A stretch of 64,000 nt of DNA, from the NCBI RefSeq assembly GCF_016403105.1, contig NZ_CP046155.1, forward strand, positions 1,674,001 through 1,738,000. Direction: 5' to 3'. The notes beneath the pieces are model-generated. The model ran no database searches and had not been told where the DNA came from. It saw only the letters and a program-made list of their open reading frames with translations. Every line of letters starts with the position of its first letter. The stretch's first letter is position 1. The DNA is from Leptolyngbya sp. BL0902 (GTDB lineage Bacteria > Cyanobacteriota > Cyanobacteriia > Phormidesmidales > Phormidesmidaceae). Position numbers and translations under genes: made by a program. Below are positions 1 through 64,000 of this stretch, piece after piece.

Positions 1-116
1 ACACTGATGGCAGGGCTAAGACCGGAATGAAGCCGGGAGGCTTCAGGGGGCCGATTTGGTGCCGTGTTGCTCATTGTCCTCGCTGCCGTTGCCGACCGTA
101 TCCCTCCGCAAAGCCC

Positions 117-1463
117 ATGGTGACACCTCAGCCCACCTCTCCGTCTCAGCGTTCTGGCCGAAAAACCCAGAGCCGCAAAACCTCTGATCGCACGGTGGAA
201 CTGACCCCCGATCAGGCAACAGCCTTGGCGGCGTTGGATGACTTTGTGTCGGGCGATGAAAAGCTGTATTTGCTGACGGGCTATGCGGGCACGGGCAAAA
301 CCACCCTGTTGCAGGCGTTTATTCAGGGGTTGCGGCAGCGGGGAGATCATCGCCCCATTGTGCTGACGGCCTTTAGCAACAAGGCCACCAAAGTGCTGGC
401 CACCATGGCGGCCCGGTGGCGGCTGGAGGTGGACGCCATGACCTGCTGCAAACTGCTGGGGCTGCGTCCGGTGGTGAACGAAGAGGACGGCAGGCAGGTG
501 TTCCAGGTCGATCAAAAGCAGCGCAGCCAGTTCGACCGCTATCGCCTGGTGATTGTGGACGAATGCTCCATGGTCAACGAGGAACTGTGGGAACTACTGG
601 TGAATGCGGTGTCGAACCTGTACCACAGCACCCAAATTTTGTTTGTGGGAGACCCAGCCCAGTTGCCCCCGGTGAATGAGCCGGAATCCGCCTGTTTTCG
701 CACCATTCTGCACCGCAGCGAACTGACGGAGGTGGTGCGCTACGGCGGGGCCATTGGCGTGGTTGCCGAAGACCTGCGCCGCAACCTAGAACGGCCCACC
801 CTGCCCCGCTTCCGCACCGACAGCAACGCCGACCACACCGAGGGCTGCTTTGTGCTGCCCCGCCCCACCTGGGAAAAACTGTTGATCAAAGCCTTCACCA
901 GCCCCAGCTACCAAGACAACCCCGACCAAGTCCGCGCCCTGGCCTACACCAACCGCCGCGTCAACGAACTCAACCGCATGATTCGCCACGCCCTGCACCC
1001 GCCCAACGCGCCGCGCTTTGTGGCTGGAGAACGGCTGATTGCCCTCAACCCCTGCCTAAATGAAGAAACCCTAGTGCTGTCTACCTCGGCGGAATGCGAA
1101 GTCCTCTACACCGCACGGGGGCGCGAGGGGGAATGGCCCGTGTGGATACTAGAGGTGGAAACCGAAGAGGGCGACTACAAAACCCTGCGCGTGCTGCACG
1201 AATCTGGCCAGAGGGAATTTCAAGCCAAACTGGATGGTTTGGCCAAGGAAAAACGCTGGATGGAATTTTGGGATCTGCGCCAGCGCTTCCACGAGGTGGA
1301 CTATGCCTACAGCCTCACGGTGCACAAAAGCCAGGGTTCCACCTTCCAAGATGTGTTCGTGGATATTCCCTCCATGAAGGCCAACCGCAATATCATCGAA
1401 CGCAACCAGCTTTGCTATGTGGCCTTTACCCGCGCCGCCAAACGATTGTTTTTGTATCAGTAA
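117..1463 (+). CDS. RecD/Dda-like SF1 DNA helicase
   Basis: Predicted ATP-dependent DNA helicase of superfamily 1B, 448 residues from the ATG at 117. The frame stays open upstream to 27, but those residues look like untranslated leader. Visible motifs are Walker A GYAGTGKTT (about residues 55-63), Walker B VIVDECS (146-152), motif III GDPAQLPPV (178-186), and near the C-terminus the UvrD_C_2-type signature HKSQGSTF followed by CYVAFTRAAKRL. This AAA_30 plus UvrD_C_2 layout is that of RecD-like or phage Dda-like helicases that unwind 5'-3'. No RecB or RecC partner is adjacent and the basic, Ser/Thr-rich N-terminus (about 30 residues) looks disordered. A stand-alone role in repair or replication restart is inferred from the family. 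It converges on gcvP. Confidence 0.88.
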   Translation: MVTPQPTSPSQRSGRKTQSRKTSDRTVELTPDQATALAALDDFVSGDEKLYLLTGYAGTGKTTLLQAFIQGLRQRGDHRPIVLTAFSNKATKVLATMAARWRLEVDAMTCCKLLGLRPVVNEEDGRQVFQVDQKQRSQFDRYRLVIVDECSMVNEELWELLVNAVSNLYHSTQILFVGDPAQLPPVNEPESACFRTILHRSELTEVVRYGGAIGVVAEDLRRNLERPTLPRFRTDSNADHTEGCFVLPRPTWEKLLIKAFTSPSYQDNPDQVRALAYTNRRVNELNRMIRHALHPPNAPRFVAGERLIALNPCLNEETLVLSTSAECEVLYTARGREGEWPVWILEVETEEGDYKTLRVLHESGQREFQAKLDGLAKEKRWMEFWDLRQRFHEVDYAYSLTVHKSQGSTFQDVFVDIPSMKANRNIIERNQLCYVAFTRAAKRLFLYQ

Positions 1464-1465
1464 GC

Positions 1466-1516
1466 AACCTCCCAGGCCGTCCACTACCCAGGAGGTTGAA
1501 GATAGCCAGGGAGGTT
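1466..1516. repeat. Inverted/direct AACCTCC repeats between convergent genes
   Basis: Directly after the helicase stop, AACCTCC (1466-1472) is inverted as GGAGGTT (1491-1497), and a second near copy GCCAGGGAGGTT follows at 1505-1516. The arms could form a stem-loop in the convergent helicase/gcvP gap, but no T-tract follows, so a terminator role is only tentative. Confidence 0.3.
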
Positions 1517-1647
1517 AGGATACCGTGAGTAGTCTGTCCCCCGACGGTTAGCTGCCGCCGATTGTCATGCAGACAATGGTGACAGCAGCTTCACGGTGGC
1601 AGTGAGAGCAACGCGCAGGCCAAGGATGCCCTCACTGCATCGACAGC

Positions 1648-4647
1648 CTAGCCGTTGTGCGTTACCTCACCCGCGCCGTCGCCGTAGGCTTCCATGCCAA
1701 TGCAGGAGCACACCAGGTTCCGATCCCCATAGGCTTGGTCAATCCGGTTCACCGCTGGCCAGAACTTGGCGCTGCGGCAGAACTCCGTGGGAAACACGGC
1801 CTGGGCGCGGTCGTAGGGACGGTTCCAGTTGGAGACCAGATCCGCCGCCGTGTGGGGGGCGTTTTTCAGCAGGTTGTTCTCGGCGTCGGCCTTTCCGGTT
1901 TCGATGGCGCGGATTTCCTCGCGGATGGCGATCAGGGCGTCACAGAAGCGATCCAGTTCGGCCTTGGATTCGCTTTCCGTCGGTTCCACCATCAGCGTCC
2001 CCGCCACGGGCCAAGACATGGTGGGGGGATGGAAGCCGTAGTCAATCAGGCGCTTGGCCACGTCCTCCACGCCCACATCGACGGACTTTTTGAAGGGGCG
2101 CACATCCAGAATGCACTCGTGGGCCACGCGGCCATTTTGCCCGGTGTAGAGAATGTCGTAGTGACCCTCCAGGCGCTGGGCGATGTAGTTGGCGTTGAGG
2201 ATGGCGACCTCGGTGGCCCGCTTCAGGCCCAGCGGCCCCATCATGGCGATGTACATCCAGGAAATGGGCAGAATGCTGGCGCTACCCCAGGGGGCGGAGG
2301 TGACGGCTCCAATCCCTTGATCGCCGCCGACTCCGTGGACGAGGCTATGTCCCGGCAGGTAGGGCACCAGGTGCGCCTTCACCCCAATCGGGCCGACCCC
2401 AGGGCCGCCGCCACCGTGGGGGATGCAGAAGGTTTTGTGCAGGTTGAGGTGGCAGACATCTGCGCCAAAGTCCGCCGGACGGCAGAGACCCACCTGGGCG
2501 TTCATGTTGGCTCCATCCATATAGACCTGGCCGCCGTGGCTGTGGACAATCTCGCAAATGCGGGCAATTTCCGCCTCAAACACGCCGTGGGTGGAGGGGT
2601 ACGTCACCATCAGCGCCGCCAGGTTGTCGCTGTGCTTTGCCGCCTTGGCTTCCAGGTCGGCCACATCAATGTTGCCCTCCTCGTCGCAGGTCACGGGCAC
2701 CACCTTCATCCCGGCCATCACCGCACTGGCGGGGTTGGTGCCGTGGGCGGATTGGGGAATCAGACACACGTTGCGGTGAGTGTCACCCCGCTGCTGGTGG
2801 TATTCGCGGATTACTAGCAGTCCGGTGTATTCCCCTTGCGCCCCGGCGTTGGGTTGCAAAGACACGCCATCAAACCCGGTGATTTCCGATAGCCAGGTTT
2901 CCAAATCCGTGAACAACTGCCGATAGCCCTGGGCCTGATCCACCGGGGCAAAGGGGTGAATCTGACCAAACTCCGGCCAGGTGACGGGGATCATCTCCGC
3001 CGTGGCGTTCAGCTTCATGGTGCAAGACCCCAAAGGAATCATCGCCGTCGCCAAGGACAAATCCTTCGCTTGCAGACGGTGCAGGTACCGCAGCATCTCC
3101 GTTTCGCTGTGGTAGCGGTTGAAGGTGGGGTGGGTCAGGAAGGGGCTGGTACGGACGTGGATGGATGGCACTGGCGAAGTACCCAACAATTCCGAACTTT
3201 GTTCGCGTAGCGTCTCCGAAGGAGAAACTTTGAACTTTGAACTTTCCTCCCCAGTAAAGACGGTGATCAGATCTTGAAGATCCGCATCGGTAACGGTTTC
3301 ATCCAGAGCAACAATCAGGGTCTCACTATCCACCACACGCAGGTTGATGCGGTGGGCGGCGGCGCGTTGCAGAATGGCGGATTGCTGACTACCGACGGTG
3401 ACGTGCAGGGTATCGAAGTAGGGTTCATGGCCGAGGGTGAATCCGGCGGCGGTGAGGGCTTGGGCCAGGGTTTGGGTCTGCTGATGGATGCGGCGGGCGA
3501 TGGCCTTCAGCCCCTCCGGCCCGTGGTAGACCGCATACATACTGGCCATAATCGCTAGGAGCACCTGGGCAGTGCAGATGTTGCTGGTGGCGGCATCGCG
3601 GCGGATGTGTTGTTCGCGGGTTTGCAGCGCCAGACGCAGGGCGGGGGCACCGTAGCTATCTTTAGAAACCCCCACCAAACGACCGGGCAGCTTGCGGGCA
3701 AAGGTATTGCGGGTGGCAAAGAAAGCGGCGTGGGGGCCACCATAGCCCAGGGGTACGCCGAAGCGCTGGCTGTTGCCCACCACGATATCCGCGCCAAATT
3801 CCCCAGGGGGCCGCAGCAGGGTGAGGCTGAGCAGGTCGGCAGCGACGGTGGCTAGGGCGTTGGCGGCATGGGCCTGGGCGATGAAGGCTTCGTAGTCGTA
3901 GATGGCCCCATCGGTGGCGGGGTATTGCAGCAGCACGCCAAAGACGGGGGTGGCAAAGTCGAAACTGCGGTGATCGCCTACTACCACGTCGATACCCAGG
4001 GGAAGGGCGCGGGTTCTCACCACGTCGATGGTTTGGGGGTGACAAGCTTCGGACACCCAGAACGTCGTTGCGTCCTTTTTCTTGCGGGCGTTGAAGGCCA
4101 GGGTCATGGCTTCCGCCGCCGCCGTGCCCTCGTCTAATAAGGACGCATTGGCGATTTCCATCCCGGTCAGGTCGGTAATCAGGGTTTGGTAGTTCAGCAG
4201 TGCCTCTAGGCGACCCTGGGAAATTTCCGGCTGGTAGGGGGTGTATTGGGTGTACCAACCGGGATTTTCCAGCACGTTGCGCTGAATGATGCCGGGAGTG
4301 AGGGTGTTGGCATAGCCCAGGCCCAGGTACGATCGCCACACCTGGTTCTGGCTAGCCAGGGTCTTCAGCTTGGCCAAGGCCGCCGCCTCATCTAAGCCCT
4401 TGGGTAGGTCAAGATCCTTCGGTAGCCGAATCGCAGCGGGAACCGTCGCCTCGATGAGTTCTTCTAACGACCCATAGCCTAGAGCCGCCAGCATCGCTGC
4501 CTGTTCCGCCGCTGTTGGCCCCAGGTGCCGCGCCACAAAGGGGCTGAGGGGTTGCGCTGGTACGGCGTGGCCATTGGTTGCCTTCACCCCATTGGCAGAG
4601 GCAGACGGAGAAGAAACGGTAATCGGTGCAGAGAAGGCTTGCGTCAT
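1648..4647 (-). CDS. gcvP: Glycine dehydrogenase (decarboxylating), P-protein
   Basis: PLP-dependent P-protein of the glycine cleavage system. It decarboxylates glycine and passes the aminomethyl group to lipoylated H-protein; in cyanobacteria this works in photorespiratory glycolate metabolism. The ATG at 4647 gives 999 residues, near the usual 950-990; a GTG at 4701 is the alternative. The fused two-half architecture is clear: an N-terminal half with FVARHLGPT and a C-terminal half with LTHPVFNRYHSE-like sequence, then HLNLHKTF with the predicted PLP lysine at about residue 738 and the glycine-rich stretch [13 protein letters not shown]. The linker between halves (about residues 467-486) is encoded by a dispersed repeat (3190-3249). 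gcvT and gcvH are not in the window. Confidence 0.96.
3190..3249. repeat. Dispersed palindromic repeat inside gcvP
   Basis: The + strand reads GAACTTTG, then TTCGCGTAGCGTCTCCGAAG with the small hairpin TCTCC-GAA-GGAGA, then tandem AACTTTG units. This kind of repeat (core GCGTAGCGTCTCCGAAGGAG) is familiar from cyanobacterial intergenic regions. Here it is read through in frame on the minus strand as a Ser/Lys/Glu-rich linker of GcvP ([15 protein letters not shown]). Confidence 0.75.
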
Positions 4648-4796
4648 ACCCGCTGTGGCTCGCTGTGAAGAGAAACGTCTCAGGCTGGCACGCTCATCCA
4701 CAAAATCTGAGCGCCCTAGACAGCCTGACTGTTTATATTTTGAAACAAACCTGTTGTTTTTGTCTCAGCGAGTCCATAAATCCACATCCCGCCCAC

Positions 4797-4820
4797 CGTA
4801 GGAGCAAGGTCTCCTTGCCC
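4797..4820. repeat. Short hairpin repeat, copy 1 (CGTAGGAGCAAGG...)
   Basis: CGTAGGAGCAAGG-TCT-CCTTGCCC between aroH and gcvP. The core GCAAGG/CCTTGC pairs around a TCT loop. A second copy at 11444-11468 keeps the loop and flank, while one base pair of the stem changes on both arms. It lies 36 bp beyond the aroH stop on the minus strand and could serve as its terminator hairpin. Confidence 0.65.
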
Positions 4821-4855
4821 GCTAGATACCCGGTGGGCCGGGGTCGGGTTCAGCG

Positions 4856-5242
4856 TTAGACCGAGGTGGAGGTGAGGCTGAGGTCGGGGCGCAGGCTTTG
4901 GGCTCCGCGCAGGTAGGCGTGGGAAATGGCGGCATGGACGATGGGCAACTGCACATGGAGCATGACCCGAATGCAGCAGGGCAAGCTACCTTCAACGTGC
5001 ATGTGCTGGACATCGAGCAGGGCCACATTATCCCAACCGGGGCGGCGACGGGCCACGGCGGCGGGGAAGATAGCGTCTAAATCTCGCGTGACGGAGAAGG
5101 TGGCGCTAATGATGCAGGAGGGATCGAGCTGGTTGCGCGTTTCTAGGGCGTCTAACAGCTCTGTGACCGCCTCGGCCATGGCCGCTTCGGTGTTTTCTGT
5201 CACGGTCACAGCCCCTCGAATTGCCCAGGTTCGCCAGTCCAC
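4856..5242 (-). CDS. aroH: Chorismate mutase, AroH type
   Basis: Monofunctional chorismate mutase (chorismate to prephenate, first committed step towards Phe and Tyr), 128 residues, the usual size of the trimeric AroH family. The N-terminus WAIRGAVTVTENTEAAM matches the family signature RGATTVxxNT, and the central SATFSVTRDLDAIFPA and C-terminal VMLHVQLP segments are also typical. The start is GTG at 5242, with a GAGG Shine-Dalgarno 7 bases upstream. It is followed on the same strand by gcvP, 209 bases away from the chosen gcvP ATG and with a hairpin repeat between, so co-transcription is uncertain. hppD, which uses the downstream product 4-hydroxyphenylpyruvate, lies 7 kb away. Confidence 0.93.
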   Translation of the reverse strand: MDWRTWAIRGAVTVTENTEAAMAEAVTELLDALETRNQLDPSCIISATFSVTRDLDAIFPAAVARRRPGWDNVALLDVQHMHVEGSLPCCIRVMLHVQLPIVHAAISHAYLRGAQSLRPDLSLTSTSV

Positions 5243-5284
5243 GCCCTATCCTCCACGATGTTCAATCTGATGATTTAACCTAAC

Positions 5285-5304
5285 CAACGTTTTAATTGAC
5301 GTTG
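5285..5304. promoter_or_regulatory. Inverted repeat upstream of aroH
   Basis: CAACGT (5285-5290) and ACGTTG (5299-5304) form a 6-bp inverted repeat with an 8-bp AT-rich spacer, about 43 bases upstream of the aroH start. Symmetry and position suit an operator, but no regulator is identified. Confidence 0.25.
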
Positions 5305-5411
5305 TTGTGCCAGAACAGCCCACTAAGATGGGCCTAACCAAGGCTCTGCCACAGGTTGAAGCGGCCTCAGCCCAGCGCCCATATTAGCGAATCTTTCTGT
5401 TCCCCATCCTA

Positions 5412-6278
5412 TCAGGGCCGATAGAGCCACAGGGGCAGGCCACTGGTGGATTGCTCGAAGGCGATCCAGTCGAGGGTGGCGCTTACCGTTTCGGGGGAGA
5501 GTCCGGCGGCGGCTAGGGCGGGATGGATACGATTGACCTGGCCTTCGCTGCTGCCGGGAAGCAGTCGCCGCAGACCGCCTTTTTTCTCGCCGATGGTGAT
5601 ACATTCCGCCTTGTCGGGATCCAATCCGGCTAGTTCTGCCGTCCAGCGGCGGGCGTCTTCTTCGCTGCCGAGGCGGTCTACCACGCCCAGGGAAACGGCC
5701 TGTTCTCCGGTGAAGATGCGGCCATCGGCAAAGCTGCGGACGGTGTCTTCCGTGAGGCGGCGGGCCTCGGCCACGGTTTTCACAAACTGGCCATAGCTGA
5801 TGTCGATCAGCTCTTGCAGGATGACCTTTTCTTCGTCGGTGAGTTCCCGATCAAAGGCGAGAATGTCTTTGTAGGGGCCGGATTTGATCACCTTGAAGGA
5901 CACCCCCACCCGCTCTAGCAGGCGTTCTAGGTTGTTGCCCCGCAAAATGACGCCAATGCTGCCCGTGATGGTGCCGGGATTGGCCATGATGTGATTGGCC
6001 CCCATGCCGATGTAGACGCCCCCAGAGGCCGAAATATTGCCAAAACTAGCGACAATTTTGACCTTCTCTTGCAGGCGACGCAGGGCGGTGTAGATTTCCT
6101 GGGAATCGCCCACGGTGCCGCCCGGACTGTCAATCCGCAGCAGTAGAGCCGGGAATTTGCGCTCTTCAATGGTTTTGAGGGCTTCGAGGACGCGCTTACG
6201 GGTGGCCGCACCAATCGCGCCAGTCACTTCAAGGCGGGCGATGGATTTACGGGAACGGGGGGGAATCGGCCAAATCAT
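5412..6278 (-). CDS. sppA: Signal peptide peptidase SppA (S49 serine protease)
   Basis: Single-domain S49 protease of 288 residues, similar in size to the short SppA forms that degrade leftover signal peptides. The sequence has LLLRIDSPGGTVGDSQEI, then SFGNISASGGVYIG with the likely nucleophile Ser85, TGSIGVI, and VIKSGPYKDI with Lys137 about 52 residues later as the likely catalytic partner (spacing as in the Bacillus enzyme, from memory). No obvious N-terminal transmembrane segment is present, unlike many SppA proteins, so it may be soluble or peripherally attached. It ends 169 bp from the aroH start on the same strand and is divergent from the EamA transporter. Confidence 0.93.
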   Translation of the reverse strand: MIWPIPPRSRKSIARLEVTGAIGAATRKRVLEALKTIEERKFPALLLRIDSPGGTVGDSQEIYTALRRLQEKVKIVASFGNISASGGVYIGMGANHIMANPGTITGSIGVILRGNNLERLLERVGVSFKVIKSGPYKDILAFDRELTDEEKVILQELIDISYGQFVKTVAEARRLTEDTVRSFADGRIFTGEQAVSLGVVDRLGSEEDARRWTAELAGLDPDKAECITIGEKKGGLRRLLPGSSEGQVNRIHPALAAAGLSPETVSATLDWIAFEQSTSGLPLWLYRP

Positions 6279-6546
6279 AGCGGTATACAGATGATGGGGA
6301 ACGAGGGGAGGGCAACGGAAAAGATAGCCGTCCTGTAATGTATTGTAGCTATCTTAACAATTCCCTGGAACGCGCTTTGACAGGCTAGGAGGGGGTTTCG
6401 GCAACGACGACGGAACTGCGTTAAGCTTTCTCCAAGGATTCCGATACAAGTCGCTATATTTCTTCATGCCATCCGGTGATGATGCTCTGATGATCCCATC
6501 GTCGCGATCCTGACCTCCTCCCCCGCTTTCCTAACGCCGCTTGCCC

Positions 6547-7569
6547 ATGGATGCTTCTGAGTCTCTCCAGCCACCCGCCCGGAACCCCATTCTGCTGATT
6601 GCCCCGTTTTTTCTGTGGGGAACGGCCATGGTGGCGATGAAGGGAGCTATGCCCCACACCACGCCCTTTTTTATGGCGGGGATGCGGCTGGTGCCAGCGG
6701 GGCTGTTGGTATTGTTGGTCAGCCTGGGGCTGGGGCGTCCCCAACGGTTGAGCGGCAAGGCTTGGCTGTGGATTGCTCTGTTTGCCCTGGTGGATGGCAC
6801 CCTGTTCCAAGGCTTTTTGGCGGCGGGGTTGCAGCGCACCGGGGCGGGCTTGGGCTCGGTGATGATTGACTCTCAACCCCTGGCGGTGGCGGTGATGGCG
6901 CGGGGGTTGTTCGGCGAACACATCGGTGCCCTGGGCTGGATTGGCCTGCTGTGGGGCATTGCGGGCATTAGCCTGCTGGGCCTGCCCGATGAGTGGATTT
7001 TCGCCCTCGTCCACGGCAACACCGACTGGCTGACCGACGGCACCGCCCTAGATACCCTGCTGCAAGGGGGAGAATGGCTGATGCTGCTGGCGGCACTTTC
7101 CATGGCCACAGGGACGATCTTAATCCGCTACGTCTGTCGCCATGCGGATGCGGTGGTGGCCACGGGCTGGCACATGATCCTGGGCGGCATTCCCCTGTTT
7201 GGCCTTTCCGCCTTCACCGAAACCCAGTCTTGGCAAGGGCTAACCGGAATGGACTGGGCCGCCATTGCCTACTCCACCATCCTCGGTAGCGCCCTCGCCT
7301 ACGGAATTTTCTTCTTCCTAGCCTCCCAGGGCAACCTCACCAGCCTCAGTGCCCTCACCTTCCTCACGCCAGTATTTGCCCTGCTGTTTGGCAACCTGTT
7401 CCTGGGGGAAACCCTTTCGTCCCTACAATGGCTGGGGGTGAGCTTTACCCTAGTCAGCATTTACCTGATCAATCGGCGAGAACCCCTTACCCAACGGCTG
7501 CGGCAGTGGCTTTTGGCCTGGGAAACCCGATCAACCTCTGCGGGCGCTGCGGAGTCTAACCAGAACTAA
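6547..7569 (+). CDS. EamA-family (DMT) transporter
   Basis: Inner-membrane transporter of the drug/metabolite superfamily, 340 residues from the ATG at 6547 (a TTG at 6541 is two codons earlier). Ten hydrophobic helices in two EamA halves are apparent: the first begins NPILLIAPFFLWGTAMVAMK, the second around LSMATGTILIRYV and ends with a helix before the arginine-rich tail. Each half keeps the family's early F-WG-T-A pattern and the L-P-FAL-G--LGE type motif (LTPVFALLFGNLFLGETL). The substrate cannot be predicted; family members export amino acids or metabolites. Divergent from sppA and convergent with the kinase-like gene that follows. Confidence 0.9.
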   Translation: MDASESLQPPARNPILLIAPFFLWGTAMVAMKGAMPHTTPFFMAGMRLVPAGLLVLLVSLGLGRPQRLSGKAWLWIALFALVDGTLFQGFLAAGLQRTGAGLGSVMIDSQPLAVAVMARGLFGEHIGALGWIGLLWGIAGISLLGLPDEWIFALVHGNTDWLTDGTALDTLLQGGEWLMLLAALSMATGTILIRYVCRHADAVVATGWHMILGGIPLFGLSAFTETQSWQGLTGMDWAAIAYSTILGSALAYGIFFFLASQGNLTSLSALTFLTPVFALLFGNLFLGETLSSLQWLGVSFTLVSIYLINRREPLTQRLRQWLLAWETRSTSAGAAESNQN

Positions 7570-7625
7570 TAGGGGTCGGCTGGGGGTCGCCCCTGGGCCT
7601 AGGTAAACTCCCCCGGCTGGCTTGC

Positions 7626-8513
7626 CTACGGGTTATCGCTAGCTCGGGGCAAGGTCAGCGTTAGGGTGTGCTGATCGGCGTTGGTGTCAGAGTTGGTGTC
7701 AGACATAGACCAGACGGTGCCCCGGACAGCGATGTGCAGGTGCCCCAGCAAACGATGGGCCAGATGATAGCGAAAGCTGGGAGAAATGGCTGGATGAGCG
7801 CCCTTGTCTGCTGCGGGTTGGGGGAGGTCGGAGGGCGCAGACGGGGGCCATTGGCTGGCCGGAGCGTTGCAGGTGAAGCTCAGCGTCACGGTGGCATCAT
7901 CGGATTCGGGATGGCCAACTTCGGTGCCGCCACTGTCTAGGAGGCGAAGGGAAATGGCGGTACTGCCAGCGACAAGGGCCGCTTCGACCAAACCTAGCAG
8001 GGCTTGGGTCAGCCAGTGTTCGTCGGATAGCACCTGGGGGGGCTCTGGCCCTGGGTTGACGGTTAGCCGACACTGGCGGTTAATGCACTGCATTTCGGTA
8101 AACCGCTGCACGGTGGCCAGAACTTTTCCCAGGGAAACGGAGGTCTGGGCGGGCTCCAGAGCACCGATATCCAGTTTGGACAAACCGATCAGGGTATCCA
8201 GATTTTTGAGAATGCGGACAATGGCCTGGTTGGCCTGGGCGATAAATTCTCGCTCTTCGTCGGGATTTTCGCAGAGGTCTTCCAAAATAAGCTGGTGCAG
8301 GCTGATCACCTGGTTGATGGGAGCGCGTAGCTCATGGGAAGCTGTGCCGAGGAAGGCAGCGAGGGCGTGGTACTGCTGCTGCAAGCGGTGGTAGGCGAGG
8401 CGGAGGATATCGAAATCGACAGGATCGGCAAGGTGGGCGGGGTCGGTAGAAGGGGCGGGATCGGAATAATCAGCGCCATCGTGGAAGGGGCTGGGACTGG
8501 CAGAGGAAGGCAT
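7626..8513 (-). CDS. Histidine-kinase-like protein with decayed ATPase domain
   Basis: 295 residues with a recognisable dimerisation/phosphoacceptor domain: TASHELRAPINQV with His60 and the second helix IVRILKNLDTLIGLSKLDIG. The region that should be the HATPase_c domain aligns (SDEHWLTQALLGLVEAALV...) but its ATP-binding boxes are lost: the N-box Asn reads Ala (GLVEAALVAG) and the DxGxG box reads CNAPAS; no second glycine box is evident. I infer a pseudokinase that cannot autophosphorylate but might dimerise with, or be phosphorylated by, another kinase. There is no sensor domain, only a Pro/Asp-rich N-terminal tail of about 30 residues. Neighbours are an EamA exporter (convergent) and a GH63-like glucosidase (divergent). 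Confidence 0.75.
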   Translation of the reverse strand: MPSSASPSPFHDGADYSDPAPSTDPAHLADPVDFDILRLAYHRLQQQYHALAAFLGTASHELRAPINQVISLHQLILEDLCENPDEEREFIAQANQAIVRILKNLDTLIGLSKLDIGALEPAQTSVSLGKVLATVQRFTEMQCINRQCRLTVNPGPEPPQVLSDEHWLTQALLGLVEAALVAGSTAISLRLLDSGGTEVGHPESDDATVTLSFTCNAPASQWPPSAPSDLPQPAADKGAHPAISPSFRYHLAHRLLGHLHIAVRGTVWSMSDTNSDTNADQHTLTLTLPRASDNP

Positions 8514-8700
8514 GACAGACCAAGGGTATAGAGGGTCACATTTATCGACTAAAGTCTATCGCCCGAAAGCCGATGAGATGTCCTATAACTGCTGTAGATC
8601 GGTTTTGTAAGCTGGCAGAGTGCCCCAAGGTTCTTCCTAAATTTGCCTTCTCCTAAATCTGCCTCCTGATTTGTCCCCTATATTCCCTAGGATCTTGACC

Positions 8701-11430
<2,730 letters not shown>

Positions 11431-11443
11431 CCCCCCAGCCACC

Positions 11444-11468
11444 CCGTAGGGGCGAGGTCTCCTCGCCC
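11444..11468. repeat. Short hairpin repeat, copy 2 (CCGTAGGGGCGAGG...)
   Basis: GTAGGGGCGAGG-TCT-CCTCGCCC, an 8-bp stem (GGGCGAGG/CCTCGCCC) with a TCT loop, in the gap between the convergent glucosidase and hppD genes. It is the same element as at 4797-4820. The position suggests a bidirectional terminator or a transcription-collision barrier. Confidence 0.7.
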
Positions 11469-11492
11469 TGGGGTTCTGCATCCAAAGCCAGC

Positions 11493-12563
11493 TTAGGCCA
11501 AGCTACCCCGCTTGCGTTGCTCCTGTTCAATGGCCTCAAAGAGGGCCTGAAAATTCCGTTCGCCAAACCCCTGGGCAATGATGGGGCGTTGATCTGCCCA
11601 GCCTTTTTGGCGCTGGATGATCTCAAAAAACAGCGTCGGGATAGGAAAAATGGGCTGGGTAAAGGTTTGCAGGAGCTTGGTCTGGGGGGTGTCGTCGTCC
11701 CAATCGGCCAAAATCTGAAGCCGCACCCAGTCCGCCTCAATGTCCCCGTGGCCGGGGCGCTGGGCCAGGGATTGGTAGTAGCCCGGAGGCACATCCAAAA
11801 ACTGCACTCCCAGCGCCTTCAAACCCTCGACAGTCTTGACAATATCCCCCGTATGCAGGGCCACATGCTGCACCCCGGCACCACGGTTCCAGTCCAAAAA
11901 CTCCTGAACTTGGGAATTGGCGGTGGTGGGCTCGTTAATCGGCAGGGTGGCTCTGCCTTGGGGATGGGCGAGTACCTGACTCCGCAGCCCCGACCAGGGG
12001 GTATCAATGGTAAACCGCTGCTGGGGCCGGAACCCAAACCGCTGCCCATACCACGCCACCGCCGCCGCCAGTTGCCCCGCTGGAACGTTGATCACCCCGT
12101 GATCGATGTGGCTAATGGGCGACGCGTCCTGGGGATTCAACGGCCCCTTGACCGCCCCTACCCCCGGCACCCAGGCCATGGGCCGCGCCGATTCTACGAG
12201 GGTGTGGCGGAGATTTCCCCAGCCCCGCACCTGGCACCAGCGACCACCCGCCGCTTCGGTAATGGGTGTTAGCAAATCCGTGTCGCCGCCTGCAAATTGG
12301 TAGGTCAGGGTGTGATCTAAGTCCGGCACCCAAAAGGCCACATCGCCCAGTCCGGGTGGGTGCTGCTGGAGATAGGCGGCAACGGCGGGATCGGTGTCGT
12401 GGGGGGCGCTAATCAGCACGGGGATTTGGCCCAAACACACCAAGGCCGTGTGATCAGCCATTGCAGGATGCGCCATCTGGGCCTGTCCACCCCACTGCCG
12501 AACTAAGCAATCCCGCCAGTGGGCCACGTCATCGACATAGAGGTGTAGGTGGTTGAAGTCCAT
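11493..12563 (-). CDS. hppD: 4-hydroxyphenylpyruvate dioxygenase
   Basis: Fe(II) dioxygenase converting 4-hydroxyphenylpyruvate to homogentisate, the head-group precursor of tocopherol in cyanobacteria. Two glyoxalase-fold halves are present; the iron ligands of the 2-His-1-Glu triad are visible in HIDHGVINV, VQHVALHTGDI and LFFEIIQRQ. The ATG at 12563 gives 356 residues beginning MDFNHLHLYVDD, as in other cyanobacterial enzymes; the GTG at 12590 adds nine residues. The C-terminal helix with FGERNFQALFEAIEQEQ, which gates the active site in this family, is intact. Divergent from a CrtISO-like gene, so lipid-soluble antioxidant functions sit side by side. Confidence 0.94.
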   Translation of the reverse strand: MDFNHLHLYVDDVAHWRDCLVRQWGGQAQMAHPAMADHTALVCLGQIPVLISAPHDTDPAVAAYLQQHPPGLGDVAFWVPDLDHTLTYQFAGGDTDLLTPITEAAGGRWCQVRGWGNLRHTLVESARPMAWVPGVGAVKGPLNPQDASPISHIDHGVINVPAGQLAAAVAWYGQRFGFRPQQRFTIDTPWSGLRSQVLAHPQGRATLPINEPTTANSQVQEFLDWNRGAGVQHVALHTGDIVKTVEGLKALGVQFLDVPPGYYQSLAQRPGHGDIEADWVRLQILADWDDDTPQTKLLQTFTQPIFPIPTLFFEIIQRQKGWADQRPIIAQGFGERNFQALFEAIEQEQRKRGSLA

Positions 12564-12831
12564 GGAATCGGGAACGGGGGCAATAGACACCAGCCTAGTA
12601 TGCCTTCTCCATTTCTGGCATGGTCATCGCCAGGGCAACGGGTTCGTCGTTCTGGGGTTGTCCTATCCCTGTCCCAGGGCACAACTTCTAGATGCCGTTC
12701 TGTCTAGGGCACGGATTCTGAATCAAATCCGCCGCTATCGTCTAACCAGCGGAGAAAGGAAAAACCTTCTATGATCACCTTGGGCGCTGTTCTACGGCCC
12801 CTTCTTTGGCAATGATGGGTGTAATTTTTCG

Positions 12832-14397
12832 ATGGCAAATCCGACAATAACCCCAACAGCAACCGACGTGATCATTATCGGCAGCGGCATCGGTGGCCTG
12901 TGCTGTGGGGCGTTGCTGGCGCGCTATGGCCTGCGGGTCGTGGTCTGCGAAAGCCACACCATTCCGGGCGGCGCGGCCCACGGTTTCGAGCGGCAGGGGT
13001 TTCGGTTCGATTCTGGCCCGTCGCTCTATTCGGGGCTGTCCTCGCGGCCATCGACGAACCCCCTGCGCCATGTGCTGGATGCCCTTGGCGAAGCGGACAG
13101 CATCACCTGGGCCAACTACGACACCTGGGGCGTTCGCATTCCCGAAGGCGACTTTGACACCACCATCGGCAACGACCAATTTTGCCAGGTGTTGCAGCGG
13201 GTGCGCGGCGACAATGCCGTGCAGGAATGGCGACGGCTTCAGCGGGTGATGGCACCTCTGGGACGAGCGGCCACGGCCCTCCCTCCGGCTACGTTGCGGC
13301 TCGATTTTGGGGCCTTACAAACGGTGCTGCCCTACGCCTGGGAACTGCTGCAAAATGCCCCGGCGTTGGCGCAGTCTAGCCAGCCCTTCAGCACGATTTT
13401 GAACCGCACCGTCACCGATCCCTTCATCCGCCACTGGATGGATATGCTGTGCTTTTTGCTCTCTGGGCTCCCGGCTGAGGGCACCAGCACCGCCGAAATC
13501 GCCTTTATGTTTGCCGAGTGGTACCGACCGGGGGTGACGCTGGACTATCCCATCGGCGGCAGTGCGGCCTTGGTGAATGCCCTGGTGCGGGGGCTAGAAA
13601 AATTTGGCGGCACCCTGCGATTGGGTGCCCCTGTGAAGGAAATCCTTGTCCAAAACGGGCGGGCAACGGGGGTACGGCTGCGTTCTGGGGAAACCCTCAC
13701 GGCGGGGACGGCAGTAGTTTCTAATGCGTCGATTTGGGATACCCTGCCGCTGGTGCCTGCGGGTGCCTTACCTCAGTCATTTATAGACGAACGCAAGGCC
13801 ATGCCCACCTGCCCCAGCTTTCTGCACCTGCACCTGGGCATTGATGCCACGGGGCTGCCGGAGGATCTGGCCTGCCACTACATCACCCTGCAAGATTGGG
13901 GTCTCGGCATCACTGCCCCCCACAATTTAATTGTCATGTCCATCCCCACGGTGCTAGACCCGTCCCTCGCCCCAGCGGGCAAGCACACCATCCACGTCTA
14001 TACCCCCGCCACCGAACCCTACGACCTGTGGCAAGGGCTAGATCGCCGCAGTGCCGAGTATGCCGCCCTGAAGGCCGAGCGGGCTGAACCCCTCTGGCAA
14101 GCCCTGGAACGGGTGATCCCCGACGTGCGGCAGCGGGTGGAAGTAGAACTGGTGGGCACCCCCCTCACCCACGAACGCTTTTTGCGACGGTATCGCGGCA
14201 GCTATGGCCCCGCCGTTTCGGTGCAGGATGGCCTGGTGCCCAGCGGCAAAACACCATTGCCAGGACTGTGGTGTACGGGAGATTGCACCTTCCCCGGCAT
14301 TGGCCTTCCCGCCGTGGCGGCGAGCGGTTGGATTGTGGCCAACAGCCTCACCTCGGTTAGCCAACAGCAGCGCCTTCTGGGCACCGCCCTACGGTAG
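12832..14397 (+). CDS. CrtISO/phytoene-desaturase-like FAD oxidoreductase
   Basis: 521-residue flavoprotein of the carotenoid isomerase/desaturase family. The N-terminal dinucleotide-binding motif is VIIIGSGIGGLCCGALLA, followed at the usual distance by the ESHTIPGGAAHGFERQGFRF segment shared with prolycopene isomerase. The C-terminus has the FAD-closing motif LWCTGDCTFPGIGLPAVAASG. The substrate is not determined by sequence: carotene isomerase (CrtISO), a carotenoid desaturase or a related retinoid-type enzyme are all possible, and the SLYSGLSS segment differs from what I remember of canonical CrtISO. Divergent from hppD with a 268-bp gap. In that gap CCGCT/AGCGG flanks a short loop at about 12731-12751. 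Confidence 0.82.
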   Translation: MANPTITPTATDVIIIGSGIGGLCCGALLARYGLRVVVCESHTIPGGAAHGFERQGFRFDSGPSLYSGLSSRPSTNPLRHVLDALGEADSITWANYDTWGVRIPEGDFDTTIGNDQFCQVLQRVRGDNAVQEWRRLQRVMAPLGRAATALPPATLRLDFGALQTVLPYAWELLQNAPALAQSSQPFSTILNRTVTDPFIRHWMDMLCFLLSGLPAEGTSTAEIAFMFAEWYRPGVTLDYPIGGSAALVNALVRGLEKFGGTLRLGAPVKEILVQNGRATGVRLRSGETLTAGTAVVSNASIWDTLPLVPAGALPQSFIDERKAMPTCPSFLHLHLGIDATGLPEDLACHYITLQDWGLGITAPHNLIVMSIPTVLDPSLAPAGKHTIHVYTPATEPYDLWQGLDRRSAEYAALKAERAEPLWQALERVIPDVRQRVEVELVGTPLTHERFLRRYRGSYGPAVSVQDGLVPSGKTPLPGLWCTGDCTFPGIGLPAVAASGWIVANSLTSVSQQQRLLGTALR

Positions 14398-14541
14398 GGC
14401 AATCCACCCTCAAGCCTGCGCCTTCTCGCCTTAGCCTTCCCCCGCCTGGGTCTTCCCCCACCTAATCCCTTGATCGATAATAGAGATATCCAGCCATGGC
14501 CTAACACTCTAACGGTGATCGCTTCAGACTAGGAGGTTGGT

Positions 14542-15027
14542 ATGGCGCTGAATTCGTCTCGTGGTGAAGATCCTCTCTTCCTAGAGGACTTGCGGTTAAC
14601 CCAGCAAATCACAGTTCTGTGGGGTGTGTTTTTGCTCGGTCTTTTATTTCACACCCAGCTTGCCCTCATGCCCCTGTTCCACGGGCTGAGTGTCCTTGCG
14701 GCCCACGGTCATGTGGCCACCACCATCGCAGAGATTGAGCCCGTGCTGTGGGGGATGTTGGCCTTCTTTATCCTGCCGCTGCTGGCCATGGTGGCTATTG
14801 TAATCCACCCGTCCCACTCGCTGCGGTTGGCCCACCTGGGGCTTACCGGGGTGTATACGCTGCTGAACCTCTTCCACCTGGCCGCCGACCTGGTGATCCA
14901 GCCCGTGGCTTGGTACCAAATTGTGCTGATGGGGTTGTTGGTCAGCGTAGGGCTGTTGCTCAACCGAGCTGCCTACCACTGGGTGAGGCTCCATGTCCCC
15001 CATCCCCGGCGGATCGTGCCATCCTAG
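14542..15027 (+). CDS. Small membrane protein, four predicted helices
   Basis: 161-residue protein with a strong Shine-Dalgarno (AGGAGG at 14531-14536, five bases before ATG). Four hydrophobic segments are clear: about residues 24-45 (ITVLWGVFLLGLLFH), 68-88 (LWGMLAFFILPLLAMVAIVI), 96-118 and 122-142. Histidines recur at membrane edges (HTQLALMPLFHG, HPSHS, HLA), which could bind metal or haem, but no family signature is recognised. It follows the CrtISO-like gene by 144 bp on the same strand and may share its transcript. Function unknown. Confidence 0.75.
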   Translation: MALNSSRGEDPLFLEDLRLTQQITVLWGVFLLGLLFHTQLALMPLFHGLSVLAAHGHVATTIAEIEPVLWGMLAFFILPLLAMVAIVIHPSHSLRLAHLGLTGVYTLLNLFHLAADLVIQPVAWYQIVLMGLLVSVGLLLNRAAYHWVRLHVPHPRRIVPS

Positions 15028-15095
15028 GGCGTTGCTGACTCCAGGTATAAACGTATCTTGAAAGTCTTGAGAAGCCCACTCACCTGGAAAAGAGG

Positions 15096-15104
15096 TGATA
15101 CAAT
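15096..15104 (+). promoter_or_regulatory. Extended -10 promoter candidate
   Basis: TGaTACAAT matches an extended -10 element (TG-N-TATAAT) upstream of the outer-membrane-type gene at 15191. No good -35 is found at 17 bp, as is common for extended -10 promoters. It would leave a leader of about 80 bases. Confidence 0.4.
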
Positions 15105-15190
15105 CTTTCGCAATTACTGTGTGGTGTCTAGACCTAATGGTCTATTGCAACGAATCATCGGCAATTTTTGAGGAGTTTAAAAGAAGATTT

Positions 15191-16057
15191 ATGGCCTACT
15201 TCAAATCGTTTTCGACTTTAGTAGGGGTGGCGGCTCTCGCTAGCGTTGCCACGGCCCTGCCTGCCCAAGCCGAAGCCTTTACCGCCGAAACCCAAGATGA
15301 ACTGGCCCTCGCTGTGGTAGAAACCGCTGAGGCCACCCCCGAGGCCAGCGCCGACCTAGCCGTTGAGACCCCCACGCCTGAAGTTGCTGAGGCCACCGTT
15401 GTTGAGGCTACGGTTACGGAAGAAGCCACCCTAGAAACAGCCGAAGTGATTCCTGCGGATGCCGCCACCACCGCCTCCCTGTTGATGGAACCCACCGTTC
15501 CTGTGGCCTTTCAAGCGAGCGACGAAACCCTAATCAGCTTTGATGATGCCGGACTCCAGGCCGCCCTCAATGGGGCTATCCCCGATGCGGCCCCCGTTGT
15601 GGGTGAAGGGCTGGAACTGGCTCAGGCGGGTCGTCGTCCCATGGCGGCTTCGGTTTCTCCGGCCTATCTGGGCGTGGCGGGGAACGTGGGCTTTGGCGAT
15701 CCTGACAGCGCCATTGGCGACTTTGGCGTCAATGTGATCAGCAAGATTTCCCTCGGCCCCCGGTTTGCCCTGCGGCCCGGTTTCTTTATCTCCGAGCGGT
15801 TCACCAACTTTGCGGTGCCCCTCACCTACAACTTCAATACCATGGCGGCTCGTGGGGTGCTGTTCCAGCCCTACGTGGGGGCTGGGGTAGATGTGCCCTT
15901 CAACGGCAACACCGCGCTGATGCTGAATGCTGGGGCGGATATTCCTATCTCCCGTGCCTTCACCCTCAATGCCGCCACCAACGTCCGTGTCACCAGCGGC
16001 TTTGGTATGGGCTTTTCTCTGGGGGTAGGCTATAACCTTCCCTTCGTCTTCCAGTAG
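15191..16057 (+). CDS. Secreted outer-membrane beta-barrel-like protein
   Basis: 288 residues from the ATG at 15191; an upstream in-frame GTG at 15095 would put sequence before the signal peptide and is unlikely. The signal peptide MAYFKSFSTLVGVAALASVA with AQA cleavage is clear. Next comes a low-complexity acidic, Ala/Glu/Thr/Val-rich stretch (about residues 30-110, repeated VE-ATVTEEAT-like units). The last 120 residues alternate hydrophobic and polar residues as beta-strands (FALRPGFFISERFTNF, TLNAATNVRVTSGFGMGFSL) and end in NLPFVFQ, resembling an eight-stranded OmpA-like barrel. I infer an outer-membrane location with the acidic spacer in the periplasm. A strong intrinsic terminator follows. 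Confidence 0.75.
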   Translation: MAYFKSFSTLVGVAALASVATALPAQAEAFTAETQDELALAVVETAEATPEASADLAVETPTPEVAEATVVEATVTEEATLETAEVIPADAATTASLLMEPTVPVAFQASDETLISFDDAGLQAALNGAIPDAAPVVGEGLELAQAGRRPMAASVSPAYLGVAGNVGFGDPDSAIGDFGVNVISKISLGPRFALRPGFFISERFTNFAVPLTYNFNTMAARGVLFQPYVGAGVDVPFNGNTALMLNAGADIPISRAFTLNAATNVRVTSGFGMGFSLGVGYNLPFVFQ

Positions 16058-16104
16058 ACCCCACACTCATAGGCCAAACTCTCATAGGTCTTGATTGGCC
16101 AGAT

Positions 16105-16129
16105 GAGCCTAGTTTCAGAGGCTAGGCTC
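16105..16129 (+). terminator. Stem-loop after the barrel gene
   Basis: GAGCCTAG (16105-16112) pairs with CTAGGCTC (16122-16129) around a nine-base loop, 47 bases after the stop. There is no T-tract; it may stabilise the mRNA end upstream of the strong terminator at 16155. Confidence 0.45.
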
Positions 16130-16154
16130 TCCCTGATTCTCAAAATCTCCAACG

Positions 16155-16184
16155 GGCGGATGCCAAGAGTATCCGCCTTTTCTT
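16155..16184 (+). terminator. Rho-independent terminator
   Basis: GGCGGAT (16155-16161) and ATCCGCC (16171-16177) form a perfect 7-bp stem with a nine-base loop, followed directly by TTTTCTT. This is the best intrinsic terminator in the window and separates the barrel gene from recQ. Confidence 0.88.
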
Positions 16185-16273
16185 GTAGGTTTGGCCATCC
16201 AAAGTGGCCCTTGAAGAGGCCCTGGGCACCTTGGAATCATCCCACCGTTGGGGATTCTATTGGGGGCCTTGCC

Positions 16274-17734
16274 ATGACCACAAGCACCAGCATTACCTGG
16301 GATCAGGTTCTACAAACCTTTCAGCGCCACTGGGGCTACAGCCAGTTTCGACCGCCCCAGGACGACATCATTCGATCCCTCCTCGACCGCCGCGATGTGC
16401 TGGTGGTGTTGCCCACGGGGGGAGGTAAGTCGCTGTGCTTTCAGCTTCCGGCCCTGCTGCAATCGGGGCTGACCTTGGTGGTATCGCCCCTGCTGGCGCT
16501 AATGGAAAACCAGGTGCAAGAACTGCGCGATAGGCAGCTCCCGGCGGCCACCCTCCACAGCCAGATGCCGCCCCACCAGCGCCGCCGCATTTTGCAAGAT
16601 CTGGAACAGCAGCGGTTGCGGCTGCTCTATTTGTCTCCCGAAACCCTGCTCAGCCCGCCCGTGTGGGAGCGGCTGTGTGCCCCCACCCTGCAACTCAACG
16701 GCCTAATTTTGGACGAAGCCCATTGCCTTGTGCAGTGGGGCGAGACCTTCCGGCCCGCCTACCGACGGTTGGGGGCGGTGCGCCAAGCCCTGCTGGCGGT
16801 GCGTCCCCCCGGCAGTACTTTGCCCATCGCCGCCTTTACCGCCACCGCCGACCCCCAGGCCCAGCGGGTGCTGCGGGACGTCTTGCAGTTGCAACACCCC
16901 CAGATGGTGCGCCTCAATCCCCATCGGGCCAACCTGCATTTGGCGGTGAAGACGGTGATCAGTTCCGGCCAGCGGCAGCGGGCGATGGAACACTTTCTCC
17001 GGCAACAGACCCACCGAGCGGGCTTGGTCTATGTCCGCACTCGCCAAGACAGCGAAACCCTGGCCCAGAATTTGCAGGCCCAAGGCTATCGCACCGCTCC
17101 CTACCACGCCGGATTGACCGGACAGGATCGCCGCCGCACCGAAGCCGCCTGGATGGCCGACGACCTTCAGTTTGTGGTCTGCACCTCCGCCTTTGGCATG
17201 GGGGTGAACAAGCCCAACACCCGCTGGGTGTTGCACTACCAAACCCCCTGCACCATTACCGAGTATGTGCAGGAGGTGGGCCGCGCCGGACGGGATGGCG
17301 AAGCAGCGGTGGCCCTCAGTTTGGTCAGTGAGCCAACGGGCTGGCTGGATAACAGCGACCGTCAGCGGGCCAAGTTTTTTGAAACCCAAACCCAACGGTT
17401 GCAGCACAAGGCCCAGCAGCTCGTCCGTCAAATTCCAGCTACCGGAGACGTCCGGGAGGTGAGCCAAGCCTTTCCCCATGGTGCGATTTCGCTCTCGTGG
17501 CTACACAGCCAGGGACAACTGTGGTGGCTCGATCCCTTTCGCTATCAGTTGCAACCTGCCGCCGCCCGATCCACGGCCAACACCACCAGCCCTAGCCAAG
17601 CCATGCACCGATTTTTGCACAGCCGTCAGTGCCGCTGGCAGTCGCTACTGGTGGCCTTTGGCTTTCGTACCGAGGCCCAGTACCTAACCCGCTGCGGCCA
17701 CTGCGATAATTGCCTCAAATCGCCCGCGCCCTGA
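16274..17734 (+). CDS. recQ: RecQ-family DNA helicase (short form)
   Basis: 486 residues from the ATG at 16274; the open frame upstream to 16091 crosses a strong terminator, so it is not coding. The 3'-5' helicase core is complete: YSQFRPPQDDII, Walker A PTGGGKSLCF, DEAH box LILDEAHCLVQWG, TATADPQAQ, FGMGVNKPNTR and VGRAGRDGE. The C-terminus ends at the zinc cluster (SRQCRW ... CGHCDNC). A stretch resembling a winged helix (AISLSWLHSQGQLWWLDPFRYQL) lies before the cysteines rather than after them, and there is no HRDC domain. Likely acts in recombination and fork repair; the shortened, reordered C-terminus suggests altered DNA-structure preference. Confidence 0.9.
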   Translation: MTTSTSITWDQVLQTFQRHWGYSQFRPPQDDIIRSLLDRRDVLVVLPTGGGKSLCFQLPALLQSGLTLVVSPLLALMENQVQELRDRQLPAATLHSQMPPHQRRRILQDLEQQRLRLLYLSPETLLSPPVWERLCAPTLQLNGLILDEAHCLVQWGETFRPAYRRLGAVRQALLAVRPPGSTLPIAAFTATADPQAQRVLRDVLQLQHPQMVRLNPHRANLHLAVKTVISSGQRQRAMEHFLRQQTHRAGLVYVRTRQDSETLAQNLQAQGYRTAPYHAGLTGQDRRRTEAAWMADDLQFVVCTSAFGMGVNKPNTRWVLHYQTPCTITEYVQEVGRAGRDGEAAVALSLVSEPTGWLDNSDRQRAKFFETQTQRLQHKAQQLVRQIPATGDVREVSQAFPHGAISLSWLHSQGQLWWLDPFRYQLQPAAARSTANTTSPSQAMHRFLHSRQCRWQSLLVAFGFRTEAQYLTRCGHCDNCLKSPAP

Positions 17735-17763
17735 TGGGCACCGTTGCCCCAGGAATCTAGCTT

Positions 17764-17799
17764 TTCTCCGGCCTTCGCAAGGGAAAAATCTGCGGAGAA
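17764..17799. terminator. Stem-loop between convergent genes
   Basis: TTCTCCG (17764-17770) pairs with CGGAGAA (17793-17799), with a 22-base loop, in the 105-bp gap between recQ and the convergent large membrane protein gene. A possible bidirectional terminator, but no clean T-run follows. Confidence 0.35.
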
Positions 17800-17839
17800 T
17801 GCCCTAGATCAAACTTGGGGATGGTCGAGGTGGAGTCGG

Positions 17840-20800
17840 CTACTGCCAGCCGTCTAAATTATCTAGCCAGGTTTGGGTGATTTGCAGCCATTGGGAACGG
17901 CGACGCTCGAAGTCGGCCGCGACCCAGATGAGGGCCACCCCCACCGCAATGCCCAGCACCCACTTCATCAGAGGATAGACCGCATTCAGCAGCACCAGTT
18001 GATTGAGGGCGTTGAGGGCAAAGACCAGGGTGCCCACGTAGAGAAAGGCACGAATCCGCAGGAATAATCCTGCCGACAAGAGGCCCAGGCTCAGCGCACC
18101 CACGGGCCAGCCCGTCCACCGAGTTGAGACCAAAGCCGTGACCAGCACCAAGCTGATCGCCGCCACCCGCAGCCAGTGTCGTACGGTTTTGCCTGTTTCG
18201 ACTTTCAGGGTTGGGTCAACCTGGGCGATGTAGAGTAGGGCGAGGCTGAGGGGGAGAAGCATCAGCACCGGGTCTTGGATGGCGCGTTGGTTGAGCCAGA
18301 GGCCCACCGCCCACACCGCCAGCCCCGCTGACAGGTAAGACACCCGCACCTTGCCGCTGTGCCATGCCAGCCAGCCATAGAAACCCACCAACACCCACAG
18401 GGTTGGCACATGGTATGCGCCCTGGGTCAGCAGCGTGATGGTCAGGGGCACGATCACCGCCATCACTCGCCAGGGCCGCTGGGGCCACCCCCAAGTAGAC
18501 CAAGGAATCCAGTAAATCGGCACCGCCACGGCACAGGCCACCACGCCCCACCAACTATCCAGCACCGCCAGCCCCGGAGCCGCCAGCCGCACCAGCGTAA
18601 ACCAGCCTACCAGTTCAACCAGCCCGCCATAGACCCAGGCCGATTTGAGATCCGCTTGCTCCCCCCAGCGCCCTTGCCCCAGGGCGTAGATCACCAGCGT
18701 TGCCGCCACGGCTACCCCCACCCCCGCCAGGGAGGTCGTTTCTCCCGCCGCCATCAGCCCGAATCCGGCCCCCAGCATCAGCCCAGAGCCCGTGAGCCAG
18801 TGCAGGTGCGCTGCCCAGATCAGTTCCTCCTGGGGCAAATCCCACCGCTGAAGCCGCGCCGCCGTCAACCGATAGACCGCCATAATCAGCGCCGCCACCC
18901 CTGCCAGCACGATCAACCCATCGGCCACGGCCCCCGCCGGAGCCTGGAGCATTTGGTACAGCACCAGCTCATACCACCCCACTGACAGCCCCATCAGCCC
19001 CAGCCAGCGGGCCAGGGGTTGCCGCCCCCGTCGGCCCATTTCTAAAATCAGCAAGGAAGCGCCCACCACCAGCCAGCCCGTCCAGGCCGTGGCGGTGTAG
19101 CTCCTCAGCACCAGCGCCAACCCGGCATAGGCCAGGGTTAACCGCTGTAGGGGAACCGCCAACGGCGAACGCATCCGCGCCAGCCCCGTGGCCAAGCCCA
19201 GGGAGATAGCCCCTAGGCCCAAGGTGGGCACCGCCAGCGCTAGAGGACTGCCCCACCGCCAAACCATCGCCTCTGCCACCCCAAGCTGCACGGCCCAGCC
19301 TGCGATGTAAACCGTTTTCGGCTGCACCTGTCTCCAATAGCGCAGGGCTAGGGCTAGCAGAATCACTAGAACAGCCAGGACGAGCATGATTTGGGGCGGT
19401 GCATCCGGAATTATCCAGCCCGTTATCACCCAGTGGGGATAGAGGGTCATCACCGTGAGGGTACCGAGGGCGAGAATGTGGCCCCATTGGTCGCAGGCGG
19501 TGCGGTAGAGGGAGGGGAGTGGGGAGTGGGGGGTCGGGAGTCGGGAGTCGGGAGTGGGGGGTCGGGAGTCGGGGAGGATGCGCCAGGTGGCCCAGAGGAG
19601 GAGGACAAGGGCGGCGGTGAGGCCGTACCAATTGATCCAGTGGCGAGAGAAGAAGGGAATACTGCGGTCAACCAGGGCGACGATGAGGCCCAGGCCGTAG
19701 GTAACGGTGAGGAAGGGGATAGGAGGACGGCGCAGGGTGGCGCTGTGGGTGGCCGAGAGGACGGTGGCGGTGGCGAAGCCAATCAGCCGGGTTTGGGGCA
19801 TCCCTAGGGTAAAGATCAGCGCTAGGGGGGTGAAAGGCACACTAGCCTCCGTACGGCCCACCAGGGTCAAGGCGACGGGAATGGCTAGCCCCACTAGCGT
19901 CCAGGGGCTTTGCAGGCGGACGGTATCGTTCACTAGGTGCCACCACAGCAGCCCGTAGGTGGCGGCAGAAAGCCCGATTCCGTACATCCAGGCGCTTTTG
20001 CCCCACAGGTTGGGAAGGACTTTGCTGCCGAGAATGGCCGTGACCGCCATCGCCGTTACCACCGCCAGCCAATGGGTGAGGGGCCACTGGGGCCAGCGTT
20101 GGCCGAGGGTAACGAGAATGGTGGCAATGGTGAGACCGTAACTGAGCAGGATCCAACCCTGGGGGCGTCGTCGTCCGGCCAGCACATAGGCGGTAACGGT
20201 GGAGGCGATCAAATTCACCACCAGCACCCGCCCAACGGGTATGCTCACCAGGGTCAGCAAGAGGTTGCTTCCTAGGGCGATGCCATCGCTGAAGCCGCCC
20301 AACTGGGGCCGATTGCGACGGTAATACCAGTCTCCCAAGGCCACCATCGCCACCACGTAGGGAAACAGCGAAATCCCCAGCAGGGTCGGGGGCCACCAGA
20401 CCGCCACTAACCTAGTGGTCAGGGTTCCCACCATCGCCTGTCGCAGATCAACGGGCAGCAATTCCCAACCCACAAAGCCAAGCTGCACCGCAATGGCATA
20501 GGCCATCAGCAAATCCCGCCGTTTGCCCAACCGCTGCAACGCCTGAAGCCGCAACCCCAGCCCCAGGGCGCTAATGCCAAAGGCTTGGGCCAGCCAGTCG
20601 GAGATGGTCAGCAGCCAACTCCAGAGCAGCAGCAGGCGACCGAGGAGGATGGGCCAGCGGGTGAGGGGATTGGGGGATGGGGAGAGGAAAGAATCGGGAG
20701 ATGCGGGGAGGGGAGAATCGGGGGAATTCGACGAATCTGGGGGATGTTGAGCAACTGGATCAGAGGAAAGATGGCGCTGCCCCAACCAAACCCAAGTGGC

Positions 20801-21982
20801 GGCATAGATCCCAAAGGCAAGGCCAAATTGCCCCCACTGAAAGGGCGGCACCTGGGTGATGGCCCGCAGCAACAGCAGCCCCAAGGAAATCCCAATCGTC
20901 AATGTGGGCCAATGGAAGGCGATAGAACGGTGTGGGCTCCCGGAATCGCCTAATGTTGAGGGCGGCGTGGTGGATCTTTGGCCCTTGGAGCCTACTGACA
21001 TAGAGACACCGGGACGGGCGGACTCTCCCAAAGTTGGAGGGCGGGGGGCCAGATGAAGCTGTCGGTACAACGTCACCGCTGCACTGCCCAAAACGCTCAG
21101 ATACACCGCCAGCAGCGGATTACCCGCCAAACTCCAGCCCGTGTGCAGGTAGGCCAGCCCTAGGGTATTGCCCTGTTCAAGCCGCGATCCCCCCTTTTGC
21201 CGCAGTTCTTGCATCGCCACCAGGGAGAGAACCCCCGTGGCCACCAGCCCCAGCCCCAACCCGCCGGAGGTGGCCCACACCCCCAGGCCATCCATCGCCC
21301 AAAAATTGAGGGGTACCAACAGCAGGGTTATCATGCCCAGGGTTCTGGCGGTAAGTTGCAGATTGGCCCCCCGACCACAGAGCAACCCCACCAGCCAAAA
21401 GGCCAGGGTATAGGCCAGCAGCACCAGGTATTGCCCCACCGCATTGAACCGCGCCCACTGGGTTGCCGCCAGCACCGCCGAGGACAACACCACCAAAAAG
21501 ACCCCCAACCCCAGCAGCCACACCACGCTCAGCTCACTCATCAAACGGTTGAGCCAAACCCCAGTAGGTGAAGGATCTCGCCCTCTGGATGGCGACCTAG
21601 CAGGCGGCTCCCTCGGCGGCATGGGGCGTCGAGGGCTCGGTGGCGCATTCCCAGAACGGGAGGGCGGCGGCGGTAGCGTCCGAAACAGGGCCTCTTCTGC
21701 CGCGTCCTCGGCCACCTCCGGCGGCAAAAAGTCTGCCACTCTGGGCGATGCAGGGGTGGCCGCTGTTGGGGTTTCGAGGGCGGCGCTTGCGGTTGGCGAC
21801 ACCGAGGCTTGGTCGAATATGGGCGGCAGGGCACAAGCGAGCTGGGCTTGGGCAAGGGCTAGCACCTGTGCCTCAGACAGCAGCCCCAGCCGCAGCCAAG
21901 CTTCCAGCCCCTCTAGCAGGCCCGATTGGTCGGGGTCTAAATCCAACTGGAGGCGAAGGGGCGGCACGGAGGGGTCAACCAT
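17840..21982 (-). CDS. Very large multispanning membrane protein
   Basis: 1380 residues. The first 170 are cytoplasmic in character: a helical segment (GLLSEAQVLALAQAQLACALPP, about 31-52) recalling the N-terminus of DUF2157-type proteins, then a Pro/Arg-rich linker. The rest consists of well over twenty hydrophobic helices with few charged residues. Two extramembrane loops are expanded by Pro/Ser/Asp/Thr-rich sequence encoded by short tandem repeats (19511-19574 and about 20665-20745). Similar giant membrane proteins are annotated as hypothetical in cyanobacteria; no transporter or enzyme motif is recognisable. Divergent from htrA, convergent with recQ. Confidence 0.82.
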   Translation of the reverse strand: MVDPSVPPLRLQLDLDPDQSGLLEGLEAWLRLGLLSEAQVLALAQAQLACALPPIFDQASVSPTASAALETPTAATPASPRVADFLPPEVAEDAAEEALFRTLPPPPSRSGNAPPSPRRPMPPREPPARSPSRGRDPSPTGVWLNRLMSELSVVWLLGLGVFLVVLSSAVLAATQWARFNAVGQYLVLLAYTLAFWLVGLLCGRGANLQLTARTLGMITLLLVPLNFWAMDGLGVWATSGGLGLGLVATGVLSLVAMQELRQKGGSRLEQGNTLGLAYLHTGWSLAGNPLLAVYLSVLGSAAVTLYRQLHLAPRPPTLGESARPGVSMSVGSKGQRSTTPPSTLGDSGSPHRSIAFHWPTLTIGISLGLLLLRAITQVPPFQWGQFGLAFGIYAATWVWLGQRHLSSDPVAQHPPDSSNSPDSPLPASPDSFLSPSPNPLTRWPILLGRLLLLWSWLLTISDWLAQAFGISALGLGLRLQALQRLGKRRDLLMAYAIAVQLGFVGWELLPVDLRQAMVGTLTTRLVAVWWPPTLLGISLFPYVVAMVALGDWYYRRNRPQLGGFSDGIALGSNLLLTLVSIPVGRVLVVNLIASTVTAYVLAGRRRPQGWILLSYGLTIATILVTLGQRWPQWPLTHWLAVVTAMAVTAILGSKVLPNLWGKSAWMYGIGLSAATYGLLWWHLVNDTVRLQSPWTLVGLAIPVALTLVGRTEASVPFTPLALIFTLGMPQTRLIGFATATVLSATHSATLRRPPIPFLTVTYGLGLIVALVDRSIPFFSRHWINWYGLTAALVLLLWATWRILPDSRPPTPDSRLPTPHSPLPSLYRTACDQWGHILALGTLTVMTLYPHWVITGWIIPDAPPQIMLVLAVLVILLALALRYWRQVQPKTVYIAGWAVQLGVAEAMVWRWGSPLALAVPTLGLGAISLGLATGLARMRSPLAVPLQRLTLAYAGLALVLRSYTATAWTGWLVVGASLLILEMGRRGRQPLARWLGLMGLSVGWYELVLYQMLQAPAGAVADGLIVLAGVAALIMAVYRLTAARLQRWDLPQEELIWAAHLHWLTGSGLMLGAGFGLMAAGETTSLAGVGVAVAATLVIYALGQGRWGEQADLKSAWVYGGLVELVGWFTLVRLAAPGLAVLDSWWGVVACAVAVPIYWIPWSTWGWPQRPWRVMAVIVPLTITLLTQGAYHVPTLWVLVGFYGWLAWHSGKVRVSYLSAGLAVWAVGLWLNQRAIQDPVLMLLPLSLALLYIAQVDPTLKVETGKTVRHWLRVAAISLVLVTALVSTRWTGWPVGALSLGLLSAGLFLRIRAFLYVGTLVFALNALNQLVLLNAVYPLMKWVLGIAVGVALIWVAADFERRRSQWLQITQTWLDNLDGWQ
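19511..19574. repeat. Heptamer tandem repeat (STRR-like) within a gene
   Basis: Degenerate tandem GGGAGTC/GGGAGTG heptamers on the + strand, read on the coding minus strand as (PDSRLPT)-type repeats. This resembles the short tandemly repeated repetitive (STRR) heptamers described from heterocystous cyanobacteria. It lies in a loop of the 1380-residue membrane protein and preserves the frame. Confidence 0.75.
20665..20745. repeat. Second purine-rich degenerate repeat within the same gene
   Basis: A run of GGGGA-, GGGGAGAATCGG- and GAATCGGGA-like units encoding a Ser/Pro/Asp-rich loop (SPDSPLPASPDSFLSPSPN on the minus strand). It is more degraded than the repeat at 19511 and lies in another extramembrane loop of the same protein. 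Confidence 0.5.
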
Positions 21983-22134
21983 GGCGGGGCTGCTGAGGTG
22001 GTCAAGGCTGCGGAAATGCCGAATGCAGAGGGTCGTGGGCAGGCGGAAGGCACCCTTAACATGAGGATGAAATTAGGGATCTACATTCGTCCTGGCGACA
22101 GTGTACTCGACCGGAACCCAGCCTAGCCTAGAAA

Positions 22135-22166
22135 CCTCAACGCAACCCCTGCGGAGATTGTTGAGG
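22135..22166. other. Stem-loop in the divergent htrA promoter region
   Basis: CCTCAAC (22135-22141) and GTTGAGG (22160-22166) form a 7-bp inverted repeat in the 297-bp gap between the divergent large membrane gene and htrA. It is a candidate operator or leader hairpin; nothing else definite is seen in this gap. Confidence 0.3.
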
Positions 22167-22279
22167 CGAGAGACTGCCACGAATCCCACACGACGAGCCT
22201 TGCCGCCACCTCACACCGCTGACTCATCCTAGTTCTGCCTCCCTGGGGCTTAACCTGGGGCGATTGTCGAGACTCTGTC

Positions 22280-23626
22280 ATGGGCAGGCCAACACGAGGA
22301 CGGGGGTTCGGTATCCCCATCCCCCTAGGTTTCGGTCTTTGTGGAACAATTTTGGGTAATGCAAACCACGGCTATGCCGACCGTTCTGCGTCACTGTTGT
22401 GCGTAAAAGGGCTTGATCCGTTGAACCAGGAACGTTTGAGTGTAAGACGTTTAAACCTAACCCCGCTGATCCCAGGGCGATGGCAATCCCTCAAGCGCTG
22501 GCTGCTGGTGGGGTTGGCCAGCTTAATCACCCTGGTGGCCATACCCGCCGCCCCTGTTCAGGCCCAAAATGCCGCCACCGCTGCCATCGGCAACGAAAGT
22601 TTTGTGGCTGGGGCGGTGCGTCGGGTGGGGCCAGCGGTTGTCCGCATTGACACCGAAAAAACCATTACCCGCCAGTCCTCAGATCCCTTCATGGACGATC
22701 CATTCCTGCGCGATTTCTTCGGTGGGTTCCCTCGCCAGCCCCAGGAAGAACGCCTGCGGGGCCAGGGGTCGGGGTTTATTATTGACCGGACGGGCAACAT
22801 TCTCACCAACGCCCATGTGGTCAACGGGGCCGACCGAGTGGTGGTCACGCTCAAAGATGGCCGCAGCTTTGAGGCCATTGTGGAAGGGGTAGATGAGGTC
22901 ACGGATTTGGCCGTGGTCAAAATCGACGATACCGAAGGCGATCTGCTGCCCGTAGCAGCCCTAGGCGACTCTGACCAAGTGCAGGTGGGGGATTGGGCCA
23001 TTGCCGTGGGCAACCCTCTAGGGCTCGACAACACCGTTACCCTCGGCATCATCAGCACCCTCAAGCGGTCGAGCAACTCCGTGGGCATTCCCGGCAAGCG
23101 CCTAGAGTTCATTCAAACCGATGCCGCTATCAACCCCGGTAATTCCGGCGGCCCCCTCGTCAACCAACAGGGTGAAGTCATCGGCATCAATACCGCTATC
23201 CGTGCCGATGCCATGGGCATTGGTTTTGCTATCCCTATCAACAAGGCGAAGGAGATTAAAGACCGCCTCGCCCGTGGGGAAGCGGTTGCCCATCCCTATA
23301 TTGGTGTGCAAATTGCTAACCTCACGCCGGATATGGCCCAGCGTAACAATGCCGATATCAACTCTGGGATCTATCTACCCGAAGTTGACGGGGTGCTGGT
23401 GATTCGTGTCCTTGAAGGTACCCCCGCCGCCGAAGCTGGCCTGCGTCGAGGCGATGTCATCCTAGAGGTGGATGGCGACACCATTCGCAGCGCCGATGCC
23501 CTCCAATTGAAAGTGGAAAATACCTCCATCGGCGATACCCTCCAACTGAAAGTTCAGCGGGGCGAACGACCCCTCACCCTGACCGTTACCACGGCTGAAT
23601 TACAAGAGGCCAATGACCCTCGCTAG
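22280..23626 (+). CDS. HtrA/HhoA-type periplasmic serine protease
   Basis: Deg/HtrA trypsin-like protease with one PDZ domain. The catalytic triad is visible as TNAHVV (His), TDLAVVKI (Asp) and NPGNSGGPLVN (Ser). The PDZ domain has AEAGLRRGDVILEVDGDTI near the C-terminus. A hydrophobic signal/anchor (WLLVGLASLITLVAIPAA, ending AQA) precedes the protease, placing it in the periplasm or thylakoid lumen. The ATG at 22280 gives 448 residues, but the first 50 look uncoded; a TTG at 22436 just before the signal sequence would give 396 residues, nearer the usual HhoA/HhoB length. The paralogue (HhoA, HhoB or HtrA) cannot be decided here. Confidence 0.92.
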   Translation: MGRPTRGRGFGIPIPLGFGLCGTILGNANHGYADRSASLLCVKGLDPLNQERLSVRRLNLTPLIPGRWQSLKRWLLVGLASLITLVAIPAAPVQAQNAATAAIGNESFVAGAVRRVGPAVVRIDTEKTITRQSSDPFMDDPFLRDFFGGFPRQPQEERLRGQGSGFIIDRTGNILTNAHVVNGADRVVVTLKDGRSFEAIVEGVDEVTDLAVVKIDDTEGDLLPVAALGDSDQVQVGDWAIAVGNPLGLDNTVTLGIISTLKRSSNSVGIPGKRLEFIQTDAAINPGNSGGPLVNQQGEVIGINTAIRADAMGIGFAIPINKAKEIKDRLARGEAVAHPYIGVQIANLTPDMAQRNNADINSGIYLPEVDGVLVIRVLEGTPAAEAGLRRGDVILEVDGDTIRSADALQLKVENTSIGDTLQLKVQRGERPLTLTVTTAELQEANDPR

Positions 23627-23642
23627 TTCACCTCTGATCATA

Positions 23643-23669
23643 GGCTCCTAATTCTGGATGAACGGAGCC
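23643..23669 (+). terminator. Possible stem-loop after htrA
   Basis: GGCTCC (23643-23648) pairs with GGAGCC (23664-23669), 17 bases past the htrA stop and before the DUF4870 gene. No proper T-run follows, so an attenuating or stabilising role is equally possible. Confidence 0.35.
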
Positions 23670-23708
23670 CCTCCTGTTAAATTGCTTTGTCCTAGGAGAC
23701 CCTGAACC

Positions 23709-24053
23709 ATGCAATCAATGGAAGATCCCGGCACCCGCAAAATTCTGTCCGCCGTCAGCCACGGCTCTATTTTCTTCAATGCCCTAATTCTCAGTGTGGG
23801 CGTCCCCATTGCGATTTTGCTGATCTCTAACGATTCCGTCATCAAAAACAACGCTAAGGAAGCGATCAACTTTCACATTAATATGTGGTTTTGGTGGACA
23901 GTGGCAGGTTTTCTCGCCTGGATTTTGATCGGTATTCCGCTGCTGATTATTTTGGCCGTTGTGAACTTTATCATGCCTATTTTGGCTATTTTTCATAGCC
24001 TTACCAACGCTAACTCTACCTTCCGTTATCCTTTGATTTTGCGGCTGCTTTAG
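23709..24053 (+). CDS. DUF4870-type small membrane protein
   Basis: 114 residues with the DUF4870 (Tic20-like) arrangement: an N-terminal amphipathic helix and segment SHGSIFFNALILSVGVPI, the conserved KNNAKEAINFHINMW motif, and two further helices (WWTVAGFLAWILIGIPLLI; ILAVVNFIMPILAIFHS). Proteins of this family are small inner-membrane proteins without known biochemical function. The first ATG is at 23709 and a second at 23718. It follows htrA by 82 bp on the same strand, across a modest stem-loop. Confidence 0.85.
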   Translation: MQSMEDPGTRKILSAVSHGSIFFNALILSVGVPIAILLISNDSVIKNNAKEAINFHINMWFWWTVAGFLAWILIGIPLLIILAVVNFIMPILAIFHSLTNANSTFRYPLILRLL

Positions 24054-24140
24054 GGCATTTTTGAATCAGCCGTTTTAGGGCAATGGTTTAGGCCACGGGG
24101 GCAATGGGGAACTACCGGAATAATAAGATGGTTGGCAGAT

Positions 24141-27100
24141 CTAGGATAACCTAGGCCGCGTATGCAGCAGGCTGTGAATGATGGTGGCCAGTTGGTTGAG
24201 GCGCACGGGCTTGGCCAGGTAGGCATTGGCCCCGGCGGCGAGGCAGCGCTCCTCGTCATTGACCATGGTCAGGGCCGTAAGGGCAATGATGGGGATGTGT
24301 TCAAACTGGGGCAGGCGACGCAGGTGGCCGATGGCTGTGAGGCCGTCTACACGGGGCATTTGAATATCCATCAGGATCAGATCGGGTGGGTTAGCCTGGG
24401 CTTGGTCGATGGCTTGCTGGCCATCGTAGGCAAAGCGTAGGGCATAGCCCTTGGCCCGCAGGTAGCTGGCGATGGTGCTGATATTCGCTTCATTGTCCTC
24501 CGCCAAAAGGATGACTGGGGCAGAGCCAGGATCGGCGGCAGGGGCGCTGCTGTTGGGGCGGTCGGCTTCTGGCTCTGTCAAGTGGAGGTTGGATAGGCTA
24601 AAGGCGTCGCAGGGAAGATCGATACTGAAGCAACTGCCCACCCCTAATTCGCTGGTCAGGTTCACCTGGCCACCATGGAGTTCCACAATTTGTTTGACCA
24701 GGGTGAGCCCTAGGCCCGTCCCGGTGTATTGACGGTTGAGGGCGCTGTCAATCTGCACAAAGGGGCGAAACAGGCGCTGAATATTTTCTGGGGCAATGCC
24801 GATGCCAGTATCGGTGATGGCAAAGCGGAGAAAGGACGGAGAGTGGGCCGTTGCATCGCCGAAGGGTAGGGCAACCGAGGGCGATGGGGGACGGGGAGCA
24901 TCAACCCCAGGATCAGCGGGGGGGAGGAGCGTCACCGTCAGGGAGATGCGGCCCTGGATGGGGGTAAATTTGACCGCATTGGTCAGCAGGTTAAGCAGGG
25001 CTTGGCGCACCCGCCGTTCATCCACCCACAGGTTGGGTAGCTGTGAGGGAATGTGCGCTTCCAGGTGAATTTGCTTCTTTAGCGCCTGCTGTTTGACAAA
25101 GGCCAGGGTGGAGGAGCACAACGGAGCCACCGGAACCGAGGCCAAATCTAGCTCAATCTGGCCAGATTCAATCTTAGCGACATCCAAAATGTCATTAATC
25201 AGCGAGAGCAGGTGGGACGCGCTCCGCTCTACAGTTTGTAGCGCCTTGATCTGCTCTGGGGTGATGGGGCCAAACACCTCCTCCTGCATCCCCTCGGTCA
25301 TGCCCATGATGGCGTTGAGGGGAGTCCGCAGTTCGTGGCTCATGTTGGCCAAAAACTCGTCCTTGAGACGGGTGGCGCGGGCTAGTTCTTGGTTAGATTG
25401 GGCCAGTTCTTGGTTGGCCTGGGTCAGTTGGGCCTGGGTTTGCTGTCGCTCCGCCAGTTCTCGCTGGAGCTGATCGTAGAGGGTGGCCTGCTGGATGGCG
25501 ATGGCCAACTGGGCGGACAACTGCTGACCCAGACCAATTTCGTCAGTATCCCAATGGCGGCTGTGGTGACACTGGTGAATGCAGAGCAGCCCCCACAGAT
25601 CATCCCCGCAGATCAGCGGCAGCACCAGGTTAGCCCGCACCTGAAACTGAGACAACACCGATTGATGGCAGTCTTTCAGAACGGTGATGTCCTCCATGGC
25701 GCAGTATCGTCCTTGGATGTATTCCGGCGCGTGGTGCTCACCAAAGCAGTGGTCATGGACGGGAATAGCCAACACCGAGGGTAGCCCCGGCAAAACGGCC
25801 TCCGCCACAAAGGTTCCATCGTCGTAGCCGGATGCTGGGTCGAAGCGGAAAATGCCCACCCGGTCGGCCTGGAACACCTGACGAATTTCGCGACAGGCGG
25901 TGTCAAAAATTACCTGAAGATCCAGGGATTGGCGAATGTGTTGGGTAATTTCCCGCAACAGCGCCTCCTGTTGAATTTGTTGTTGAATGCGTCCTTCGGT
26001 CTGCTTTCGTTCTGTGATGTCTTGGATAACAGCGAGGACGTTCTTGCGGCCTTGGGCATCCACCAGCAGCGTGGTGGTAATGGTGACGATGCGATACAAG
26101 CCGTCCCGGTGGCGAATGTTCCACTCCTCAGCCACCGAGTTCTGGCCCTGGTGCATCGCGTCCATGCGTTCCATGGCTCGCTGCCGCGCTTCGGAGTCGG
26201 GATACAGGGTTTGGTACCAGCCAAGGTGGTTAATTTCGTCCTGGCTGTAGCCCGTAATCACCTCCATTTGCGGATTCCACACCGAAAAGCGCACAAAGGG
26301 GAACCCAGGGCAAGCCTGACAAACACAAATTCCTTCCGTGAGGTGATCCAGAATCAGGCGGCGGAAGGTGTTTTCCTGGTGGATGGCCTCCTCCACTAGG
26401 CGGCGTTCGGTGATGTCTGTCACCATAGCTAGGAGGCCGTCGTACTGGCCCTGGTCATTCACAATGGGGCTGATGGACACCAGCACCCACAGCGTGGAAC
26501 CATCCCGACGCCGCAGCGGCAGTTCATCCAGTGCGGCCTGCCCCGCTGCGCACCGTTGAATCAGGGCCTCCACCTGGGGATGAAACGTCACCTCGATGTA
26601 ATCGAGCCAAGAGGTGCCGACGATGGCCTCGGCGGTTTGCCCCAGCAGGGCCAGCAGGGTAGGATTCGCCAAAACATGGCGGGCCTCGGCATCCAAAATC
26701 CACACCCCCTCGCTGGCGGTTTCGATGATTTGGCGGTAGCGGAGTTCACTCTGGTGGAGGGCCAGGGTGCGCTCGGCCACGCGACGCTCTAGGTCGGCGT
26801 TCAGTTCTGCCAGGGCCATTTCCACCTGCTTCAGCTCCGTCACATCCTGCACGGTGCCCTGGGATAGGTAGGGATTGCCGTCATCGTTGTAGAGGGTTTC
26901 GCACTGCTCCTGCACATACTTAATGCGGCCATCGGGCAACCGCAGGCGGTGCACCACTTTGTAGGGCTTTCTGTCCCACAGGTGGCGACTGTACGCGGCA
27001 TGGACAGCGGCCCGATCCTCCGGGTGAATAGCCTGCAAAAAGGCTTCGTAGGAGGCTCCAAATTTTTCAGCGTCAATCTCAAAAATGCGAAAAATTTCCT

Positions 27101-27644
27101 CCGACCAATGGAGCGTGTTCGTCCACAGATCCATCTCCCAGTGGCCAATCTGGGCAATGCGCTGGGCCTCTCGCAGGCGGCGGTTGGCCAATTGCTGATT
27201 CTGATCGACCTGCTTACGCTCGGTAATTTCCATCATGACGCCACACCACCGCATCCCACCCTGGGGCAGCAGCTCTGGTTGGCCGTGGGCGCGTATCCAT
27301 TTCTCCTGGCCCGCCGGGGTAATAATGCGATACTCCTGGCAAAAGGGTTGCTGATGGGTAGCGCTGGCGGCGAGGGCCGCTCGATAGTCAGCCCGATCCG
27401 CCGGGTGAATGGTATCGAAGAAGCGCTGTCCATCCTGGGCTAAATCCGCCGCCGCTAGGCCATAGAGTTCCTGGACTTGGGGGCTGATGTAGGGAACCTG
27501 GAAGGTACCCCGGAGAGCCTGCTCCAGAATGTAGAGTGTACCGGGAACCATGTTCACCAGATGGGCCAAGGAATCTCCATCAACCAGGGGAGGGATCGGC
27601 ATACTGTCCTGTTGGGGGGATGGCATTGGCGGATGGGGGCGCAT
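24141..27644 (-). CDS. Hybrid histidine kinase with DXCF cyanobacteriochrome GAF
   Basis: 1167-residue soluble sensor. In order: four PAS/PAC modules (about 25-145, 155-275, 300-420, 425-550), a GAF domain (about 560-725), a HisKA domain with ANMSHELRTP (His770), HATPase_c (NLLTNAVKFT, DTGIGI, GTGLGL) and a receiver with Asp1093 and Lys1145. The GAF has the marks of a bilin-binding cyanobacteriochrome: a DHCF (DXCF) motif with Cys633, a canonical Cys659-His660 pair in KDCHQSVLSQFQVRANLV, and a WGLL-IHQC segment. Two-cysteine DXCF photoreceptors typically sense blue/violet against green to orange light. There is no membrane segment and no HPt, so a separate partner is needed. Divergent from the second such kinase. 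Confidence 0.9.
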   Translation of the reverse strand: MRPHPPMPSPQQDSMPIPPLVDGDSLAHLVNMVPGTLYILEQALRGTFQVPYISPQVQELYGLAAADLAQDGQRFFDTIHPADRADYRAALAASATHQQPFCQEYRIITPAGQEKWIRAHGQPELLPQGGMRWCGVMMEITERKQVDQNQQLANRRLREAQRIAQIGHWEMDLWTNTLHWSEEIFRIFEIDAEKFGASYEAFLQAIHPEDRAAVHAAYSRHLWDRKPYKVVHRLRLPDGRIKYVQEQCETLYNDDGNPYLSQGTVQDVTELKQVEMALAELNADLERRVAERTLALHQSELRYRQIIETASEGVWILDAEARHVLANPTLLALLGQTAEAIVGTSWLDYIEVTFHPQVEALIQRCAAGQAALDELPLRRRDGSTLWVLVSISPIVNDQGQYDGLLAMVTDITERRLVEEAIHQENTFRRLILDHLTEGICVCQACPGFPFVRFSVWNPQMEVITGYSQDEINHLGWYQTLYPDSEARQRAMERMDAMHQGQNSVAEEWNIRHRDGLYRIVTITTTLLVDAQGRKNVLAVIQDITERKQTEGRIQQQIQQEALLREITQHIRQSLDLQVIFDTACREIRQVFQADRVGIFRFDPASGYDDGTFVAEAVLPGLPSVLAIPVHDHCFGEHHAPEYIQGRYCAMEDITVLKDCHQSVLSQFQVRANLVLPLICGDDLWGLLCIHQCHHSRHWDTDEIGLGQQLSAQLAIAIQQATLYDQLQRELAERQQTQAQLTQANQELAQSNQELARATRLKDEFLANMSHELRTPLNAIMGMTEGMQEEVFGPITPEQIKALQTVERSASHLLSLINDILDVAKIESGQIELDLASVPVAPLCSSTLAFVKQQALKKQIHLEAHIPSQLPNLWVDERRVRQALLNLLTNAVKFTPIQGRISLTVTLLPPADPGVDAPRPPSPSVALPFGDATAHSPSFLRFAITDTGIGIAPENIQRLFRPFVQIDSALNRQYTGTGLGLTLVKQIVELHGGQVNLTSELGVGSCFSIDLPCDAFSLSNLHLTEPEADRPNSSAPAADPGSAPVILLAEDNEANISTIASYLRAKGYALRFAYDGQQAIDQAQANPPDLILMDIQMPRVDGLTAIGHLRRLPQFEHIPIIALTALTMVNDEERCLAAGANAYLAKPVRLNQLATIIHSLLHTRPRLS

Positions 27645-28400
27645 ACGGCAAGCGTCTCAGGCCGGGGTGTGGCGATATCCTCTATCCTATCGCCCTTCTC
27701 CCCTCCCAAGTCTCAATTTTTAGGTTGGCTCGCTACTGGGGAATTATGCTGAAAACCGCGATGGAGAACCCGTAGAAATCACGATATCTTTACTCATTGA
27801 AGAGAAATTCTAGGGTTTAAATCACCCCACCAAACCACCCTAAATGAATGAGAGATAGCACCGCGATGGTGGATTACTTCAGCAGAGCCATGCACTGTAT
27901 TCATTCCCCTGATTGGGCTGCATGGCTTCACCTAAAACGATCAAAAACGTCCCCCCGCCTACGAACTAGCCAGACCAATGACTCCGTTCTTCTGCGGATA
28001 ACAGCCCCTCAGATCTCCGCATTTACCACGAGATTAGATCCAGTGGCCTAGCATATTCTCGGTCACAATCAACGACATTCCGTTTTATAGTGAAGCTAGG
28101 AAAAGATTATATTTTCTTAACCATCAAGCTCTGTGACCCACTCCCAGGCTTTAGCCTAGAACGAGATTTTGGGACTTTATTGCCCCCATGATTTAGGACA
28201 GCGATAACCTAGCCGCTCACACCACTTTCTGGCTTTTTCTAGCGACGGCTTCTCAATTGTTGACACACTTACATGATTATTCACACTATTGACGTTGCCC
28301 TTGGTTTCAATCTCCTAGCCCGACCGTTCCCATCCGTTGTCTTTGGGTGCACTCTGCGCTGAGTCTTGCATTAGTTGAGTTGGTTTAGTCCAGGACAGCC
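27645..28400. promoter_or_regulatory. Divergent promoter region of the photoreceptor kinases
   Basis: 756 bp without a supportable gene, more AT-rich than its flanks. It must carry the promoters of both hybrid kinases. On the + strand TTGACA (28260-28265) is a good -35 with only a poor -10 (CACTAT at 28284-28289), and AGGA at 28392-28395 serves the start at 28401. AT-rich tracts near 28100-28115 could be protein-binding sites. A short open frame at 27848-28051 has no codon or family support. Confidence 0.45.
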
Positions 28401-31400
28401 ATGGCTTCTGCCTTTTTCATTGACCCCGCCAGCCTTGATCTTGCCGTGGTGCGTAATCCCCTGATGGTAGCGCCCGAAACCCCGCTGGTCGAAGCCATCG
28501 CCGCCATGACTCAGACCCGCCAGTCTTGCACCCTAGCCGCCACCCCCGCCAGCCCCCTGGCCCTAGCCGGGGAGGTCAGCTGCATTCTGCTGGTGGAGGC
28601 CGATTGCCTGGTCGGCATTGTAACGGAGCGAGATCTGGTGCGCTTTAGTGCCGAGAAGATGGCCCTAGCGGGAAAAACTGTGGCGGAGGTCATGATCTCC
28701 CCCGTGATCACCCTGGCCGAGGGCGAATTTACAGACGTATTTATGGCGGCTAATCTCCTGCGGCAGCACCGGATTCGTCATTTGCCCTTGGTGGATGAGG
28801 GGGGCAAGGTGACGGGGCTGATTACCCACGAAAGCCTTCAGCAGTTGTTGCGGCCTGTGGATCTGCTGCGGCTGCGGCTGGTGGCGGAGGTGATGACAGG
28901 CCCGGTGGTGTGTGCCCCCATCCAGGCTACGGTGCAGGAAATGGCCGAACGGATGGCCCGCCAGCGCATCAGTTCCGTGGTGATTGTGGAGTCTGTGGGG
29001 GATCGGGCTATCCCCGTGGGGCTGGTGACAGAGCGAGACATTGTGCATCTCTATGCCCTGGGCTTGGCCTTCGACCAAGTGCAGGCCCAGACCGTCATGG
29101 GCCAAATGCTGGTGACGGTGCAGCCCCAGGACAACCTCTGGGACGTGAACACCCTGATGAAGCAGCACCAGGTGAGCCGGGTGGTGGCGGTGGACGAAAC
29201 GGGACAGGCGGTGGGTATTGTCACCCAAACCACGCTGCTAGAAACCCTCAACCCCCTGGAAATCTATCGCCTGGTGGAAACCCTGGAGGCACGGGTAAGC
29301 CACCTAGAGGCGGAAAAAATGGCCCTGTTAGAAGGTCGTCGCGAGAAGCTGGAGCAGCAGGTGCAGCAGCGCACCCAGGAGCTCGAGTCCCAGGCCAGCC
29401 GCGAACACCTGGTGCGAGACATTGCCACCCGAATTCGGTCTTCCCTGCGGCTGGACAGCACCCTGGACGCCATTGTGCAGGAGGTGCGGGAGTTCTTAGC
29501 CTGTGATCGCACGGTGGTATACCGCTTTGACGCCGACTGGAACGGCACCGTCATTGCCGAATCGGTGGATCCAGACTGGCCCACCATTCAGGGTCGTACC
29601 ATTGAAGATCCCTGCTTCAAAGATCGGGCGGTGAAGCTGTACCAGCAGGGACTCAAGCGGGCCGTGGATGATATTTTCCATGCGGGCTACCCCGACTGCT
29701 ACATCGATACCCTGACGCTGTACCATGTGCGGGCCAATTTGGTGGTGCCCATCCTCGTCCAAGATTCCCTATGGGGGCTGTTGATTGGCCACCAGTGCAG
29801 CGGCCCCCGCCACTGGCACCGGGCCGATCTCAACTTGCTGGATGACATTGCCGTGCAGATTGCCCTGGCCATTCAGCAGGCCGAACTCTATGAACAGGGG
29901 CAGCGGGCTATGGCGGCCCTACAAGACCTCAACCACGAGCTAGAAGCCCGTATTGAGCGCCGCACCATCGAGCTACGGAACAGCGAAGCCCGCCTGCGCC
30001 GCCTGTTTGACCAAAACCCGGTGGGCATTGCCGTATCCAACCTCCAGGGGCAGATTACACGGGTCAACAACAGCCTTAAAACCATGCTGGGCTATGCCGA
30101 AGCGGAACTGTTGGATCAGTCGATCTATGCCCTGTTAGACGATTCCACGAAGGCCGCGCAACCCTGGCTAGAGGACTTGCAGGACTCCACCCTCTCCATG
30201 ACCACGCGGGAGGTGACACTGCGATCCGCCAAGCGGCGGCGGGTGTGGGCCACCCTCACCAGCGCCCTGATTTTGGATGCCTTTGGCCACCCTGCCGAGG
30301 TGATCCACCTGATCGAAGACATCAGCCTGCGGAAACAGGCGGAGGCCGACCTCACCCGCTATGCCCAGGAGGTGGAAGACCTCTACAACAATGCCCCCTG
30401 CGGCTACCATTCCCTGGATGGGGAAGGGCGGTTTGTGCGGATTAACGACACCGAACTGAAATGGCTGGGCTATGAACGCCGCGAGGTGATTGGTCGCCAC
30501 ATTAACTATTTCCTCACGCCAAAATCCCAGGCGTTGTTTGCCGAGTCCTACCCGCGTTTCCATCAGTCGGGCTGGGTGAAGGATCTGGACTTTGAGCTTG
30601 TGGCCAAGGACGGCACGATTTTTCCGGTGCTGCTGAGCTCCATGGCGGTGCGGGATGCCCAGGGAAACTACCTCTACAGCCGCACCACCACCTTTGATAT
30701 GCGGGATCGCAAGCAGGTGGAGTTGGCCCTTCAGGAGAGCGAAGAGAAATTCCGACAACTGGCCGAAAATATTGCCGGGGTGTTTTGGATGCGCGACTTG
30801 GCCGGAAACCTGCTGTACGTCAGCCCTGCCTACGAAACCCTGTGGCAGCAGTCCCTTGACAGTCTGAAAGCACGGCCTATTTCCTGGCTAGAAGCCATCC
30901 ATCCCGAAGACCTCGCCCGCATGAACAGCAACGTGCAGGAAAATCTGGCCTTTGACGAAGAGTATCGGGTTACTCTCCCCGATGGCCGGGTGCGATGGAT
31001 CCACGACCGGGGATTTGAGGTGCGCAATGCCGAGGGCCGGGTCTATCGCCTCGCGGGCATTGCCGAGGACGTGACCGAACAAAAGCAAGCCGCCCAAAAG
31101 CTGCAAGCCACCAACGAACAACTCATCCTCTCCAATGCTGAACTGGCCCGCGCTACCCGCCTCAAGGACGAATTTTTGGCCAACATGAGCCACGAACTGC
31201 GCACGCCCCTCAACGCCATCCTGGGGATGACTGAGGGCTTCCAGGAGCAGGTGTTTGGCCCCATGACCCCCGAACAACGCCGCTCCATCGCCACCATCGA
31301 GCGTAGCGGGCGGCACCTGCTGGCGCTGATTAACGACATTCTGGATCTCGCCAAAATTGAATCCGGCAAGCTCACCCTGCAACGGGCCGCTGTCCCCGTC

Positions 31401-32717
31401 TCCTACCTGTGCGACTCTAGCCTTACCTTTGTGCGCCAGCAGGCCACCCAAAAGGAAATCCAGCTCTCGACCCACATCCCGCCCAACCTGCCGGATCTGG
31501 TGGTGGATGAACTCCGCATTCGCCAGGTGTTGATTAACCTGCTGAACAACGCCGTGAAGTTTACCCCCAACGGTGGCCAGGTGTCGCTGACGGTGGAGGC
31601 CCAGCGGCAACCAGGAGCGGCGTGGATCACCTTTGCCGTCACCGATAGCGGCATTGGCATTGCCCCAGAGGCCATCGGCCAACTGTTCAAACCCTTTACG
31701 CAGATCGACAGCGCCCTCAACCGTCAATACACCGGAACGGGACTGGGACTGGCCCTAGTAAAGCAACTGGTGGATCTCCATGGCGGCACCGTCTTTGTTT
31801 CCAGTACCCTAGGCCGAGGCAGTTGCTTTACGGTGCGCTTGCCCTACGCTGCCGTGGCCCACACCGAAGATGCTCCTGCCCCCGCCCTGCCCGCCATTCC
31901 CGATGGGGCCACCGTGCTGATCGTTGAAGATATGCCCACCGCCGCCGCCCAAGTCAGCCGCTACCTGGAGGAACTGCATCTGCAACCCATCACCTGTACC
32001 CGCGCCGAAGAGGCGTTGGCCCTGGTTCAAACGCAGCGGCCCGCCCTGATCATCCTAGATTTGATGCTGCCCGATCTCCCCGGCACCGAAGTGCTGAGCC
32101 AGATCAAGGCCGACCCACGCACCCAAGACATTCCGGTGGTGATTACCTCGGTGCTCGACGAGCGATCCCAAAGTTTGGCCCTCGGAGCCTTTGATTACCT
32201 GGTCAAGCCCATTAGCCGATCCAGTCTGCACCAGGTGCTCGCCCGGTTGGGTCAAGGGGAATTCCGCCACGATGCATCGGGGGATGCGGCTCCAGCGGGG
32301 GCTACCCCAGGCTCCCTCCCCGCCGTTGCGGCCCCACCGACAACGCCCCGCATCCTGCTGGCCGAAGACAACCCAGCCAACGTCGCCACCCTGTCGAGCT
32401 ATCTCAGGCATCGGGGCTTTCAACTGGTGGTGGCCAGCAATGGCCAAGAGGCCGTTGATCGCTGTGCCACCGAAACCTTCGACCTGATTTTGATGGACAT
32501 TCAGATGCCGATTTTGGATGGCCTTGCCGCCATCCGCCAACTGCGGGCCATCCCCGCCACCGCCACCGTACCCATCGTTGCCCTCACCGCGTTAGCCATG
32601 GCCCATGATCGGGAAAACTGTATAGCAGCAGGAGCGAATGATTACCTCACCAAACCCGTTAGACTGAAATCTCTGGTGGACGTAATGCAGCGCCTTTTAG
32701 CGGAGACCCACCCATGA
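28401..32717 (+). CDS. CBS-cyanobacteriochrome hybrid histidine kinase
   Basis: 1438-residue soluble hybrid kinase. In order: four CBS motifs (about 16-80, 95-155, 163-220, 230-285), a coiled-coil linker, a cyanobacteriochrome-type GAF (about 335-495), three PAS domains (525-645, 655-770, 778-895), HisKA (ANMSHELRTP, His931), HATPase_c (NLLNNAVKFT, GTGLGL), and two receivers (Asp1220, Asp1366). The GAF has DPCF (DXCF, Cys405) and the usual YRFDADWNG and RANLVVPI segments, but at the canonical position reads Cys433-Tyr434 instead of Cys-His. Paired CBS domains commonly bind adenine nucleotides, so light and energy state might be integrated; this is inference. It overlaps the next kinase gene by four bases (ATGA). 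Confidence 0.9.
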   Translation: MASAFFIDPASLDLAVVRNPLMVAPETPLVEAIAAMTQTRQSCTLAATPASPLALAGEVSCILLVEADCLVGIVTERDLVRFSAEKMALAGKTVAEVMISPVITLAEGEFTDVFMAANLLRQHRIRHLPLVDEGGKVTGLITHESLQQLLRPVDLLRLRLVAEVMTGPVVCAPIQATVQEMAERMARQRISSVVIVESVGDRAIPVGLVTERDIVHLYALGLAFDQVQAQTVMGQMLVTVQPQDNLWDVNTLMKQHQVSRVVAVDETGQAVGIVTQTTLLETLNPLEIYRLVETLEARVSHLEAEKMALLEGRREKLEQQVQQRTQELESQASREHLVRDIATRIRSSLRLDSTLDAIVQEVREFLACDRTVVYRFDADWNGTVIAESVDPDWPTIQGRTIEDPCFKDRAVKLYQQGLKRAVDDIFHAGYPDCYIDTLTLYHVRANLVVPILVQDSLWGLLIGHQCSGPRHWHRADLNLLDDIAVQIALAIQQAELYEQGQRAMAALQDLNHELEARIERRTIELRNSEARLRRLFDQNPVGIAVSNLQGQITRVNNSLKTMLGYAEAELLDQSIYALLDDSTKAAQPWLEDLQDSTLSMTTREVTLRSAKRRRVWATLTSALILDAFGHPAEVIHLIEDISLRKQAEADLTRYAQEVEDLYNNAPCGYHSLDGEGRFVRINDTELKWLGYERREVIGRHINYFLTPKSQALFAESYPRFHQSGWVKDLDFELVAKDGTIFPVLLSSMAVRDAQGNYLYSRTTTFDMRDRKQVELALQESEEKFRQLAENIAGVFWMRDLAGNLLYVSPAYETLWQQSLDSLKARPISWLEAIHPEDLARMNSNVQENLAFDEEYRVTLPDGRVRWIHDRGFEVRNAEGRVYRLAGIAEDVTEQKQAAQKLQATNEQLILSNAELARATRLKDEFLANMSHELRTPLNAILGMTEGFQEQVFGPMTPEQRRSIATIERSGRHLLALINDILDLAKIESGKLTLQRAAVPVSYLCDSSLTFVRQQATQKEIQLSTHIPPNLPDLVVDELRIRQVLINLLNNAVKFTPNGGQVSLTVEAQRQPGAAWITFAVTDSGIGIAPEAIGQLFKPFTQIDSALNRQYTGTGLGLALVKQLVDLHGGTVFVSSTLGRGSCFTVRLPYAAVAHTEDAPAPALPAIPDGATVLIVEDMPTAAAQVSRYLEELHLQPITCTRAEEALALVQTQRPALIILDLMLPDLPGTEVLSQIKADPRTQDIPVVITSVLDERSQSLALGAFDYLVKPISRSSLHQVLARLGQGEFRHDASGDAAPAGATPGSLPAVAAPPTTPRILLAEDNPANVATLSSYLRHRGFQLVVASNGQEAVDRCATETFDLILMDIQMPILDGLAAIRQLRAIPATATVPIVALTALAMAHDRENCIAAGANDYLTKPVRLKSLVDVMQRLLAETHP

Positions 32718-33868
32718 CAGCTAACTCTGTTTCCCCCCTGTGGGCGGAAACGCTTCCTTCCATTTTGGTCGTTGACGATGAGATCGATAACTTTGATGTT
32801 ATCGACACCCTACTGTGCCAGGAAAACTACCAGTTGCACTATGCCTCTGGGGGCCAAGAGGCACTGGATTTGCTCAGCACCTTCAAGCCCGATGTCATCC
32901 TGCTGGATGTGATGATGCCCAACATGAGCGGGCTAGAGTTTTGCCGCATCCTCAAGCAGGATAGCCACTGGCGCAACCTGCCCATCATCATGGTCACATC
33001 CCTCAGCTCCAAGCAAGACCTGGCCCGCTGCCTCGATGCCGGGGCCGATGACTTCATTGCCAAGCCCGTCAATAGCTCGGAACTGCGGGCTCGGCTCAAA
33101 TCCATGCTGCGGATTAAACAGCAGTACGACAGCCTCCAAGCCCTGCTGCAACTGCGGGAAGACATGGTGAAAATGATCATCCACGATCTGCGAAATCCGC
33201 TCTCCAGCATCATCCTGGCGGCGGAAATTATGCGCTATCCCAACCTGCCGCCGGAAAAGCAGGATCGCAAACTAGAGCAGATCCTCGCCTGTAGCTACGA
33301 ACTCAAATCCCTGATCGACGACCTCTTGCTGATGTCTAAGCTGGAGTTGGGCAAGCTCACCCTCAATCACCAAACCGTGGATTTGGTGGAATTTTGCCAA
33401 GCCGCCCTGGTGGGCATGAACGACGTGGCCAGCCAAAAACACCTGCACCTCGCTTCCCAATTTCCGCCCCCAGGCTCCTATCCCATCCAGGTTGATCCCA
33501 CCCTGTTCCGGCGGGTACTAGATAACCTGATCTCCAATGCGGTCAAATTTTCCCCCGACGGAGCGGAGATTACCCTTACCGCTGCGTACTCAGCGGACAG
33601 CGGGTTCCAGATTTCCATTGCCGACCTTGGCCCCGGCATTGCCCCTGACCTACGCCAAAAAATCTTTGAAAAGTATGAGATTGGTTCCCTCGTCACCGGG
33701 GTCAATCAAATTGGCTTGGGTCTGGCCTTCTGCAAAATTGCCGTGGAAGCCCACAACGGCGCTATCTCCGTGGCTGACAACCAGCCCAGGGGCAGCATCT
33801 TTATGGTGGATGTGCCCTCAGCTAGCCCGCTACCCCCAACCGCTCCAACAACAACGGCGCTATCCTGA
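32714..33868 (+). CDS. Response regulator-histidine kinase (REC-HisKA-HATPase)
   Basis: 384 residues: N-terminal receiver (LVVDDE, phospho-acceptor Asp65, TS at 95-96, Lys117 in AKPV), a short coiled coil, a HisKA motif IIHDLRNPLSSI with His157, and an HATPase_c domain with NAVKFSPDG, DLGPGIA and GLGLAFCK boxes. All catalytic residues look intact. Its start codon overlaps the stop of the CBS-photoreceptor kinase (ATGA), so translation is coupled and it is the obvious phospho-acceptor or regulator of that kinase. Input by phosphorylation controlling its own kinase is the usual model for this order of domains. No DNA-binding output follows. Confidence 0.92.
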   Translation: MTANSVSPLWAETLPSILVVDDEIDNFDVIDTLLCQENYQLHYASGGQEALDLLSTFKPDVILLDVMMPNMSGLEFCRILKQDSHWRNLPIIMVTSLSSKQDLARCLDAGADDFIAKPVNSSELRARLKSMLRIKQQYDSLQALLQLREDMVKMIIHDLRNPLSSIILAAEIMRYPNLPPEKQDRKLEQILACSYELKSLIDDLLLMSKLELGKLTLNHQTVDLVEFCQAALVGMNDVASQKHLHLASQFPPPGSYPIQVDPTLFRRVLDNLISNAVKFSPDGAEITLTAAYSADSGFQISIADLGPGIAPDLRQKIFEKYEIGSLVTGVNQIGLGLAFCKIAVEAHNGAISVADNQPRGSIFMVDVPSASPLPPTAPTTTALS

Positions 33869-34043
33869 AGTAAGCTTTACCCCTAGGTAGAGCCCTCGAT
33901 GACACGGATCTTCCTAAGCCTGTCTGGGGCCAACGTATGAAGCTACATTAAGGGGTAGGGTGTTGTTCTCCCAAAAGTGGGAACTTTTTAAAGAAGGGGA
34001 CGCCTTGATCCCCAGTCGTAGTGGAGCCATAACGAAGGAACCT

Positions 34044-34286
34044 ATGCTTCAGGATGCCAAAGCGGTTCGTTACTACCAGCGGATAACCGATGCCTTTGTA
34101 GACCACTGGCACCGAGGCTATCGCACCAGCGACCTCCGCCTGTTCTTGGAAGGCTATCTGGCCGCCCTGCGCCACGCTGATGCCCTAGAACCCTACCTGA
34201 TTCACCGCCTAGAGGAAGATACCCTGCGCTACCTCAACGACCCCTCTAACTTTGCCGTTCCCCAGGCCGAACCCGAAATTTACTAA
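34044..34286 (+). CDS. Small conserved cyanobacterial protein (DUF6761-like)
   Basis: 80 residues from the ATG at 34044, chosen because AAGGAA lies just upstream at good spacing; the longer frame from 33960 has no such site. The sequence (AVRYYQRITDAFVDHWHRGY, LFLEGYLAALRHADALEPYLIHRLEEDTLRYL) is helical and resembles a small protein conserved across cyanobacteria that I recall as DUF6761; the name is from memory. No catalytic motif or membrane segment. Function unknown. It follows the REC-kinase gene by 175 bp. Confidence 0.75.
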   Translation: MLQDAKAVRYYQRITDAFVDHWHRGYRTSDLRLFLEGYLAALRHADALEPYLIHRLEEDTLRYLNDPSNFAVPQAEPEIY

Positions 34287-34508
34287 GTCCTGGCCCGGTA
34301 AACGAGCGCATTGGGCACCGCCCAGGGGAGTACTGCCAAGACCGCCCTAGGGAAGCATGGCCCCGACCCTTGGCCTAGAATGCGGGGTTTTCAGGCTTTG
34401 TGGCCTTCGCGTTTTACCCTACAGTCCATCTGTGGCGCACCTTGGGCTATCCATGGCGTCTAGCTCGCATTGCCGCCAGATTTGACCTAGGACACCGACG
34501 AAGCCAGC

Positions 34509-34856
34509 CTAGGAGGGTTCTTCGGGGAAGAAGAAGTCGGTGGATTCTTCGTCCTCATCTTCCTCGGCGGCGGTGTAGCTGCGGTAGTATTCCTCCAGCT
34601 CAGCGGCGCTGATAGAGCGCTCGGAGGGATTTTCAAAAAAAGTTTTGACCTTTAGGTAGCGACGCAACCCTTCTGCCCCGGCATCGTGCTGGGTGGCGGC
34701 TTTGAAGTCTTCGGGGAAGGTATCGCTGATGTGGAGCCAAGCCTCCTCTAGAATGTCCTCCACGTCTTCGTTGGGCGCGGTTTCAATCAGCGCTTCGAGT
34801 CCGTCGAGGATGTCGATGACCTTGAGGATTTCTGGCAGTTGTTCCGAATCAGACAT
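34509..34856 (-). CDS. Small acidic protein of unknown function
   Basis: 115 residues from the ATG at 34856, starting MSDSEQLPEILKVIDIL; the frame extends to 34940, but the upstream part reads as uncoded. The protein is strongly acidic and helical, with an EDEDEESTDFFFPEEPS tail. It looks soluble, without cysteine clusters or signal peptide. I do not recognise a named family; the composition and the conserved look of the first 90 residues suggest a cyanobacterial protein-protein interaction factor, which is speculative. Divergent from the repeat-protein operon. Confidence 0.65.
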   Translation of the reverse strand: MSDSEQLPEILKVIDILDGLEALIETAPNEDVEDILEEAWLHISDTFPEDFKAATQHDAGAEGLRRYLKVKTFFENPSERSISAAELEEYYRSYTAAEEDEDEESTDFFFPEEPS

Positions 34857-35235
34857 TGAGCCGCGTGCAGGTAAAGGCGAAGGAACCGTCATCCGCTCCC
34901 CTGGGGCCGAAGAACTTGAGCGACCGCAGAACTGAGGCAACCAGACGACTTAGGAGAATTTTAGAGGACGATGGGTCAGATTGATCGGCGGCAAGCCTGG
35001 ATTGACGATCCTGGGATGGGACGGCGGATCGGGCCAACCATGGGATTCGGGGCTGGGGGGCTGGCAGGGGGCCAGGAAGTAGGCCAGGAAGTGGGCCGCA
35101 GTCACCCTCCAGAAGAAGGCCCGATGGGCGACTAAAAAGGCGGTTCACTTCTGGCGATTGCTTCTAAAATGTGGCATTGCCTGGGCGCTGGCGATAGCGT
35201 CCGGCTTCGTTCTTTTGGCTTGGGTGGGTGAGTCC
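34857..35235. promoter_or_regulatory. Divergent intergenic region
   Basis: 379 bp between the acidic-protein gene and the operon starting at 35236. Open frames continue into it from both sides (to 34940 and 35158), but their encoded sequence looks random. I see GC-rich runs (GGGGGCTGG, CAGGGGGCCAGGAAG) and no convincing promoter. Confidence 0.35.
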
Positions 35236-37062
35236 ATGGCGTCTACATCAGCGCGTTCGCGATCCGCATCCTCTGGAGCGCCGAAACAACCGCACTATCG
35301 GTCTGAGGCAACTCGTCTGCGTCCCCTTGGCTGGCTGTGGCCGGGTTTGTGGATGGTGCTGCTGACGGGGTCGGGGCTATTTTGCGGGTGGGCCTTGCTG
35401 TGGCTAACCCGCATTCCGCCCCTGCCCGACTGCGACCAAATCACCCCCTTCCACTCCTCCAGCGATATGCTGTATTGTGCCCAGGCCCAGGCCCGCACCG
35501 GGGAACCCAACAACCTCACCCAGGCGGTGCTGCTCACGGTCAACTGGCCCGCCAACGACACGAACTATGACGAGGCCCAGGAGGTGCTGAAGGACGCCTC
35601 GGAGCAAATCCTGGTGTTGGCTAACCGCTGGGCTCAGGCCGGACGCTTGGAGGACGCCATCAGGCTGGCGGGCACGATTCCCCTCAACACCCCCCTGCGA
35701 TCTTCGGCCCAGGCGGTGATCTTTGAGTGGCGGCAGGACTGGGATCGGGGCCAAGCCCTAGAGGCCAACCTCAAAGCCGCCCTGTCTACCCAAAACTGGG
35801 AGCAGGCCAAGGACTATTTGGAGGGGTTTAAGGCGATTTCAAGCCCCTACTGGAATACGAATCGCCTCAATTTTTGGCATCACCAAAACCAGCTTGAGCA
35901 ACAGGCGTGGAATCAATTGTTACAGGCTCGATCCCTAGCCGCCACAGGAACTTCTGCCGATCTCCAGGCCGCGATTGCCTTGGCCCGCGACATTGACCTT
36001 CGCAGCCAGGGGTGGGCCACCGCCGAAACGGAGGTTAACCAGTGGGGCAAGCAACTGCTAGCCCAGGGGCTAACCGAGTGGAACAACGGCAATTCTGAGG
36101 CGGCCCTCGCCCTGACTAAGGGCGTGCCTCCGATTCCCGACCTCGACCCAGCGGCGGCGGATTTGCAGCGGTTGGCCCAGGCCCAGCGGTTGATGGCCCA
36201 CACCGGAGCCGATAACCTCGGTGGCGAACCCCACTATGGCCACCTTCTGAACCTGATGGAGGCTATGGCCGCCGTTCAGCAAATCTCCCCAGGCAGCGCC
36301 TTTGCGGCGGCCAGTCAGCCCAACCTCGACACCTGGCACGCCCATCTAGAAGACCTTCAGCGGCTTAAGTTCAGCACAATGGTGGCCAAGGCTGGACGGC
36401 GCATGACCTACCAGTGGGCCGAAGCCCAGGCGCTTCAGGTGGAGGTAGAGCGACCCCGACGAATCCAGGGCCAAACTCTCATTTCTACCTGGCGGGCCAA
36501 CCTCGAACGCATTGAGGATCGCCCCATCCTGATCCAGGCGCGGGCCATCGCCCAGCCAGGGACGATTCCGGCCCTGCGATCCGCCATGGATAGGGCCAGC
36601 CAAGTCGAGCTGGGGCGGGCGTTGCGAGGAGAAGCCCAAACCTTAATTGCCGCCTGGCGGGATGAGATCCAGGTGATTGAAGATCGGCCCATGCTGGATG
36701 CGGCTGTGGCCCTGGCAAATCAGGGTAAGCTGAGAGAGGCTATCCAAGAAGCCCAAAAAATTGGGGCCAACCGCGCCCTCCATAGCCGCGCCCAAACGCT
36801 GGTTCAAGATTGGACGACCGAGCTTCAGATTGCCGAAGATCGACCCATTCTAGATCGGGCCAAAAACCTAGCCTACGCTGGAAGCCTCACAGCCGCCATC
36901 AACCTAGCTTCTCAAATTGCCCCAGGCCGCGCCCTCCACGCCGAAGCCCGCAGTGCCATCGCTCGCTGGCAGGCCGAGCGGGCCTACATCTGGTCGATTT
37001 GGGAGGCTGAGGGTCGCAGCACCCCTACTAGCGCCAACTCCCCTAGTTCAGACTCAGAATGA
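35236..37062 (+). CDS. Membrane-anchored helical-repeat protein
   Basis: 608 residues from the ATG at 35236 (a TTG at 35158 is the alternative). A single strong membrane segment (LWPGLWMVLLTGSGLFCGWALLWL) follows a basic Ser-rich tail, so the remaining 530 residues lie outside the cytoplasm or in the lumen. These are helical and Ala/Gln/Leu-rich, with repeated units of about 52-55 residues beginning EDRPIL/EDRPML at 36514, 36679 and 36835, each carrying A--LA--G-L--AI--A--I---RALH. The pattern suggests a TPR-like superhelix for protein binding. The stop overlaps the next start (ATGA), so it is coupled to the REC-DUF3685 gene. Confidence 0.75.
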   Translation: MASTSARSRSASSGAPKQPHYRSEATRLRPLGWLWPGLWMVLLTGSGLFCGWALLWLTRIPPLPDCDQITPFHSSSDMLYCAQAQARTGEPNNLTQAVLLTVNWPANDTNYDEAQEVLKDASEQILVLANRWAQAGRLEDAIRLAGTIPLNTPLRSSAQAVIFEWRQDWDRGQALEANLKAALSTQNWEQAKDYLEGFKAISSPYWNTNRLNFWHHQNQLEQQAWNQLLQARSLAATGTSADLQAAIALARDIDLRSQGWATAETEVNQWGKQLLAQGLTEWNNGNSEAALALTKGVPPIPDLDPAAADLQRLAQAQRLMAHTGADNLGGEPHYGHLLNLMEAMAAVQQISPGSAFAAASQPNLDTWHAHLEDLQRLKFSTMVAKAGRRMTYQWAEAQALQVEVERPRRIQGQTLISTWRANLERIEDRPILIQARAIAQPGTIPALRSAMDRASQVELGRALRGEAQTLIAAWRDEIQVIEDRPMLDAAVALANQGKLREAIQEAQKIGANRALHSRAQTLVQDWTTELQIAEDRPILDRAKNLAYAGSLTAAINLASQIAPGRALHAEARSAIARWQAERAYIWSIWEAEGRSTPTSANSPSSDSE

Positions 37063-39050
37063 TCGACTCCCCCCTGCGCCTCATGCTTGTTGACGAGGAT
37101 CCTGTCTTTCGGATGGGCCTGCGGATTTGGCTAGAGCAGACCGCCGGGTATCGGGTCGTGGCGGAGGCTAGCCAGCCGGAGGAAGCCCTGGCGCTGTTAA
37201 CCCGTTACCTCGGTGGGGGGTGGTCGGAACTGGATGACAATCAATCCGCCGATCCTGGTCAGGGGGCGGATCAGGCGACGGATCAGGGGGTTGATCTCGT
37301 CATTCTTGATCTGGGGTTGGGGACAGGGGCTCCGGCCCAGTCTCCCGGCCTGCAACTCTGCGGCGACATCAAAACCCGCTTCCCCTCCCTGCCTGTGCTG
37401 GTGCTCAGCGCCCAAGGGGAACCCATCCTGGCCGCCGCCGCCCAACAGTTGGGGGCCGATGGCTTTGGCCTTCGCAGTATGCCCGTACAAGAATTACGGG
37501 CCTGGATAGATCGCCTGAGTGGGCGTTCTCCCCAGCGTGAGGTTGGCCCACCCTTGCGCCCCCCCATCACCTCCCCCATTGGGCCTGCCCCCCCTGGGCC
37601 CCCCCCTCGTCTAGGGGAGCGCTGGCCGGAGACGCCTACCCTGGGCCGTCGCCCCTGGGCTTCCCTGCGCCGTTCTCTGCGCCAATCATCCCTTCAGCAA
37701 ATTGAGGCCGTGATGGCCACCATTGAAGCTGAACAGCGGCGGGGGCGGGCTGACCTATGGACAGAGGCGGTGATGGCCGGACGCTACCGAGAGCTGCGAG
37801 CGGCCCACTGGCTGATGACTACCCTGCTGGCCACTCCCACCCTCGATGCGACTCCAACGCCGGATCCTAGGGGAGTCAAAGAATCCCGCCCAGCTCCTGA
37901 AGATCGGTGGGAGCTTTCCCAGGCCGCCCCAGGGAGGTCGTCCTTTGAACCCTCGCGTCGTCCCGTGGATGACGCTGGGGGCGATGGCTGGGGGACGGCT
38001 TCCCCAGGTCAGACATCGCCAGGTACTCTCATGGTCGAAGCGCCTAGGGCCCTTGTGCGGGGAGACCTATCCACCCTGGTATTTGAGCGGGTGTTTCGCA
38101 CCTTCCAGGGGCGTCTAGACAACACCAGCCAGATCCCCCAGGAAACGGATATTCTGCGGGAAGACCGGAAACGTGAGCTGCTCTACCTTGCCCTGCGTAA
38201 GTTTGAGGATGCCCTGGAGGCCATGCGTCAGGCCAACCTGCCGCATGGGCAACTCACAGAACAAAGCGCTCTGCTGCTGCGAGATGTGTGGGCCGCCACC
38301 CTGACCGACTTCTTTGGGCGCTACTACACCCTCCCCATGACGAATCTAGAGCAGCCCGTGGTGCCCACCCTGATGGCCGAGGCCGAGGTGGTGCAGCGGT
38401 CGATTCTCAGCCCCATTCCCCTGGTGCCAGACCTGCTGGCGCATCTGTTGTTTTACGACGATCTGGTTATTGACGGCGTTCCCCACGCGGCCACTACCCT
38501 TCAAGCGCTCAGTCGCAGCCAGCTTTTGCTAGAGCATTTGTTGCTTCAGGTGGCCAATGGCGTCATTCAGCCGCTGCTTAACTGCTTTGCTGATGTGGAA
38601 CTGCTGAAGAAAAATCTTTACCAGCGCCGTCTGATGTCCAGCCGCGACATCGAGCGCTTTCGCAACGATCTGTCCTGGCGCTATCGCTGGGATGGTTTAG
38701 TAAACGAGCCCAAGGCCATCTTTGAAAGTCAGCATCGTCTGTGGCGCTTCACCGAGCGGGGCATTCAAACCCAGACCATCTACACCCCCCGCCGCGACGA
38801 ACTCGAAAGCCTGTCGGGGCTGCAACGGCTCGTCACCCTCACCATCGAAGCCCGCGATGCCGTGGCTCCCCGCTTTCGGGCGGCGGTGTCTTTCATGGGC
38901 AGCGGCGTAGTCTATGTGCTGACGGACGTGATTGGGCGCGGCATTGGCCTCATTGGCCGAGGAATTTTGCGAGGGGTGGGGAATGCATGGCGCGATCCCC
39001 GTTCCCGTGGCCCCGCCCGTCCGCCCAATGACGGGGATCAATCCCTTTGA
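37059..39050 (+). CDS. REC-DUF3685 (Ycf55-type) response regulator
   Basis: 663 residues. The N-terminal receiver (LRLMLVDEDPVFRMGLRIWL, then VDLVILDLGLG with the acceptor Asp, and VLSAQGE) is followed by a Pro-rich linker (PPLRPPITSP, PAPPGPPPRLG) and a long helical region typical of DUF3685, the cyanobacterial counterpart of the algal plastid protein Ycf55. The receiver's conserved Lys is not obvious: the region reads FGLRSMPVQELRAW. The C-terminus is basic, after a glycine-rich segment (DVIGRGIGLIGRGIL). There is no DNA-binding domain. It is translationally coupled to the membrane helical-repeat protein, which suggests one complex. The process controlled is unknown. Confidence 0.8.
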   Translation: MIDSPLRLMLVDEDPVFRMGLRIWLEQTAGYRVVAEASQPEEALALLTRYLGGGWSELDDNQSADPGQGADQATDQGVDLVILDLGLGTGAPAQSPGLQLCGDIKTRFPSLPVLVLSAQGEPILAAAAQQLGADGFGLRSMPVQELRAWIDRLSGRSPQREVGPPLRPPITSPIGPAPPGPPPRLGERWPETPTLGRRPWASLRRSLRQSSLQQIEAVMATIEAEQRRGRADLWTEAVMAGRYRELRAAHWLMTTLLATPTLDATPTPDPRGVKESRPAPEDRWELSQAAPGRSSFEPSRRPVDDAGGDGWGTASPGQTSPGTLMVEAPRALVRGDLSTLVFERVFRTFQGRLDNTSQIPQETDILREDRKRELLYLALRKFEDALEAMRQANLPHGQLTEQSALLLRDVWAATLTDFFGRYYTLPMTNLEQPVVPTLMAEAEVVQRSILSPIPLVPDLLAHLLFYDDLVIDGVPHAATTLQALSRSQLLLEHLLLQVANGVIQPLLNCFADVELLKKNLYQRRLMSSRDIERFRNDLSWRYRWDGLVNEPKAIFESQHRLWRFTERGIQTQTIYTPRRDELESLSGLQRLVTLTIEARDAVAPRFRAAVSFMGSGVVYVLTDVIGRGIGLIGRGILRGVGNAWRDPRSRGPARPPNDGDQSL

Positions 39051-39091
39051 TCCCCAGCCGTTGGGTTTCCGGTTCTTTGATCCCCAGCCCC

Positions 39092-39382
39092 CTAGGCCGC
39101 CGCCAGCCGACGAATTGGGGCTACGGGCGGTTCGACATAGGTGGGCACCTCCTCGGGCACCATCACCGGGTCAGGCAGATGAATTTCGATGGGTTGGGGT
39201 AAGAGTTCCAGCGGATTGATGTCGGGCATCGCGGTGGTAAACACTGGCATAGAGAGCGAACAGGCATTCCAGCGCCCCTGTACTGGCACCCCAAGCTGAT
39301 CGCAATGGCCACCCCGTCGCCCCTCTGGCGTGTAATGACGGCAGCGACTACAGCACAAAACTTGACACCCCATCTTTTGCAT
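39092..39382 (-). CDS. Small cysteine-rich cyanobacterial protein
   Basis: 96 residues with the N-terminal cysteine cluster CQVLCCSRCRHYTPEGRRGG, HCDQLGVPVQGRWNAC, a pattern I recall from small proteins found in many cyanobacteria; it could bind zinc or an iron-sulphur centre. The remainder is Pro/Glu-rich and probably disordered. The ATG at 39382 is preferred over the one at 39373 because AGGA lies seven bases before it. Convergent with the REC-DUF3685 gene, with 41 bases between stops. Function unknown. Confidence 0.72.
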   Translation of the reverse strand: MQKMGCQVLCCSRCRHYTPEGRRGGHCDQLGVPVQGRWNACSLSMPVFTTAMPDINPLELLPQPIEIHLPDPVMVPEEVPTYVEPPVAPIRRLAAA

Positions 39383-39930
39383 CGCCGTATCCTAACGTGT
39401 GAGAAACTTTCCGTATTTTCTCTCCTGGTCTTTTTGGGGATCGCAGACTTCAATACACCAGGCAGCAAGCCTTTTCATGCGGTTCTTAGGCAAAAAGCTC
39501 TCTTCTGATTTCAGATTTTCTTTATATTTTCTTCAAAGATGCTTACATTTACTAAGACGAGTAATCTCTAGGTGATTACGCTACTGAAACAAGCTGGGGA
39601 TCAAAGTTGATGATGACAGCATTCAGGCTTTTTATGACCAATTCCCTCAACCGTTTTCTATTTCTAGAGTGGCTCTATTGACCCCATAGAAGTTTTTCGA
39701 GGGATAGATCCCCAGAACCAGAGGGCTAAGGCTGGCTCAGAGCGCTTCATCGTGGGTCTATCTGCCTAGTGTTGGGGATCACTGACATCGCCCCGGAGAG
39801 CGGTAGGCTATGGCCTTGAAATTTCCTCAAAGCCCGTGTTATCAAGAGGCGTCAGGAGATAGGAACCCCGCCCGTTAATGATCGGTGATCGTTGTCCAAC
39901 CTATCTAGCTCAAGGAGCAAACGACTAGCC
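39383..39930. promoter_or_regulatory. Non-coding stretch upstream of coiled-coil gene
   Basis: 548 bp with no supportable gene and locally AT-rich (about 39500-39670). GTAATC (39561-39566) and GATTAC (39574-39579) form an inverted repeat, GTAATCTC-TAG-GTGATTAC, that could be an operator. An AAGGAG at 39912-39917 precedes the coiled-coil gene. Confidence 0.35.
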
Positions 39931-40452
39931 ATGGTGACTAACCAACTGGATACGGCGGTTAAGAGTTTTCAGCCCATCAACCAAACGGTGGAGCGCTACA
40001 CTCGGCTCTGTCGGGCCTACGTGCAACTGTCCGAGCGCTTTCACCAGCTTGATGTGGAGCACATGACCTTGAAGGGGCAAGTGGTGCCGCTCCTCAAGGC
40101 GCTTAAAATGCAGCAGGATCGGCTGCGGCAGATCCAGGCCGACAAGGAGGCGCTGCAACAGGCGCTAGACCAGCAATCGGCCCAGCACCGTCAGGAGGTG
40201 CAGGCCATCGCCCAGACCTACGAGGAACGGATAGACCGCTTAACTCGCCACATTGAAGAGCTTCGATCCCTCGATGGGCTACTGTCGCCGGAAGCGGCCC
40301 AGGAACTATCGGAGGCCGAAAGCCAGATGGAGTTAGTGGAAGCCACCATACAGGAAATGGCGGAGGATGACGAGCCTGACCTAACAGAGGATGAGAAAAC
40401 GCTGTTAGCCGCCTATCGGGCCAACCCTGGGGCGTTTTTGGTCGTGCCCTAG
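39931..40452 (+). CDS. Coiled-coil protein of unknown function
   Basis: 173 residues from the ATG at 39931. Most of the chain (about residues 15-125) is heptad-rich and predicted to be coiled coil: QPINQTVERYTRLCRAYVQL, KMQQDRLRQIQADKEALQQAL, QEVQAIAQTYEERIDRLTRHIEEL. An acidic tail (DDEPDLTEDEKTLL) follows, ending in GAFLVVP. No membrane segment or catalytic motif. A structural or adaptor role is likely, with nothing more specific. AAGGAG lies 13 bases upstream, rather far, so the start could be a few codons earlier. Confidence 0.7.
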   Translation: MVTNQLDTAVKSFQPINQTVERYTRLCRAYVQLSERFHQLDVEHMTLKGQVVPLLKALKMQQDRLRQIQADKEALQQALDQQSAQHRQEVQAIAQTYEERIDRLTRHIEELRSLDGLLSPEAAQELSEAESQMELVEATIQEMAEDDEPDLTEDEKTLLAAYRANPGAFLVVP

Positions 40453-40469
40453 GTGTAGCCAGCCTGGGC

Positions 40470-41297
40470 CTATCCGGCGGTGACGAGGACGAGGTTGCCG
40501 ACAATCCAGTTGACCAAGCCACCTCGGTAGGGAGCGCAGAGGCGCTGCACCTGATCGGCGTTCGGCTGGTGATGGCGAAAACTGAGGATGTTACCGTAGA
40601 CGCCGTTGGCCAAAAAGGGCGTTTCGGTTTCCAAATCCAGGGCTTGCAGGTCAAACACCTTGGCCGAGCTGCCCGGTGCGTAGTCCACCATGATGCTGGT
40701 TTGGTAGCCCAGCCGTTGCAGGATTTTGAGGCTGTCGAGGGTGCCTTCCACAAACTCCGGTGCCCAGCCCTGGGTGCCTTGGGCGTAGCTGCTGCCGCCG
40801 CCGTATTCAAACATCACCACCGCCGGAAGCCGATCTGGGGGCAGAGCTTCAAACTGCCGAATCACCACAGGTTCCCAGCCTTCGATATCCAGTTTGAGGG
40901 CGGTGATCGCCTCAGTTTCGGTTTGGCTCAGCAGCGTGGTTAAATCCAGGGTTTCGACGGTTTGGGTGTTGTCGGAGGATCCGAACCAGTCGGCAGAAAG
41001 GGAGCTAAAGTTGCGGTTGCCGACCTTTGCAAATTCGCCCAGGTGCAGGGCGGCCTGCCCCACCTGGTCAGACAGACACAGTTCCAGGAGCGTGATCCCC
41101 TGCTGTTGGCAACGGCGTTTGAGCTTGTCCGTAGGCAAGGGTTCTACCGCCACGGTGGCAAAGCCCAACTGGCGAAACAAGTCGCAGTAAAAGGCAAAGG
41201 TGCCCACGCCCACATCAAAACAAACGCCCTGGCGCTGGGGATCAACCTCCGGCAGCAGGTGACGGAGCAGGGCTTGGCAACAGGCTTCAACACGCAT
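40470..41297 (-). CDS. FkbM-family SAM-dependent methyltransferase
   Basis: 275 residues from the ATG at 41297. The upstream open frame to 41459 is the translation of a dispersed repeat and is excluded. The FkbM pattern is visible: CFDVGVGTFAFYCDLFRQLG (SAM-binding glycine motif), VAVEPLPTDKLKR, ALKLDIEGWEPVVI (the conserved LKIDxEGxE) and a C-terminal PAVVMFEYG strand. FkbM enzymes O-methylate sugars or lipids, often in exopolysaccharide or glycolipid synthesis. The adjacent 1226-residue membrane/hydrolase-like gene on the same strand might supply or process the acceptor; that is inference. Confidence 0.85.
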   Translation of the reverse strand: MRVEACCQALLRHLLPEVDPQRQGVCFDVGVGTFAFYCDLFRQLGFATVAVEPLPTDKLKRRCQQQGITLLELCLSDQVGQAALHLGEFAKVGNRNFSSLSADWFGSSDNTQTVETLDLTTLLSQTETEAITALKLDIEGWEPVVIRQFEALPPDRLPAVVMFEYGGGSSYAQGTQGWAPEFVEGTLDSLKILQRLGYQTSIMVDYAPGSSAKVFDLQALDLETETPFLANGVYGNILSFRHHQPNADQVQRLCAPYRGGLVNWIVGNLVLVTAG

Positions 41298-41325
41298 GGG
41301 GTTTGGGGCGAAAGGACGGTGGATG

Positions 41326-41422
41326 GCCCTCACCCCCAGCCCCTCTCCCAGGGAGGAGAGGGAAGCCGGAAGGTTTTTCAAAGTCCCTCTCCCAACTTGG
41401 GAGAGGGATTTAGGGTGAGGGC
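41326..41422. repeat. Dispersed 97-bp cloverleaf-like repeat element
   Basis: Outer arms GCCCTCACCC (41326-41335) and GGGTGAGGGC (41413-41422) are perfect complements. Inside lie two further hairpins: CCCTCTCC/GGAGAGGG (41341-41362) and CCCTCTCCCAA/TTGGGAGAGGG (41385-41407). Elements of the type 'CCCTCACCCC-AGCCCCTCTCCC' are scattered in many bacterial genomes. This one sits between the FkbM gene and its upstream neighbour. Confidence 0.85.
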
Positions 41423-41463
41423 AAGGGACTGGGCAACTCACGAAGCATCTACACGCCAACCAC

Positions 41464-44400
41464 CTAAAAGGTCATGGGCGCAATGGGTTCGATGGTGGGA
41501 TCATAACCGCCAATCTGGCTGGTTCGCAGCACCCAGGCGGAAGCGCCGGATTTGAGGAACTGCTGCACCACCACATCGCTGGCCTTGCGGGGCAGCACCG
41601 TGCGCCAACTACCCAGGCCCATCAGCAGGTTGCGGAGGGGGTCGTCTTCCAGGGAACTGCCGAGGTTGAATTCGTTCCGTTCCCAGTCGGGGCGGGTGTT
41701 GCCGAAGGGTTGGAGGGCGCGTTTGAGGGACTGGCCCAGGGCGATCATGCGGTCAAAGTCCTGGGCTTGGTCAGGGTGGCGCTCGGCCCAGTCTTGGAGT
41801 TCGGCTTGGTAGCCCTTCACGCCCTGAACAAGCCCCTGCATACTGGCAAACAGGGCTTGGTTAGAGTCTTGGGAGCAGTTATTCGACGGGCCGACGAAGG
41901 TGCCCCCGGTGCCGTCTCCGATGCGGTAGCGGGCGGTCATGGCCTGGAGGTGGGCCTCCATGCGGACGAGGGGCGACATCCGGGCGCGGTCAAAGTCGTA
42001 GGTGCGGCTGAAGGCGTCCAGTTTCACCAAAATGTCGCAGGTGGGGCGATTACCCAGCCAGCCCCGCTGTCGATCCCCCTGGTAGCGCGACCAGTGGATC
42101 GTGCCCGCAATCAGGCCATCTACGTTGTGGGCATAGACCTGGTAGTAGCGAATCTCAAAGCGGCGTTCGTCGGCGAGGGGATCGTGGACGACCTCGGCCC
42201 GTCCGTAGGCAAAGTGGCCAAAGAAAATGGGGCTGAAGGCGGCGGGTTCTTTCTTTTCACCGCCAATACCGCCGTAGGTATGGAGCAGCAAGGCCCGATC
42301 TCCCACCTGCCATTCGTCGATGGCCTCGGAGATGGCCTCCGGTCGGCCATTGTCGCGGTGGGTACACAGCACCGATCCCACCTTGCCCTTTTGGTTGGCT
42401 ACATCAGCCCAGGACTCCTTGCGGATGTAGCGGTAAGCTCCTTTGGCACCGCCAAACACGACCCGCTCTGGCTGAAGCCGAAACAGGGAACGCGGCCCCC
42501 AGGCTTGCACGACAAAAATTCCCGCCGCGTCGGGGGCACCGTAGATGTACCAGCCCTGTTCGTTGTAGGGAGATTGCTCAATTCCGGCACTGGTGGAGGG
42601 ATCGCTGCCGTATAAGTCCAGGTGGCTGGGCTTGGGCACGCGCACCTCCTCAGTGGGGCCATCGAAGGCGCGGCTGACGCGGTTAAAGTGGCGCACCTGG
42701 AAGCGATCCGTCCCCGCGACCGGAGCCACAAACTGCACCAGGCCGTAGTAGCGTCCGGTCACTTCCATGGGTTGCCACCGGATCCGCAGGGTGATCCCGT
42801 TGGTCTCCCGCTGCACCTGGGGATCTTCCACCGCCACGATCATCTCGTCGTCGGGCAGAGATCCGGCCAGGGATTCTAGGGGATCCACCCGCAGCCAGTG
42901 GTTCACCCGCACTGGATGGATCGCCCCACTCTGGCGGCTGCTGTACTCCACATCGGCGCTAAAGTGGACATCGTGGGTGGCGGCCTGCACAAACTGCTGC
43001 ACCAGGGGATCCTCCGCCCATCTCAGCTTCACCACCTGGCCGATCAGGTCAGTGTGTTCTGCTGGGGCCTGGTGGATTTCGTAGTAGACGCCGCCGAAAC
43101 GACCCGCCTTGGCTGGAAGGATCAGCCGCCCTACCCAGTCGGCGATGGGCACGTAGCGGCTGGGATCGGGCCGTTGGTTGAGGGGATAGCTTTGGAACTG
43201 CACCAGGGGGCTGGCGCGGAAAAGGTCGTAGTGGCTGGGTTTGCGCTGGTTGACGAGGTCATCCCCCAGCACCAGATCTCCTTTCACAATGGCGTTGATG
43301 GTGTCGATGGTTTGCTGAAGGGAACTGCGGCCATCTTCAAGGATAAGGTTAGGATCCAAAATGCCCCCCGGTACCTGGTGGCCCACTGGCCCCATGGGAA
43401 TGATGGAAATTTTGCCCCGCCGCTTGGCCCGATTCCAGTAGGACAGCGGAAAAATCCGCCAGCGACCAGGGAACATCTTAGGGCCGATGCGCTCTACCAC
43501 ATCCTTTTCGCCCACCAGATGATAGAGGTGTTCTAGCTTCAGCAGGTCGATATTGGCGCTCATCACGCCGCCCAAAGAAATCACATCCACCGGAGCACCC
43601 AAGGCCCGCTTCAGGTAGGGGCCACAGGCACAAGACATCTGCCCGCCGCCGCTATAGCCAATAAAGGTGACGGGAATACCGCTTTCTAGGGGGTAGCCGT
43701 TTTTGATCAGGCCGTTGTAGACGACCTGGGCCATACCTTGGTTATAGAGGGGGCCATAGCGCCTGTCGGCGGAAACTCCCACAATGAGCACGTTGCGAAT
43801 GTTCACCAGCAGGCCCAAAACGCTCATGGGGTTGGCGAAGCGCAGTTTGTCGGCAAAGCGCCAGAGAAACGCCAGGGGCCGATCCTCATCTAGGGGCGCA
43901 TTCATCACCGAGTAGGGCATGATGCCGCGCACCAGGGCCACATCGGGCGGCAGGGTGGGGGCCAGAGTATCCAAAAATTCTTCAATGTCCGGCAGATATT
44001 CAAAGGTAGACTTGCCGATGCCGTCTAAGTACACCACGTAGCGCGAAAAGGGCTGATCCGACGCCGGAGCCTGGGCCAGTTCCCCCGCATTCACCGTGGT
44101 ATTCACATCATCCTCATACCAGCCCGCCCACCAGCCGAGGGTTTCTAAGGGAGCCAGCAGCCCCGCCACTACCAGCGCCACTATCCCTACCCACAGCAAA
44201 TTCAGTACCCACTGGACGGGGTCGGGAAAGGTCGCAAACCAGCCAAACCACCACTGCCGCAGGGGCCGCAACAGCACCAGCATCAGCAGGGTGAGCAGCA
44301 CCATCGCCACCACGCCCAGGACGGCCTTCACCGTGGCACTCCAGCTTCGCTCCTGGCTGGCGGTGCCATCGGCGGTGGGCAACCTGCCCCCCGACACCGT

Positions 44401-45144
44401 TGCCCCAGCGCCCGCCAGCGCCATGGCCGGAGGATCGCCTATCACCGCCCCCACCACATCCCCCTGGCTGAGGGAGGCCATGCGCTGGTTCAGTTCCTCC
44501 TGCCAGCGGGTGGGCACTTGGTTGAGGCGATCCTCCATGGAGGCCGTCAACCCTCGGCGGCTGGTGACAAGATCCACCCCAGCGGCCCGGTTGGCCACGC
44601 CCTTACTCAGCTTGGCAATGGGCCGCCCGACGGTGTTTTGCAAAATTTGCAGCAGCACCCAGCCCCAGCCCACATAGCGGAAGGCTTCACTCGTTGGCAA
44701 ATTCGTCACCGCCCCAAAGCCCACCACCATCGCCAGCAGGTGCCAGATGGACAGCACCGTCAAAATCGGCACGCCTAGGTAGGGCATGGCCCCCAAAAAG
44801 CTGAACAGCAAGGGCGCATAGGCCGCCCCCAACACAATCACAATGGCGCTAGGGGGTACCGAAACCGTCCCCGGCAGCAGGGTAAGGAGCCAGGTGCTTA
44901 GCCCCAGGGCCAAAAAACCGCCCGTAAACAGCAGGGCATTGATCAGCAGGCTAATCGCAAACCGGGAGCGCTTCACTTCGTTGAGGAACAGCACCACGCT
45001 CTGGCCAATGCCCTGGGAAATCCCCGCCAGCAGCACAATCACCAGGGCAAAGGTCTGCCCGTGGGGCACCGTGGTGGCAATCCGAAAGGCCTCCCCATTC
45101 AGGGCAAAAATGTAGCCCAGCACTTCCCAAATGCGATCCATCAT
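41464..45144 (-). CDS. Giant membrane protein with alpha/beta-hydrolase-like core
   Basis: 1226 residues from the ATG at 45144 (GAGGAA lies eight bases upstream). The N-terminal 400 residues contain about seven hydrophobic helices resembling a Yip1-type bundle. A central region has VVYLDGIGKS near its start and VTFIGYSGGGQMSCACGPYL, a GxSxG nucleophile elbow as in alpha/beta hydrolases, followed by VDVISLGGVMS. The last 450 residues are soluble and end with a segment containing GDGTGGTFVGPSNNCSQDSN, which I associate with uncharacterised cyanobacterial proteins. No Ser-Asp-His triad could be completed with certainty. An esterase, lipase or acyltransferase acting at the membrane is plausible. 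Downstream on the same strand is an FkbM methyltransferase. Confidence 0.75.
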   Translation of the reverse strand: MMDRIWEVLGYIFALNGEAFRIATTVPHGQTFALVIVLLAGISQGIGQSVVLFLNEVKRSRFAISLLINALLFTGGFLALGLSTWLLTLLPGTVSVPPSAIVIVLGAAYAPLLFSFLGAMPYLGVPILTVLSIWHLLAMVVGFGAVTNLPTSEAFRYVGWGWVLLQILQNTVGRPIAKLSKGVANRAAGVDLVTSRRGLTASMEDRLNQVPTRWQEELNQRMASLSQGDVVGAVIGDPPAMALAGAGATVSGGRLPTADGTASQERSWSATVKAVLGVVAMVLLTLLMLVLLRPLRQWWFGWFATFPDPVQWVLNLLWVGIVALVVAGLLAPLETLGWWAGWYEDDVNTTVNAGELAQAPASDQPFSRYVVYLDGIGKSTFEYLPDIEEFLDTLAPTLPPDVALVRGIMPYSVMNAPLDEDRPLAFLWRFADKLRFANPMSVLGLLVNIRNVLIVGVSADRRYGPLYNQGMAQVVYNGLIKNGYPLESGIPVTFIGYSGGGQMSCACGPYLKRALGAPVDVISLGGVMSANIDLLKLEHLYHLVGEKDVVERIGPKMFPGRWRIFPLSYWNRAKRRGKISIIPMGPVGHQVPGGILDPNLILEDGRSSLQQTIDTINAIVKGDLVLGDDLVNQRKPSHYDLFRASPLVQFQSYPLNQRPDPSRYVPIADWVGRLILPAKAGRFGGVYYEIHQAPAEHTDLIGQVVKLRWAEDPLVQQFVQAATHDVHFSADVEYSSRQSGAIHPVRVNHWLRVDPLESLAGSLPDDEMIVAVEDPQVQRETNGITLRIRWQPMEVTGRYYGLVQFVAPVAGTDRFQVRHFNRVSRAFDGPTEEVRVPKPSHLDLYGSDPSTSAGIEQSPYNEQGWYIYGAPDAAGIFVVQAWGPRSLFRLQPERVVFGGAKGAYRYIRKESWADVANQKGKVGSVLCTHRDNGRPEAISEAIDEWQVGDRALLLHTYGGIGGEKKEPAAFSPIFFGHFAYGRAEVVHDPLADERRFEIRYYQVYAHNVDGLIAGTIHWSRYQGDRQRGWLGNRPTCDILVKLDAFSRTYDFDRARMSPLVRMEAHLQAMTARYRIGDGTGGTFVGPSNNCSQDSNQALFASMQGLVQGVKGYQAELQDWAERHPDQAQDFDRMIALGQSLKRALQPFGNTRPDWERNEFNLGSSLEDDPLRNLLMGLGSWRTVLPRKASDVVVQQFLKSGASAWVLRTSQIGGYDPTIEPIAPMTF

Positions 45145-45474
45145 GGGGCAATTCCTCAACCTCACGCCATTGTTGTGCCGTCATCTTACTGTACCCCCGG
45201 TGAACTCTACCCTAGGGAGGATGTTGGGGGCGATGTGCCCACAGCTACCGCAAGGCCAAAACGCCAGCGTTATATAAACCCCATAGCGTCAGAATGCTAA
45301 GATTCAGGGCTATTCCGTGTCATCCGTTGAGCCTCCTGGCTTGTGCGGATGATCTTCCTGGCCCCCTACATAAGGGGGATTTCGCTTCAACGTCCCTGCT
45401 TCCCACGGGGGATTCGGGGGATTGCCCGTGGCTAACGGGTGCTGCTGTCGTTAATCTCTAGATGGGGAAAGGCT
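45145..45474. promoter_or_regulatory. Divergent region with two hairpins
   Basis: 330 bp between the giant membrane gene and the GltS-like gene. TTATATAAA near 45270 is a promoter-like AT tract. CCCCCT-ACATA-AGGGGG (about 45363-45379) forms one hairpin, and CCACGGG (45403-45409) with CCCGTGG (45425-45431) a second, just before the candidate starts of the transporter. Confidence 0.45.
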
Positions 45475-46917
45475 GTGTTCAACCTCCGAACGGTGATGTT
45501 CGCCTTTGTGGTGCTGGCGCTGTTGCTGCTGGCGGGGCGCTACGTCAAACATCAAAGTCGCTGGTGTCAGCGGCTGTATTTGCCTGCGTCGATTGTGGCT
45601 GGGGTCTTGGCCCTGCTGCTGGGGCCAGAGGTGCTGGGGGCTATCGTCACCGCCATCGCCGGAGAGGAGGCCTTTCTGGCGGGGGGGCTGTTCTCCCCAG
45701 AAATCCGCACCGTGTGGTCGCAGGCTCCGGGGGTGTTTATCAATATTGTGTTTGCCGCGCTGTTTTTGGGCGAAACCATCCCCGCCCCCGCCGATATTTG
45801 GCGCAAGGCCGCGCCCCAGGTGGTGTTTGGCCAAACCCTAGCCTGGGGGCAGTACGTGGTGGGCAGTCTAGCGACCATCCTGATTTTGATGCCGCTGTTT
45901 GACGTCAACCCCATCGCCGCCGCCCTGATCGAAATTGGCTTTGAGGGGGGGCACGGCACCGCTGGCGGTATGGTAGAAACCCTGGCCGACCTGGGCTTTG
46001 AGGATGGCGGCGACCTAGCCATTGGCTTGGCTACCGTGGGCATTGTCTCCGGCATTATCTGCGGTACCGCCCTAGCCGACTGGGGCCGTCGCAAAAACCA
46101 TGTGGCCATGGTCAGCCGCGATGTCACGGAACCCGACGAAATTCCTGACCTGAATGTGTTGGCGGAAACCCCAGAAATTCGACAGCAGCGGGCTCAGCTC
46201 CTGCGAAATCTGCTGATCGATCCCCTGTCGATTAACTTTGCCATTGTGGGGGCGGCCATTGCCGTGGGTTGGGTTATCCTCGAAGCCCTGAAGTGGATCG
46301 AGGCCGTCACCTGGGGCCAAACCGGATTTGCCGTGTTTCCCTACGTGCCCCTATTTCCCCTGGCGCTGATCGGCGGCATCGTCGTCCAATCCATCCTCAA
46401 TCGGCTGGGTCTGGGGGCGTTGGTCATTCGGCCCATGGTTCACAATATTGCTGGGGTGGCCCTAGATGTGGTGATTATCGCCGCCATCGCCTCCATTTCC
46501 CTGCGCGTCATCGGCGGCAACCTGGGGGTCTTCCTCATTCTCAGCGTGGTCGGCATTCTGTGGAACGTGCTGATTTTCCTCTGGTGGGCACCGCGCATTT
46601 TCCCCACCTACTGGTTCGAGAAGGGTATTGGCGATATGGGCCAATCCATGGGCGTCACCGCCACGGGCATTTTGCTGATGCGGATGGTAGACCCCGACAA
46701 CCACACGGGAGCCTTCGAGGGCTTTGCCTACAAGCAACTTTTCTTTGAGCCCATCGTCGGGGGTGGCATCTTCACCGCCGCCGCCCCCGTACTGATTGCC
46801 AACCTCGGTATTGGCTCCGTCCTCGCCCTGACCAGCGGTCTGCTGCTGTTCTGGATTGTGCTGGGCTACGTCCTCATCCGCCAAGAACGCCGCCGCCCCT
46901 CCCCCAGCGAAGCCTAG
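45475..46917 (+). CDS. GltS-like sodium/glutamate-type symporter
   Basis: About 480 residues from the GTG at 45475 (a GTG at 45439 gives 492). There are at least ten hydrophobic helices in two halves. The GltS-type motifs GFEGGHGTAGGMVETLADLGFE (first half) and KGIGDMGQSMGVTATGILLMRMVDP (second half) are the re-entrant loop sequences expected of this family. GltS proteins take up glutamate with sodium; the substrate here is inferred from the family, and some homologues are of unknown specificity. It is solitary, divergent from the giant membrane protein, with a hairpin in its leader. Confidence 0.85.
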   Translation: MFNLRTVMFAFVVLALLLLAGRYVKHQSRWCQRLYLPASIVAGVLALLLGPEVLGAIVTAIAGEEAFLAGGLFSPEIRTVWSQAPGVFINIVFAALFLGETIPAPADIWRKAAPQVVFGQTLAWGQYVVGSLATILILMPLFDVNPIAAALIEIGFEGGHGTAGGMVETLADLGFEDGGDLAIGLATVGIVSGIICGTALADWGRRKNHVAMVSRDVTEPDEIPDLNVLAETPEIRQQRAQLLRNLLIDPLSINFAIVGAAIAVGWVILEALKWIEAVTWGQTGFAVFPYVPLFPLALIGGIVVQSILNRLGLGALVIRPMVHNIAGVALDVVIIAAIASISLRVIGGNLGVFLILSVVGILWNVLIFLWWAPRIFPTYWFEKGIGDMGQSMGVTATGILLMRMVDPDNHTGAFEGFAYKQLFFEPIVGGGIFTAAAPVLIANLGIGSVLALTSGLLLFWIVLGYVLIRQERRRPSPSEA

Positions 46918-46929
46918 CCCTGAATGCTC

Positions 46930-47148
46930 CTAGAACCGAGGCCGGGTGAGCAGGCAACTGAGCCCCAGGGCCACCGACCCGGCTAAGGTGGCCGCCGTGG
47001 AGGCATCACTGCCGACCACCACCAAACCACCGTAGATCAGAATACCTAAGCTAGCGATCTGCCCTAGGGGAGTCGCCAAAAAGTCTAGGAAGGCTAGGGA
47101 CTCCTCTAGGAACCGCAAAAGCTGAAGAAATCGGGCTAGAAGCGCCAT
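46930..47148 (-). CDS. Small two-helix membrane protein
   Basis: 72 residues: an amphipathic N-terminus (FLQLLRFLEESLAFLDFL), then two hydrophobic segments (GQIASLGILIYGGLVVVG; AATLAGSVALGLSCLL) and a basic end. Codon use and absence of overlap with another gene favour a real gene, but no clear Shine-Dalgarno precedes the ATG and I recognise no family. It lies convergent to the GltS-like gene, with 12 bp between stops. Confidence 0.5.
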   Translation of the reverse strand: MALLARFLQLLRFLEESLAFLDFLATPLGQIASLGILIYGGLVVVGSDASTAATLAGSVALGLSCLLTRPRF

Positions 47149-47341
47149 AGTCGTTAGCCAGCAAGAGATAACGGCGTCGCCCCACCGTTGGGCCTAGGAT
47201 GGTTATCCTGCCCAGAACCGTCTGAGACACGATGGGGCTGGGGCCACTAATGGGTATTTTAACCTAACCCTAAGCGGCTAGTGGTCTCTGTACCTTGGGC
47301 TACAGGGCCAGGGCCTTTGGGCAGGCGGAGGGTGCCTAACC

Positions 47342-47671
47342 CTAGCGCCCTTTGCGAAGACGATAAGCCACCATGTCAATCACGTTGCTGGGCTGGGGCC
47401 GTTGGTGCGTTCCCGGCCTGGGGGCGGCGACGGGCACCAACGGCGGCAGGGCCAGGGCCGATCCTCCGGCAACAGCAGCCGGGACTACCGAGGGTGGGCC
47501 AGGGACAAACAACTGCGAGAAGGAGACATTGATCGCCGCCTCTGGACTCCAGTTGTGTTGTCGCACCCAACAGTGGTCATGATCGCAGCAGACCACATAA
47601 AAGTCTGGAACATGGGCATCTTGGCCCTTAAGACGGACTCGTGCCCCGGGTCGAAGAATGAGGGAAGCCAT
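47342..47671 (-). CDS. Small hypothetical protein
   Basis: 109 residues. The N-terminal 50 have a compact beta-rich look with cysteines and histidines (ARVRLKGQDAHVPDFYVVCCDHDHCWVRQ read in parts), possibly an SH3-like or metal-binding fold, and the rest is Pro/Ala/Val-rich with a basic end (YRLRKGR). A promoter-like TTTACA-18-TATATA lies upstream on the same strand (47708-47737). Similar small proteins occur in cyanobacteria to my recollection, without function. Confidence 0.6.
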   Translation of the reverse strand: MASLILRPGARVRLKGQDAHVPDFYVVCCDHDHCWVRQHNWSPEAAINVSFSQLFVPGPPSVVPAAVAGGSALALPPLVPVAAPRPGTHQRPQPSNVIDMVAYRLRKGR

Positions 47672-47707
47672 AACGCCAAACCTAAACTAGGCTAGTCATC
47701 ACACTTC

Positions 47708-47737
47708 TATATAGTATATTTGAACTGATTTTGTAAA
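47708..47737 (-). promoter_or_regulatory. Promoter candidate for the gene at 47671
   Basis: On the minus strand TTTACA (47732-47737) and TATATA (47708-47713) are separated by 18 bp, 37 bases upstream of the ATG. The same AT-rich palindrome (ATATAGTATAT) could also serve the + strand gene pepP. Confidence 0.35.
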
Positions 47738-47849
47738 GGAGGATGTTAACCTAGTCAGTATCCTAAGCCATTGGCCTAGGTCTTGGTGCAGCCCTACACC
47801 TGACTTTAAGGTTTTGGTCAAAAAATGTATTCTTGGCGGTGAATCTTCT

Positions 47850-49223
47850 ATGATTTTGTCAGAAAAAATAGACTCAAGTCAAGGAAAAAACAGGATCGGC
47901 AGCGACAGATCGGCCTTGATTGACTATTTGGCTCAGCGGCGGGCGGATCTGGCCCAGCGGTGCCCGTATCCTGTGCTGCTGTGGGCGGGGGATCCGCCAT
48001 CGCGGAATTTCCCAGCCAATACCTATCCCTTTCGGGCCAGCAGCCACTTCCTCTACTTTGCCGGACGCCCCCTCCCCGGTGCCGCGCTGCTCTTGGCAGA
48101 GGGCAAAGCGACGCTGTTTATGGATGAGCCTGCCCCCAGCGCGGCCCTGTGGCATGGCCCCACCCCCAGCCCAGCCGCTCAGGCAGAGGGCATCGGTGCC
48201 CAGGCGGTATATCCCCTGGCGGATCTGCTCCAGCAAACGGTGGATGCCGTTACCCTACCCCCCGATCTCACCCAGGTCTCGGATCGGGCGATGGCCCTTG
48301 TGCAATCGCTGGTCGATCTGCGCCTCCGCCATGACGATTGGGCCTTGGCGGAGATGCGCTTTGCGGCCCAGGTCTCGGTGCAGGCCCACCGAGCCGGAAT
48401 GGCGGCCACTCGCCAGTCGACCACCGAAGCTGAGGTGCGAGCCGCCATCGAGCAGGTGATGATCGCCCACCAGTGCCCCTGCGCCTATAACAGCATCGTC
48501 ACTACCCACGGTGAGGTGTTGCACAACGAGCACTACCACCACCCTCTGCAACCGGGCGACCTGCTCCTGGTGGATGCCGGGGCCGAAACCCCCCAGGGCT
48601 GGGCCGCCGATATTACCCGCACCTGGCCTGTGTCGGGTCAGTTTTTGTCGCCCCAGCGAGATCTCTACAACGTTGTTCTCGCCGCCCACGATGCCTGCAT
48701 TGCAGCGGCCAGACCGGGGGTGGAATATCGAGACCTGCACCTGCTAGCCTGTCGTACCCTGGCGGCGGGCCTAGTAGACCTGGGCATTCTACGCGGACAG
48801 CCCGATGACTTGGTAGAGCGGGATATCCACGCCCTGTTTTTTCCCCACGGCGTTGGCCACCTGCTAGGACTAGATGTTCACGATATGGAAGACCTCGGCG
48901 ATTGGGCGGGCTATGCCCCCGGTCGGCAGCGCAGTTCGCGCTTTGGTTTGGGCTATCTGCGGCTAGATCGGCCCCTTGCCCCCCGTATGGTCGTCACCAT
49001 CGAACCAGGGTTTTACCAGGTTCCGGGCCTGCTCACGCCAGCCCGCCAGTCGGGCCAATACGACGACGCCGTGAATTGGGAACGCCTGGAGGACTTTGCC
49101 AGCGTGCGCGGCATTCGCATCGAAGACGATGTGCTAATTACGCAGGAGGGGTGTGATGTGTTGACGGCGGCCTTGCCCGTTGTGGCGGAGGAATTGGAGG
49201 CGCTGGTCGGGGGGAAGGGATAG
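47850..49223 (+). CDS. pepP: Xaa-Pro aminopeptidase (M24B)
   Basis: 457 residues from the ATG at 47850 (a TTG at 47814 is in frame). An N-terminal AMP_N domain (PFRASSHFLYFAGRPLPGAALLL) precedes the pita-bread catalytic domain. Metal ligands are visible: LVDAGAE and ADITRTWPVSG (two Asp), HGVGHLLGLDVHD (His), TIEPGFYQVP (Glu) and GIRIEDDVLI (Glu). The enzyme removes N-terminal residues preceding proline, a cytoplasmic housekeeping role in peptide turnover. It is followed by a response regulator 166 bp downstream on the same strand. Confidence 0.93.
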   Translation: MILSEKIDSSQGKNRIGSDRSALIDYLAQRRADLAQRCPYPVLLWAGDPPSRNFPANTYPFRASSHFLYFAGRPLPGAALLLAEGKATLFMDEPAPSAALWHGPTPSPAAQAEGIGAQAVYPLADLLQQTVDAVTLPPDLTQVSDRAMALVQSLVDLRLRHDDWALAEMRFAAQVSVQAHRAGMAATRQSTTEAEVRAAIEQVMIAHQCPCAYNSIVTTHGEVLHNEHYHHPLQPGDLLLVDAGAETPQGWAADITRTWPVSGQFLSPQRDLYNVVLAAHDACIAAARPGVEYRDLHLLACRTLAAGLVDLGILRGQPDDLVERDIHALFFPHGVGHLLGLDVHDMEDLGDWAGYAPGRQRSSRFGLGYLRLDRPLAPRMVVTIEPGFYQVPGLLTPARQSGQYDDAVNWERLEDFASVRGIRIEDDVLITQEGCDVLTAALPVVAEELEALVGGKG

Positions 49224-49343
49224 ACGAAACGGCGACCGTGGGGAGTCAGGGATCGGGGAATACTGGGGGATGGTGTCGCGGCTGGTTCGTTTTCGGGCCA
49301 TCGTCTTCCTGATAATCTTCCAGTTTTCTCTAGTAAGGGGGCT

Positions 49344-49364
49344 GGATCAGACCTGATATGATCC
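49344..49364. promoter_or_regulatory. Inverted repeat before the response regulator
   Basis: GGATCA (49344-49349) and TGATCC (49359-49364) form a 6-bp inverted repeat with a nine-base spacer, 25 bases before the ATG at 49390. A possible operator, perhaps autoregulatory. Confidence 0.3.
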
Positions 49365-49389
49365 AAGAGAAGACTTTTTCACCCTAAAT

Positions 49390-50151
49390 ATGAATTCCGC
49401 AGAGCTTTTGTCGTCGGTCTCGCCCAACCTGCGCGTGGGGCTGGGGCGAGTGCTGATTGTCGAAGACGAAGACCTGATTCGGGAAACCCTAGCCCTGGGG
49501 CTGGCAGAGGAGGGTTTTGAGATTTTGATTGCCGCAGATGGCCTCACCGCCCTTGATCTGCTGGGAGGCACTGCTAGCGCCAGCCGGGTCAGCCGCCCAG
49601 AGATTAACCTCGTGGTGCTGGATCTTATGCTGCCGGGGATGAACGGTCTCGATCTGTGCCGTCTTCTACGCCACCAGGGCATTGATGTTCCCATTTTGAT
49701 GTTGAGTGCCAAGGGCACCGAGACAGATCGGGTTGTAGGACTCGAAATTGGGGCCGACGACTATCTAACCAAGCCCTTTGGAATGCGCGAACTGGTGGCC
49801 CGTTGCCGCGCCCTGTTGCGTCGTCGCCAAGGCCAGCCCCAGACAGATCCAGATAACGTTCTAACCTTTGAGGAAATTGCCCTGCATCCCCAGGAATGTC
49901 GCGTCTTCCTGCGGGGTGAGGAGATCAGCCTCTCGCCCAAGGAGTTTCGCATTCTGGAACTCTTTATGGGGCAGCCCCGGCGGGTATGGTCTCGCGATCA
50001 GATCATTGATCAAGTGTGGGGTCACGACTTTATGGGCGACAACAAAACCGTGGATGTCCACATCCGCTGGCTACGGGAAAAACTAGAGACCGATCCTAGC
50101 CACCCCACCTACATCAAAACGGTACGCGGCTTTGGCTACCGCCTAGGCTAG
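49390..50151 (+). CDS. OmpR/PhoB-family response regulator
   Basis: 253 residues: a receiver (VLIVEDEDLIRETL, acceptor Asp78 in VVLDLMLPG, Lys128 in LTKPFG) joined to a winged-helix Trans_reg_C domain (ISLSPKEFRILELFM, RDQIIDQVWGHDF, KTVDVHIRWLREKL, IKTVRGFGYRL). All key residues are present, so it should bind direct-repeat DNA when phosphorylated. It resembles the SphR/PhoB branch of cyanobacterial regulators more than RpaA or RpaB, but this is impression only and no kinase gene is adjacent. Pho-box-like repeats occur at 55740 and 56383 in this window. Confidence 0.9.
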   Translation: MNSAELLSSVSPNLRVGLGRVLIVEDEDLIRETLALGLAEEGFEILIAADGLTALDLLGGTASASRVSRPEINLVVLDLMLPGMNGLDLCRLLRHQGIDVPILMLSAKGTETDRVVGLEIGADDYLTKPFGMRELVARCRALLRRRQGQPQTDPDNVLTFEEIALHPQECRVFLRGEEISLSPKEFRILELFMGQPRRVWSRDQIIDQVWGHDFMGDNKTVDVHIRWLREKLETDPSHPTYIKTVRGFGYRLG

Positions 50152-50304
50152 CCCCTCAGCAACTCTAATCTCTGGGGCAGGGACGGCTGATCGACTTACG
50201 GTTGGTCTAACCCTAGCCTCAGTTCGGGCCAAACACCGCCCCAGCGCCTAGCCTTGATTGACCACTGACAGGCTACGCCCTGATCGATAGGATGCTTGGC
50301 ATCG

Positions 50305-51348
50305 CTACTGTTTCAAGGTTCTTGGATCCAAAGCATCGCGCAGGCCGTCGCCCAGCAGGTTAAAGGCGAGGGACGTGACCACAATCAAAATGGCCGGGGG
50401 CCACACCAGCCAGGGTTGCAGCACCAGGATGGAGGCATTGGTGGCGAGGGTGAGCATATTGCCCCAGGAGGCGTCGGGTTGTTGGATGCCGAGGCCGATG
50501 AAGCTCAGCACCGCTTCCGCCAGGATGAAGCCGGGGATGGCCAGGGTGGCGGCGATAATGCCGTAGGTGGCGGTTTGGGGCAACACGTGGCGAGTGATGA
50601 TGTAGAGGGGCCGTCCGCCCATGACGCGGCTGGCCTGGACAAAGTCTTGCTCTTTGATGGAAAGCACTTGGCCGCGAATCACCCTGGCGAGTCCGGCCCA
50701 GCCCACTAGGGAGGTGATCAGCACGATCAGGAAAAAGCGCTGGATGCTGCTGAGTCCGGCGGGGAGGACGGCGGCGAGGGCGACGAGGAGGTAAATGCTG
50801 GGGATGGTCATCAGCACTTCCACAAAGCGCATCAGCACGGCATCTACCATGCCGCCAAAGTATCCGGCGATGCCGCCCACCAGCAGGCCCAGCGGGAAGG
50901 AAATCAGGATGCCGATCAGGCCCACGGCAAGGCTGACGCGGCTGCCGTGGATGAGGCGGCTGAATTGGTCGCGGGCCTGTTCGTCGGTGCCGAGCAGGTT
51001 GAGGTAGCCGGGGCCAGTGGTGTCGAGTAACTTGAGTTGTCCTGCCTCGTTGCGGTGCAAAATCCGCAGGGCGGAGGGCTGGCTGCGATCTACGATCAGT
51101 TCTCGATCCCCGGTTTCTAGATCCACCGGGCCCTGGGTGGTGGGGTAGACGTGGGGGAAGAAGCGCCCGGTGTCGGCGTCGCGCCAGTAGATTTGGGTGG
51201 GGGGCAGTAGGGAGCCGTTGGCCTGGGCGGCGTAGGGGCTGTAGGGGGCAAAAAAGTCGGCCCCAATCGCCACGGTGTAGAGCAGAATTAGCAATACAGC
51301 CCCCAGTTGGGCCAGACGATTGGTTTTAAGTTTGCGCCACCAGGTCAT
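50305..51348 (-). CDS. Oligopeptide-type ABC transporter permease (DppC/OppC)
   Basis: 347 residues: OppC_N segment with the first helix (LAQLGAVLLILLYTVAIGADFF), a long periplasmic loop (about 35-120), then the permease domain with five helices. The ATPase-contact EAA loop reads GWAGLARVIRGQVLSIKEQDFVQASRVMGG in the usual place (quoted region about residues 212-241). It imports peptides, nickel or related substrates with a DppB-like partner, ATPases and binding protein, none of which are nearby; cyanobacteria often scatter these genes. It is followed upstream by the HD-domain gene, 41 bp away on the same strand. Confidence 0.9.
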   Translation of the reverse strand: MTWWRKLKTNRLAQLGAVLLILLYTVAIGADFFAPYSPYAAQANGSLLPPTQIYWRDADTGRFFPHVYPTTQGPVDLETGDRELIVDRSQPSALRILHRNEAGQLKLLDTTGPGYLNLLGTDEQARDQFSRLIHGSRVSLAVGLIGILISFPLGLLVGGIAGYFGGMVDAVLMRFVEVLMTIPSIYLLVALAAVLPAGLSSIQRFFLIVLITSLVGWAGLARVIRGQVLSIKEQDFVQASRVMGGRPLYIITRHVLPQTATYGIIAATLAIPGFILAEAVLSFIGLGIQQPDASWGNMLTLATNASILVLQPWLVWPPAILIVVTSLAFNLLGDGLRDALDPRTLKQ

Positions 51349-51389
51349 AGCCGCTTCGTGTAGATTACGTGGGAGTTTAGGGGTGCCCG

Positions 51390-52238
51390 TTACGTGTGAA
51401 TAACGGTTTTCTCGTTCTCCACCATAAACACATTTGAGTAAAGGTTAGCAATGATTTGCTTGCCTTCTTGGGTGAGGGAGAGGTAGCGCAGGCCGTCTTG
51501 GATGTAGGGATGCACCACATTCCAATAGAATCCGGGGTAGTTGGCGCGGAGATCGGCGGGGTGCTCATAGCCGAGTTTTTGGTTTTGTCCGGTTTCTTCA
51601 AATTCGTAGAACAGGGCACCGATTTTCTTCAGGTAGCGGGGATCACTAAGCTGGCCGATCAAATCCGCCGCCCGCACTAGGCCCGGAAAGTGCTGGGTGT
51701 CTTGGTGGTCTTCCTCCTTGGGCACCGGGAAGCGGGTGAGTTCAATATTGCGTTTGATCACCTCAGCGTTGATCAGCTTGTTGCCGCCAAAGCGTTCTTC
51801 AATAAACCGCTTGCCCCGGTCTACGTGGTAGGGCGTCAGGGAGGCATCAGACGCCCCCGGTTGCAGCATCACCATTTCGTCCCCTTGGCCCGTGGAATAC
51901 AGGTGGTTGCGGTCTTGGTCGTGGCGGCAAACGCCCTTCACGTAGCCAATGTCGTGACAGACCAGGGAAATGATGAAATGCATCCAGTCTTCGCAGGTGA
52001 CGCCGCCCTCGCGGATGTGTTTGCCGCGCAGAATTTCTTGCCCCACTAGGGCCACCAAAATAGTGTGCTCGACGTTGTGATAGAGGGCATCGCTGTTGGC
52101 GATATTTTCCAGCGCCATGCTGCCCGCCCAGGCAATGATGTCTTCGTAGGTGGGGTTTTGGCCGCCGTAGGTGCGGTGATAGCCTGTCCTAAGCTTCGTG
52201 ACAAAGTCGCTGATGAGGAGTTCGGTGGCGTTAAACAT
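51390..52238 (-). CDS. HD-domain metalloprotein (Npun_R2479-type)
   Basis: 282 residues from the ATG at 52238 (a TTG two codons upstream is less likely). The metal-binding HD pattern is visible: ALYHNVEHTILVAL, then MHFIISLVCHDIGYVKG with the His-Asp pair, and a later AADLIGQLSD. The sequence closely recalls a cyanobacterial group annotated as Npun_R2479-family HD metalloproteins. HD proteins hydrolyse phosphoesters such as nucleotides or cyclic dinucleotides, but the substrate here is unknown and there is no GYP signature of cyclic-di-GMP phosphodiesterases. Possibly co-transcribed with the downstream ABC permease. Confidence 0.85.
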   Translation of the reverse strand: MFNATELLISDFVTKLRTGYHRTYGGQNPTYEDIIAWAGSMALENIANSDALYHNVEHTILVALVGQEILRGKHIREGGVTCEDWMHFIISLVCHDIGYVKGVCRHDQDRNHLYSTGQGDEMVMLQPGASDASLTPYHVDRGKRFIEERFGGNKLINAEVIKRNIELTRFPVPKEEDHQDTQHFPGLVRAADLIGQLSDPRYLKKIGALFYEFEETGQNQKLGYEHPADLRANYPGFYWNVVHPYIQDGLRYLSLTQEGKQIIANLYSNVFMVENEKTVIHT

Positions 52239-52684
52239 TCCCAAAACCTGCCTTCGTTAGCCTGAGTGAACGGTAGTGGAACCGGAACGAGCCGCTGCGG
52301 TGAGCCTGGAGGGTGAGACGGTGACGATAGGGAGGGCGATGGTTAGGAACTCGACTCACGGGCTTTGTTGTGTAAAGGTACCAGGTTTCCTTCTTTTGTA
52401 CCTACTGCTATTACACCAAATCCCCTGTTCTGGGAGTGTGATTTTAGTCAGCAACCACCGTGAACTAGGCTACATTCCAAAATACTAGGGGGTAAAAGCA
52501 GCGCAGCAACACTGCCAAGCCATTGATCCGTCCTAGGTGGGGCGGGGCTAATCCAGCCGTTCCAGTTGGCCTGACGCTGAACCAACCGTCCTGCCCCGTT
52601 CCCAAGGACGGGAATGAATCAGGCATAATGGAGGCGATACATTTTGTAATGTTTTGGCTGACCTGTGCCCTGAAGGACAACGCT
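52239..52684. promoter_or_regulatory. Divergent region with a GC-rich hairpin
   Basis: 446 bp between the HD gene and the HlyD-type gene. CCGTCCT (52586-52592) and AGGACGG (52605-52611) form a 7-bp stem with a 12-base loop; CATAAT at 52623-52628 is a possible -10 for the rightward gene. The open frame upstream of 52685 shows no coding character. Confidence 0.4.
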
Positions 52685-53992
52685 GTGCAGAACCTCCATT
52701 CTCCCCAATCGCGAGAATCCACCGCTCCATCCATTACCGAAGGCATGGCCTATGGTGATGTGGCTCCGTTATCGAAGGGTCGCCCCTGGAAGCCTGTGCT
52801 GTTGGGGTTGGGGGCTGGGGTGTTACTAACCCTGTTGGGCACGCGCATCCTGGGTGGTCAACAGGCGGCCCCACCAGCGGAGGAAACGGCCCCCGCCCCG
52901 GCCCAAGCGTCCCAAACGGTGACGGTGGCCCCTGTCGTTCCGGCCTCGGTGGCGGATACCCTGGCGGTAAACGGCACGGTGCAGGCGGTGGATCTGCTGT
53001 CCATTTCCCCCCAGGCCAGCGGACTGCAAATTCAGCAGTTGCTCGTCCGCGAAGGCGATGCCGTGGCCGCAGGGCAAGTCTTGGCAATTCTGGACGACGC
53101 CACCCTGCAAGCGGATCTGCGCCAAGCCCAGGCTCAGCTATCGGTGTCCCAGGCCCAAGTCACCCAGCGGCAGGCGTCCCTCTCCCAGGCCCAGGCCAAC
53201 GTAGCCGAGGCCCAGCAAAACTTAGAGCGGCTGCGCACCCTCGCCGCCCAAGGGGCCATCAGCGAACAAGAACTCACCCGCCAACAAACCCAAACCACCA
53301 CAGCCCAGCAGGCGGTGGGCTTGGCCCAGGCCGAAATTGAAAGCGCCCAGGCCGGGGTGCGCTCCCAGCAGGCGGTGATTGATCGGCTACAAACCCAGCT
53401 TGGCCAAACCTCGGTGCGGTCTCCGGTGGCGGGCATTGTGGCGGAGCGGCGGGCCAATGTGGGCGATGTGGCCTCCCCCGGCAACCCCATCGTGACGCTG
53501 ATTCAAAACAACCAGCTCCGGCTGGTGGCCGAAGTGCCCCAAACCCAGTTGGATCGAGTCTCTGTGGGGGCCTCGGTCGCCATTTCCTCCACCGCCGATA
53601 GCCGCCTGCGCCTCCAGGGTACAGTGCAGTCCATCGATCCCGTGGTAGATGCCACCAGCCGCACGGCCCAGGTCAATATTTCCCTCCCCGGCAGCGACCT
53701 GCTGCGTCCCGGTCTGTTCCTGCGCGGCGATATCCGCACCAACAACCGCCAGGGGCTCGTGATCCCCGCCACCGCCCTACAACCTCAGCCCGATGGCAGT
53801 TCCCTCGTCTTTGTGCTGGGCGAGGGCAACCAAGTCACCGCCCGCTCGGTGGAGTTGGGCAACCGCCTTCCCTCCAACGGCGACCAACCCGCCCTAGTGG
53901 AGGTCATCCAAGGCTTGCAGGCTGGCGAACAGGTCGTCACCTCCGGCGTCGGCTTCTTGCAGGATGGCGACATTGTCCGCCTTGCGCCCTAG
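52685..53992 (+). CDS. RND/HlyD-type periplasmic adaptor protein
   Basis: 435 residues from a GTG at 52685, chosen because AAGGA lies seven bases upstream; an ATG at 52745 gives 415, and longer frames lack a site. After a membrane anchor (PVLLGLGAGVLLTLLGTRIL) come a barrel-sandwich segment (LLVREGDAVAAGQVLAILDD), a long coiled-coil hairpin rich in QAQ/SQAQ, the returning sandwich half (VRSPVAGIVAERRANVGDVA), a beta-barrel and a C-terminal domain ending GVGFLQDGDIVRLAP. Such adaptors bridge an inner-membrane RND or MacB-type pump and an outer-membrane channel. No pump gene is in the window. Confidence 0.9.
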   Translation: MQNLHSPQSRESTAPSITEGMAYGDVAPLSKGRPWKPVLLGLGAGVLLTLLGTRILGGQQAAPPAEETAPAPAQASQTVTVAPVVPASVADTLAVNGTVQAVDLLSISPQASGLQIQQLLVREGDAVAAGQVLAILDDATLQADLRQAQAQLSVSQAQVTQRQASLSQAQANVAEAQQNLERLRTLAAQGAISEQELTRQQTQTTTAQQAVGLAQAEIESAQAGVRSQQAVIDRLQTQLGQTSVRSPVAGIVAERRANVGDVASPGNPIVTLIQNNQLRLVAEVPQTQLDRVSVGASVAISSTADSRLRLQGTVQSIDPVVDATSRTAQVNISLPGSDLLRPGLFLRGDIRTNNRQGLVIPATALQPQPDGSSLVFVLGEGNQVTARSVELGNRLPSNGDQPALVEVIQGLQAGEQVVTSGVGFLQDGDIVRLAP

Positions 53993-54009
53993 GCTGCGTC
54001 CAGGCCAGC

Positions 54010-55188
54010 CTAGGCGCGGTAAACGGGCAGCGTGAAGTAAAAGGCGCTGCCTTCTCCCGGTACTGAATCCACCCAAATTTGGCCGTAGTGGGCGCGGATG
54101 ATGCGCTGACACAGGGCCAACCCCAGGCCATAGCCCTCCTGGGTCACATCGCGCTGGAGGCGAAAGCTTTCTTCAAAAATACGGTCTCGGTTTTCCACCG
54201 GAATTCCTGGCCCGGTGTCGATGACGCCAACCTGCACCTTTTGGGTGGTGCGATGCAGGGCAATCAGGGAAACCGTGCCGCCCTCCGGTGTGTATTTGAT
54301 GGCGTTGTCGAGCAGATTGCTAATCACCCGCTTCACCTGGCTACCGTCGGCATAGACCGGGGGTACATCCTTGGGCACCTCGGTTGCGAGGTTGAGTGCC
54401 TTAGCCTGAATGCGATCCTGGGTTTCCTCCACCACCGCTTCACACAGGGCAACGAGGTTCAGTTCCTGGGGGTGGATTTGTAGATCGAGGGTGGCACCTC
54501 GGGCGGTTTTCAAAATGTCGGTAATCATGCGGTTGATGGCCCGCACCTGGGTTTTGGCGTGCTTTAGCAGTTGGCCCGTTAGCTCTGGGCTGAGGTCGAG
54601 GTTGCGGCGCTGGTTGGGGGCATAGCCCAGCTCTAGGGTTTCGATGGCGATGGAGGCGGCGGTGAGCGGATTTCGCAGATCGTGGGCCATCATGGCAATG
54701 ATGCGGTCTTTGAACCGCAGCTGGGCTTCCAGCTCGTCTTTGATTTGGTTGAGGCGAAAAATTTCGTCGGATAGCTTGATGAGCTCAGCGGAGTGCGTTA
54801 CTTGATCATCTGCCTCGGCCAGTTCTAGATCGAGGGCCGTCGCCTCCAGCAGGGAGGGAATATCTTTGGTGGGAGGCTGGTGTTCCTCTTGCCAGCGGGG
54901 CCACCAGTGCTCTAGTTGGCTAACAATGTCGCTTCCGGCTAGTAACTGCTGCGGCGGTGGCGAAACTTTCACTAGGGAAGGGCTAGCCACCAGTTTGTAA
55001 TGTTCCGCGAGGTAGGGCTGCTCGCCGATGTCTACCACGTCTAGATGAAATTGAAACCGATCCTCTAGGGTTTTGAGGTATTGCCGAATCTGCTGGACTT
55101 GCTGGGTCAAACTGGGGCGCTTGTCAATGAATAGAAGAAGTTTCAGGGGCACCCGGCCCTGGCCTAATGTATCGGCGGCAACTTCCAT
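54010..55188 (-). CDS. sasA: Circadian clock-output histidine kinase SasA
   Basis: 392 residues from the ATG at 55188 (GGGGAG upstream). The N-terminal 100 residues form the KaiB-like thioredoxin-fold sensor (LKLLLFIDKRPSLTQQVQQI, VVDIGEQPYLAEHYKLVASPSLVKV) that binds KaiC in this family. After a linker and coiled coil come HisKA (MMAHDLRNPLTAAS, His169) and HATPase_c (NLLDNAIKYTPEGG, DTGPGIP, GYGLGLALCQ). SasA phosphorylates the response regulator RpaA to transmit clock time to transcription. kaiABC and rpaA are not in the window. Convergent with the adaptor gene (17 bp between stops). Confidence 0.95.
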   Translation of the reverse strand: MEVAADTLGQGRVPLKLLLFIDKRPSLTQQVQQIRQYLKTLEDRFQFHLDVVDIGEQPYLAEHYKLVASPSLVKVSPPPQQLLAGSDIVSQLEHWWPRWQEEHQPPTKDIPSLLEATALDLELAEADDQVTHSAELIKLSDEIFRLNQIKDELEAQLRFKDRIIAMMAHDLRNPLTAASIAIETLELGYAPNQRRNLDLSPELTGQLLKHAKTQVRAINRMITDILKTARGATLDLQIHPQELNLVALCEAVVEETQDRIQAKALNLATEVPKDVPPVYADGSQVKRVISNLLDNAIKYTPEGGTVSLIALHRTTQKVQVGVIDTGPGIPVENRDRIFEESFRLQRDVTQEGYGLGLALCQRIIRAHYGQIWVDSVPGEGSAFYFTLPVYRA

Positions 55189-55790
55189 ACCATCTCCCCG
55201 GACTGCGCCACTCACCATGACTCACGCACCTTGACTGAAGGATAGGCCATTGCAGGCCCATCAGGCTATATATAGCCTAGCCTGATCCGCCCATGCCAAC
55301 GGGATCAGAAGCCACACTCCCAGGCATCGGGCCTAGGCATCGTCCCTCAGCCCCAGCAAGATGTCCTCTCACCTGAGAATGAGGCCCGCAGGCTGGATTT
55401 CTCTATCCCTGGATGGACGCAGCACCGATCCTTGGCCGGAGGTCAACCCCAGCGAGATGGCTGACAATTATAGAGGTGGCACCTTAGCCCCTAAGTCGCC
55501 AAGGCATTGCCTCTATAACAACATTAGGCGGCGACCAAGCCCACTTATCCGGCCCTTTATCTAGGATTCCCAAGCGGCTAGGCCATGGCCCAAACCTTGT
55601 TCAAAGAGTTGTTACGGTCAGCCAAAATCCCCCGATTTGGACAGACGGTTCCACTACATTGAACGTAAGGGCTGTGTGGTTAGCAGCCTCTGCCTAGGGC
55701 CTTCACCACAGTGCCATCCCCGACCCACTAGCGGTCTAGCTTAACCCATCTAGGGTTGAAAACATTACGACATCAGAGGAGGGACATCCC
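55189..55790. promoter_or_regulatory. Region between sasA and the secreted-protein gene
   Basis: About 600 bp without a supportable gene. A perfect 16-bp palindrome, AGGCTATATATAGCCT, lies at 55263-55278, 75 bp upstream of sasA. Near the right end, CTTAACCC-ATCTAGGG-TTGAAAAC (55740-55763) precedes the gene at 55791. A 67-codon open frame at 55361-55564 shows no family resemblance. Confidence 0.45.
55740..55764 (+). promoter_or_regulatory. Pho-box-like repeat motif, copy 1
   Basis: CTTAACCC, an 8-base spacer, then TTGAAAACA: three 8-base units in register. It shares TTAACC-N7-GGTTGAAAACA exactly with 56384-56407. The first unit is close to the CTTAACCT repeat reported for cyanobacterial SphR-binding Pho boxes. 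It ends 26 bases before the ATG at 55791. Confidence 0.45.
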
Positions 55791-56375
55791 ATGATCGGAT
55801 CCATGACACTATCAAGATCAGTGTTGTCTCCGCTGCGATGGGCAACACCTCGTTCCCTAGCCGGAACGGTGGTAGCCTGTGCTGTCGTTCTGGGGCTGGG
55901 CCTCAAGGCTCAGGCCAACTCTAGCAATCTGGTGATCCTTGAGCAGTCTCCAGCCATCGTAGAAACCCTAGCCCAAGCGGCCCGATCCTTCCCTGCACCG
56001 GGGCAATATCTCTTTGGCCAGTCTGCCGAGCCCGACCAAATTGGCCACGGCTACATCGCGATGGAAAGCAATGGCCAAGACCTTTATGGTGCCCTCTATT
56101 TTCCGGGTTCTTCCTTCGACTGCTTCTATGGCCAGGTGCAAGGCAACGCCCTCGCCATGACCATCATCGACAGCTACAGCGAGGAAGCCTATCCCTACAG
56201 CATCGCCCTCGATCCCCAAAGCGCTATCGCCACCGAAGATTTGGGAACCACCACCGTTCCCCTCAACCTCCATGGGTTCCATGCCCTCGAACGCCTCACG
56301 GATAACGACCAGCGGATGCTAGAGGTGTGTCGGGCAGAGGTTGCCCCTGAGCTATCTAACCGCCCTGAACAATAG
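55791..56375 (+). CDS. Secreted protein of unknown function
   Basis: 194 residues with a strong Shine-Dalgarno (GAGGAGGG) before the ATG. The signal peptide (SLAGTVVACAVVLGLGLKAQA, ending about residue 42) predicts export. The mature part has FPAPGQYLFGQSAEPDQIGHGYI and YGALYFPGSSFDCFYGQV, a pattern I associate with small cyanobacterial exported proteins without known role, and two cysteines (CFYG and VCRA) that could form a disulphide. Preceded by a Pho-box-like motif shared with the next gene. Confidence 0.75.
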   Translation: MIGSMTLSRSVLSPLRWATPRSLAGTVVACAVVLGLGLKAQANSSNLVILEQSPAIVETLAQAARSFPAPGQYLFGQSAEPDQIGHGYIAMESNGQDLYGALYFPGSSFDCFYGQVQGNALAMTIIDSYSEEAYPYSIALDPQSAIATEDLGTTTVPLNLHGFHALERLTDNDQRMLEVCRAEVAPELSNRPEQ

Positions 56376-56382
56376 TTGTTTG

Positions 56383-56407
56383 GTTAACCTGTTAACGGTT
56401 GAAAACA
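56383..56407 (+). promoter_or_regulatory. Pho-box-like repeat motif, copy 2
   Basis: GTTAACCT-GTTAACGG-TTGAAAAC: three successive 8-base units, the first two starting GTTAAC. It shares TTAACC-N7-GGTTGAAAACA with the site at 55741-55764 and lies 49 bases before the start at 56457, in the gap after the secreted-protein gene. Confidence 0.45.
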
Positions 56408-56456
56408 AAGCGCTATCCTATTCTGAAAGCTAATCTCTTTCGTCTAAGCAGACAGC

Positions 56457-56894
56457 GTGAACGCAGCAGAACAGGCCAACAGCATCGAGTTTGCCAGCAA
56501 AATCGCCACCGTAGTCGGGCTGTTTAAGGGCGAATTCCCCGACCTGCGGGTGGATCTCAAACCCTGGGCCAATGATCGGGAAACCCGCGACCTCGTCGAT
56601 CCCGATTCTATTGACCTGGGGTTTCACTTTCCGGGGGTGAGCCGTCTGTTTCGCTGCCGCAGCCTGCTGGTGCAAATTCGCCTCCACCCCGACCCCGATA
56701 CCGAAGAACGGCGCGTCATCGGCCTAGAGGTGGCCGGGTTCGACCATCGCGGCAAACAATGGACGCTTTCCACCATCGACAACTGGGCCTTTTCGGGCAG
56801 TCTTTCCCCAGATCCCACCTGCGGCGAACGCCTCAAACAATGCTGCCGCCAAACCCTAGCGCTTTTTTCTAACTCCCCCGATGCGGCACAATAG
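56457..56894 (+). CDS. Conserved hypothetical protein
   Basis: 145 residues from a GTG at 56457; no better start is seen. The sequence (FKGEFPDLRVDLKPWANDRETRDLVDPDSIDLGF in part, then RLFRCRSLLVQIRLH and GLEVAGFDHRGKQW) looks like a compact soluble alpha/beta protein with several cysteines (FRCRS, TCGERLKQCC). I recall similar cyanobacterial hypothetical proteins but no function. It has its own upstream Pho-box-like motif and is followed 35 bp later by the repeat-variant gene. Confidence 0.7.
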   Translation: MNAAEQANSIEFASKIATVVGLFKGEFPDLRVDLKPWANDRETRDLVDPDSIDLGFHFPGVSRLFRCRSLLVQIRLHPDPDTEERRVIGLEVAGFDHRGKQWTLSTIDNWAFSGSLSPDPTCGERLKQCCRQTLALFSNSPDAAQ

Positions 56895-56922
56895 CGTTCT
56901 CATTCTTCTTCCAAGGAGAACG
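56895..56922 (+). promoter_or_regulatory. Shine-Dalgarno-sequestering inverted repeat
   Basis: CGTTCTC (56895-56901) pairs with GAGAACG (56916-56922). The right arm contains part of the ribosome-binding site AAGGAG (56913-56918) of the gene at 56930, so the hairpin would hide it. Confidence 0.5.
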
Positions 56923-56929
56923 AATAGAT

Positions 56930-57907
56930 ATGATCAATCTTCAAAATCTTCAGGATATATTGAGCGATCCCAAGATTGATGAGGCCGTCTTGAGTGAAAA
57001 TCAAGACTTCTTTACAGAGTTATGCCAACATAGTCCAGGTCATATATTAAGAGACCAGTATTTACCTGCTCCGTGGCAAGCATGGCTAGCTCGACATCCT
57101 AGCGTAGAATTGCGCCAATCTACGGCGAACAACCCTTGTTTGCTCAGAGAAATCATAGAACGGCTTGCGAAGGACGATGATGCTGGCGTCCGTGATGCAG
57201 TGGCGGGAAACTTAAATACTCCCCCAGAAATTTTGAGTCAGTTAGCTACAGACCATGTTCGGAATGTACGCCTCCATGTTGCTCGTCATCGGCAAACTTC
57301 CAGCGACACACTGCTAGGCTTGATGCAAGACCCATTATGGGAGGTACGCAGAAATGTGGCTTGCCACCTCAATACTCCGGTGGAAGGATTGATTCACTTA
57401 GCCCACGATTCAGATTGGCGCGTTCGCCATTGTATTGCTGAACATACCAAGACTCCCGAAACTCTTCTGATAAGACTCGCCCAAGATGTTGATTCACAAA
57501 CTCGCTGCGCTGCGGTAGCCAACTCCCGATTTCCGTTGAGTCACTTAATCCACCTAGCGAAGAGTGAAGACCTTTGGCTACGTCGAGGGGTAGCTCGTAA
57601 TCGTTGTGCCCCTGAATTTCTCTTAATTCATCTGGCTCAGGACAGAGATGAGTCGGTTCTCTACGACGTTGCTGGCAATCCTAATACGCCCGCAAAAATA
57701 CTATCTGATTTATCCCAAGTTTTTGTTGTAAGTATTCTGGTGCAAGTTGCCAAAAACCCTAACACTCCAGGTAGCGCCTTAGCGCAACTGGCTCACATCA
57801 ACGATGTCGCTACCTTAGCTAACGTTGCCACTCACCCTAATGCCTCTAAGGAAGTACGCCAACTAGCCTTAGAGAAAAAAGCATATCTATCGAGGGATTA
57901 TCTATAG
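56930..57907 (+). CDS. Leucine-rich-repeat-variant (LRV/HEAT-like) protein
   Basis: 325 residues built of about ten 24-residue helical repeats with the pattern NPNTPPEIL--LA-D-d--VR--VA (for example NLNTPPEILSQLATDH, HLNTPVEGLIHLAHDS, NPNTPAKILSDLSQ, HPNASKEVRQLAL). This is the leucine-rich repeat variant family, seen in many bacteria, often as stand-alone proteins, where it forms a protein-binding superhelix. There is no signal peptide, membrane segment or catalytic domain. The gene is much richer in A/T than its neighbours and uses A/T-ending codons, suggesting recent acquisition. It is bounded upstream by a hairpin over its ribosome-binding site and downstream by a nested palindrome. Confidence 0.85.
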   Translation: MINLQNLQDILSDPKIDEAVLSENQDFFTELCQHSPGHILRDQYLPAPWQAWLARHPSVELRQSTANNPCLLREIIERLAKDDDAGVRDAVAGNLNTPPEILSQLATDHVRNVRLHVARHRQTSSDTLLGLMQDPLWEVRRNVACHLNTPVEGLIHLAHDSDWRVRHCIAEHTKTPETLLIRLAQDVDSQTRCAAVANSRFPLSHLIHLAKSEDLWLRRGVARNRCAPEFLLIHLAQDRDESVLYDVAGNPNTPAKILSDLSQVFVVSILVQVAKNPNTPGSALAQLAHINDVATLANVATHPNASKEVRQLALEKKAYLSRDYL

Positions 57908-58003
57908 CCGTTTTGCTCCAGATAAGCTTGAAGAAAGCGCTAAGAACCTTGACTTGCAGGTTGCCCAGATTAAGGTGCAGCTTATTGGTCAAAAACGGCT
58001 ATA
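57903..58003. repeat. 101-bp nested palindromic element
   Basis: Outer arms TATAGCCGTTTT (57903-57914) and AAAACGGCTATA (57992-58003) are perfect complements; inner arms ATAAGCT (57922-57928) and AGCTTAT (57979-57985) nest inside, and AACCT/AGGTT near 57945-57960 can form a further hairpin. The left arm includes the stop codon of the repeat-variant gene. A MITE-like remnant or a structured 3' end are the two readings. Confidence 0.7.
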
Positions 58004-58023
58004 TCTGGTCAGGTCAGGCAGCG

Positions 58024-58692
58024 TTATGCCATTGAGGAAGAGTTTTCTTCGTCCTCATCATCGCCAGCAAGGAGAATTTCAGCGCTGTCTAAAAAGAGAC
58101 CTTCATCGGTTATGGCCACACCGCCGATGCTGAGGCTGTCTGTGGTTTGAGCGATGCGGGCGGCTCCGAGGGCATCGGTTCCGGCCCCGGCGGTGTAGAG
58201 GACGTTGCCCCCGGCCTCCAGTTGTTCAGCGATGTCGGCCTTGATCACCTCGCGGATGAGCTGGGCTCCGGCGGCGGCGAGGGCGGCTTCGAGTTGTTCC
58301 ACCCAGGTGTGTTCAATCACGGCAATAATCGCCGAGGTATTGGGCTGAAGGGCCGATCCCAAGTCCTTCATTTCGGCCTTAAGGGGAGCGCTGCGGAGTT
58401 TGCCCACCAGCGCCCCAATCACGCCGCCCCCAGCGGCCACGGCCACCGCCGGAGGAGCCAACACCAAGCCGATCAGGCCGCCGACCACACCGCCCGTCAT
58501 TAGCCCTTTGCGGCTGCGGCGTTTGGCGTCGGTAATTTTGAGCTTGCCCTCGGCGTTTTTGACCACCACGGCGGCATCTATGATGCCGATCAGGCCATCC
58601 CGTTTTCCTTGCTTAATGTCTTCCATCACGAGGCCAGCGCCATCCACGCTGTTAAAGGCGGCCACAATGACCTGTACGGGGCTTTCACTCAT
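58024..58692 (-). CDS. DUF1269-family protein
   Basis: 222 residues starting MSESPVQVIVAAFNSVDGAG with GGAGA upstream. The sequence follows DUF1269: a beta-alpha-beta N-terminus (AAFNSVDGAGLVMEDIKQGK, VVVKNAEGKLKI), a central glycine-rich hydrophobic hairpin (GLMTGGVVGGLIGLVLAPPAVAVAAG), and a C-terminal half with AIIAVIEHTWVEQLEAAL. The acidic Ser-rich end is variable. Such proteins are membrane-associated and of unknown role, sometimes linked with stress responses. Divergent from the ABC-F gene. Confidence 0.82.
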   Translation of the reverse strand: MSESPVQVIVAAFNSVDGAGLVMEDIKQGKRDGLIGIIDAAVVVKNAEGKLKITDAKRRSRKGLMTGGVVGGLIGLVLAPPAVAVAAGGGVIGALVGKLRSAPLKAEMKDLGSALQPNTSAIIAVIEHTWVEQLEAALAAAGAQLIREVIKADIAEQLEAGGNVLYTAGAGTDALGAARIAQTTDSLSIGGVAITDEGLFLDSAEILLAGDDEDEENSSSMA

Positions 58693-58955
58693 AACGATGT
58701 TCTCCGGTTATGTAATGGCGCAGACTTGAATAGTATGCCCCGTCTGGCGACGATTAAGGGCAGGTGAATGGTAGGGGACGTCACCTTGCGATGGAGTCCT
58801 ACCGTCACTGTAGGCAGCAATCCTAAGAAACCCGTAGGGCTGAATTGATCCGCGCATCCAGCGGCGGATAGGTCACACTATTAGACTGGGGTAGGGCCAG
58901 ATCCGCTCGGCTCTAGCTTTTGGTTGATTGATTTGCGTTATTTGGCTTTGGTGCT

Positions 58956-60899
58956 ATGACCCTGTTTACCCTGCGCTCCGCTCACAAAGACTTTGGCATC
59001 AAAGAAATCCTGCGGGATGCCAGCTTCAGCCTAGAGGAGGGCGACAAAGTGGGCCTGATTGGCACCAACGGCTCCGGTAAATCCACCCTGCTCAAGATGA
59101 TTGCGGGGCTAGAGCCCTTCGATGGCGGCGAGTTTTGGGTGAACCCCGGCGCTAAAATCGTCTACCTGCCCCAGCAGCCCGACTTTGACGCCAACCACAC
59201 GGTACTTGAGCAAGTATTTGCCGACGCCGGAGAATCCATGGCGCTGATTCGCGAGTATGAAGACCTCTCGCACCACTTGGCCCAGGGCACCGGGGATAGT
59301 GATCGCCTGATGGCCCAGCTCTCTGTCGTGGCCGAAAAAATTGCCGCCGCCGATGCCTGGGATTTGGAAACCAGCGCCAAGGTAATTCTCAGCAAATTGG
59401 GCATCGAAGACTTTGACGCTAAGGTAGGCGATTTATCCGGCGGCTATCGCAAACGGGTAGCCATTGCCGCTGCCCTCCTAGCCGACCCCGACGCCCTGCT
59501 GATGGACGAGCCCACCAACCACTTGGATGCCGAATCGGTGGAATGGCTGCAAAGTTATCTCGGTGGTTTTCGCGGAGCCTTGCTGCTGATTACCCACGAC
59601 CGCTACTTTTTGGATCAAGTCACCAACCGCATCCTAGAAATTGACCGGGGAGACCTCTATGGCTATGGCGGCAACTACGCCTATTACCTAGAGAAAAAAG
59701 CCCTATCCGAAGCTTCAGAAGTAAGCTCCCAAAAGAAACATGCGGGCGTGTTGCGACGAGAACTGGAATGGCTAAAGCGTGGCCCCAAAGCCCGCAGCAC
59801 CAAACAAAAAGCCCGCATTGATCGCATTGGGGAAATGCAAAATCGGGAGTTTAAGCAAGCCCTGGGCAAGGTGGATATTTCCACAGCAGGTCGCCGCATT
59901 GGCAAAAAGGTGATCGAGCTAGAACATGTGGCTAAAAGCTACGAAGACCGTACCCTATTCAAAGACTTTACCTATGCCTTTGCCCCAGATGATCGCGTCG
60001 GCATCATTGGCCCCAACGGCGTCGGAAAATCGACCCTAATGAATGTGATTACCGGACGGCTAGAGCCAGACAGTGGCACCGTAGAGATGGGCACCACCAT
60101 CCACGTCGGCTACTTCGATCAGCATTCCGACGATCTGTTTACCAACCCCAGCCAGCGGGTGATTGAATACCTCAAAGAAACCGCCGAACTGGTCACAACC
60201 GCCGACGGTAGTACCATTACCGCATCCCAAATGCTGGAGCGGTTTTTGTTTACCCCCAACCAGCAATATGCCCCCCTCGAAAAACTCTCTGGGGGCGAAC
60301 GGCGGCGGCTCTTTTTGCTGCGGGTGTTGATGTCGGCCCCCAATCTGCTCATCCTCGATGAACCCACCAACGACCTGGATGTCCAAACCTTGAGCGTGCT
60401 GGAAGAATACCTAGAAGAATTTAACGGCTGTGTGATTGTGGTATCCCACGACCGCTACTTCCTAGATCGCACCGTCAATACCATTTTTGCCTTTGAGGGC
60501 CATGGCATTCTAAGACAGTATCCCGGCAACTATTCTCTCTATTTAGACTATAAAAAAGCGGAAAAAGAGCGGGAGGAAGAACGCCAACGGGAAGCCGCCA
60601 AAGCCAACGAAAAAGCCGCTTCCTCTAGTCCGTCAGCCAAAACATCCAGCGCCGCACCTTCCAGCTCTAGCGCCCCAGGCAAGAAACTTTCTTACAAGGA
60701 AAAGCGCGAGTACGAACAACTGGAAACCCAAATTCCAACCCTGGAGGCCGAGAAAGAAACTATCGAAAAACGGCTCTACGGCGATGCCCCTAGCGACTAC
60801 GAAGAAGTCACCCGCCTGTCGGAGCAACTCGCCGCCCTTTCCGCCCAAATTGACGCCGCCACCGAACGCTGGATGGAACTCGCCGAACGCCTGGAATAG
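58956..60899 (+). CDS. ABC-F family ATPase (Uup/EttA type)
   Basis: 647 residues with two ABC domains and no membrane part. Domain 1: Walker A GTNGSGKST (36-44), signature LSGGYRKRVAIA, Walker B DALLMDEPTNHLD. Domain 2: GPNGVGKST, LSGGERRRLFLL, NLLILDEPTNDLD. The conserved inter-domain linker includes GVLRRELEWLKRGPKARSTK, which reads as the family's tRNA-contacting arm region. A Ser/Ala/Lys linker and a C-terminal coiled coil (about 585-647, REYEQLETQIPTLEAEKETI) make it Uup-like. ABC-F proteins act on ribosomes or DNA rather than in transport; which applies here is unknown. Confidence 0.93.
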   Translation: MTLFTLRSAHKDFGIKEILRDASFSLEEGDKVGLIGTNGSGKSTLLKMIAGLEPFDGGEFWVNPGAKIVYLPQQPDFDANHTVLEQVFADAGESMALIREYEDLSHHLAQGTGDSDRLMAQLSVVAEKIAAADAWDLETSAKVILSKLGIEDFDAKVGDLSGGYRKRVAIAAALLADPDALLMDEPTNHLDAESVEWLQSYLGGFRGALLLITHDRYFLDQVTNRILEIDRGDLYGYGGNYAYYLEKKALSEASEVSSQKKHAGVLRRELEWLKRGPKARSTKQKARIDRIGEMQNREFKQALGKVDISTAGRRIGKKVIELEHVAKSYEDRTLFKDFTYAFAPDDRVGIIGPNGVGKSTLMNVITGRLEPDSGTVEMGTTIHVGYFDQHSDDLFTNPSQRVIEYLKETAELVTTADGSTITASQMLERFLFTPNQQYAPLEKLSGGERRRLFLLRVLMSAPNLLILDEPTNDLDVQTLSVLEEYLEEFNGCVIVVSHDRYFLDRTVNTIFAFEGHGILRQYPGNYSLYLDYKKAEKEREEERQREAAKANEKAASSSPSAKTSSAAPSSSSAPGKKLSYKEKREYEQLETQIPTLEAEKETIEKRLYGDAPSDYEEVTRLSEQLAALSAQIDAATERWMELAERLE

Positions 60900-61055
60900 C
60901 ATCTTTTTCAGCCTACGCCCCTTCAGACTACTCAACTCGTAGGTGAAGTGGCGTAATCGCGGCATCCAACCAGGCCCAAAAGCCTCGGCAGCATTGGGTT
61001 CCGCTGGGCTAACCCCAACCGACGGGGGAAATGTATGGGGCCGCCAGGATATCGG

Positions 61056-62027
61056 CTAGCCCATGGGCGGGGTGTTGCCGTCGCCGACGATGGCCCGCAT
61101 GCCCTCTAGGGTGGCGGGGATGCTCTTGGGATCCATAAACATCACTTTGCTGCTGTCGCTGCTGCCGATCTTCAGCCCCATTTCGAGGTATTGCTGGGCC
61201 AGGATGTATTGCAGCGATTCCCGTGCATCGGGGTCGGCGGCAATGGTTTTGGCGATGATCTGGATGGCCTGGGCCGTAGCTTGGGCTTGGAGCACCTGCT
61301 CTTGCTGGAGGGCCTGGGCGCGGAGGATGATGGATTTTTGCTCGGCCTCGGCATCCAAAATGGCGGCGGTTTTGCGGGCTTCGGCATCCAGCACCGCCGA
61401 TTCGGCCCGTCCCTTGGCGGAGTTCACCGCCGATTCTCGCTCCCCTTCGGAGGTGAGGATAGCGGCCCGCTTTTTGCGCTCGGCGGCCATTTGCAGCTCC
61501 ATGGAATCTTGAACGGCCTTGGAGGGCACGATGTCGCGCAGTTCTACGCGAGTGACTTTGACACCCCAGGGGTCGGTGGAGATATCCAGTTCGCGCAGCA
61601 GGATTTCATTAATTTCGGAGCGGGCGGTGAAGGTTTCGTCGAGTTCCAGTTTGCCCATCTCGGCTCGCACCTGGGTGAGCACCAGGTTGACCATGGCCGA
61701 TTGCAGGTTTTCTACCTTGTAGTAAGCCTTTTCCATATCCACAATCCGCCAATAGACCACCGCGTCCACGCTGATGGAGACGTTGTCGCGGGTGATGCAC
61801 TGCTGGGGTGGAATATCTAGCACCCGTTCCCGAATGGTTTGCTTAAACACCACGCGATCCAGGAACGGCACCACAAAATTGAGCCCAGGGGACAGCTTTT
61901 TGCCCGTATATTTGCCTAGGGTTTCTACCAGTGCCTCATCACTTTGGTTGACGATGCGAACCCCGCTGGCCGCGATGGATCCGCCCAGAATCATCATGGT
62001 GATGATCAATCCGAAAATACTTCCCAT
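61056..62027 (-). CDS. SPFH/Band 7 membrane protein (paraslipin-like)
   Basis: 323 residues. An N-terminal membrane anchor ([22 protein letters not shown]) is followed by the SPFH domain ([30 protein letters not shown], in segments) and a coiled-coil with Ala/Glu repeats ([24 protein letters not shown] read in parts). The sequence resembles the stomatin/paraslipin branch. These proteins oligomerise in membrane microdomains and often pair with NfeD. The neighbouring gene (62134) on the same strand is an NfeD homologue, so the two probably form a stomatin-NfeD operon of membrane-quality control; the role is inferred. Confidence 0.92.
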
Positions 62028-62133
62028 GGGTCAAAGGCTCCTCAAGTGTTTGAACAGGTGAATCGGTTGATGAACCAAGGCAGGAGGGGGTTGAACAGCA
62101 GACTCTATCGGGCCACAACGCCCAGAGATATGG

Positions 62134-62565
62134 CTATGGCCACTCCTTAATCTCGCTCTCAGGCATCACGTACAGGGTGTTGCCCTTGCGCCGCACCACC
62201 ACCACCGTTTGGTTGGCTCCAATGGTAATGGTTTCATCGTCGCAGCGAGCCTGCCAGGAATTGCCCTCGTAGAGCACACGCCCCGCGTCTCCTGGGGCAA
62301 TGGCTGTTAGGGTACGGGCCTCGGTGGCATCGAGCAAAATGGGGGGCGTCCGCTGGGGCACAAACCGCTTCAGGAAGAAAATGAAGACCAACGACAGCAC
62401 CATCCACAGGGCGGCTTGCAGGCTGAATTGGGGCACCACCAGCGACACCAGCGATACCAGGATGGCGCTGACTCCCAGGGTGGACTCAACAAAGGCGGTG
62501 GGAATAAAGAGCTCCATCAGGCAGAGCACCGTTCCTAAAATGAGCCAGAACAAGGCATAGTTCAT
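62134..62565 (-). CDS. NfeD-family membrane protein
   Basis: 143 residues from the ATG at 62565 (the frame extends to 62628, but the upstream part is before the expected start). Hydrophobic N-terminal segments (FWLILGTVLCLMELFIPTAFVE; VSLVSLVVPQFSLQAALWMV) are followed by a soluble C-terminal OB-fold domain (GRVLYEGNSWQARCDDETITIGANQTVVVVRRKGNTLYVMPE), the short-NfeD pattern. NfeD proteins accompany SPFH proteins and are thought to modulate their oligomers. It lies 107 bp upstream of the SPFH gene on the same strand. Confidence 0.9.
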   Translation of the reverse strand: MNYALFWLILGTVLCLMELFIPTAFVESTLGVSAILVSLVSLVVPQFSLQAALWMVLSLVFIFFLKRFVPQRTPPILLDATEARTLTAIAPGDAGRVLYEGNSWQARCDDETITIGANQTVVVVRRKGNTLYVMPESEIKEWP

Positions 62566-62783
62566 AGTGATCAGGTGGCCTAACCTAATGTTTGAGAGGT
62601 CTAGGTTTAATCTATCCTTAGAGGCCAAAGCTTGGGGTCGCTAATTACATTCTTTTAACGGAGAGTAACGGTTGTGGCGGATCATTATCCTCCCTTAGGC
62701 TAGGCCTGGGGCTTTCCTGCCCTTTTCACAGCGCCTGTGCCCCAGCCCCCAATGTTTCCCTTGCCCCCAACCTGTCTGAGTCT

Positions 62784-64000
62784 ATGAACCGTGCTGAGCG
62801 CTTTTCCTCCCGCTACCAGCCCTACCTCTGGGTGGTGGGCGATGGGATTGAAACCCTGCCCCTTGATGAACTGGTGAGTCAGCGATACCGGGTGGTGGCC
62901 CCGCGTCTATGGCTCGATACCCAGCCTGAGCAGCGGCCTGACACCCCCGATACCCTGCCCGACCAAGCCCTGCCCTACCTCCGTACCCATTCCCTACGGC
63001 TCCATGTGCCGGGGCTCTATGGGGCACTTCAGCCCGGACTCTCGGATCCCCTTTTGCTGCTGGAAAATGCCCCCATCCATCCCCAGGCGGGGGTTCTGTT
63101 CCCCGCTATTGAGACGGCGCTGGCTGGGGCCGACCCTCTGCGCCAAATGCAATGGCTCTGGCAAACCTGGGAACTATGGCAGCGGCTAGCCCCCTACGAT
63201 CTGCGCCGCAGTTTGCTCCAGCCCCAAAACCTGCGGGTAGAGGGTTGGCGCATTCGGCTCCTAGAACTCTATGACGATGGGGCAGCTCCCGGCTTGACAG
63301 ATCTGGCTGCTCTCTGGCAGTCCTGGCGAGAGTCTTGGCATCCCTCCCTCTCCGAGCCCCTCACGGTCTTGATCGCGGCGATAGAAGCCGCCGAAGCGGA
63401 TGAAGACACCCTAGAACTAACGCTCAACCAACTGCTCCTAGCGCAAAGTGCCCTGCGACCGGGCCGCTTTGCCCTCACTGGAGCCACCGCCATTGGCCCC
63501 ACCCAGCCCCGCAACGAAGATGCCTGCTGGCCCGATAGCACCCTCCTCGACACCCGTGCCGAGAACGGCCTTCAGGTGGGCATCGTCTGCGATGGGGTAG
63601 GTGGCCACGACGGTGGTGAAGTGGCGAGTCAGTTGGCCATTCAGTCCCTCAAACTGCAACTGCAAACCTTCCTGGCGGAGGTGGAGAAGGAGACTCAAAT
63701 TCTGCCGCCCCAGGTGATCATTCAGCAGATTGAGGCCGTTCTGCGCATCGTCAACGACTTAATCAGCTTTCAAAACGACAGCCAAAGCCGGGTGGGACGG
63801 CAACGCATGGGCACCACCCTGGTGATGGCGGTATTGGTGCCCCAACGGGTGATTACCGAGGCCGGGGCGCAGCGGGTCACGGAGGTCTACCTAGCCCACA
63901 TTGGCGACAGTCGCGCCTACTGGATCACCCCCGACTATTGCCACCTGCTGACCGTGGATGACGACATCGCCGGACGGGAGGTGATCGCCGGACGCCAAAC
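62784..64000 (+). CDS. PP2C-type protein phosphatase, truncated by window end
   Basis: At least 405 codons from the ATG at 62784, open to the end of the window. The first 210 residues are a separate, mostly helical region (PYLWVVGDGIETLPLDELV; LRRSLLQPQNLRVEGWRIRLLELYDDG) without a family I recognise. From about residue 220 a PP2C domain begins: RNEDACW, CDGVGGHDGGEVAS with the metal-binding Asp, a variable loop, MGTTLVMAVL, and HIGDSRAYWI. PP2C enzymes are Mn/Mg-dependent Ser/Thr phosphatases that oppose bacterial Ser/Thr kinases. The C-terminus lies beyond the window, so its length is unknown. Confidence 0.88.
   Translation, partial: MNRAERFSSRYQPYLWVVGDGIETLPLDELVSQRYRVVAPRLWLDTQPEQRPDTPDTLPDQALPYLRTHSLRLHVPGLYGALQPGLSDPLLLLENAPIHPQAGVLFPAIETALAGADPLRQMQWLWQTWELWQRLAPYDLRRSLLQPQNLRVEGWRIRLLELYDDGAAPGLTDLAALWQSWRESWHPSLSEPLTVLIAAIEAAEADEDTLELTLNQLLLAQSALRPGRFALTGATAIGPTQPRNEDACWPDSTLLDTRAENGLQVGIVCDGVGGHDGGEVASQLAIQSLKLQLQTFLAEVEKETQILPPQVIIQQIEAVLRIVNDLISFQNDSQSRVGRQRMGTTLVMAVLVPQRVITEAGAQRVTEVYLAHIGDSRAYWITPDYCHLLTVDDDIAGREVIAGRQ

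Follow-up and report, generated by a model that had tools for sequence, protein, structure and literature searches.

The window, by which we mean the whole stretch of 64,000 nucleotides (64 kb) that was analysed, sits on the main contig of the Leptolyngbya sp. BL0902 genome (4.71 Mb). In it, an AT-rich gene encoding a leucine-rich repeat variant (LRV)/HEAT-repeat protein converges with a gene encoding a DUF1269 protein. A palindrome takes up most of the 116-bp gap between the two genes (57908-58023), together with the stop codon of the LRV gene (Table 1). The AT-rich composition stops at the palindrome. The original prediction had assigned the stop codon of the repeat-variant gene to the left arm of the palindrome, and the open reading frame indeed terminates at a TAG within that arm.

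Table 1. Positions of the palindrome, its arms and the neighbouring genes in the window.
Feature	Position	Strand	Basis
Whole palindromic element, 101 bp	57903..58003	.	IS630-type ends TATAGCCGTTTT...AAAACGGCTATA
Left outer arm, 12 bp, TATAGCCGTTTT	57903..57914	+	Inverted-repeat scan
Right outer arm, 12 bp, AAAACGGCTATA	57992..58003	-	Perfect complement of left outer arm
Left inner arm, ATAAGCT	57922..57928	+	Sequence; paired in - strand fold
Right inner arm, AGCTTAT on + strand	57979..57985	-	Sequence; paired in - strand fold
LRV/HEAT-repeat protein gene, 325 aa, AT-rich	56930..57907	+	Pfam PF01816, E 2.4e-29
TAG stop codon of LRV gene, within left outer arm	57905..57907	+	Sequence, ORF list
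DUF1269 protein gene, 222 aa, convergent neighbour	58024..58692	-	Pfam PF06897, E 1.4e-13; present in genus relatives

The inverted-repeat scan showed outer arms that are 100% complementary and 77 nt apart. Both the scan and the sequence agreed with the plan proposed earlier, in which perfect 12-bp outer arms and perfect 7-bp inner arms are separated by spacers of 7 bases on the left (57915-57921) and 6 bases on the right (57986-57991). Within the spacers, CCA (57918-57920) pairs with TGG (57986-57988); what stays unpaired is a 3x3 internal loop and one bulged G (57921). Because these spacer bases also pair, the arms extend as imperfect repeats of ~26 and ~25 nt, and BLAST against the own genome aligned arm to arm with 85% identity. 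Perfect inverted repeats with arms of at least 12 bp and a spacer of 3-100 occurred three times in the 64-kb window, compared with a mean of 0.42 and a maximum of 2 in 100 dinucleotide shuffles of the same window. The palindrome is thus above the chance level, though not by a very wide margin, and a 12-bp palindrome is not extraordinary by itself. The other two perfect 12-bp inverted repeats lie at 31758-31831 (spacer 50) and 44429-44536 (spacer 84), and their ends are not TATAG.

RNA folding had been suggested as a check of the structure, and the palindrome proved unusually stable on both strands, with z of -3.76 on the + strand and -4.49 on the - strand, and for neither strand did any of the 200 shuffles reach the same stability. 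We also scanned 2556 stretches of 101 nt on the + strand with 30 shuffles each. One stretch was at or below -4.61, the z of the palindrome in the same script, and five reached the separately computed z of -3.76. The nested inner hairpin that had been drawn was found in the - strand fold; in the + strand minimum-energy fold, however, the outer arms were paired and the inner-arm helix was absent. The palindrome may be a structured 3' untranslated element. The most stable fold of all 2556 stretches (z -6.6) belonged to a different place in the window, 41320-41430, which holds a long palindrome of the form CCCTCACCCCCAGCCCCTCTCCC...GGGAGAGGG...AGGGTGAGGGC. A similar stretch, CCTCACCCC, was seen within TATAGC palindromes of another cyanobacterial genome (G380).

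No terminator-like site was detected in 57700-58400 (shuffle mean 0.8), in agreement with the T-tract having been noted as missing, and an intrinsic terminator, that is a compact G+C-rich hairpin followed by a T-tract, was rejected on this result. The Rfam 15 covariance models gave no match up to E 1 in 57600-58300.

We examined the distribution of the flanking genes among relatives. At a threshold of E 1e-15 the LRV gene was detected in 9 of 192 relatives, own genome counted, whereas the 25 other genomes of the genus that were searched all lacked it. The nearest relative found, from another family (G083), showed 43% identity and a length of 326 aa against 325 aa here. Since the gene is missing from the 25 genus genomes and its nearest relative is only 43% identical and belongs to another family, horizontal acquisition is likely. 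The matching lengths also argue that the stop codon in the arm falls at the natural end of the protein. No palindrome lay behind the LRV gene of G083 in the downstream sequence read.

When the element was removed in silico, with TA or TATA left once, the LRV frame extended to 373 or 368 aa and entered DNA antisense to the DUF1269 gene, with no stop nearby. This result does not support a clean insertion between the flanks as they now stand. Five genus relatives searched for an empty site yielded none; the DUF1269 gene was kept in them, but none of the window genes from its left was beside it, and so the element sits at a variable junction. TATA is present at both borders of the element, where a duplicated TA target looks identical to a palindromic end.

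The original prediction had proposed a search for further copies, and none was found. In the own-genome BLAST only the element itself rose above noise, the remaining matches being its arms to each other or 14-mers. The end pattern TATAGCNGTTTT occurred four times in the own genome, twice as the arms of the element, and the reversed control occurred nine times. Among 63 genomes of the order, both arm patterns with at most two mismatches were found in the own genome only. The exact arm pair had no match in genome_contigs, a collection that may omit records of very near genomes, and none in viral_contigs; a single-arm match in genome_contigs came from a Flavobacteriales MAG (L158). The plasmid search with the element returned nothing. 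We rejected two sets of candidate relatives. The best matches among 96 relatives, identical over 23 of 23 bases and located in G083, G080 and G059, fall within coding DNA that reads VKNGYIWNF and were treated as unrelated. The phage search gave three weak matches (E 0.3), all at features with the annotation mobile element protein; for the two phage records that were read, the match fell inside this transposase-like coding sequence, and we attribute the matches to chance. The element thus has no close relative in any collection searched and is single-copy in its genome. It was not found in print in the literature searched, which covers a minority of the subscription journals. Papers matching the end sequences as text were unrelated by title and abstract, apart from one on Planktothrix, in which the match stands in a CRISPR spacer table.

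To compare the ends with those of IS630 elements, we read the IS630 loci (PF13358) of the host and of other cyanobacteria. The host has eight family matches in all, of which five are near-identical copies of ~0.95 kb (L159-L163, all on G000:C1) with TATAGTTGAT at both ends (5 of 5 loci aligned), and two others (L164 and L165) carry an internal stop codon. The host IS630 ends begin TATAGT and the palindrome begins TATAGC, so that they differ beyond TATAG. The IS630 family model was also searched in seven other cyanobacterial genomes and 30 loci were read. Loci with recognisable end pairs started with TATAGC in four of these genomes (G184, G387, G434 and G212), with examples such as TATAGCGGGTTTCAGTTGAATGAGGT and TATAGCGTTTCTCAGAGTTGTGAGGT at 0.97-1.08 kb, while the loci of G420 and one in G434 started with TACAG and several had no clear end pair. 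The outer ends of the palindrome, with TATAGC on both sides, are therefore like those of IS630, as expected of an IS630-type MITE. An autonomous partner with matching terminal inverted repeats, as for type I MITEs, was not present among the IS630 loci read; a BLAST comparison between the element and these loci gave 11-mers only, and no long ORF for a partner transposase lay between the end pairs in L082.

Short palindromes with such ends were found elsewhere in cyanobacteria. Paired ends TATAGCNGTTTT...AAAACNGCTATA, 65-95 nt apart, occurred in 14 of 386 cyanobacterial genomes, own included, and the reversed control in 0 of 386; this is not a blind test, since the TATAGCNGTTTT pattern was picked after the element had been seen and with knowledge of a TATAGCGGTTTTCA repeat. 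These palindromes span 91-116 bp. Paired ends TATAGCCGT...ACGGCTATA occurred at eight places in 6 of 388 genomes, own included, a count that is not above chance by itself because the reversed control matched in 5 of 388. The TATAGCCGT elements nevertheless look real, because two copies each are present in G357 and G500, one element is common to G539 and G357, and an inner TTAGGACA on both arms is common to G500, G530 and G570, which come from three families. These palindromes measure 95-116 bp (L197 in G539, L198 in G570, L199 and L202 in G500, L200 in G530, L201 and L203 in G357). The TATAGCCGT-ended palindromes, several with the inner TTAGGACA block, are likely IS630-type MITE families. No ORF of at least 150 aa crossed any of the 22 palindromes of both kinds, own element counted, and 2 of the 22 (own element and L072) gave the stop codon to an ORF of at least 80 aa.

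The present element joins both end kinds in TATAGCCGTTTT, matching the TATAGCNGTTTT kind in 11 of 12 outer bases and the TATAGCCGT kind in 9 of 9. It resembles both in length (101 bp against 91-116 bp), intergenic place and TA borders. However, base 7 is C in the present element, whereas the TATAGCNGTTTT kind has G or A there (T in single arms), and the inner blocks of the other palindromes, RTRAGGTAC and TTAGGACA, were not recognised in it. Several palindromes of the two kinds recur within one genome, whereas the present element does not.

We compared the inner arms with the IS630-type class by two profiles, both of which left out the own element (L069, L085 and L091) and near-identical arms. 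With the profile of 19 non-redundant arms, P was 0.35 for the left and 0.72 for the right arm when ungapped, and 0.63 and 0.11 when gapped. The profile of 24 arms, which was scored on positions picked by information content and also left out IS630 loci L167, L190, L177 and L173 (ends of other kinds), assigned the left arm a P of 0.14, rising to 0.27 with two registers, and the right arm, given a chosen one-base gap, a P of 0.03 (0.05). In all, P ranged from 0.03 to 0.72 with arm and gap, giving no clear sign of membership, and the likeness of the inner arms to the class is not significant. ATAAGCT stands in the same register as ATRAGGT of the class; this was noticed post hoc and is not counted as evidence.

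Taken together, the palindrome is real and ordinary, and we read it as a solitary, probably worn, non-autonomous IS630-type (Tc1/mariner) MITE-like element, or a remnant of one, between convergent genes (probability about 0.6). The main evidence for this reading is that the ends resemble IS630 ends, and the element is also short, bounded by terminal inverted repeats and devoid of coding capacity, as MITEs are. The MITE-like nature suggested in the original prediction thus gains support from the TATAGC ends, shared with IS630 and with palindromes of ~100 bp, but not by further copies in the genome. We infer that the element, with its imperfect ~25/26-bp terminal inverted repeats, no gene of its own and TA on both borders, was once moved by transposition into TA by a transposase supplied from elsewhere, and that it has since worn. 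A transcript from either side would then form a long imperfect hairpin, which could protect the transcript 3' end or be cut in it. Both this RNA hairpin and the stop codon of the LRV gene would be supplied incidentally by the element; as TATAG holds TAG, IS630-type ends of this sort can supply the stop codon of a gene. The assignment extends to the kind, short IS630-ended palindromes, and not to a family: the single copy, the lack of a partner and the inner-arm results argue against regarding membership of any named MITE family as proven.

The strongest alternative is that the palindrome arose by chance, or evolved locally as the structured 3' end of the two convergent genes (an RNA stability hairpin or a factor-dependent end), with no transposon history. 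We consider this rather unlikely, though it has to be weighed seriously. It would agree with the single copy in everything searched, the 0.42 perfect 12-bp inverted repeats expected per 64 kb, the strong fold on both strands, the inner arms that are not significantly IS630-like, and the convergent position, in which neither gene has another terminator-like site. However, it leaves the IS630-type TATAGC at the outer border on both sides to coincidence, as well as the fit of 11 of 12 end bases to a paired-end pattern with no match in its control, and the features of an intrinsic terminator and any Rfam match are absent.

Joint arrival of palindrome and gene, with the palindrome as the border (a MITE end pair or a recombination site at the junction) of a unit that imported the LRV gene, appears improbable. 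The AT-rich stretch ends at the palindrome, all 25 other genus genomes searched lack the gene, and the present right flank offers no early stop once the element is removed, all of which would suit such a unit. Against it, no matching repeat lies at the left edge, where 56700-57000 and 57880-58060 share 9-mers at longest; no palindrome follows the gene in the nearest LRV relative found, and integron-type core sites are absent. More doubtful still is a single-gene mobile unit of which the palindrome would be the working border, an IS630-like end pair having captured or delivered the LRV gene and now providing both its stop and its 3' end. An integron attC site is built of a stem, a 3x3 loop and an inner stem with a bulged base. 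The palindrome resembles this plan (an R-like stem on the outside, a 3x3 spacer left unpaired, an inner stem that carries a single extrahelical G, and the stop in the arm), but as the attC site of a gene cassette it is highly improbable and was rejected, since the core motifs RYYYAAC and GTTRRRY are absent from 57880-58030, and likewise from 56850-56960, on both strands.

As one solitary case of the short IS630-ended palindromes, the element carries little weight alone. The two kinds of these palindromes in cyanobacteria, TATAGCNGTTTT and TATAGCCGT, are open to cataloguing. Were the element to mark the border of the acquired gene, it would be relevant to the entry of single genes into such genomes.

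As a solitary IS630-type MITE-like element, the palindrome can be set beside known systems. RUP of Streptococcus pneumoniae is described as a 107-bp element that is presumably mobilised by an IS630 transposase and is linked to IS630-Spn1 and TA targets (PMC2229807). The RNA hairpins of Correia elements in Neisseria are described as cleaved by RNase III (PMC10969869), and by analogy this points to a possible RNA role for the palindrome. Like RUP and the Correia MITEs, the present element is ~100 bp, non-coding, intergenic and bounded by terminal inverted repeats; RUP and Correia elements are many-copy, whereas it is single-copy and its partner is not demonstrated. MITEs of 77-541 bp are given for Anabaena sp. 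90 (PMC3542288). In Synechocystis, the IS630-family element ISY100 targets TA almost exclusively, duplicates the TA on insertion and has 24-bp imperfect inverted repeats (PMC2170065), and would illustrate by analogy the mechanism open to such ends. Unlike the cyanobacterial IS630 elements, the present element has no transposase gene, and its end diverges from that of the host IS630 after TATAG. Nevertheless it shares with ISY100 and the 0.95-kb host IS630 the TATAG start, imperfect inverted repeats of ~24-26 bp and TA borders.
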